This document shows, piece by piece, positions 1 to 35,966 of a DNA stretch of 35,966 nt (positions are counted from its first letter, which is position 1; each line of letters begins with the position of its first letter). Below the pieces are notes generated by a model, which saw only the letters and a list, made by a program, of their open reading frames with translations, made no database searches and was not told the origin of the DNA. This stretch comes from Mariprofundaceae bacterium (GTDB taxonomy: Bacteria > Pseudomonadota > Zetaproteobacteria > Mariprofundales > Mariprofundaceae): NCBI GenBank assembly GCA_027018935.1, contig JALUXZ010000224.1, positions 1 through 35,966 on the forward strand, in the 5' to 3' direction. A program made the position numbers and the translations under genes.

Positions 1-1437
1 GTGGGTAAAATAGAAGCTGGTATTCCCGAAGACGACCCGCGAAACCCTGGTGTGATTGCTGATAACGTGGGCGATAATGTGGGTGATGTTGCAGGTATGG
101 GGTCGGATATTTTTGAATCTTATTGCGGTGCAATGATTGCAACGATTGCCATGGCATCCACCATGTCGGCAGATATTCTTGACCCATTGGGTCAGCAACA
201 AGCGTTGATGTTTTTGCCGTTGGCTTTGGCATCGTTGGGCTTGCTTTGTTCTATAGCAGGGATTGCTTTGGTGCGCATGTTCTCTCATCGTTCGCCTGAA
301 GTTGCTTTGCGCGTGGGTACAATTGGATCTTCCCTGATATTTATGTTGGCTGCATGGTTTTTGGTTGCAGCCCTTGATGTTGCGGCAGGCGTATGGGGGG
401 CAGCATTAGCAGGTGCAGTTGGCGGTATTATTATTGGTGTGATTACTGAATATTATACGGGTGGCAAACCTGTTCGTGATATTGCTCAAGCAGGTGAAAC
501 TGGGCCTGCAACAGTGATGATTTCAGGGCTGGCAATTGGTATGGAGTCCGTTGTTGTTCCTGTACTGACTATTTGTGCAATTATTTATGCTTCTACAACA
601 CTATGTGGTCTTTATGGTGTGGGTATTGCTGCGGTGGGTATGCTGGCGACTGTAGGCATTACCATGGCGATTGATGCTTATGGACCGGTGGCAGATAATG
701 CAGGTGGTATTGCGGAAATGGCAGGTATGGGTGAGAAAACACGTAAAATCACTGATTCTTTGGATGAGTTGGGCAACACAACTGCGGCAATTGGTAAAGG
801 TTTTGCGATTGGTGCGGCAGCTTTGGCAGCCTTGGCGATTATTGCAGCTTTTGTGGAAACCGTTTCGTTACATCATGGTGGCTTTGCGCTGAATTTGAAT
901 GAACCATTGGTGCTTATTGGCTTGTTTATTGGTGGTATTTTTCCTTTTCTAGTTGCTTCTTTGACCATGACTGCGGTAGGCGATGCTGCATTTGAAATGA
1001 TTAAAGAAATTCGCAGACAATTTCATGAAATTCCAGGGTTGATGGAAGGCACTGCCGAGCCTGATCATGCGCGCTGTGTGGATATTGCGACAACAGCAGC
1101 ACTAAAGAAAATGGTCTTACCGGGTGTTTTGGCTGTCTCTGCACCTGTTGTGGTTGGTTTTGGCTTGGGAGCAGAGGCTTTGGGTGGTATGCTGGCTGGT
1201 GCGCTGGTATGTTGTGTATTGATGGCATTGATGATGGCAAATGCAGGTGGTGCTTGGGATAATGCTAAGAAGCATGTTGAAAAAGGTAACTTGGGTGGCA
1301 AGGGCACAGATGTACATGCCGCTGTTGTGGTTGGTGATACAGTGGGGGATCCGTTTAAAGATACATCGGGGCCCTCGATGAACATTCTGATTAATGTGAT
1401 GGCGATTGTATCGTTAGTGATTGCACCATTGTTATGA
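1..1437 (+). CDS. hppA: Membrane-bound proton/sodium-translocating pyrophosphatase, K+-dependent type (5' truncated by window)
   Basis: Integral-membrane enzyme that hydrolyses cytoplasmic pyrophosphate and pumps H+ or Na+ outward. The window begins inside the gene: the visible 478 residues open with the conserved acidic substrate-loop region ([11 protein letters not shown], then [16 protein letters not shown]), which lies well inside the roughly 670-700 residue family protein, so about 200 N-terminal residues are missing. The GTG at base 1 is an internal Val codon, not a start. Multiple hydrophobic helices follow, and a second acidic motif, [11 protein letters not shown], sits near residue 232. 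At residues 258-267 the sequence is [10 protein letters not shown]. Ala directly after GNTT and Gly three positions later are the residues of the K+-dependent subfamily; K+-independent enzymes have Lys and Thr there. Whether it moves H+ or Na+ cannot be decided here. The stop overlaps the next start by 4 bases. Confidence 0.97.
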
Positions 1438-2207
1438 ACTTAAGCCATTATATAGGCATATTTAAGTGTCGTAATATTATAACTTTTCAACTGTTTCTTT
1501 TATGTTTATGTATTTCATGTGTCGGGCATGCAACTGAATTAAGGTTGGATGAACAAGTGCCTGTAAGCCAGGTTTCAAAGCCAGCGGTATCCGATGGTGT
1601 CAGCAAGGTATCGAAAGTTGAGAAGCTTGAGTATCCGCCAATACAAAGCGATGCTCAGGAAAAGGTGCAATATTGGTGGTTATTAATTATTTGTATATTT
1701 TTCTTGGTTGTTGCTGGGGGTATAATATATTGGCTGGGTTATAAAAAGAATGAACGAAAAGAAGCGTTGGACATTCAGCCGACAGATTTAGAAGGTGTCG
1801 AATCTGCTGTATTAAGGGCGGCAGCGATTAGAAAGTTAGTGAAAGAATCTCAGGCTAAGACGGAGCTTTCAAGTGAAGGATATGTAAGTAGTTCTGATTC
1901 CTCCAATATATTCAGACATGAAGATCTTAAAAAGGCTTATAAGTATCATAAGATTGGCAAACAAAAGAAAGTTATGGAAATTATGAACTTAGCTTTTAGA
2001 TATGACGCATTTGATTTTAGTATTTATGCCATGTCCATGCGTATTTTAGCAGAATCAGATAAAGGCTTCCCTGAGTTGGAACGTTTATTAAAAACAGGTT
2101 TATTTTTATTACGTACGAAGCGTCCTGTTCTTTGGAAAGAGGTGGCTCTAAAAGGTAATCATTTGCTACCAGATTTGGAAGATTGGGGCTGGAAGCCAGA
2201 GTCGTGA
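1434..2207 (+). CDS. Hypothetical single-pass membrane protein with signal-like N-terminus
   Basis: Not recognised as a named family. The 257-residue product has a hydrophobic, signal-peptide-like stretch at about residues 14-32 ending near GHA, then a short polar, Ser/Val/Lys-rich periplasmic-looking segment. A clear transmembrane helix covers residues 81-102 (starting [10 protein letters not shown]), followed by a positively charged KKNERK stop-transfer stretch and a largely helical C-terminal domain of about 150 residues, probably cytoplasmic. The last 90 residues have the alternating pattern of TPR-like helices. The overall plan (periplasmic part, TM, cytoplasmic helical repeats) recalls FimV-type proteins, but there is no LysM domain and the match is only architectural. 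Start ATG overlaps the hppA stop (ATGA), and its own stop overlaps the next start (GTGA), so it is translationally coupled on both sides. Confidence 0.8.
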
Positions 2208-3385
2208 ATTACGATGTGATTATTATAGGGGCTGGGGCTGCGGGTTTGATGTGCGCGGTAGAAGCGGGTAAGCGCGGTCGCTCTGTATTACTGCTCGACC
2301 ATGCTGAAAAAGCGGCTAAAAAAATTCTTATTTCAGGTGGTGGACGTTGTAATTTCACCAATTTGTATGCCAGTGCGGATGATTTTTTATCACAAAATCC
2401 TCATTTCTGTAAGTCAGCATTGGCACGTTTTACGCAATATGACACGTTGGAGATGTTTGAGTCTTATGGCATTGCTTGGCATGAGCGCGAACATGGGCAG
2501 CTGTTTTGTGATGAATCTGCCAAGCAGGTCGTAGATATGCTGCTTGAAAAGTGTGTAGAAAATCATGTAACCATAAAGTTACAAACGAGCATTGATAAGA
2601 TAGTCAAACATACAGGTTTTGATGTTCACAGTGATCAAGGTGTGTTTACGTGCCAGTCACTGGTTGTTGCTACAGGTGGTTTATCCATACCCAAGATGGG
2701 TGCAACGGGTTTGGGTTATCAAATTGCCCGTCAATTCGGCTTGAATATTATCGAGACAGAAGCAGGGCTAGTGCCATTTCGATTGACTGGGAAAACCCAT
2801 GAATCATTAAAGGCATTGGCAGGCATCGCACTACCAGTTGTGGCAAGTTGTAATAATCAGTCATTTGGTGAGGCGATGCTGTTTACCCACCGTGGTATCA
2901 GTGGTCCTGCGATGTTACAAATATCATCGTACTGGCAAGCAGGGCAATCAATTTGCATTAATCTTTTGCCAGATTTGGATGTACGGGCATGGTTAGATGA
3001 GCAGAAAGTAGGGCGTGGCAAACAACATGTAAGAACTGTGTTGTCCGAAATATTACCCAAACGCTTGGTATTGCATTGGTGTGCGCAATATATTCCTGAT
3101 AAACCGTTGCAGAGTTTATCTGATGCTGATTTGGATGTGATTGCATCAGAGTTACACGCATGGCAGTTAAAACCAGCAGCAACTGAAGGCTATCGAACGG
3201 CGGAGGTGACGCTTGGTGGTGTTGATACGGCATGTTTATCATCTAAAACCATGCAGGCAAGAGATGTGCAAGGCTTATATTTTATTGGTGAAGTCGTGGA
3301 TGTGACAGGGCATTTGGGTGGTTTTAATTTTCAATGGGCTTGGGCATCAGGATATGTTGCAGGTGTGGCAATAGGTAGTAGCTAA
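2204..3385 (+). CDS. HI0933/YhiN-family FAD-dependent oxidoreductase
   Basis: Flavoprotein of the HI0933-like (YhiN/BaiN) family; the physiological substrate of most members is unknown. The N-terminus carries a textbook dinucleotide-binding motif, IIIGAGAAGLMCAVEAGKRG. Next comes the family-specific AAKKILISGGGRCNFTN, and a C-terminal FAD-contact segment GEVVDVTGHLGGFNFQWAWA ends the protein. Length (393 residues) is normal for the family. I chose GTG at 2204 rather than the TTG at 2183. GTG gives a 4-base overlap with the upstream stop, has a GGAAG ribosome-binding site eight bases before it, and places the first residues directly at the Rossmann strand ([11 protein letters not shown]). The TAA stop is part of the apparent target duplication of the MITE-like element that follows. 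Confidence 0.93.
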   Translation: MNYDVIIIGAGAAGLMCAVEAGKRGRSVLLLDHAEKAAKKILISGGGRCNFTNLYASADDFLSQNPHFCKSALARFTQYDTLEMFESYGIAWHEREHGQLFCDESAKQVVDMLLEKCVENHVTIKLQTSIDKIVKHTGFDVHSDQGVFTCQSLVVATGGLSIPKMGATGLGYQIARQFGLNIIETEAGLVPFRLTGKTHESLKALAGIALPVVASCNNQSFGEAMLFTHRGISGPAMLQISSYWQAGQSICINLLPDLDVRAWLDEQKVGRGKQHVRTVLSEILPKRLVLHWCAQYIPDKPLQSLSDADLDVIASELHAWQLKPAATEGYRTAEVTLGGVDTACLSSKTMQARDVQGLYFIGEVVDVTGHLGGFNFQWAWASGYVAGVAIGSS

Positions 3386-3386
3386 G

Positions 3387-3476
3387 GGAGGTGCTGATTA
3401 ACTCCTTGCACTTGCCGCCTTGGGGTTGAAAATTTTGAATCGCATATCCACTCATCCAGAGTTAATCAGCACCTCC
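3387..3476. mobile_element. Miniature inverted-repeat element (MITE-like), 90 bp
   Basis: Perfect 18-bp terminal inverted repeats GGAGGTGCTGATTAACTC at 3387-3404 and 3459-3476 enclose 54 bases with no ORF. The element is flanked on both sides by TAAG (3383-3386 and 3477-3480), a plausible 4-bp target duplication; the left copy includes the TAA stop of the flavoprotein gene. The repeat ends resemble those of IS5-type elements, but no transposase is present, so a mobilising partner would have to be elsewhere in the genome. It could also serve as a long-armed hairpin at the 3' end of the upstream mRNA. Confidence 0.72.
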
Positions 3477-3558
3477 TAAGGTATCTATTGAAGAATTTCA
3501 CTTTCTAAGCAGAGAAAGTATTTGTTAGGTATTTGCTCTTAGGTGTTGTTGTCTTGTA

Positions 3559-3649
3559 ACTATTCAGATTGCCGCTGATTTGTTCGAGACCACCAACAGT
3601 AGGCACTTTTAGGCGAGGCGGAAAAGCGCAACTTACTGCTGTAAGTGAG
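3559..3649 (+). repeat. Structured dispersed repeat, copy 1 (right arm lost)
   Basis: Bases 3559-3587 match the left arm of the copy at 29586-29614 (ACTATTCAG, then CTGATTTGTTCGA). After a 23-base insertion unique to this copy, bases 3611-3649 align without gaps to 29615-29653. The aligned core contains GGCGAGGCGGAAAAGCG and a hairpin ACTTAC-TGCT-GTAAGT. The hairpin in the other copy is ATTTAC-TAGT-GTAAAT, so one base pair has changed on both sides. The right outer arm is not present here; the sequence runs into the leader of the macroglobulin gene. Confidence 0.75.
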
Positions 3650-3689
3650 TAGTTTAATATTGGATTGGGATTTGGGCGGGAGAATTTTT

Positions 3690-6600
3690 ATGAGAAAACT
3701 GGTTAATTTTATAGTTAACATTCCAAGTTTGATGATTGGTCGCTTTACTTGGTGGAGTCCACCTTGGGTTGCCTTCTTAAATGCCCAACGGAAAAACTCT
3801 CCAAAAGCCTTTTGGGGAGTGTTTCTTGTATTGATGCTTATAGGGGGTGGGTATGCATATGATAATTCACGCCCAAAACCAGCGTTGGTTACAGCCAGAG
3901 TACAGGCTCCAGCCATTACGCCAAATGTAGAAAATGCTATACCGAATCCCTTACGCGTATTATTTCATCTGAATGGGTCTCTCACATCGGTAGCCTCTTT
4001 GGAGATGATGGATAAAGAGCTAAACAATCATATTAAAATTTCTCCAGCACTAAAAGGAAAGTGGCAATGGGAAAGTGAAAATACGCTTATGTTTAGACCT
4101 GAGAAAGACTGGCCAGCAGGTCAGGAATATTCGTTAAGCTTTCATGAGAAATTATTCTCTAAGAGCATAGAGCTTGAAAACTATACTGCCACATTCAGCA
4201 CCCCTCATTTTAAGGCTGCGCTAAGCTCTATTCGTTTTTATAAGGATCCAACGAACCCTCAAGTTCGAAAGGTTGTCGGCACGCTTACATTTTCACACCC
4301 TGTTGATTCAAAAAGCTTAGAGGAAAAACTATCGCTGTACATGCAGCCTAAAGAGGCATCAAAAAAACGGAGTGCGAAGCCTTATAAGTTCACGCTTAGT
4401 TATGATGATAACAAGCGTCAGGCGTTTATTCATTCTGAAACAGTCTCTATTGAAAAGGATGAGACTTATATGTATCTGGATGTGGCTGCGGGCATCAAGC
4501 CTGTGTATGGTCCTTCGAAAACATTGGAAAAATTAAGTGGTAGAGTTGTCATTCCGAGTACATACACTTTTTTTAGAATTCAGTATGCCAATGGTCAAAT
4601 TGTTCGAGATAAGAAAAATGATAACCAGCCTGATCAAGCACTTGTTATTGAATTCACAGATGGCGTTAAATCAGAAGTGTTAAGTAGAAATGTTAAAGCA
4701 TTTCTTTTGCCTGAAAAACGCTATGTGAAACGAAAATATCCAGTAAGATACATGTGGCAAAGCCCATCCGAGGTTAGCAGTGAAGTGCTATCTAGATCTG
4801 CACCACTGGATTTGGAAGTGCTACCCACCGAACGAGCCTATTCAAGCCTCCAGAGCTTTCGTTTTCGGGCACCTGAGGGGCGTTATATATTTTTACAGGT
4901 TAGCAGCGGGCTGAAATCTGAGGGAGGGTTCAACCTTTCCATGCTAACACCGCGACTGATTCGTGTTCCCGACTACCCAAAAGAAGCAAAAATTGCTTTT
5001 GATGGTTCTTTAATTTCCGCAGCCAGTGAAAAGAAACTCACGCTTATTTCTCGTGGTGTTGAGGCACTTAAAATTGATGTTGGAGAGCTATTGCCTGGGC
5101 AGATTAATCACCTTGTTAGCCAGACAAGTGGAGATATAAAAAATCCGAGCTTTAATGCTAGTTGGATGTTTAATGAAGAAAATATAAGCAAGTTACATTC
5201 AGAAATTCAGCGGCTGAATCTTACTCACCCTGGAAAAGCAATCTATTCAACGATTGATTTGAATAGGCAGCTTAAAAAGTCAGGGAAAAAGTCAGGTGTA
5301 TTTTTTGTTCAGATAAATGGGTGGAATCCAAAAACAAAACAGATCGTTTATAGAGCAAATGATAAGCGTTTGATCATGGTGACTGATATTGGATTGTTGG
5401 TAAAAGATAATGCAGACAAAACCCATGATGTGTTTGTGCAGTCTGTGAAGAATGGAACACCAATCTCAGGGGCGAGGGTTGATGTGCTTGGGAAAAATGG
5501 CGAGGCAGTCGTATCGGCACTTACTACAGCAGATGGTCATGTTTTTTTTCCTAAACTTGATGATTTTAAAGGTGCTAAAACACCTGTTGCCTACCTAGTA
5601 AAAAAAGGTGGGGATATTTCTTTTATTCCTTATAACCGTTCCGCACGCATGATTAATTATTCTCGTTTTGATGTTGGCGGTGTTCAAACTAGGTATCAGA
5701 GCAAAGATGGTCTTAATGCTTATGTTTTCTCAGATAGGGGTATCTATCGCCCAGGAGATACCGTCCATTTATCAGCTATTGTAAAACAGAAAACGTGGGA
5801 ATCGCTTGGAGCTATTCCTCTAGATATTTTTGTAAGAAATTCACGGGGGGAAAATGTCTTACATAAGAAGGTTGAGCTCTCACCCACAGGTTTCTTCGAC
5901 TGGGAGTTAAAGACTAACTATATTTCTGCAACGGGCTTATATACAACGGCTGTGCATCTTGTTAGAGAAAATGGACGATTGGGAAATATGATTGGCTCAA
6001 CTTCTTTTAAAGTTGAAGAGTTTCAGCCTGATAGCATGAAAATAAGAACCCATATTACTGGCGATAAACATCGTGGGTGGTATGGCGTGGAAGGCATGCA
6101 AGTGCAAGTCTCATTGGAAAATTTATTTGGGACACCTGCACAAAACAGAGCTGTACATGCGAATATGGTATTGCTTCCTGCTAGTTTTTCTTTTAAAGAA
6201 TACAAAGGATTTACGTTTGCTGATCCACTCTTAGACCCTGAAAAAAAACGTATCAATGTTGTGGAATCACTCAAGCCTCAAAAGACTGATAAGGAAGGAA
6301 AGGCCAGCTTTTCTTTGAATCTTGATCGTTATAATAAAGGCACATATAGGGTAACGCTCACAGCCGAAGGTTTTGAGGCAGGTGGTGGGCGTAGTGTGAA
6401 TTCTGGTTCTTCAGTTTTAGTCTCACCAGTGAAACATCTTATTGGTTTCAAGCCGGATGGTAGGCTTTCTTTTATTCATAAAGGCAGTAAAAGATCTGTT
6501 AAGTTTGTGGCGATTGATTCGGCTTTGAAGCAGATTCACCTAACAGGAGTAAGCAAGAATCTGATTGAACGAAGATATGTTTCAACACTTGTAAAACAGT

Positions 6601-9437
6601 ATGATGGTACATTTAAGTACCAATCCATTCTAAAAGAAGCCACGATCAAATCTGAGCCTTTTGAGGTGTCTGATAAGGGCGAGACGCTATTACTGCCAAG
6701 CAATGAACCTGGCGATTTTGCAATTGAACTTGTGAGCGCAGAAGGGAATAAGCTTGCGCGTGTCTTATTTTCTGTTGCAGGTGCAGGAAATCTCAGCCGC
6801 TCGCTGGAAAAGAATGCAGAATTGAAAGTGAAGCTGGATCGCAAGCGTTATCATGCAGGTCAAGTTATCGAAATTCAGATAATTGCCCCATATACTGGTG
6901 CAGGGCTGATAACCATCGAGCGAGATAAGGTTTATGCATATAAGTGGTTTAAGACGAATAAAACCAGCACCGTGCAGTCGATTCGTATTCCCGAAGGGCT
7001 TGAAGGAAATGGCTATATAAATGTGAGTTTTATAAGGGCAGCAGATTCGAAAGAAATATTTGTTAGTCCCTTGAGCTACAGTGCCATACCATTCTCTGTA
7101 GGTAGGGAACAAAGGGAAATAAAGATAACGTTGGATTCACCTGAGCAAGTGAAGCCTGGTGAGCTTTTAAAAATACGTTATAAAACTTCTAAAGCATCGA
7201 AAATTGTAATGATCGCTGTTGATGAGGGTATTCTTCAGGTGGCTAAATATAAAACGCCAAAGCCTCTTTCCTATTTCTTCAAAAAGCAGGCATTGGAGGT
7301 GAAAACCTTCCAGATTGTTGATTTGATATTGCCTGAGTATCAGTTAGCCATGAATTTAGCTGCTGCTGGTGGCGGTGATAAAGCTAGAAGGGCTATAGGT
7401 AAAAATCTTAATCCGTTTCGAAGAGTTACGGATGCACCTATTGCTTTCTGGTCTGGTCTGCTAGATGCAGATACGCAGGAAAGAGAGTACAACATTGAGG
7501 TGCCTGATTATTTCAATGGGAGCTTGAGAATTATGGCTGTAGCTGTTTCGCAGGAGGCTATTGGAGCGGCTAGGCATGATACAGTTGTGAAAGGTCCTTT
7601 TGTCATAAGTCCTAATGCACCAGTGGTGGTAGCTCCTGAGGATGAGTTTGAAGTTACGGTTGGTGTTTCAAATAATTTGGAAGGCTCTGGTGAGAATGCC
7701 TCGATTAAAGTCGCGCTTGTGCCTTCAAAACATTTGAGTGTCATTGGGGATCCCCATAAGATTGTTATGGTATCAGAGGGAAGTGAAAGTAAGCTTACTT
7801 TCCGTGTTAAGGCAACGCATAACTTGGGCTCTGGTAGCATGAAATTTACTGCTTCGCACGCGGGGAAATCCAGTCAGCTGACGACAACGCTTAGTATTAG
7901 GCCTGCAGTTCCTCACATGGCGACATTTGTTAGTCATTATGAAAAGTCTGGAGAAGCCAGTGTTTTACTCAAGCGTAAGCTTGTTCCTAATTATGCTGAA
8001 CAGCTTGCATCTGGCTCACATAGCCCATTGGTGATGGTCGAAGGGTTGGGGGTGTACCTTCAAAATTTCGCACATGGCTGTGCTGAACAGATGGTTAGTA
8101 AAGTATTTCCATACCTTGGTTTGTTAAATCATCCTAGATACTCTGTTGATAAGAGTAAGGTAAGAAAAGATTTTGAGACGGTCATGATGAGCCTTCGTAG
8201 TCGGCAGACTGCTGAAGGAGGTTTCCGCTTCTGGTCTGGGCAGGGTGTTACCCAAGGCATTGATTTCCCTTCGGTTTATATTATGCACTTCTTAACCGAT
8301 GCGAAGCAGCTTGGTTACCCAGTACCACATGATGTTTTGAGGAGAGGCTTAGATTACTTGATGAATATCGCAAGGCGTTCGAGTAATTCTATTGAGCTTG
8401 CTCGCCTTCGAGCCTATGCGATTTATATTATGACCAGAAACCAAGTGATGACTGCGAATTACCTTATTGATCTTAACCGTGAGTTGGAAAGCACATATCA
8501 ACATTCTTGGATGAATGATATTACATCGACGTATATGGCAGCATCGTTTCAGCTTCTGAAAAATAAACCATTGCAGCAGAGAATGTTAAAAGGATATAAG
8601 TTTAATACGGACAAGAAACATCTGACATCGGATTTTGATAGTAAGCTAAATCAAGATGCCCAGTATATGTACTTGTTGGCAAAACACTTCCCCAATCAGT
8701 TTGAAGATAAAGTCGGTGTAGAGGCATTGATGGCTATTGTGGAACCCTTAAATAGGGGTGATTACAACACGCTTTCTGCATCGTACTCCATGCTCGCACT
8801 GGGGGCATACACAAGGCACTTTAAAGGGGCTGCAAATGATGATTTGATTAAAATTAATAGCGTGGATGTTGGTGGTAAGAAACATGTTCTGAAAACGAAT
8901 GTAGGGGCTTTTGCCAAGGCTAACTTTCCAGTATCTAGTGAAACCATTGAGTTTCATGCTGGTAAGAATTTATTTTATGTGTTGAGTCAGGCTGGTTATG
9001 ACCGAGAGCTTCCAAAAGAGGAAATCAGGGAGGGGCTTGAGGTTTATAGGGATTACTATAACAAGGCTGGGGAGGCTATCTCATCTGCAGCAATTGGTAG
9101 TGAAGTTGAAGTTAGAATTCGGATACGCACTCTAAATAATGCAAGCGCAACCAATGTTGCAGTTGTTGATTTATTGCCCGGTGGCTTTGAAATTATCCGT
9201 GGCTCATTTACGAGTAGAAATGTTAGCCATGGCTGGCGTAGTCATAAAGATATTCGAGAGGATCGGATTGTTATTTATGGAGATTTTGGCTCGGATGTAT
9301 CTGAATATCGATATAAAGTTAAATTAACAGCTAAAGGTAATTTTACGATTCCCTCTATTTACGCAGGTTCAATGTATAAAAGACATTTGCATGCAAGATC
9401 TGTTGCAGGTGAATTTAAGGTAGTAGGCAGGGAATGA
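3690..9437 (+). CDS. yfhM: Bacterial alpha-2-macroglobulin family protein (YfhM-like), thioester type
   Basis: Giant periplasmic protease trap. In the known family, a protease that cleaves the bait region triggers a conformational change and is captured covalently through an internal thioester. The 1915-residue product is longer than E. coli YfhM (about 1650). The N-terminal MG1 pattern is visible (SPALKGKWQW, then FRPEKDWPAG). The thioester motif CAEQ is intact, with its Cys codon at 8079-8081, followed by the helical thioester domain (GGFRFWSGQG) and C-terminal MG/receptor-like strands. Unlike E. coli YfhM there is no lipobox. Instead a basic cytoplasmic tail of about 35 residues precedes one transmembrane segment (WGVFLVLMLIGGGYAY), suggesting a signal anchor. 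I use ATG 3690 because GGGAG lies seven bases upstream; a GTG at 3645 would fall inside the repeat. It overlaps pbpC by 4 bases, the classic partnership. Confidence 0.95.
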   Translation: MRKLVNFIVNIPSLMIGRFTWWSPPWVAFLNAQRKNSPKAFWGVFLVLMLIGGGYAYDNSRPKPALVTARVQAPAITPNVENAIPNPLRVLFHLNGSLTSVASLEMMDKELNNHIKISPALKGKWQWESENTLMFRPEKDWPAGQEYSLSFHEKLFSKSIELENYTATFSTPHFKAALSSIRFYKDPTNPQVRKVVGTLTFSHPVDSKSLEEKLSLYMQPKEASKKRSAKPYKFTLSYDDNKRQAFIHSETVSIEKDETYMYLDVAAGIKPVYGPSKTLEKLSGRVVIPSTYTFFRIQYANGQIVRDKKNDNQPDQALVIEFTDGVKSEVLSRNVKAFLLPEKRYVKRKYPVRYMWQSPSEVSSEVLSRSAPLDLEVLPTERAYSSLQSFRFRAPEGRYIFLQVSSGLKSEGGFNLSMLTPRLIRVPDYPKEAKIAFDGSLISAASEKKLTLISRGVEALKIDVGELLPGQINHLVSQTSGDIKNPSFNASWMFNEENISKLHSEIQRLNLTHPGKAIYSTIDLNRQLKKSGKKSGVFFVQINGWNPKTKQIVYRANDKRLIMVTDIGLLVKDNADKTHDVFVQSVKNGTPISGARVDVLGKNGEAVVSALTTADGHVFFPKLDDFKGAKTPVAYLVKKGGDISFIPYNRSARMINYSRFDVGGVQTRYQSKDGLNAYVFSDRGIYRPGDTVHLSAIVKQKTWESLGAIPLDIFVRNSRGENVLHKKVELSPTGFFDWELKTNYISATGLYTTAVHLVRENGRLGNMIGSTSFKVEEFQPDSMKIRTHITGDKHRGWYGVEGMQVQVSLENLFGTPAQNRAVHANMVLLPASFSFKEYKGFTFADPLLDPEKKRINVVESLKPQKTDKEGKASFSLNLDRYNKGTYRVTLTAEGFEAGGGRSVNSGSSVLVSPVKHLIGFKPDGRLSFIHKGSKRSVKFVAIDSALKQIHLTGVSKNLIERRYVSTLVKQYDGTFKYQSILKEATIKSEPFEVSDKGETLLLPSNEPGDFAIELVSAEGNKLARVLFSVAGAGNLSRSLEKNAELKVKLDRKRYHAGQVIEIQIIAPYTGAGLITIERDKVYAYKWFKTNKTSTVQSIRIPEGLEGNGYINVSFIRAADSKEIFVSPLSYSAIPFSVGREQREIKITLDSPEQVKPGELLKIRYKTSKASKIVMIAVDEGILQVAKYKTPKPLSYFFKKQALEVKTFQIVDLILPEYQLAMNLAAAGGGDKARRAIGKNLNPFRRVTDAPIAFWSGLLDADTQEREYNIEVPDYFNGSLRIMAVAVSQEAIGAARHDTVVKGPFVISPNAPVVVAPEDEFEVTVGVSNNLEGSGENASIKVALVPSKHLSVIGDPHKIVMVSEGSESKLTFRVKATHNLGSGSMKFTASHAGKSSQLTTTLSIRPAVPHMATFVSHYEKSGEASVLLKRKLVPNYAEQLASGSHSPLVMVEGLGVYLQNFAHGCAEQMVSKVFPYLGLLNHPRYSVDKSKVRKDFETVMMSLRSRQTAEGGFRFWSGQGVTQGIDFPSVYIMHFLTDAKQLGYPVPHDVLRRGLDYLMNIARRSSNSIELARLRAYAIYIMTRNQVMTANYLIDLNRELESTYQHSWMNDITSTYMAASFQLLKNKPLQQRMLKGYKFNTDKKHLTSDFDSKLNQDAQYMYLLAKHFPNQFEDKVGVEALMAIVEPLNRGDYNTLSASYSMLALGAYTRHFKGAANDDLIKINSVDVGGKKHVLKTNVGAFAKANFPVSSETIEFHAGKNLFYVLSQAGYDRELPKEEIREGLEVYRDYYNKAGEAISSAAIGSEVEVRIRIRTLNNASATNVAVVDLLPGGFEIIRGSFTSRNVSHGWRSHKDIREDRIVIYGDFGSDVSEYRYKVKLTAKGNFTIPSIYAGSMYKRHLHARSVAGEFKVVGRE

Positions 9438-11764
9438 AACACCTTTTTAGGGTAATGGTTGCTGTCGTGGCAATCATTGCCTTAGCCTATTTATTGATTC
9501 CCAAGCCAGATTTACTAAACAACAGTCAGTTTTCTACAGCCGTGTATGACCGAGGCGGAACTTTACTTAGACTTAGCTTAGCTGAGGATGACCAATATAG
9601 GCTGTTTGTACCAATTCATAAGATATCGCCATTGTTGATTGAATCCACAGTGCTTTATGAGGATAGGTATTTTAAATATCATCCAGGTATTAACCCTATC
9701 GCATTAATAAGAGCAGCATGGGCGACCTATATTACACAAACAAGAGCAGTCGGAGCATCTACAATTAGCATGCAGGTGGCTCGGATTTTGTTCGATATAG
9801 ATTCAAGAAGCCTGTCGGGCAAGTTTGAGCAAATTATCCGCGCCTTGCAGTTAGAAAGGCACTATTCCAAGCAGGAAATTATTGAAGCGTATTTAAATTT
9901 GGCACCATATGGACGCAATATCGAAGGCGTTGGTGCGGCAAGTCTGATTTATTTTGGCAAGCAGGCTTCTGAGCTTTCACTGCCAGAGGCTATGGCTCTT
10001 AGTGTGGTGCCTCAGAATCCATCTGCACGTATTCCGAGTCGTAAATCTGGGTATAAAAAGATGACGGCTGCAAGAGATAGGTTGTTTGAAAGTTGGGTGG
10101 AGGTGCATCCAAAGGATGCCAATATGAAAGCAATGATGGCATTACCTTTGCAGGTTTATCAGCTTGAAGATTTGCCATTTTATGCTCCTCATTTTGTTAA
10201 TGAGCAACTTGCTAGAAATACTTTGATTGGATCAAAGAACATAAGGACAACGCTGGATATGGAGCTTCAGTCTAAGATTGAGGGTATCGCCAAAACTTAT
10301 ATTGCAAAGAAGCGAATGCTTGGGTTTAAGAATATGTCAGCCATGTTGTTGGATTATCGCTCTATGGAAGTGCTTGCATCTGTTGGTTCGGTAGATTTTT
10401 ATGACAATGCTATTCAAGGGCAGGTTGATGGCACGCGCGCGAAACGCTCCCCAGGTTCAACGTTAAAACCATTTATATATGCATTGGCAATGGATCAAGG
10501 GCTGATTCATCCAATGACAATGTTAAAAGATGCACCCAAACGATTTGGTGCATATACGCCAGAGAATTTTGATAGAGGCTTTTTAGGCCCAGTGTTTGCA
10601 AAAGATGCGCTGATTTATAGTAGAAATGTTCCAGCAGTTAAGCTGATGTCACAGTTGAAAAGCCCATCTTTGTATGACTTTCTGATGAATGCTGGTATCT
10701 CTGGCATGCGGGAAGAGAAATATTATGGGTTGGCACTTGCTTTGGGTGGGCATGAGTTGACGATGCATGAGCTGATAACACTTTATGCCATGCTAGCAAA
10801 TCGAGGCAAGCTAAAGAAGGTGAAGCGTTTGCTAGATAATCATGAACAGGACGCTGGTATAGAGCTCCTGAGCCCTGAAGCTAGCTTCCTAACCTTAGAT
10901 ATGTTGAGAGAGAATCCAAGACCAGAAGTATCTGGATTCCTAAGCCCTTTGTCTGTGAAACCGTCTGTATTTTGGAAAACAGGAACATCATTTGCATTCA
11001 GGGATGCATGGAGTATAGGCGTGTTTGGACCCTATGTTCTTGCTGTTTGGGTAGGCAATTTTAATGGCGAAGGTAATCCTGCTTTTGTTGGTAGAAGGGC
11101 AGCAGCACCGCTGTTTTTTGAGATTATAGATTCTATTGTGAGCACTGATGAGAGCTCTGGAAAAACACTGATTAACGAGAGAGGTCTTGATATAACCAAG
11201 GTGGGTGTCTGCGCTCCAACAGGGGATCTTTCTGGTCGCTATTGCCCTGAAACCATTCAATCATGGTTTATTCTCGGTAAATCACCCATTCGAGTATCAA
11301 ATATTTATCGTGCGATACCAGTAAGCAAGCAAACAGGTCTTAGAGCCTGTTCTGATGATGTGGATGATGTTGATATGAAGGTATTTGAGTTCTGGCCATC
11401 TGATATTATAAGCTTGTTCCGCAGGGCGGGGGTATCGCGCAAGCTTCCTCCAGATTTTGACCCAAAATGTACAATGAATAGTAAGGCAGACAATGGTATG
11501 AAACCTAAGATTCAGTCGCCAGATCAAAATATTAGTTATGCCATGCGTAGTGATCGCTTAGATGAAGAGAGAATTCCTTTTATGGCTATTGCTGATGCAG
11601 ATGTGAAGAAGCTTTTTTGGTTTGTTGATAATCAATATGTCGGTTATTCAAGCAATGGGGAACCATACTATTGGAAACCAGAGCTTAAGAGAGCCACTGT
11701 ACGTGTTGTTGATGACCATGGTCGAGCCGCCTCAGGCAAGGTGTTTGTAGAGTTGGTTCAATAA
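9434..11764 (+). CDS. pbpC: Penicillin-binding protein 1C, bifunctional transglycosylase/transpeptidase
   Basis: Class A penicillin-binding protein of the 1C branch that polymerises glycan strands and carries a transpeptidase domain in the periplasm. A single N-terminal anchor (residues 5-22) precedes a GT51 domain with the catalytic Glu76-Asp77 in LYEDRYFKYHPG. The transpeptidase motifs are all present: Ser342-x-x-Lys345 (SPGSTLKPF), Ser396-x-Asn398 (YSRNVPA) and Lys515-Thr-Gly (FWKTGTS). The C-terminal region, roughly residues 690-776, fits the BiPBP_C beta domain that typifies PBP1C. Length of 776 is normal. ATG at 9434 overlaps the macroglobulin stop. Family knowledge suggests the pair acts together, with PBP1C mending the wall where the macroglobulin traps invading proteases. 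Confidence 0.96.
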   Translation: MKHLFRVMVAVVAIIALAYLLIPKPDLLNNSQFSTAVYDRGGTLLRLSLAEDDQYRLFVPIHKISPLLIESTVLYEDRYFKYHPGINPIALIRAAWATYITQTRAVGASTISMQVARILFDIDSRSLSGKFEQIIRALQLERHYSKQEIIEAYLNLAPYGRNIEGVGAASLIYFGKQASELSLPEAMALSVVPQNPSARIPSRKSGYKKMTAARDRLFESWVEVHPKDANMKAMMALPLQVYQLEDLPFYAPHFVNEQLARNTLIGSKNIRTTLDMELQSKIEGIAKTYIAKKRMLGFKNMSAMLLDYRSMEVLASVGSVDFYDNAIQGQVDGTRAKRSPGSTLKPFIYALAMDQGLIHPMTMLKDAPKRFGAYTPENFDRGFLGPVFAKDALIYSRNVPAVKLMSQLKSPSLYDFLMNAGISGMREEKYYGLALALGGHELTMHELITLYAMLANRGKLKKVKRLLDNHEQDAGIELLSPEASFLTLDMLRENPRPEVSGFLSPLSVKPSVFWKTGTSFAFRDAWSIGVFGPYVLAVWVGNFNGEGNPAFVGRRAAAPLFFEIIDSIVSTDESSGKTLINERGLDITKVGVCAPTGDLSGRYCPETIQSWFILGKSPIRVSNIYRAIPVSKQTGLRACSDDVDDVDMKVFEFWPSDIISLFRRAGVSRKLPPDFDPKCTMNSKADNGMKPKIQSPDQNISYAMRSDRLDEERIPFMAIADADVKKLFWFVDNQYVGYSSNGEPYYWKPELKRATVRVVDDHGRAASGKVFVELVQ

Positions 11765-11801
11765 AGCGTTAGAAATTCCCGCGTTATTTATTAGGAAATA
11801 A

Positions 11802-13367
<1,566 letters not shown>

Positions 13368-13371
13368 ATTG

Positions 13372-13430
13372 CTCATTTACTTTGAAAGCTTGGTTAAGCG
13401 TTAGTTTTCTAGCTCTTTCAAGGTAATGAG
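13372..13430. repeat. Imperfect inverted repeat just after guaB
   Basis: CTCATTTACTTTGAAAG at 13372-13388 pairs with CTTTCAAGGTAATGAG at 13415-13430 (one bulge, one wobble), enclosing a 26-base loop that can itself fold (GCTT/AAGC). It lies five bases after the guaB stop and directly precedes the AT-rich cassette. There is no U-tract, so an intrinsic terminator is uncertain; it may mark the left border of the insertion. Confidence 0.55.
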
Positions 13431-13452
13431 GTTACGTTTACTTATTATTGTT

Positions 13453-13479
13453 ATGAGAAGAGCAAGGGGGGGGAAGTGA
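13453..13479 (+). other. Eight-codon mini-ORF with G8 tract overlapping the next start
   Basis: ATG 13453 opens an ORF encoding MRRARGGK; its TGA (13477-13479) overlaps the GTG start of the next gene (GTGA). The ORF contains a run of eight G (13466-13473) that also forms the Shine-Dalgarno region. Adding one G, or losing two, would put this ATG in frame with the downstream gene. Function is unproven; it may be only an accidental reading of the ribosome-binding site. Confidence 0.35.
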
Positions 13480-15146
13480 ATAATATTAACGTATTTATTA
13501 AGGAAAATGTAAGGGGTATTGGAAAAGGTGTGTATGTTGCGCCAGAAATACCCGAGAAAAAGCTTAACAATGCAATAAAAGCCTTTCATTGCGAAGAATT
13601 TTACGAGTCTATATTAGCAATTCAAGACGGAACTATCTTTGGCAGTTCAAAAGAGGGGTTTGTTTTCACAGGTGAGAAAATGATTCATCATAAACATGGT
13701 GAATTTATATATTCAGATATTGATTCTGTTGAGTACATTGAAAACATAACCGTTGATAATGAAGGTAAAGAAAAAAAAGATGCTTACATATTAATATCTA
13801 AGAATCACAAAAAATATAAATTTAACAGTCTTTATGATATAAACATGAAAGGGTTGGTAAAGTTTTTAAATTCTATAATTACAGAGTTTGAAGACTACGA
13901 AGAAGAAGATCAACTTAAAGAAATGGCTGATATGCCAGATGAATTAAAAATAGCATATCTAAAAATAATAATAAATATGACTTTCATTGATGATAAAGAG
14001 ATTGATGAAAAAGAATTGGCTGAATTGTTCTTGCTTATGACAAGGCTTGAACTAGCCAATGAATCAAGGTTTACAGTAAGGTCTTATATAACAGGCATAT
14101 CACAAGATAGTATAGAATCTGTAGAAAATTTATTGAAGGTAATTAAAAGCCATTCAGAAAATAGTCACCATCAATCATTAATGATTTCCTTAGCAAAAGA
14201 TTTAATAAATGTTTATTTTAGCAGTAAAGATACAACAAGCAGAGATTTTAAATTTTTAGATGAGCATCAAGCTTTATTTGGGTTGTCAGGTTCAGAGGTG
14301 GACTTGGCTTATGACACTGTAGAAAATGATTATAAATTATTAAAAGAAGATTTGGATGATGATGCCATTACGAAAAACGCAAAAGAATTAGCATCAAAGG
14401 CTGCTGCTGCTGGCGCACCGTTAGCCGCTGTTTATATTTCAGGCTCTGTTGTGGGGATGTCTGCAGCGGGGATTACATCTGGACTTGCAACCCTTGGTAT
14501 GGGAATGGGTATGACTGGTGGGTTAGCAGTGATTGGCATAATTGGTGTCTTATCCTACAAAGGTGTTAAGCATTTAACTGGAGCGAATGAGCTAGATAAA
14601 TACAAGACTAGAGAGTTAATGCTTCATGAGGTGATTAAGCAAACTCAAAAAACAATATCTTTAATTATTAATGATATCAATTATATAGTTGGTAGATTAA
14701 ATGATATACAGTTATCAGAAGAAAAACTTAAAAATGATATTGACAATATAAAAGACTTACTTGTTAGGAAAAATGCAGAAAATAAAAAATTAATAAAACA
14801 GCTTGCACAATTTCAAGGCGCATTAAAAAGTGTGGATAATAAATCTAATACTTACCAAAATTCAGCCAATAGACTACAAAATCCAAGAATTTTAGATGTT
14901 GATAGATTAAAAGCATTAACATCTGAGCCAACTAAAAAAACTTTATATAATTTCATTATGGCGAATTACGAACAAAAAGAGATAAAAACTAAAGATGGTA
15001 AAAAAAATATATATGCTTTAAAGCAAAATGCTTCAACTGAAATTTTAGATAAAATGGCACAAGTTTTTCAAGCATTAGGTTATTTTGATATGGGAAATAT
15101 TGTTACTTCAAAAGCTTCAAGTTTAGTAAAGGGTATTTTTGGATGA
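13476..15146 (+). CDS. PH-like/TerB-like/glycine-zipper/coiled-coil protein, first gene of cassette
   Basis: No named function recognised. Reading along the 556 residues, about 38-128 resemble a bacterial PH-like (YokE/bPH) domain (ILAIQDGTIFGSSKEGFVFT, then YSDIDSVEYI). About 150-290 have a TerB-like helical pattern with an acidic IDDKEIDEKEL turn. Residues 305-362 are Ala/Gly-rich and hydrophobic (repeated GMGMGMTGG), like a glycine zipper that could insert in membranes. Residues 380-450 are a heptad-like coiled coil rich in Lys, Asn and Ile, and the last 90 residues form a compact alpha/beta tail. GTG 13476 is preceded by a strong purine tract. Codons are much more A/T-ending than in guaB or guaA, suggesting transfer. 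The stop overlaps the next ATG (ATGA). A membrane-associated sensor or scaffold is an inference. Confidence 0.85.
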   Translation: MNNINVFIKENVRGIGKGVYVAPEIPEKKLNNAIKAFHCEEFYESILAIQDGTIFGSSKEGFVFTGEKMIHHKHGEFIYSDIDSVEYIENITVDNEGKEKKDAYILISKNHKKYKFNSLYDINMKGLVKFLNSIITEFEDYEEEDQLKEMADMPDELKIAYLKIIINMTFIDDKEIDEKELAELFLLMTRLELANESRFTVRSYITGISQDSIESVENLLKVIKSHSENSHHQSLMISLAKDLINVYFSSKDTTSRDFKFLDEHQALFGLSGSEVDLAYDTVENDYKLLKEDLDDDAITKNAKELASKAAAAGAPLAAVYISGSVVGMSAAGITSGLATLGMGMGMTGGLAVIGIIGVLSYKGVKHLTGANELDKYKTRELMLHEVIKQTQKTISLIINDINYIVGRLNDIQLSEEKLKNDIDNIKDLLVRKNAENKKLIKQLAQFQGALKSVDNKSNTYQNSANRLQNPRILDVDRLKALTSEPTKKTLYNFIMANYEQKEIKTKDGKKNIYALKQNASTEILDKMAQVFQALGYFDMGNIVTSKASSLVKGIFG

Positions 15147-16651
15147 AAAAAGATTATTTTAAAGGTGAAGGGAATGCCCTTAGAGTTCAAAAACATCAAT
15201 TAAATAATACTGAAAATAAATTGTCTGAAGTTGATGCTCTTTTATCACAAATAGAAAATAGCCAAAAAGAAATGACAGAAGACAATAATAAATATTTATC
15301 AAATGAAGAATATACTAGTTCTAGTATTTATATTTCTGATGATGAATATGACGAAAGTCTTGATGAAATAGAAAGAGAACTATCATTATTAACCAGTATT
15401 GAGAAACACGAGGTAACTCAAATTCAAGAATTAGATTCTATAAAGTTTGATGAAAATATCACTTGGGATAAATATTCTGATTTAGTTAAAGATTATGGAT
15501 TTAAGCATAATATTGATTTAAACGAAGACCCATTTAAACACTTAATGACTAAGTCTCAACAGATTGAACTTCAAAAAAGAATAAATGACGACTTCACACT
15601 AAGAAATGCTGATTGTGATAAATATGATTACATGATCGCTGGAACTTGCGGTGTGATTGGAGGATTAATTGATGTTTTATTTGTTGGAATGCCTGGTGAT
15701 AGCAAATTAGGAAATGTGGCAGATGAACAGGCTAATAAAATTACAGAAAAATTTGCTGAATTTGTAGGATGGGACAAGGATAAAGCGGTTGAAAAAGGAA
15801 AAAATACAACAGCAAGTGCAATAGGTTATTTAGAGGGCAAGTTTAAAATAAACTATGACCAAGCTACAACACATGCAACAGATGGGGAAGTTAAAAATTT
15901 ATCTTTAAAGAATCATCATCTTAAAAGTCTAGGGCATTCACCAGATTTAATTGGCTTATTCTTTTCAATTTTAAATCAATTTACAAGCACATCAACTTTT
16001 GTGAGTAATGGACAAATAATTACGGTAAATACGGAAACATTTGAATTAAACGGGAGTAATTTCGTATCAAAAATATTTTGCGGCTTTGCTAATTGGTTTG
16101 GTCATATTATGTCGGATTGGTCAGGATCATCTGGCACAGTTGGACAAGGAGGAAGAGGCACAGGGGTTCCAATACCATTTTATAATTTACTTCAAATGAT
16201 GAACTTTGGAGAGTTTGGTCAGCACAAACAAAGCTTTGCAACAGTAGCGACTAAAGTATTTGAAAATGGTTATGATGCAAGGCATGGAATGGCAATGGCT
16301 ATTCCAGTTATAACTACTGAGCTATTAGTTAGATTTATGTTTACAATGAAATCACATTTTTATCATAAAAGAGATTGGAAAGACTCTATTCCTAATGGAA
16401 ATATTCCTGAATTAAGAAGAATGTTATTAGTAGGGCATGGAACACTTTGTTTAATTGATGGAGTAGATGCCTATATTCGTTCGGGTGGAGAAATGGTAAC
16501 TTTTTTATCAAGAACAAACTTATTAGCATGGGCTAGATTTGGACAACTTGGCTTAAAAGAGCTTAATGCTTGGTATAATAGCGGTCATATTGATGCTGAT
16601 GCAGTTGATGAATATTTAGATCAAGAATATAAAAGAATGCTACACTATTAA
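15143..16651 (+). CDS. Putative membrane protein with His/Asp metal-site-like signature, second gene of cassette
   Basis: Unrecognised family. The 502-residue product has an acidic, Asn/Glu-rich N-terminal third with coiled-coil character. A hydrophobic helix at about 163-182 (MIAGTCGVIGGLIDVLFVG) is followed by a conserved-looking core: NHHLKSLGHSPDLIGLFFS (His258, His259, His265), then about 45 residues later NWFGHIMSDWSG (His321, Asp325) and GVPIPF at 341-346. The spacing H-H-x5-H-S ... G-H-x-x-S-D ... P-x-P recalls YdjM/DUF457-type membrane metal-dependent hydrolases and zinc phospholipase-like proteins. That resemblance is by eye, not by alignment. Another hydrophobic stretch lies near 383-402. 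It is translationally coupled to the upstream gene and equally AT-rich. An enzymatic effector role is inference. Confidence 0.82.
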   Translation: MKKDYFKGEGNALRVQKHQLNNTENKLSEVDALLSQIENSQKEMTEDNNKYLSNEEYTSSSIYISDDEYDESLDEIERELSLLTSIEKHEVTQIQELDSIKFDENITWDKYSDLVKDYGFKHNIDLNEDPFKHLMTKSQQIELQKRINDDFTLRNADCDKYDYMIAGTCGVIGGLIDVLFVGMPGDSKLGNVADEQANKITEKFAEFVGWDKDKAVEKGKNTTASAIGYLEGKFKINYDQATTHATDGEVKNLSLKNHHLKSLGHSPDLIGLFFSILNQFTSTSTFVSNGQIITVNTETFELNGSNFVSKIFCGFANWFGHIMSDWSGSSGTVGQGGRGTGVPIPFYNLLQMMNFGEFGQHKQSFATVATKVFENGYDARHGMAMAIPVITTELLVRFMFTMKSHFYHKRDWKDSIPNGNIPELRRMLLVGHGTLCLIDGVDAYIRSGGEMVTFLSRTNLLAWARFGQLGLKELNAWYNSGHIDADAVDEYLDQEYKRMLHY

Positions 16652-16668
16652 AGTTAGGGGGGAGTATA

Positions 16669-17424
16669 ATGTTTGCTGTAATTTTTTGGGGTGGTGTTGG
16701 AGCGTTCTTTTTTGGGCCTATTGGAGCTTTGATTGGTGTGGGTATAGGGCTGCTTGCTTTATATGGGGAGTCTATAGATCGGGGTGAGCCAGATGAGATA
16801 GAGCGAGAGGACTTAGGTGACGAGAAAAAAAATATATTTACTGCTCTGTTTGGAATGGCTGCAAAAATTGCTAAAGCAGATGGTATTGTGAGTTCCGAAG
16901 AAGCTGAGGTTATTAAGTTGTTTATGAAGGACCTTAACCTTAGTGAGCAAGATACAGTAATGGCAGGAGAGATTTTTTCAGAAGCAAAAAATAATGATAT
17001 TTCAGTTTATGATTATGCAAAAGACTTTGGGGATATATATGCTCACAATGAGGAGATGCGAGTATGTGTATATCACATGTTATTTGCGGTAGCTGGCAGT
17101 GATGGGGATCTGCACCCTGAAGAAGATAGAATTTTGCGAAATATTATTGATCCGATGAGGTTGGATGCCTCTATGTATAATATGTTGGCAGAAGAGTTTC
17201 TTGGTCAAGTTAATTCACTAGAGGAGTACTATGAAGTGTTAGGCTGCTCTCCAGATGCAACAGATGCACAAGTTAAAAAATCTTATCGTGAGAAATGTAT
17301 TGAATTTCATCCAGATAAAATTATGTCGAAAGGACTGCCTGATTCTTTTATGAAATTCGCTGATGAACAGATGAAAATGGTTACAAATGCTTATGATAAA
17401 ATTCAGGAAGAGCGGTCTTGCTAA
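16669..17424 (+). CDS. DjlA-like TerB/J-domain co-chaperone, third gene of cassette
   Basis: A 251-residue protein with the DjlA plan. The N-terminal membrane segment is Gly-rich (residues 4-32, VGAFFFGPIGALIGVGIG) and precedes a TerB-type helical domain with two acidic turns (AKADGIVSSEEAEV near 68-81 and GSDGDLHPEEDRI near 143-155). A C-terminal J domain covers residues 183-250 with the diagnostic HPD at 214-216. DjlA family members are inner-membrane DnaK co-chaperones that stimulate its ATPase. ATG 16669 has a GGGGGAG ribosome-binding site, 17 bases after the preceding stop. Its codon use is less AT-extreme than the first two cassette genes. The chromosomal dnaK lies 10 kb downstream. It may couple the cassette to DnaK, or be an ordinary djlA that sits here by chance. 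Confidence 0.9.
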   Translation: MFAVIFWGGVGAFFFGPIGALIGVGIGLLALYGESIDRGEPDEIEREDLGDEKKNIFTALFGMAAKIAKADGIVSSEEAEVIKLFMKDLNLSEQDTVMAGEIFSEAKNNDISVYDYAKDFGDIYAHNEEMRVCVYHMLFAVAGSDGDLHPEEDRILRNIIDPMRLDASMYNMLAEEFLGQVNSLEEYYEVLGCSPDATDAQVKKSYREKCIEFHPDKIMSKGLPDSFMKFADEQMKMVTNAYDKIQEERSC

Positions 17425-17453
17425 TGGGGGGATTACCTGTCGTTATAAAAACA

Positions 17454-17468
17454 GGGTCAGGTCTTGCA
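17454..17468 (+). repeat. RAYT left-end motif, copy 1
   Basis: GGGTCAGGTCTTGCA, followed by AATAAGGCATTATTTTTCTA shared with copy 2. It is the inverted counterpart of the right end at 18955-18969. Confidence 0.85.
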
Positions 17469-17497
17469 ATAAGGCATTATTTTTCTAGCATGGGCGG

Positions 17498-18139
17498 ATG
17501 TCACGCCCATTACGAATAGAATATCCGAATGCAATTTATCATATTACTTCGCGGGGTAATGCCCGAGGTGATATTTTTTTAAATGATGAAGATAGGGAAT
17601 TGTTTCTCGATACGCTTGAGCATGTGATTAAGCGTTTCGGTTGGTTGTGTCATGCTTATTGTTTGATGGATAATCATTATCATTTAGTGATAGAAACACC
17701 GCAGCCAAATCTTTGTGGTGGTATGCGACAACTTAATGGTGTTTATACGCAGCGCTTTAACCGTACTCATCAGCGTGTGGGGCATGTTTTTCAGGGGCGG
17801 TATAAGTCTATTTTGGTTGAGCGCGATGCATATTTATTGGAATTATGCCGTTATGTTGTGCTGAACCCTGTGCGTGCCAATATGGTGGATCATGTTAGGC
17901 AATGGCATTGGAGTAGTTATTCGGCTACGGCAGGTATTGATGCGTGCCCTAGTTGGTTGAGTATTCGGTGGTTGTTGGTGCAATTTTCACATTCGCACAG
18001 AGCGGTTGCATATGCCCAATTTGTTGCGAATGGGGTGAAAGAGGGCTGTTTGTGGGATGGCTTGGGGAAAATAGGGTCAGGTCTTGCAATAAGGCATTAT
18101 TTTTCTAGTATGGGCGGATGTCACGTCCATTACGAATAG
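17498..18139 (+). pseudogene. REP-associated tyrosine transposase, 3'-truncated copy
   Basis: IS200-like Y1/HUH-superfamily transposase of the RAYT group, which nicks single-stranded DNA at REP-type hairpins. The catalytic core is intact in sequence: HUH motif His60-Tyr61-His62 (DNHYHLVIE) and the nucleophile candidate Tyr119 (LCRYVVLNPV). It parallels the downstream copy up to CLWDGLGK (about residue 190), then runs into the left end of the second element and adds about 20 residues of unrelated sequence. The C-terminal roughly 75 residues with the HTH seen in copy 2 are missing. The 3' end overlaps the next gene by 22 bases. Probably inactive or altered in DNA recognition, although the core could still fold. 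Confidence 0.85.
18074..18088 (+). repeat. RAYT left-end motif, copy 2
   Basis: Second exact GGGTCAGGTCTTGCA; marks the junction at which copy 1 is interrupted and copy 2 begins. Confidence 0.85.
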
Positions 18140-18966
18140 AATATCCGAATGCAATTTATCATATTACCTCGCGAGGTAATGCTCAGGCTAATATTTTTCT
18201 AGATGATACAGACCGAGAATTATTTCTCCAGACACTTGAAAGTGTCATCAAGCGTTTCGGTTGGTTGTGCCATGCTTATTGTTTGATGGATAATCATTAT
18301 CATTTAGTGATAGAAACACCGCAGCCAAATCTTTGTGGTGGTATGCGACAACTTAATGGTGTTTATACGCAGCGCTTTAACCGTGTTCATCAGCGTGTGG
18401 GGCATGTTTTTCAGGGGCGGTATAAGTCTATTTTGGTTGAGCGTGATGCATATTTATTGGAATTGTGTCGTTATGTTGTATTGAACCCTGTGCGTGCCAA
18501 GATGGTAGATCATGTTAGTCAATGGCATTGGAGTAGTTATGCGGCTACGGCAGGTATTGATGCGTGCCCTAGTTGGTTGAGTATTCGATGGTTATTGGGG
18601 CAATTTTCACATTCGCACAGATCGATTGCATATGCTCAATTTGTTGCTAATGGGGTGGAAGAGGCCTGTTTGTGGGATGGCTTGAGTAAGCAAATTTATC
18701 TTGGTAGTGATACTTTTGTGGATGGGGTTAAATCATTGGTGGATATGCCAACTGACTTGCCTGAGGTGCCAAGGATGCAGTGGAAGCCAGCAGGAAAAAG
18801 TTTGGATGATTATGAAAATGAAGGGAAGCACCGAAATGATGCTATGGCGCGTGCTTTTTTGGAGGGTGAATTTCGCATGAATGAAATCGCAGCACACTTT
18901 GGTGTACATTATTCTACGGTGAGTCGCGCTGTTAAAAAGATTGAAATGCATGATTGCAAGACCTGA
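18118..18966 (+). CDS. REP-associated tyrosine transposase (RAYT), full-length copy
   Basis: Complete 282-residue RAYT. The N-terminal MSRPLRIEYPNAIYHITSRG is the family hallmark. The HUH motif is His60-Tyr61-His62 and the catalytic Tyr candidate is Tyr119. After the Y1 domain (about residues 1-150) comes a linker and a C-terminal helix-turn-helix (NEIAAHFGVHYSTVSRAVKK, about residues 256-275), which likely reads the element end or REP hairpin. The last codons (DCKT) are encoded by the right-end inverted repeat itself. The start ATG lies inside the end of the truncated upstream copy. RAYTs are usually single-copy domesticated genes, so a tandem pair is notable. Confidence 0.93.
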   Translation: MSRPLRIEYPNAIYHITSRGNAQANIFLDDTDRELFLQTLESVIKRFGWLCHAYCLMDNHYHLVIETPQPNLCGGMRQLNGVYTQRFNRVHQRVGHVFQGRYKSILVERDAYLLELCRYVVLNPVRAKMVDHVSQWHWSSYAATAGIDACPSWLSIRWLLGQFSHSHRSIAYAQFVANGVEEACLWDGLSKQIYLGSDTFVDGVKSLVDMPTDLPEVPRMQWKPAGKSLDDYENEGKHRNDAMARAFLEGEFRMNEIAAHFGVHYSTVSRAVKKIEMHDCKT

Positions 18967-18969
18967 CCC
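18955..18969 (-). repeat. RAYT right-end inverted motif
   Basis: TGCAAGACCTGACCC, the exact reverse complement of the two left-end motifs; it overlaps the last codons of the transposase gene. Confidence 0.85.
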
Positions 18970-19065
18970 CTACATCAAGGGTTTTGTGTGGTGGCGAGTG
19001 TTGTGTAAGGTGGCTATGCTTGGCGACATTTGTTGGCTGAAAAATTGAGTGGTGGGAAATAGATA

Positions 19066-20613
19066 ATGGATAAAATACTGATTCTTGATTTTGGATCGCA
19101 ATATACGCAATTAATTGCAAGGCGTGTGCGTGAGGCCAAGGTGTTTAGTGAACTTCACCCTTGGGATATGGATGCCGATGCCATTCGTGCGTTTGCACCA
19201 TCGGGCATTATTCTTTCGGGTGGCCCGAACTCTGTGTATGATGATGAAACCCCCAAAGCACCACAGGTCGTGTTTGAGTTAGGCGTGCCTGTGCTGGGTA
19301 TTTGCTATGGTATGCAAACCATGGCGGAGCAGTTGGGTGGCAGTGTTGAAACAGGGCATGTGCGTGAGTTTGGTTATGCTGAGATTTTAAGTAGTGGTGA
19401 CTCGCCATTGCTGCGGGGCATTGAGGATAAAGAAAACGGCGTACTTGATGTGTGGATGTCACATGGTGATAAGGTTACAGCGTTGCCAGAAGGTTTCCGT
19501 GTATTATGCAGCAATGATTCAACACCAATTGCTGGTATGGCAGATGAAACGCGGCACTTTTATGCATTACAATTTCATCCAGAGGTAACGCACACCAAGC
19601 AAGGAAAAGCGGTATTAAGCCGTTTCTTGCATGAGATTTGCGGTTGTGGTGAATCGTGGACTATGCCGAATTATATTGATGAAGCAGTAGCGCATATTCG
19701 TGAACAGGTTGGCGAAGATGAAGTGATTCTTGGGCTTTCTGGTGGTGTGGACTCATCCGTTGCGGCGGCATTGTTGCATAGGGCGATAGGTGCGCAATTG
19801 ACTTGTGTGTTTGTGGATAATGGCTTGTTGCGTTTGAATGAAGGCGCAGAAGTGATGAAGACTTTTTCCGAGCACTTGGGCGTGAAAGTGATTCATGTGG
19901 ATGCATCGGATGTATTTCTTGGGCACTTGGCAGGTGTTACTGATCCTGAACAGAAACGTAAAATTATTGGGCGTGAGTTTGTCGAAGTCTTCCAGCAAGA
20001 GTCTGCCAAATTACCGCAAGCTAAATGGTTGGCACAGGGTACGATTTATCCTGATGTGATTGAATCTGCGGGTGGAAAAAATGGCAAAGCCAAAACCATT
20101 AAAAGTCATCATAATGTAGGTGGTTTGCCTGAAACATTGCATTTGAAATTATTAGAGCCTTTGCGTGAGTTATTCAAAGATGAAGTGCGAGAACTTGGCG
20201 TGGCTTTAGGGTTAGCACCAGAAATGGTGTACCGCCATCCATTTCCAGGCCCTGGCTTGGGCGTACGTATTTTGGGCGAAGTAAAAAAAGAGTATGCCGA
20301 TTTATTGCGCCGTGCCGATGCCGTTTTTATTGAAGAGTTGCGCGCATCAGGCTGGTATGAAAAAACATCGCAGGCATTTGTGGTATTTTTGCCTGTAAAA
20401 TCTGTGGGTGTTATGGGTGATGGACGAACCTATGAATGGGTTGTAGCACTTCGGGCTGTGGAAACGCAGGACTTTATGACAGCGCACTGGGCAGAGTTGC
20501 CACATGCATTGTTGGCGAAGGTTTCCAATCGTATTATCAATGAAGTACGCGGTATTAACCGTGTTGTTTATGATGTTTCAGGCAAGCCGCCTGCGACGAT
20601 TGAATGGGAATAG
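19066..20613 (+). CDS. guaA: GMP synthase (glutamine-hydrolysing)
   Basis: Converts XMP to GMP using ATP and ammonia from glutamine, completing the pathway begun by GuaB. The N-terminal class I glutamine amidotransferase domain has nucleophile Cys80 (GICYGMQ) with His171 and Glu173 (LQFHPEVTH). The ATP pyrophosphatase domain has the PP-loop LSGGVDSSV at 224-232, and the C-terminal dimerisation domain ends with the canonical PPATIEWE. At 515 residues it is near the E. coli length (525). ATG 19066 follows a GGTGGGA ribosome-binding site. In many bacteria guaB and guaA form one operon; here the cassette and RAYT copies lie between them, so guaA probably needs its own promoter or read-through from the insertion. 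Confidence 0.98.
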
Positions 20614-20661
20614 TTGTAAAGAGTGAGTGATTTTTATTTAATGAATAGTAAAGGGGATATG

Positions 20662-21393
20662 ATGAAAAAGTATATTGTAATCGCAGCAGTTGCCATGTTG
20701 GCAGCTTGTTCTCAACAACAAAAAGCTGAAGCACCGAAGCAAGCAGCGCTGGATAGTGAAGTAGCAAAAGTAAGTTATGCGATTGGTATGGATGTAGGCA
20801 AATCTTTAAAGGGTTTGGGCACAGATATTGATCGTGCGGCATTTACGGAAGCTCTGAATGCTCAGTTAGATAATGCGGATACACGTTTGACAGCAGAAGA
20901 AGCTGGCAAGGCAAAACAGGCGTTCTTTCAAAAACGTGCTGCAAAACAGGCGGAAGAACGCAAAGCTTCAGCTGCGAAAAACAAGGCAGAAGGTGAGAAG
21001 TTTTTATCAGAAAATGCTAAAAAAGATGGTGTGACTACGACAGCGAGTGGATTGCAGTATGAAGTGCTGAAAATGGGTGATGGCGCAAAACCTGTGGCAA
21101 CAGATAAGGTGAAAGTGCATTACCGTGGTACAACGCTTGATGGCACAGAGTTTGATTCATCGTATAAACGCGGGCAGCCGATTTCTTTCCCATTAAACGG
21201 CGTGATTAAAGGTTGGACAGAAGGCGTGCAATTGATGCCTGTAGGTTCAAAGTTTAAATTTTATATCCCATCTAATTTAGCATATGGTGAAAATGGTGCT
21301 GGTGCAACGATTGCGCCGAACTCAACCTTGATTTTTGAAGTAGAGTTGTTGGGAATTGAAGCTGAAAAGCCTGTAGAGAGTCCTGCGAAATAA
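20662..21393 (+). CDS. FKBP-type peptidyl-prolyl isomerase, lipoprotein (FkpA/Mip-like)
   Basis: Prolyl isomerase expected to act in the periplasm or on the outer membrane. A short signal ends in a lipobox LAAC (Cys16), giving a lipid-anchored protein. Residues about 30-130 form the helical FKBP_N dimerisation domain of FkpA/Mip proteins (SYAIGMDVGKSLKG), followed by a charged Lys/Ala/Glu helix. The FKBP catalytic domain contains VKVHYRGTTLDGTEFDSSY, VIKGWTEGVQLMPVGSK and YGENGAGATIAPNSTL. I choose ATG 20662 because AAGGGG precedes it at proper spacing and it starts the lipoprotein signal directly; in-frame upstream starts at 20623 and 20659 are less suitable. It lies 48 bases after guaA and is followed by a hairpin terminator. 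Confidence 0.94.
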   Translation: MKKYIVIAAVAMLAACSQQQKAEAPKQAALDSEVAKVSYAIGMDVGKSLKGLGTDIDRAAFTEALNAQLDNADTRLTAEEAGKAKQAFFQKRAAKQAEERKASAAKNKAEGEKFLSENAKKDGVTTTASGLQYEVLKMGDGAKPVATDKVKVHYRGTTLDGTEFDSSYKRGQPISFPLNGVIKGWTEGVQLMPVGSKFKFYIPSNLAYGENGAGATIAPNSTLIFEVELLGIEAEKPVESPAK

Positions 21394-21418
21394 CAGTGTG
21401 ATTGATAATAAATGAAGA

Positions 21419-21444
21419 GGGAGGGCTGCTTGCCTTCCCTTTTT
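21419..21444 (+). terminator. Rho-independent terminator after FKBP gene
   Basis: GGGAGGGC (21419-21426), loop TGCTT, then GCCTTCCC (21432-21439), one G-T wobble, followed by five T. It lies 25 bases after the stop and ends transcription before ffh. Confidence 0.85.
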
Positions 21445-21485
21445 GCGTTATGAGTGATGAATAGTTTTAGGTGCTGGAGTGAATC

Positions 21486-22838
21486 ATGTTTGATCGTTTA
21501 AGTGAAAAAATAGGTGGTATTGCCAATAAATTACGTGGAGTTGCACGTATTAGTGAAGCTGATCTTGATGCGACACTGCGTGAAATGCGTATGGCATTGC
21601 TGGAAGCGGATGTTGCATTGCCTGTTGTGCGTCACCTGATGGAGGAGGCACGGGAACGAGCTTTGGGGGCGGATGTTGCCAAAAGCCTGAATCCTGGTCA
21701 GGTCATTGTTAAGATTCTTAATGATGTATTGGCAGATGTGCTGGGTGGTCAGCGCCGTGATTTGGATTTATCGAAAATTCCATCAGTTATTTTATTGTGC
21801 GGTTTGCAAGGTGCTGGTAAAACGACCACAGCAGGTAAACTGGCACGTTTATTAACCTCTCAGGGTAAGAAGGTAGCTTTAACCAGTGTCGATGCCACAC
21901 GTCCTGCAGCACGTGAACAATTACAGATTCTAGCTGGGCAAGTGGATGTTCCTTACCTTGTAGGTGAAGGCGATTCAGCTGCGAAGATGGCAAAATCAGC
22001 TTTGCAGTTGGCAAGAACGGGCGGTCATCATGTTTTAATTCTGGATACCGCAGGTCGTCAGGTTGTTGATGATGATTTGATGGCTGAAATCAAATCTGTT
22101 GCGGATGCTGCGCAGGCAACAGAGCGGCTTTTGGTCTTGGATTCCATGACTGGACAAACTGCCTTGCAAATTGCCGAACAGTTTCATGCTACGGTCACAC
22201 TATCAGGTTGTGTGCTAACCAAAACTGATGCAGATGTACGTGGTGGGGCAGCTCTTTCGGTTGCGCATAGTACAGGCGTGCCAGTACGTTATGTTGGTAC
22301 AGGTGAAAAGATTGATGCCTTTGAAATGTTTGATCCGCAACGCATGGCAGGGCGCATTTTAGGGCAAGGCGATGTTGTTGGTCTGGTTGAGAAGATTCAG
22401 GCAAATGTTGATCAGGCAAGTGCTGAAAAACTAGCCAAGAAGGTTAAGAAAGGCGCGTTTGATTTAATGGATTTTGCCGATCAATTGGGGCAAATGCAGA
22501 ACATGGGTGGCATGACAAGCATGCTGAAAATGTTGCCTGGTGTGAATTTGCCGAAAGAAGCTTTGTCACAAGTTGATGACAAACCTATGAAGCGTATGCA
22601 GGCAATGGTTTATTCAATGACAGGCAAAGAGCGTCAATACCCTCGGCTTATCAATGGCAGCCGTAAAAAACGCATTGCAGCAGGTTCGGGAACAAGCGTG
22701 CCTGAGTTAAATAAGATGCTTAAACAGTTTTCTCAAATGCAGAAAATGATGAAAAAAATGAAGGGTGGAAAAGGCAAACGCATGATGTCGCAAATGATGG
22801 GGCAGTTTGGTGGTATGGGTGGTATGCCGAAGATGTAA
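21486..22838 (+). CDS. ffh: Signal recognition particle protein Ffh
   Basis: GTPase subunit of the signal recognition particle; binds signal sequences of nascent membrane proteins together with 4.5S RNA and docks at FtsY. An N domain leads into a G domain with P-loop GLQGAGKTTTAGKLA (106-120), DTAGR (187-191) and the guanine-specificity motif TKTD (245-248). The M domain (about 300-450) ends in the Met-rich, basic segment MMKKMKGGKGKRMM and GGMGGMPKM. Length of 450 is normal. The G4 neighbourhood reads TKTDADVRGG rather than the usual TKLDGDARGG, a mild deviation that keeps the key residues. ATG 21486 has GGAG upstream. It is followed by rpsP as in many proteobacteria. Confidence 0.98.
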   Translation: MFDRLSEKIGGIANKLRGVARISEADLDATLREMRMALLEADVALPVVRHLMEEARERALGADVAKSLNPGQVIVKILNDVLADVLGGQRRDLDLSKIPSVILLCGLQGAGKTTTAGKLARLLTSQGKKVALTSVDATRPAAREQLQILAGQVDVPYLVGEGDSAAKMAKSALQLARTGGHHVLILDTAGRQVVDDDLMAEIKSVADAAQATERLLVLDSMTGQTALQIAEQFHATVTLSGCVLTKTDADVRGGAALSVAHSTGVPVRYVGTGEKIDAFEMFDPQRMAGRILGQGDVVGLVEKIQANVDQASAEKLAKKVKKGAFDLMDFADQLGQMQNMGGMTSMLKMLPGVNLPKEALSQVDDKPMKRMQAMVYSMTGKERQYPRLINGSRKKRIAAGSGTSVPELNKMLKQFSQMQKMMKKMKGGKGKRMMSQMMGQFGGMGGMPKM

Positions 22839-22877
22839 GGTAGTATTGCTTTTCTGATGTAAAATAAAATTAAAATG

Positions 22878-22912
22878 ATGACATTTAAAGGCTGCCAGTT
22901 ATAGTGCGCGCC
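22878..22912 (+). promoter_or_regulatory. Sigma-70 type promoter for rpsP with GC-rich discriminator
   Basis: -35 ATGACA (22878-22883), 16-base spacer, -10 TATAGT (22900-22905), each one mismatch from consensus. The GCGCGCC that follows is a GC-rich discriminator, a feature of promoters under stringent growth-rate control. GGAGG at 22920-22924 then serves rpsP. Confidence 0.6.
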
Positions 22913-22933
22913 TGATTTTGGAGGTTTTGAACT

Positions 22934-23185
22934 ATGGCAACAGTGATTCGCTTGCAACGTGGTGGACGTAAGAAACGCCCGTTTTATGCAGTAGTAGTAA
23001 TGGATGAACGTAAACGTCGTGACGGCGCGTTTATCGAAAAATTGGGCTACTATGATCCTTGCAAAGAGCCAGAAGTAATTGAGTTGGATCTTGAGCGTGT
23101 AAAAGCATGGACTGATTTGGGCGCACAGCCTTCAGATCGTGTTGCAAGCTTGATTGCCAAGACTTCTGCTAAGGCATCTGCGTAA
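22934..23185 (+). CDS. rpsP: 30S ribosomal protein S16
   Basis: Small-subunit ribosomal protein of 83 residues. The diagnostic N-terminus [20 protein letters not shown] is complete, with the conserved [13 protein letters not shown] following; length is typical for S16. ATG 22934 has GGAGG nine bases upstream. It heads the rpsP-rimM-trmD group involved in ribosome assembly and tRNA modification. A hairpin separates it from rimM, which would allow much more S16 than RimM or TrmD. Confidence 0.98.
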
Positions 23186-23197
23186 CTATTCTTGAAT

Positions 23198-23236
23198 AAA
23201 GGCGTGTTATTTTCTCATGAAACCACGTCTTTCTTT
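23198..23236 (+). terminator. Hairpin between rpsP and rimM (terminator or attenuator)
   Basis: AAAGGCGTG (23198-23206) pairs with CACGTCTTT (23224-23232) with one wobble, followed by a short pyrimidine run CTTT. Partial termination would reduce expression of rimM and trmD relative to rpsP. Confidence 0.55.
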
Positions 23237-23241
23237 ATAGT

Positions 23242-23784
23242 ATGACAGATACATTGATTTGTGTGGGTACCATTCTAGGCGTTCATGGCCTAAAGGGTAC
23301 ACTCACTGTTTATTCGGATACCCGGCCTGCCTCTGGCATCGCTGGGTATTCTTGTTGGTATTTGGGTATGACTGCCGAGAGCGCCAAGGCTTACCCAGTA
23401 AAGCGTTGCTGGCAGCATGGTAATAAAGGCATGCTGGCTGAACTTGAAGGCGTTACTACTCGTACGCAAGCCGAGCAACTGAAAAAAATAAAGATTTGGG
23501 TCTCTGCTGATGAAATAGATGTGGATGATGATGAATATTTATGGGAAGAGTTGCTTGGCTGTACTGTTTATGTAGATGATAAACTGATTGGTTCTGTGAA
23601 AGCCCTTGAAGAGTATGGGGCGCAGGATATTTTGGTGGTAAAAGCCCCTGAACATGCAGATGTGCAAGGTGAGTGGATGCTGCCGTTCACAGAAGATGTG
23701 ATACAACTGGTGGACATGGAAAATCGCCGTGTGGATGTCTGTTTGCTGGATGGGATGGATGCATGTTTCGCGCCCAAATCCTAA
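23242..23784 (+). CDS. rimM: 16S rRNA processing / ribosome maturation factor RimM
   Basis: Assembly factor for the 30S head that binds S19 near helices 31 and 33b. The 180-residue protein starts CVGTILGVHGLKGTLTVYSD, the family N-terminal beta-barrel. It has the linking YLWEELLGCTVY motif at about residue 96, and a C-terminal PRC-barrel domain with EYGAQDILVVK and MLPFTEDVIQLVD. ATG 23242 has no clear Shine-Dalgarno sequence, only AT-rich sequence after the hairpin, so translation may be weak. Its last 22 bases overlap the trmD start. Confidence 0.96.
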   Translation: MTDTLICVGTILGVHGLKGTLTVYSDTRPASGIAGYSCWYLGMTAESAKAYPVKRCWQHGNKGMLAELEGVTTRTQAEQLKKIKIWVSADEIDVDDDEYLWEELLGCTVYVDDKLIGSVKALEEYGAQDILVVKAPEHADVQGEWMLPFTEDVIQLVDMENRRVDVCLLDGMDACFAPKS

Positions 23785-24437
23785 CCTTATTCCCAGAGTT
23801 TTTTGATTCGCCCTTAAGTTGTTCGATTCCCAAGCGTGCCATTGAGGCGAAGCTTGTCAAAGTCGATTGCATTCAAATGCGCGATTTTACTACGGATAAA
23901 CATCGCAGCATTGATGATAAACCTTATGGTGGTGGCCCTGGTATGTTGATGAAACCAGAGCCTGTGATTGCGGCAATTCGCGAAGCACGCAAACGTGATC
24001 CGCACACCCATGTGGTCATGCTTACACCATCTGGTGTGCGTTTTAAGCAAAAAAAAGCCCTTGAATATGTTGAGAAGAAGCATTTAACGCTGCTTTGTGG
24101 TCGTTATGAAGGTTTTGATGAGCGTATTTGTGATGAAGTTGATGAGCAACTATCTCTAGGAGATTATGTATTGTCTGGCGGTGAACCTGCGGCTTTATCG
24201 GTGCTAGATGCGGTGATTCGTTTGCTTCCAGGCGTGTTGGGTTCAGCGGAATCGGCGGTACTTGATTCATTTACAGAAGAAGGCATCTTGGATTGGCCGC
24301 ACTATACGCGTCCAGAAGTATTTGAAGGCAAACGTGTTCCAGATGTTTTGCTTAGTGGTGATCATGCAAAAATAGAAGCGTGGCGCAAGGAGCAGGCAGC
24401 ATCACGGTCAAAATTATGGTGTAGGTCTGCCAAATAA
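23763..24437 (+). CDS. trmD: tRNA (guanine-N1-)-methyltransferase
   Basis: SPOUT-class enzyme that methylates G37 of tRNAs with SAM, preventing +1 frameshifting. Start ATG 23763 gives the canonical MFRAQILTLFPEFF; the frame is open further upstream into rimM but that sequence is unrelated. Conserved blocks are RDFTTDKHRSIDDKPYGGGP, the trefoil knot LLCGRYEGFDERICDE with GDYVLSGGEPAAL, and LDWPHYTRPEVFEGKRVPDV. At 224 residues it is at the short end of the family (about 240-255), the difference lying at the C-terminus. It overlaps rimM. The rplS gene that commonly follows is not here. Confidence 0.97.
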   Translation: MFRAQILTLFPEFFDSPLSCSIPKRAIEAKLVKVDCIQMRDFTTDKHRSIDDKPYGGGPGMLMKPEPVIAAIREARKRDPHTHVVMLTPSGVRFKQKKALEYVEKKHLTLLCGRYEGFDERICDEVDEQLSLGDYVLSGGEPAALSVLDAVIRLLPGVLGSAESAVLDSFTEEGILDWPHYTRPEVFEGKRVPDVLLSGDHAKIEAWRKEQAASRSKLWCRSAK

Positions 24438-24467
24438 ATATAGACTTTTAGCTGTTGAGGTATGCCA

Positions 24468-25361
24468 ATGAGAAAACTACTTGTTTCTTTATTTCTTCTT
24501 TGCAGTGGCGTGCCTGCATCTTATGCTGCAACGGAAACGTTGGAAGTTTACTTTTTACCCTTGCATGAAGCTGCAGAAGTCGTAAAAACAGAGCTTTCCA
24601 ATGCAGGAAAAGTCGTGGAAATCGACTCATTGCACATATTATTGATTGATGATAAAGCCGCATACATTAAAAAAGCTAAAGCACTATTAAAACAGCTTGA
24701 TCAACCGGCTAAACAATTCACTGTTCAGTTAACCATTGAAGATATTTCAAGTTTGGAAGAGAGCTCTATTGCAGGCGCTGTTTCGATGTCAGCACTGTCT
24801 GGGGGATGGGCTCGATTAGCTGTGGGTCAACAGTTGCAGCATGCATCGAGTCATAGCAGTTATCAGTTGCGTGTAAGTGCTAATCAACCTGGACGCATTG
24901 CAACGGGCCGTATTCAGCAGTTTAATCGTGAAACACGTCGTTGGTTAAGTGCTTATGGTGTGGTTGAAGAGCATAGTATTACATTGCTTCCGATTACAAC
25001 AGGTTTTTATGTTCGAGCTAGGCTGGCAGGTAATGGTTTGGTGCATATACGCATTATTCCTTGGATAAAGCGTATTGGTCAAGCGAGCTTGGGTGATAAT
25101 CAGGATGTATTGATAGGTCTTGGATCCAATGTTACGCCTGCAATTCCAGATTCTTATTTGCGGTACAATAGTAATCCCAAGAAAAATCATGGCGAGATAA
25201 ATATAGATGGAGCAGCAACAGAGCTTACGATTCCCTTAGGAAAAGAGGTGAGCATTGCAGCGGTTAATCATGAAGCAGAGCAGCTGGGTAAGTTGTTGCT
25301 CGGTAGATATTCTAAAGTTGGCAAGCGTCAGTTTGTTATAGGTTTGAAGGTATCTGATTAA
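24468..25361 (+). CDS. Periplasmic secretin-N-domain-like protein
   Basis: Exported protein of 297 residues with signal peptide MRKLLVSLFLLCSGVPASYAA. Residues about 25-90 follow the N-domain fold of secretins (TLEVYFLPLHEAAEVVKTEL, then LLIDDKAAYIKKAKALLKQL, then DQPAKQFTVQLTI). The remaining 200 residues look beta-rich but lack the pore domain and the VPxLGDIP motif of true secretins, so it is not an outer-membrane channel. I start at ATG 24468, seven bases after GAGG; ATG 24462 would be only one base away. It sits 30 bases after trmD where rplS is often found. Its 3' end overlaps a convergent gene by 26 bases. A role in pilus or secretion machinery is only a guess. Confidence 0.8.
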   Translation: MRKLLVSLFLLCSGVPASYAATETLEVYFLPLHEAAEVVKTELSNAGKVVEIDSLHILLIDDKAAYIKKAKALLKQLDQPAKQFTVQLTIEDISSLEESSIAGAVSMSALSGGWARLAVGQQLQHASSHSSYQLRVSANQPGRIATGRIQQFNRETRRWLSAYGVVEEHSITLLPITTGFYVRARLAGNGLVHIRIIPWIKRIGQASLGDNQDVLIGLGSNVTPAIPDSYLRYNSNPKKNHGEINIDGAATELTIPLGKEVSIAAVNHEAEQLGKLLLGRYSKVGKRQFVIGLKVSD

Positions 25362-25795
25362 ATGGGCAACTATGCTTAATGGAAAACTCACAGTCCTGAA
25401 TATATTTTAGTGAGTGATTGCTTTTGTGAGCAGTTTCACAATCATGCAAAGAAGTAAGTAAATCAAAAATTATTTCAGGATGAAAAGGCTTGGGTAGGGT
25501 ATAGCATAAATTTCTTTCTGTATGCTGGACATGTTCATCATTTACATTGCCTGTGATAAGTATGATTTTCTGTAAGGGATATATTTTGCGAATCTCACCC
25601 ATTAATTCATAACCACTCATGCCAAGCATGGAAACATCACTTAATACTAGCTGTAGGCTTTTCAAAGTCGGGTAAGTGGATAAAGCGTAGGTAATCTTCT
25701 CCCGACTCAAAGCTTTGAGAAGAAAAGCCTGCTTCACTCACAATTGCTTCAAGAAGTTCGCGGAGCATAGGTTCGTCGTCAATAATATGAACCAT
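25336..25795 (-). pseudogene. Response-regulator receiver domain protein, frameshifted
   Basis: Single-domain CheY-type receiver split by one frameshift. The first frame starts at ATG 25795 with MVHIIDDEPMLRELLEAIV (acidic pair Asp6-Asp7) and continues to YLRFIHLPDFEKP before stopping at 25637. The second frame picks up at LQLVLSDVSMLGMSGYELM (phosphoacceptor Asp in LSD), ILITGNVN and LPKPF (conserved Thr and Lys), ending at 25336. The two halves join in the order of one intact receiver, with the shift somewhere near 25640-25665. All catalytic residues survive, so the lesion is recent, a sequencing error or a recoding event. It lies 50 bases downstream of the channel gene, same strand, and has no output domain. 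Confidence 0.82.
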
Positions 25796-25845
25796 GGTGT
25801 TACGGTTTATAACGGCAATAGAATTAAAGCGCAATTATTTTATGG

Positions 25846-26667
25846 TCATTTTTTGGTAAGTGTATCAATGTCTTTATTATTGAGCTGTTGACTCAGTGAT
25901 GCTAATGCCTTTTGCGTTTGTGCTAGCTCTTTCAGTAAATCATTTCGACTAGGTGGTGTACGCATTTCGTTGAGGCGTTCTTGCTTGGCCTCATCCAGAT
26001 TATTGATAACCACGGCAATGAACAAGTTGATAATCACAAAGGTTCCGAGGATGACAAAGGAAACAAAATAAATCCAACTGTATGGATTCATTTCCATCGC
26101 TGTGTACATAACATCTGTCCAATCTTCCAGAGTAACAATACGAAATAATGTGAGTAGTGAAATACCTATATTGTGCCAATGTTCTGGATCATGTTCGTGA
26201 AACAGTTGCTGTCCTGCTACGGCATAAATATAAAAAATAACACTCATCAATAACATAACATTTGCCATACTGGGGATGGAGCGCATAAGTGTAGAGACAA
26301 TCAGGCGTAATTCAGGGATAGCTGAAATCAGACGTAGCACACGCAGTAGGCGTGCCAAACGTGCAATCATGGCAAACTCGCCAGTGCTGGGTAATAGGGC
26401 GAGTAAAATGATGGTGAAATCAAAAATATTCCAACCTTTTCCGAAGTAGCCGCTGAGTTTGGGTGCTACGGCATATATTTTAAGAGCAGCTTCAATGATA
26501 AAGATAGCAAGCACAAACTGATTGCCGAGATGTATCCAATCACCATATGAACCCATAATATCTGTAGATGTTTCGAGGCCAATAAGTACGGCGCTTATAA
26601 GAATAACGGCAATGATAAAATGCTCGAAAAGATGATGTTGGACGATTTTCTGGGCTAATTTTTGCAT
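25846..26667 (-). CDS. Voltage-gated cation channel, NavBac type, with calcium-like filter TLEDWTD
   Basis: Single-repeat six-TM channel subunit (273 residues) that would form homotetramers in the inner membrane. S1-S3 are evident. S4 carries Arg at 103, 106, 109 and 112 in the three-residue spacing of voltage sensors (IARLARLLRVLRLIS). The pore has the filter Thr179-Leu-Glu-Asp-Trp-Thr-Asp185, encoded at 26113-26133. S6 ends in INLFIAVVINNLDEAK, and a cytoplasmic tail with a coiled-coil-like LLKELAQTQKALASLSQQL follows. Sodium-selective relatives have TLESWS/A followed by a neutral residue; extra Asp residues at these positions are what converted NavAb to a calcium-selective channel. The gene is divergent from grpE and upstream of the receiver gene. 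Confidence 0.93.
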   Translation of the reverse strand: MQKLAQKIVQHHLFEHFIIAVILISAVLIGLETSTDIMGSYGDWIHLGNQFVLAIFIIEAALKIYAVAPKLSGYFGKGWNIFDFTIILLALLPSTGEFAMIARLARLLRVLRLISAIPELRLIVSTLMRSIPSMANVMLLMSVIFYIYAVAGQQLFHEHDPEHWHNIGISLLTLFRIVTLEDWTDVMYTAMEMNPYSWIYFVSFVILGTFVIINLFIAVVINNLDEAKQERLNEMRTPPSRNDLLKELAQTQKALASLSQQLNNKDIDTLTKK

Positions 26668-26760
26668 GTTTATAACTACTCCATCAGTGGGTTGTTAGGT
26701 GTTTTAATGCTACGCATATTGATGCTGGTGGTGTGAGTTGCAAGTAGTATGAAAAAGGGG

Positions 26761-26789
26761 CTTGAAAGTGCTTTGTGCAATACCTATAT
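26761..26789 (+). promoter_or_regulatory. Sigma-32 heat-shock promoter of grpE
   Basis: -35 CTTGAAA (26761-26767) is a perfect match to the sigma-32 consensus. A 14-base spacer leads to the -10-like ACCTATAT (26782-26789). The spacing equals that of the dnaK promoter. GGAGG at 26809-26813 follows, six bases before the grpE GTG. Confidence 0.7.
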
Positions 26790-26819
26790 AGCTCAGTAGC
26801 CAATTGATGGAGGATTGTT

Positions 26820-27386
26820 GTGAGCAACAAGAAGAAACAAGACATCGAAGAACAAGAAACAGAAAACATGAAAGATGAAGTGAGTGAAGAGGTGTCATTG
26901 GAAGATGATGTGCTCACTGTGGATGAAGAAGGTGAGCCTATTGATCCCATACAAGCTTTGAAAAATGAGGTGAGCGAGCTCAATGATAAGCTGCTTCGTC
27001 AGCATGCAGAAATGGATAATTTACGTAAACGTACAGCCCGTGAAGTGGTGGATGCACGTAAATTTGCAGTCGAGAAGTTTGCAGTCGCGCTACTAGATGT
27101 GGTGGATAATCTTGAACGCGCTTTGGAAGTTGAAGAAGGCAAAGAAGCTGCCTTGCGTGATGGTGTGCAACGCACATTGGATTCATGGCATGGCATGATG
27201 GGCAAATTTGATGTGGAACGGATTGATGCGGTGGGTGAGCAGTTTGACCCGCATAAACACGAAGCTTTATCGCAAATGCCATCGGATGAGCCAGAAGGAA
27301 TTGTGATTAATCAACATTGTGCTGGTTATAGCTTAAATGGTCGTTTGATTCGTCCAGCGCAAGTTTTGGTGTCCAGCGGTAAATAG
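26820..27386 (+). CDS. grpE: Nucleotide exchange factor GrpE
   Basis: Cytoplasmic co-chaperone that releases ADP from DnaK. The 188-residue protein has an acidic disordered N-terminus (Glu-rich, about residues 1-50) and the long dimerisation helix (NEVSELNDKLLRQHAEMDNL). Its conserved RKRTAREVVDARKFAVEKFA region precedes the C-terminal beta domain ending GYSLNGRLIRPAQVLVS. Start GTG 26820 is six bases after GGAGG. It is first in a heat-shock block with its own sigma-32-like promoter. No hrcA or CIRCE element is seen, so control appears to be by an alternative sigma factor. Confidence 0.97.
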   Translation: MSNKKKQDIEEQETENMKDEVSEEVSLEDDVLTVDEEGEPIDPIQALKNEVSELNDKLLRQHAEMDNLRKRTAREVVDARKFAVEKFAVALLDVVDNLERALEVEEGKEAALRDGVQRTLDSWHGMMGKFDVERIDAVGEQFDPHKHEALSQMPSDEPEGIVINQHCAGYSLNGRLIRPAQVLVSSGK

Positions 27387-27418
27387 TTACTTAGAAAAGA
27401 GAATGAAAAAATACAGGG

Positions 27419-27447
27419 GTTGAATCGAGAAATTAGCACCCCCATAC
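27419..27447 (+). promoter_or_regulatory. Sigma-32 heat-shock promoter of dnaK
   Basis: -35 GTTGAAT (27419-27425) and -10 CCCCATAC (27440-27447), with 14 bases between them. The -10 is very close to the sigma-32 consensus CCCCATnT. The dnaK start lies 50 bases downstream. Confidence 0.72.
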
Positions 27448-27497
27448 AAGCAGTAAGAAGATATTTAAAGTTTTAGGAAGTACAGGAGTGTAAGAAC

Positions 27498-29438
27498 ATG
27501 GCAAAAGTTATTGGTATTGATTTAGGAACAACCAATTCATGTGTATCGGTGATGGAAGGTGATACGCATAAAGTAATCCCAAATGCAGAAGGTGATAATA
27601 CAACCCCATCAGTGGTTGCATTTACTGGGGATGAGCGTTTGGTAGGTGCTGCTGCAAAACGTCAGATGGTAACCAATCCAGATAATACTTTTTATGCGGT
27701 AAAACGTTTGATTGGTCGTAAGTTTGATTCAAAAGAAACCAAACATCATCATGAATTGGTTTCTTACCCCATCGTGGCGGCTGATAATGGCGATGCTTGG
27801 GTTGAAGCTGATGGTAAAAAAATGAGCCCTCAGGAAATTTCTGCAATCACTTTGCAAAAGATGAAATCAACAGCAGAAGATTATTTGGGCGAAACAGTGA
27901 CGGATGCAGTGATTACTGTACCTGCTTATTTCAATGACTCACAACGTCAAGCCACCAAGGATGCAGGTGCGATTGCGGGCTTGAATGTATTGCGTATTGT
28001 CAATGAGCCAACAGCTGCAGCATTGGCATATGGTTTGGATAAAACTGAAGAAAATCATTTGATTGCTGTTTACGATTTGGGTGGTGGTACATTTGATGTG
28101 TCGATTCTTGAAATTGGCGATGGTGTATTTGAAGTAAAAGCTACCAATGGTGATACATTCTTGGGTGGTGAAGATTTTGACCAAGTATTGATTAAATACT
28201 TAGCTGAAGAATTCAAAAAAGAAAACGGTGTGGATTTATTGCAAGATAAATTGGCATTGCAACGTTTAAAAGAAGCTGCAGAAAAAGCTAAGATTGAATT
28301 ATCTTCAGCACAACAAACAGAAGTAAACCTACCATTTATTACGGCTGATGCATCAGGTCCTAAGCATTTGTTGGTAAAAGTAACGCGTGCCAAGTTTGAA
28401 TCATTGGTGGGTGATTTGGTTGAGCGTTCATTGGCTCCATGTAAACAAGCCTTGAAAGATGCAGGTGTGAAAGCATCTGACATTCACGATGTTGTATTGG
28501 TGGGTGGTCAAACACGTATGCCATTGGTACAAAGCAAAGTGGAAGCATTCTTTGGTAAAGAGCCACATAAAGGTGTGAATCCTGATGAAGTGGTTGCCAT
28601 TGGTGCAGGTATTCAGGGTGCTATTCTTACGGGCGATGTGACGGATGTGTTGTTGCTTGATGTCACACCTCTATCTTTGGGTATTGAAGTGGAAGGTGGT
28701 TTGTTCAATAAGATTATTGAGAAAAATACAACCATCCCAACCAAGAAGAGCCAGACTTATACCACTGCGGCGGATAACCAAACTGCGGTAACCATTAAAA
28801 TCGCACAGGGTGAGCGTGAAATCTTCTCTGCCAACAAAGAAATGGGTCTGTTTAATTTGGAAGGCATTGCACCAGCAGCACGTGGTATGCCACAAATTGA
28901 AGTGACCTTTGATATTGATGCCAACGGTATTATCCATGTGCATGCGAAAGATAAGGGTACTGGCAAAGAGACTTCAATCCGTATTGAATCGGGTTCTGGC
29001 TTGAGCGAAGATGAAATCGAACGTATGAAACAAGACGCAGAAGCGCATGCTGATGAAGATGCTGCAGCTAAAGAAGGCATTGAAACACGTAACCGTGCCG
29101 ATCAAATGTATTATGCCACTGAAAAATCATTGAAAGAAAATGGCGATGCTGTGGATGATGAAACCAAAGCAGCGATTGAAGCGGCTATGGCAGAATTGAA
29201 AACTGCATTAGAAGGCTCTGATATTGAAGCGATTAAAAAGGCAGAAGAAAACTTAGGCGAGAAATCACAGAAGTTGGGTGAAGCTGTGTATCAAAAGATG
29301 CAAGCTGAACAAGCTGCCTCTGAAGCTGGTAATGCAGCAGGTGCAGCACCAGAAGGCTCGGAAACTGGGGCTGATGCAGCGTCAAAACCTAAAGATGCAG
29401 ATATTTTAGATGCAGAAGTGGTTGATGATAAAAAATAA
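27498..29438 (+). CDS. dnaK: Chaperone protein DnaK (Hsp70)
   Basis: ATP-dependent chaperone, 646 residues. The nucleotide-binding domain has phosphate-1 motif [16 protein letters not shown] at residues 5-20, phosphate-2 [17 protein letters not shown] at about 191-207, and adenosine motif [13 protein letters not shown]. The linker [15 protein letters not shown] leads to the beta-sandwich substrate domain and helical lid. The tail ends [12 protein letters not shown] after an Ala/Gly/Glu-rich disordered stretch, the usual proteobacterial form. ATG 27498 follows an AGGAGTG ribosome-binding site. It is between grpE and dnaJ with its own heat-shock promoter, and would be the target of the DjlA-like protein encoded at 16669-17424. 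Confidence 0.99.
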
Positions 29439-29460
29439 AACATTCATTTATTGAGTGGGG

Positions 29461-29493
29461 GGGAGCGGGTGCATATGTGCCTTGCTCCCTTTT
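29461..29493 (+). terminator. Rho-independent terminator after dnaK
   Basis: GGGAGC (29461-29466) and GCTCCC (29484-29489) enclose a partly self-complementary GGTGCATATGTGCC and are followed by TTTT. Separates dnaK from dnaJ transcription, at least in part. Confidence 0.75.
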
Positions 29494-29585
29494 GTCGTTT
29501 CAGTATGACGATGAGAATATGTAACGATTGAGTAGTTGTAACGCGACTTGCGTCACTATTCAGCATAGTTATAAGTAAACATGTG

Positions 29586-29700
29586 ACTGTTCAGGTTGCT
29601 TCTGATTTGTTCGAAGGCGAGGCAGAAAAGCGGAATTTACTAGTGTAAATGAGCGTTTTCTAAGGCTGGCATCGGACAAATCAGTGGTGAGCTGAATAGT
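29586..29700 (+). repeat. Structured dispersed repeat, copy 2 (complete, 115 bp)
   Basis: Outer arms 29586-29614 and 29672-29700 are imperfect inverted repeats, 22 of 29 positions complementary (ACTGTTCAG...CTGATTTGTTCGA against its inverse). Inside is the core GGCGAGGCAGAAAAGCG plus hairpin ATTTAC-TAGT-GTAAAT shared with copy 1 at 3611-3649. An extra ACTATTCAGC at 29555-29564 exactly mirrors the right tip. No ORF. It sits in the dnaK-dnaJ gap, which otherwise holds only the terminator and the dnaJ ribosome-binding site. Confidence 0.78.
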
Positions 29701-29729
29701 TATTAGAATATATAGTTTGGAGATAGCCT

Positions 29730-30875
29730 GTGTCACAACGCGATTATTATGAAGTTTTGGGTGTAGAAAAAAGTACGGATGCCAATGGCATTAAGCGCGC
29801 CTATCGAAAACTAGCAATGAAATACCATCCAGATAGAAACCCTGATGATGAGGCAGCGGCTGCAAATTTTCGTGAAGTAACCGAAGCCTATGAGGTGTTA
29901 TCAGATGATGACAAGCGAAGTCGTTATGATCAATATGGTCATGCGGGTGTAGATGCTCAAATGGGTGGTTTTGGTGCGGGTGGATTTCAAGATTCACATG
30001 CTTACCGTGATTTTGGTGATTTATTCGGTGATGTATTCGGTAATATGTTCGGCGGTGGTCAGGGTGGTGGTCAGCAGGTAAACCGTGGTTCGGATTTACG
30101 TTATGATTTAGAATTAACACTGGAAGAAGCGGCCGCTGGCAAAGAAGTTGAACTGGATATTCCCAAACATGCTCATTGCGATACCTGCGATGGTTCAGGT
30201 GCGCGCCCTGGTACACATCCGGTGCCGTGTACAACTTGTGGTGGTCACGGACAGGTACAAATGCAGCAAGGTTTTTTTGCGGTGCGTCGTACGTGTCCTG
30301 CTTGTCATGGTGCTGGCAAAAAGATTGAATCCCCTTGTGTGAGCTGTGGTGGTACAGGTCGCAAACGTGTAACCAAGAATCTGAAAATTAAAGTGCCCGC
30401 TGGTGTGTATCATGGTGCGCAAGTTCGCGTGTCGGGTGAAGGTGAAGTGGGTGAGCATGGTGGGCCAGCAGGTGATTTGTATGTGGTGGTTAGCCTGAAA
30501 GAGCATGCAATTTTCGAGCGTGATGGAGCTGATTTGCATTGTGATATGCCAATAACCTTCCCGCAAGCGGTACTGGGTACAGAGATTGATGCGCCTACGC
30601 TGACTGGCAAAGTAAAAATTCGTATTCCAGCAGCGACAGAAGCAGGGCGTGTATTTCGCTTGCGTGGGCATGGTGTGCCTGATGTTCGTACCAATCAAAC
30701 AGGTGATTTGTATGTGCGCGTAAATATTGCTGTACCGAAGAAATTATCAAAAGTGCAAAAAGAAGCCTTGGAGAAATTTGCCGAAGCTACGGGTGATGAA
30801 GTGTATCCAGAACGTTCTTCGTTTTTGGGTAAGGTGAAAAGCTTCTTAGATGATTTGGCAAGTGAGGTGAAATAA
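29730..30875 (+). CDS. dnaJ: Chaperone protein DnaJ
   Basis: Class A Hsp40 that delivers substrates to DnaK and stimulates its ATPase. The J domain (residues 1-70) has His33-Pro-Asp35, followed by a Gly/Phe-rich region (about 75-117). Four zinc-finger repeats are visible (CDTCDGSG, CTTCGGHG, CPACHGAG, CVSCGGTG at about 150-210), then two C-terminal beta domains. Length of 381 is standard. Start GTG 29730 is preceded by TTTGGAGATAG. Its stop overlaps the dapB start (TAATG), so dapB is co-translated. The order dnaK-dnaJ-dapB is also known from pseudomonads. Confidence 0.98.
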   Translation: MSQRDYYEVLGVEKSTDANGIKRAYRKLAMKYHPDRNPDDEAAAANFREVTEAYEVLSDDDKRSRYDQYGHAGVDAQMGGFGAGGFQDSHAYRDFGDLFGDVFGNMFGGGQGGGQQVNRGSDLRYDLELTLEEAAAGKEVELDIPKHAHCDTCDGSGARPGTHPVPCTTCGGHGQVQMQQGFFAVRRTCPACHGAGKKIESPCVSCGGTGRKRVTKNLKIKVPAGVYHGAQVRVSGEGEVGEHGGPAGDLYVVVSLKEHAIFERDGADLHCDMPITFPQAVLGTEIDAPTLTGKVKIRIPAATEAGRVFRLRGHGVPDVRTNQTGDLYVRVNIAVPKKLSKVQKEALEKFAEATGDEVYPERSSFLGKVKSFLDDLASEVK

Positions 30876-31669
30876 TGAAAATTATTGTAACAGGTGCTTC
30901 AGGACGTATGGGTCGAATGTTGGTCAAAGCTATTGATGCTTATGAAGGTGTAGAATTGGTGGGTGCGACAGAGCGGGAAAATTCAGCGCTGCTTGGTACG
31001 GATGCGGGTAATTTGGCGGCTATTGGCGCATTGGGTGTGAGCTTGGTGGATGATTTGTCTCAATGCGAAGCTGGGGATGTGTTGATTGATTTTACAGCTC
31101 CGCAAGGCTGCTTGGCACATGCCAAGTTTGTTGCTGAACATCAGATGGCGATAGTCATTGGTACGACAGGTTTTGAGCCAGCACAAATGGATGAATTGAA
31201 ATCCATACTGTCTAATTCACGGGTGGTGATGGCAGCGAATTATTCGGTGGGTGTGAATTTGGCTTTAAGCTTGATTCAACAAGCTGCTCAAGTGTTGGGC
31301 AGTGATTATGATGCAGAAATTTATGAAGCACATCACAAACATAAAGTGGATGCGCCATCAGGTACGGCATTGGCAATGGGTCGTGCGTTGGCAGATGGTC
31401 GTGATGTGAAGCTGGATGATGTTGCGGTATATGCCCGTGAAGGTATTACAGGAGCGCGTGAAGCTGGAAGTATTGGTTTTTCAGTGGTGCGTGGTGGAAA
31501 TATTATTGGCGATCATAAAGCTGCATTTATTGCTGATGAAGAACGCATTGAAATCAATCATTTTGCGCAAGATCGCATTGTCTTTGCTAAAGGCGCAGTG
31601 CGTGCTGCGAGCTGGCTTTTAGAGCAGCCGGCTGGTTGGTATGATATGCAGGATGTATTGGGTTTATAA
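30875..31669 (+). CDS. dapB: 4-hydroxy-tetrahydrodipicolinate reductase
   Basis: NAD(P)H-dependent step of the lysine/diaminopimelate pathway, supplying peptidoglycan precursors. The N-terminal Rossmann motif GASGRMGRML is at residues 7-16, with GTTGF at 96-100. The catalytic signature EAHHKHKVDAPSGTA places the catalytic His at 153 and the Lys at 157, followed by RGGNIIGDH. The 264-residue length is close to E. coli DapB (273). ATG overlaps the dnaJ stop by one base. In pseudomonads carA usually follows; here a palindromic element and a different operon come next. Confidence 0.98.
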   Translation: MKIIVTGASGRMGRMLVKAIDAYEGVELVGATERENSALLGTDAGNLAAIGALGVSLVDDLSQCEAGDVLIDFTAPQGCLAHAKFVAEHQMAIVIGTTGFEPAQMDELKSILSNSRVVMAANYSVGVNLALSLIQQAAQVLGSDYDAEIYEAHHKHKVDAPSGTALAMGRALADGRDVKLDDVAVYAREGITGAREAGSIGFSVVRGGNIIGDHKAAFIADEERIEINHFAQDRIVFAKGAVRAASWLLEQPAGWYDMQDVLGL

Positions 31670-31684
31670 GCTTTTCTAAAGGGT

Positions 31685-31837
31685 ACCTCGAAAAACCTCG
31701 GACGAGTCAAACGACGCTGATTTTTACTCATAGCAAGGCGCAATAAAATGAGTCATAGCATCGCTATTGCCCATTTTATTCAACGAAGCTAGGGGTGAAA
31801 AGCACAAGTTTGGCGAAGTTTCGAGGTTTTTCGAGGT
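31685..31837. repeat. Palindromic intergenic element after dapB
   Basis: Perfect 16-bp inverted repeats ACCTCGAAAAACCTCG (31685-31700) and its inverse (31822-31837) bound about 153 bases with no ORF. Inside, CAAGGCGCAATAAAATG leads into a second hairpin, AATAAAATG (31742-31750) with CATTTTATT (31772-31780), containing a nested ATAGC/GCTAT. The inner layout (GCTGATTT, then AAGGCG, then an A-rich hairpin) resembles the core of the repeats at 3559 and 29586, with different outer arms. It may also terminate the dnaJ-dapB transcript. The rest of the gap, to 31895, shows nothing further. Confidence 0.72.
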
Positions 31838-31894
31838 CCCTAAAGCCTAAGAATTAAGTGAGCTGCGCGAAAAATAAAAAGCTTGTGAAAGTGA

Positions 31895-32725
31895 ATGCTT
31901 TCATTTTTGATACGCGACATGTCTGATATATCATTCAAAAGTGAAACGGCTAAGAAGCGTCATCAGCAAGTGCTGCAGGCAATTGATGATATTGCACATA
32001 AAGATCAGTTAGCCTTTTTAACAACCAAAAAAGTATCCCAAGAATCGGGGATTTCTGATGGTGTATTGTTTCGTCTATTTTCTTCGAAAGAAAGTATGAT
32101 GGCAGCTTGGTTGGATAGCCGTGGTGAACAACTGCGCATGACGCTTAAGGTAATGACTATTGGCGAGCGTGGCTTACACCAACTAACACAAAAATTATTA
32201 AATGATCGAGTGTCTTTAAGCTTTTTGTGTTGTAGCCCTATGGACACACCCTATTTACGTCAACAACTTGAATATTATCGTGAACAATTTAGACGTTTCT
32301 TACATACGCATATTGAACTTATGAAAATGAATTCATCACCTTTAACAGTCGATGCGCTTACTGATCACTTATTACAATCTATTTATCGCGCTTGGAACCC
32401 TGAAAACCCACAACGCAATCAACACAAGGAGCTGCTTATGACCAAATTACCTTGGGAAAAAGATCAGAATCAAATGGAAACCTTTCCTTCGCAAGATATT
32501 CTTCAACGCTTGGCATTAAATGATAGTGGTTTTGTGTTTGACCCTGAAAGTGGGCGAAGCTTTACTGCCAATGTCGTAGGCTTGTATGTGCTTCGTTTCT
32601 TACAAAATCATAGCAGTGCTGATGATTTACTTGCGGCTATTGAATCTGATTTTGATGTAAATCGTAATGATGCAGAGCGTGATATTACTGAATTTTCAGC
32701 GCAATTGCGTAAATTTCTTGTATGA
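31895..32725 (+). CDS. TetR-type regulator fused to a PqqD-like domain
   Basis: Two modules in one frame. Residues about 20-75 are a TetR-type helix-turn-helix (TTKKVSQESGISDGVLFRLF), followed by a helical ligand/dimer region up to about residue 180, a normal size for a whole TetR protein. Residues about 198-276 look like a PqqD fold (LALNDSGFVFDPESGRSFTA, then VVGLYVLRFL, and a final helix-rich acidic part), the domain that binds leader peptides in RiPP pathways. Start is uncertain: ATG 31895 has only a weak GAAAG site, and ATG 31919 gives MSDISFKSE. An internal ATG at 32438 with a strong ribosome-binding site could make the PqqD part alone. The stop overlaps the ATP-grasp start (ATGA). Confidence 0.85.
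   Translation: MLSFLIRDMSDISFKSETAKKRHQQVLQAIDDIAHKDQLAFLTTKKVSQESGISDGVLFRLFSSKESMMAAWLDSRGEQLRMTLKVMTIGERGLHQLTQKLLNDRVSLSFLCCSPMDTPYLRQQLEYYREQFRRFLHTHIELMKMNSSPLTVDALTDHLLQSIYRAWNPENPQRNQHKELLMTKLPWEKDQNQMETFPSQDILQRLALNDSGFVFDPESGRSFTANVVGLYVLRFLQNHSSADDLLAAIESDFDVNRNDAERDITEFSAQLRKFLV
32438..32725 (+). CDS. Possible stand-alone PqqD-like protein from internal start
   Basis: ATG 32438 lies in the same frame as the TetR-PqqD gene (residue 182) and is preceded by AAGGAG (32426-32431) at an ideal 6-base spacing. This is far better than any site at the long gene's own start. It would yield 95 residues beginning MTKLPWEKDQ, the usual size of a free PqqD. Whether both products are made is not shown by the sequence alone. 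Confidence 0.5.
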   Translation: MTKLPWEKDQNQMETFPSQDILQRLALNDSGFVFDPESGRSFTANVVGLYVLRFLQNHSSADDLLAAIESDFDVNRNDAERDITEFSAQLRKFLV

Positions 32726-33855
32726 GTAAGTCAGATAAAAAAATGTTAACCATTGCTGTTACAGGCATGAATGCGAAGCCTGATAATCCAGGCCCTGGTT
32801 TGGCTGTGGCGCGTTGTCTTCGCTTGGCACATGGCGATCATATTCGCATTATTGGTTTGGGTTACGATGTGTTGGATGCTGGGCTTTATTTGCAAGACAT
32901 TTGTGATGTATCTTATTTACTGCCCTACCCATCTGCAGGTGAGCAGCAATTGATGGAGCGCATGCAACATATTCAAGAGCAAGAGCAAGTTGATGTGTTG
33001 ATTCCATGCTTGGATGCGGAACTATTAAGCTTTAGTCGCTTGCACCATGAGTTTGAAAGTCTGGGTATTCGCATGTTAATTCCTGATGTGGCGCAATTAC
33101 GTGACCGCAATAAGGATCGACTGGGTGAGTTGTCTAAAAATGCTGGCATCCGTTACCCTGAGACTAAAACTATCACCAGCGCGAATTTCTTTTATCAATG
33201 CCATGATGATGGCTGGAAATATCCGATGGTTGTAAAGGGTATTTTTTATGATGCGACCATTGTTCATAGTGCTGATGAAGGTGCGCAAGCTTTTCGTCAG
33301 ATTGCCGCCAGTTGGGGATACCCAGTATTGGTGCAACGCTACGTGGAAGGGCATGAGGTTAATTTAACAGCCATCGGTGATGGTAAAGGCAAGCTTTTAG
33401 GCTCAGTGATGATGCGCAAGCAAGCGGTTACGGATAAAGGCAAAGCTTGGTCTTGCGTGACTGTTGAAAACAAACAACTGCGTGAAGATGCGGAGAAATT
33501 AGCCAAGGAATTGCAATGGGCAGGTCCTTTAGAAGTGGAAATGTTGAAAGAGCCTGATGGTAATTATTTGCTTATTGAAATAAACCCTCGCTTTCCTGCT
33601 TGGATTTATTTGGCAGCTGAATCTGGGTGTAATCTGCCTGCTGGATTGGTGGATTTAATACTGGAGAAAAAGCCGGAATTTATGCCTGCAAAAACGGGTA
33701 TGATGATGATTCGTTATGCCAAAGAAACGGTCATTGATTTGGAAACTTTTGAATCCATGTCGATGTATGGCAGCTATGCGCCGAAGGCAATAGTGAAAAA
33801 AAGTATACCCGCACACCCTATTGAAGGGCATTCATCACATGGAGATAAATCATGA
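32722..33855 (+). CDS. ATP-grasp domain ligase
   Basis: ATP-dependent carboxylate-amine/thiol ligase of the carbamoyl-phosphate-synthase-like ATP-grasp group, 377 residues. A preATP-grasp Rossmann-like half (residues 9-125) is followed by the grasp. KYPMVVKG (167-174) supplies an ATP-contacting Lys, VLVQRYVEGHEVNLTAIGDG (203-222) carries acidic and His residues, and LIEINPRFPAW (284-294) holds the Mg-binding Glu-x-Asn. The product is unknown. It overlaps both neighbours by 4 bases, so it is co-translated with the PqqD-containing protein and the PLP enzyme. Together they suggest joining an amino acid or amine to a carrier or peptide (inference). Confidence 0.92.
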   Translation: MSKSDKKMLTIAVTGMNAKPDNPGPGLAVARCLRLAHGDHIRIIGLGYDVLDAGLYLQDICDVSYLLPYPSAGEQQLMERMQHIQEQEQVDVLIPCLDAELLSFSRLHHEFESLGIRMLIPDVAQLRDRNKDRLGELSKNAGIRYPETKTITSANFFYQCHDDGWKYPMVVKGIFYDATIVHSADEGAQAFRQIAASWGYPVLVQRYVEGHEVNLTAIGDGKGKLLGSVMMRKQAVTDKGKAWSCVTVENKQLREDAEKLAKELQWAGPLEVEMLKEPDGNYLLIEINPRFPAWIYLAAESGCNLPAGLVDLILEKKPEFMPAKTGMMMIRYAKETVIDLETFESMSMYGSYAPKAIVKKSIPAHPIEGHSSHGDKS

Positions 33856-35231
33856 CGCAAACAAAACAAGTTTGGAGTAAACCAACGCTTACACCGCATC
33901 AAATGGGCTCCATGAATAAATTTGGTAGTGTTAGCCATAGCCATCATCAAGATAGTTTTGAAGGTGTTGCGATTGCGCCATTATTAGAGAAATATGGTTC
34001 ACCATTGTTTATTCTTTCTGAAAAACGCTTGCGAAACAATGTGCGTAAGTTATTGCGCGCATTTGAAACACGCTATACTTCTGTGACCTATAGCTGGTCT
34101 TATAAAACCAACTATTTGGGAGCTGTTTGCACAACCTTTCATCAAGAAGGGGCTTGGGCTGAGGTAGTCTCTGCATTTGAATATGAAAAGGCTCGCTCAT
34201 TGGGCGTTCCAGCCAAACATATTTTATTCAATGGCCCGCATAAACAGCGATTTATTCTTGAACGTGTGGTTGCTGAAGGTGCACGCATTCATCTGGATAA
34301 TCTTGATGAGTTGTATGTGTTAGAAGATATTGCCAAAGAAGCAGGCAAACAAGTTGATGTGACCATGCGCCTTAATTTTGATACAGGTTACACCGAACCT
34401 TGGAGCCGCTTTGGCTTTAATATTGAATCAGGCCAAGCCATGGATGCAGCACGTATTTTAGGCGAGAGCAAGCATCTGAACTTGGCAGGCTTGCACAGTC
34501 ATTTAGGGACATTTGTACTTGATCCAAGAGCTTATTCTGCACAAATTCATATTATGTGTGCATTTATGAACGATGTTGAATCACAAACAGGCTGCCATAT
34601 TGAAAGTATTGATATTGGTGGTGGTTTTGCATCGATGAATTCATTGCAAGGCAGCTATTTACCGCCTGAACAAGTGGTGCCAAGCATTGATCAATATGCG
34701 GAAGCAATTTGCACAGCCTTAAATGATGCAACACGCGAGCGTGATATGCAGGGCAAAGGCAGGCCTCGACTTATTTTGGAAAGTGGTCGTGCGATGGTGG
34801 ATGATGCAGAAATTCTTGTCACATCGGTGATTGCCAATAAACGCATGCCTGATGGTCGGCGTTCTGTGGTGATTGATGCGGGTGTGAATCTATTATTTAC
34901 AGGCTTTTGGTATAATCATCCGATTACACCAACGCGGCCTTTGGATGGTGTGGCAGAAGATACGGTACTTTATGGGCCATTGTGCATGAATATCGATATT
35001 ATGCGTCAATCAGCGATGCTTCCTCCAATGAATGTGGGTGATTCACTCATTTTTGGGCATGTTGGTGCGTATAATAATACGCAATGGATGCAGTTTATTG
35101 AGTATCGTCCTAATATCATCATGGTTCATGAAGATAGTTCTGTGTCTGTTGTGCGTCATGCTGAAGATTTGCAGGTGATGACAGCCCAAGAAGTTATTCC
35201 AGAACATTTATCCAGCGTAACGAAACGGTAG
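33852..35231 (+). CDS. LysA-like fold-type III PLP enzyme with leader-like N-terminal tail
   Basis: Alanine-racemase-fold decarboxylase-like enzyme, 459 residues. PLP would attach to Lys85 (YSWSYKTNY). HSHLG (215-219) and DIGGGF (254-259) contact the cofactor, ESGRAMV follows, and Cys378 in YGPLCMNIDIM is the second-subunit Cys of diaminopimelate/ornithine-type decarboxylases. The dedicated lysA motif set is loosely kept, so a different substrate is likely. Before the barrel lies an unusual tail of about 40 residues, VWSKPTLTPHQMGSMNKFG then a His/Ser-rich stretch. Trp8-x-x-Pro11-x-Leu13 followed by a Gly recalls leader peptides read by PqqD-type domains. The start overlaps the ATP-grasp stop (ATGA). 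Confidence 0.9.
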   Translation: MTQTKQVWSKPTLTPHQMGSMNKFGSVSHSHHQDSFEGVAIAPLLEKYGSPLFILSEKRLRNNVRKLLRAFETRYTSVTYSWSYKTNYLGAVCTTFHQEGAWAEVVSAFEYEKARSLGVPAKHILFNGPHKQRFILERVVAEGARIHLDNLDELYVLEDIAKEAGKQVDVTMRLNFDTGYTEPWSRFGFNIESGQAMDAARILGESKHLNLAGLHSHLGTFVLDPRAYSAQIHIMCAFMNDVESQTGCHIESIDIGGGFASMNSLQGSYLPPEQVVPSIDQYAEAICTALNDATRERDMQGKGRPRLILESGRAMVDDAEILVTSVIANKRMPDGRRSVVIDAGVNLLFTGFWYNHPITPTRPLDGVAEDTVLYGPLCMNIDIMRQSAMLPPMNVGDSLIFGHVGAYNNTQWMQFIEYRPNIIMVHEDSSVSVVRHAEDLQVMTAQEVIPEHLSSVTKR

Positions 35232-35239
35232 GCGTAAGT

Positions 35240-35966
35240 TTGTTTAGCAATAAACTATTACAAAACCCAATCCAAGGTTTACTGAGAGCTTATGGCTCCA
35301 TTTTGTTTGCTGAAAAACCTTGGGTTGGCGGATTGTTTTTACTGGCAACGTTATGGTTTCCCAATACAGGTCTTGCGGGCATATTGGCGGCTATTGTTGG
35401 TATTGTAACAGCCAAGCTACTCAAGTTTAATCATCTTGAAAGTGGTTTGCATGTGTATAACAGCTTGTTGGTAGGTCTTTCTTTGGGTGCATATTACCAG
35501 CTTAATATGCACCTTGCGGTGTTGATTACGCTAGGAGCTATTTTGGCAGTATTTGCAACCGTAGCAATGCGTGATGTGATGTGGCGTTTGGGGCATGTTC
35601 CAGTCTTGAGTTTGCCTTTTGTGATTGTTGCACTGACGGTAACTTTAGCAGCGCATAGTTATGGCACATTAGAGCGTTATTTATTGCCATTAGCTCCCAG
35701 TTCAACATTTATAAATACGTGGATTGATCAATTTTTAACAGCTCTGGGATCAGCATTTTTTACCCCGCATCCTGTTGCAGGGTTGCTTCTTTTCTTAGGT
35801 ATATTGATGACCTCACGCTACTTGGCTTGGCTGGTGATTAGTGGTTTTATTTGTGGCTTTAGTGTTTATAGCTTTCTTTCAGGTAGTCCGCATCCTGATT
35901 TGGTTGCATGGAATGGTTTTAATTTTATTTTGGTGGCGATGGCTCTGGGTGGCATTTTTACCATAC
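35240..35966 (+). CDS. Urea-transporter (UT) family membrane protein, 3' truncated by window
   Basis: Predicted multi-pass channel-like protein of the UT family; about 242 residues are visible before the window ends. Hydrophobic helices alternate with the two UT repeat signatures: SGLHVYNSLLVGLSLGA in the first half and VAWNGFNFILVAMALGG in the second. An amphipathic start, NKLLQNPIQGLLRAYGSILF, precedes the first membrane helix. No ATG is available, so TTG 35240, nine bases after the PLP-enzyme stop, is the likely start, with only a weak purine stretch upstream. Being fourth in this operon suggests it moves a small amide or amine linked to the pathway, possibly urea, but the substrate cannot be read from the sequence. 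Confidence 0.88.
   Translation, partial: MFSNKLLQNPIQGLLRAYGSILFAEKPWVGGLFLLATLWFPNTGLAGILAAIVGIVTAKLLKFNHLESGLHVYNSLLVGLSLGAYYQLNMHLAVLITLGAILAVFATVAMRDVMWRLGHVPVLSLPFVIVALTVTLAAHSYGTLERYLLPLAPSSTFINTWIDQFLTALGSAFFTPHPVAGLLLFLGILMTSRYLAWLVISGFICGFSVYSFLSGSPHPDLVAWNGFNFILVAMALGGIFTI

Follow-up and report, generated by a model that had tools for sequence, protein, structure and literature searches.

A PqqD-type domain may dock a leader-tagged PLP decarboxylase to an ATP-grasp ligase in a widespread bacterial gene cassette

Genome mining with RRE domains assumes that these domains bind short precursor peptides. What, then, does a PqqD-type RRE bind in an operon that encodes no separate precursor? 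The question is raised by the end of a Mariprofundaceae contig. The window, i.e. the whole stretch of 35,966 nucleotides that was analysed, comprises an entire contig from a Ghiorsea/Mariprofundaceae-like genome, and its last four genes, all on the + strand, encode a TetR-PqqD fusion (31919..32725, with the PqqD/RRE part at about 32534-32713), an ATP-grasp ligase of the PRK12767/PylC-like group (32722..33855; ATPgrasp_Ter and ATP-grasp_3 matches), a predicted fold-III (alanine-racemase-fold) PLP decarboxylase (33852..35231; PF02784 and PF00278), and a UT (urea-transporter-type) channel (35240..35966; PF03253, E 1.6e-41). The contig end therefore cuts the UT gene short. Two ATGA overlaps join the first three genes and an 8-nt gap precedes the UT gene, which has a TTG start. 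The original prediction had described exactly such a chain with a fourth gene close behind, and its domain calls (PqqD, ATP-grasp, PLP, UT) were confirmed by Pfam and NCBIfam. It had begun the first gene at 31895; the reading frame stands (the longest ORF does run from 31895), but the ATG at 31919 is the likelier start, because an operator palindrome described below overlaps the ATG at 31895.

The conservation of the gene set was followed in a contig scan of genomes with a PLP alignment, which gave 575 relatives, and 80 loci were kept. All four genes were found together in 68 of the 80 fetched loci, spread over about a dozen phyla, and many of the remaining loci are cut by contig ends. The 80 loci being independent, the linkage of the genes is far beyond chance; the proposed co-conservation of PqqD, ATP-grasp, PLP and UT genes was thus borne out by gene neighbourhoods, and the possibility that the genes are not kept together elsewhere was refuted. 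The hosts include Zeta-, Gamma-, Beta- and Alphaproteobacteria, Obscuribacterales, Eremiobacterota, Aquificota, Ignavibacteria, Thermodesulfatator, Gemmatimonadetes, Calditrichota and others. Among 399 sampled genomes of the phylum, 36 carry ATP-grasp orthologues, and the ATP-grasp and PLP genes co-occur in 35 of the 38 genomes that have either; the three exceptions are G074, with a distant PLP gene lacking the N-terminal tag described below, and two incomplete genomes. In the open-access literature we found no paper that connects PqqD and ATP-grasp with UT or DAP decarboxylase, and no prior description of the gene set; the original prediction, too, could not match it to a known pathway.

A cognate YxxP-type leader motif is present within the same operon, on the PLP enzyme. 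Residues 5-25 of this enzyme (KQVWSKPTLTPHQMGSMNKFG; 33864..33926, + strand) form a tag at its disordered N-terminus with the pattern [WY]xxPx[ILV]...G..NKFG. This pattern matches the leader motif by which PqqD/RRE domains recognise lasso peptides; for RREs of the lasso/PqqD group, W/YxxP has been published as the recognition motif (PMC12710340). The PqqD part of the first gene matches PF05402 (E 4.6e-10, 40.1 bits against a gathering threshold of 23.4), as do its standalone relatives, and the lasso-peptide RRE TfuB1 (6JX3, E 3.9e-5) is the only PDB entry that it matches in sequence. Cassette PLP enzymes start with [WY]xxPx[ILVFMT]...G..NKFG or a close variant, and [WY]xxPx[ILV] was found in 75/75 of those with a readable start, or 77/77 after addition of L105, which lies at a contig end, and L114, whose ATP-grasp gene is elsewhere in the genome. 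Across 58 aligned sequences, W or Y occupies position 8 in 57, P11 is present in all 58, N22 and G25 in 56 each, and K23 in 53. DAPDC, ODC and FslC structures have no such tag, and alignments to solved decarboxylases never reach further towards the N-terminus than query residue 27, which marks the tag as an element foreign to the decarboxylase fold. In an AlphaFold model of the enzyme alone (mean pLDDT 90) the tag was disordered: pLDDT fell below 50 at residues 15-18 and 20-27. The tag is strongly conserved yet, as modelled, without a place in the decarboxylase fold.

The tag also follows the cassette. Five of the six PLP enzymes located away from a cassette lack [WY]xxPx[ILV], and only that of G504 keeps the W. 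Fisher's test of this linkage gave p = 2e-7, a value that is indicative only, because the orphans are not phylogenetically independent. The orphan loci (L179 in G074, a 100% complete genome with no ATP-grasp; L177/L180 in G428; L176/L086 in G399; L174 in G479; L175 in G504; and the second copy L178 in G453) are few and partly related, several being from Methylococcaceae.

In locus L103 the three genes lie in one frame, and reading the stop codons as Gly gives an 886-aa PqqD-ATPgrasp-PLP pseudo-fusion. In its AlphaFold model, residues 441-450 around Y443VKP446TL reached pLDDT values of up to 80 and a new strand appeared at 448-451, the partner of which was not visible in an output without PAE or coordinates, while residues 452-465, including MNKFG, stayed below 50. 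The modelling suggests that the tag takes on order when PqqD and ATP-grasp are present, in a manner that would look like RRE-leader pairing by strand addition, for which the alpha3/beta3 cleft is the expected site; the pseudo-fusion and enzyme-alone models come from different species. A Foldseek search with the fusion model returned, among its best 50 matches, the decarboxylase part only, and has no bearing on docking.

The gene set, the tag, its correlation with the cassette and the operator can all be read directly from the DNA, and from them a hypothesis regarding the mechanism may be put forward, to which we give a probability of about 0.5: PqqD uses the tag to dock decarboxylase and ligase to each other, and the two enzymes make a decarboxylated amino-acid conjugate in a two-step complex. 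PqqD would act as an RRE in direct contact with the tag, gripping YxxPxL of the PLP N-terminus and thereby holding decarboxylase and ligase together. The ATP-grasp enzyme would couple an amino acid with another group, probably an uncharged one, and the LysA/FslC-type PLP enzyme would remove the alpha-carboxylate from this conjugate, a step modelled on FslC with citryl-ornithine and BtrK with a glutamyl-carrier. The product would then be moved or processed at the membrane by UT-M23, the full-length form of the fourth gene product. In the Mariprofundaceae lineage, the TetR-fused RRE would additionally bind the palindrome before its own gene, and expression could thereby follow the amount of tagged decarboxylase.

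The strong conservation of NKFG after YxxPxL goes beyond what docking alone explains. The main rival reading takes it up by regarding the tag as a precursor fused to its enzyme, with YxxPxL as the leader and NKFG as the core, which would be modified on the decarboxylase, itself the carrier or precursor, by the PqqD-recruited ATP-grasp enzyme before M23 releases the product. The leader-core order, the near-invariant N22, K23 and G25 within a disordered segment, the combination of an RRE with ATP-grasp, the peptidase fused to a transporter and the lack of any other precursor all fit such an arrangement. However, some intact cassettes have S, T or P in place of K23, and two complete cassettes of Thermodesulfatator (L124 and L125) keep the tag as YQKPTI with NKFG absent, which makes them useful for telling apart the roles of the two tag halves. 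Three orphans with no ATP-grasp gene in the genome retain NKFG or NKFD/NKLG, and the core would be no longer than a few residues, with a whole enzyme behind it. We consider this reading unlikely, albeit one to be taken seriously beside docking.

The fusion of PqqD to a TetR part allows another role for the tag to be considered. The N-terminal part of the first gene product scores 22 bits against TetR_N, just below the Pfam gathering cut-off of 24; NCBIfam models including SlmA and BetI, and TetR chains in the PDB, among them SlmA, match it weakly. Though narrowly under the cut-off, it putatively works like a TetR protein. A conserved palindrome (TGTGAAAGTgaatgCTTTCATTTT; 31884..31907, + strand, palindromic core 31886-31903) lies next to this gene and, as is characteristic of the TetR family, is predicted to be the operator to which its product binds. 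The conserved form, TGTGAAAGTRAAYACTYTCATTTT, stands upstream of TetR-PqqD genes; in the window and its close relatives the distance to the start is about 33 nt. Within the 80-locus set it was found upstream of 8/11 TetR-PqqD genes, and also in Mariprofundaceae relatives, against 0/62 PqqD genes without TetR (1.15 Mb searched). In each of eight genomes there is no second site with one mismatch or fewer, and in the window 0.05 matches to its 18-base core are expected by chance when up to two mismatches are tolerated. In a rival to the docking reading, the tag might serve mainly as a sensor signal, its free form being bound by TetR-PqqD or PqqD to regulate expression or activity rather than channelling. 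The fusion with its conserved single operator speaks for this role, but TetR is fused to PqqD in only 11/73 PqqD-containing loci, and the others keep both the tag and an unfused PqqD, which leaves a mainly signalling function rather improbable.

A conventional RiPP cluster, its precursor encoded elsewhere or overlooked, would agree with the presence of a PqqD-type RRE and an ATP-grasp enzyme, both common RiPP components (PMC12710340). A dedicated small-ORF search around the 80 loci found none that is conserved, which rules against a hidden precursor and agrees with the original prediction that no separate precursor peptide is seen; the PLP enzyme carries the only recurrent YxxPx[ILV] sequence. 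The earlier carrier-peptide or RiPP-like interpretation was partly supported, but had missed that the leader-like sequence is the PLP N-terminus. Because that sequence is carried by the PLP enzyme, a docking or carrier tag, or else a fused precursor, is favoured over a conventional cluster, which we regard as very unlikely. Compared with lasso-peptide and PQQ biosynthesis (TfuB1/TfuA and PqqD/PqqA), the cassette shares the PqqD fold, the sequence match to TfuB1 and the W/YxxP-type motif (PMC12710340), but the motif sits on an enzyme of about 450 aa instead of a short precursor peptide, and there is no cyclase, rSAM enzyme or separate precursor. More generally, we tentatively suggest that the RRE here might clamp a leader-bearing metabolic enzyme, for docking or as a carrier, in a widespread non-RiPP or enzyme-fused RiPP class of about a dozen phyla where TetR-RRE fusions couple enzyme level to transcription. 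If true, this would be a second use of the RRE, explaining some RREs without a nearby precursor, and an unexplored metabolite pathway would be spread over many phyla.

Regarding the chemistry, PF02784 and PF00278 were both matched by 58/58 PLP sequences, and the catalytic K85, G256-258, R313 and C378 are invariant in the 58 aligned sequences; by these sequence criteria the enzyme belongs to the fold-III PLP decarboxylases. Its nearest solved relative is the N-citrylornithine decarboxylase FslC/FigC. Two replacements, T350 for the Arg of the DAP-binding 3-10 helix and M379 for the acidic residue after the catalytic Cys, are likewise invariant in the 58 sequences; FslC, too, lacks both DAP-binding residues. 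In the alignment, however, the citrate-binding H357 and R387 of FslC correspond to I381 and Q411. Assignment to FslC was rejected, given 203.7 bits against a cut-off of 500 (NF041039) and the replacement of H357/R387; the partner used in conjugation by the ligase is probably not a tricarboxylate. The least probable of all readings is an ordinary diaminopimelate decarboxylase in lysine or peptidoglycan salvage, tied to wall hydrolysis by M23: the LysA model (TIGR01048) does give 209 bits and an M23 domain adjoins, but the score is under the cut-off of 297.9, the DAP-binding Arg and acidic residue are replaced, the genome contains another LysA-like gene, which runs off the end of its contig, and the link to ATP-grasp and PqqD is strict.

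FigC, SbnH, AcsE, MccE and BtrK are grouped together as decarboxylases of conjugated amino acids (PMC7857480). Considering the adjoining ATP-grasp ligase, the likeliest route would be ligation followed by decarboxylation of the conjugate. The original prediction of an uncharacterised pathway, probably with an amino-acid-derived product, may be counted as right, and the gene set is co-conserved. FslA and FslC of rhizoferrin biosynthesis share this ligase-then-decarboxylase logic, and FslC/FigC resembles the cassette enzyme in sequence, fold, catalytic residues and the Met beside the catalytic Cys; FslA, however, is an NIS synthetase instead of an ATP-grasp enzyme, and FslC has neither a tag nor an RRE partner. 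In butirosin biosynthesis, BtrJ is an ATP-grasp enzyme. The BtrJ/BtrK/BtrI system also combines an ATP-grasp-type ligase with a LysA-like decarboxylase whose substrate is a conjugated amino acid (for the BtrK step: PMC7857480), but it employs BtrI, a phosphopantetheine carrier protein of which the cassette has no counterpart, and BtrK ranks under FslC and LysA among the matches of the PLP enzyme.

The truncated UT gene scores 142.8 bits with PF03253, which passes the Pfam gathering threshold, and 93.7 with the NCBIfam model urea_trans_yut, against a cut-off of 274.6. A look for more genes past 35966 had been suggested; the contig itself stops there, whereas in relatives the UT part continues into M23 as a fusion of about 720 aa, often followed by further genes. 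The metal-binding and catalytic M23 residues H352, D361, H435, H468 and H470 (L033 numbering) are invariant in 71 sequences, and positive charges after the last helix, a crude estimate, suggest that M23 lies on the cytoplasmic side. In roughly half of the loci UT-M23 is followed by a secreted protein of about 300 aa and a TPR protein of about 210 aa; the former, which has no Pfam match, is probably a beta-barrel, putatively of the outer membrane. PCAT is a peptidase-transporter fusion in which an ABC transporter is joined to a C39 peptidase. UT-M23 is analogous to it as a membrane transporter with a peptidase domain attached, encoded beside an RRE-containing pathway, but consists of a UT channel and an M23 metallopeptidase.

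Two further observations concern the neighbourhoods. Metal-efflux type genes (P-type ATPase, RND, multicopper oxidase) were present in the fetched flanks of 11/80 loci (L048, L051, L066, L074, L078, L086, L096, L097, L102, L111 and L124), a raw count that gives a possible hint at a link to metal stress and plays no part in the readings above. Loci L203 (G887, 3248-7301) and L204 hold a divergent version of the cassette, with the tag SPYVRPALSPL...VNKQG, a UT protein without M23, and two ATP-grasp copies, one of which has altered residues in the catalytic region.

Elsewhere in the window, a palindromic 174-bp repeat (31672-31845) with 19-nt arms at 31682-31700 and 31822-31840 lies just upstream of the operon; it is MITE-like, with about 40 copies in the genome that are >90% identical. 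The ORF at 17498-18139, which from its N-terminal motif we take to resemble a REP-associated tyrosine transposase, could mobilise small palindromic repeats. Three genes at 13476-17424 form an island of low GC content (29-37% against ~42%), and the last of them apparently encodes TerB and DnaJ domains, as assigned by eye.
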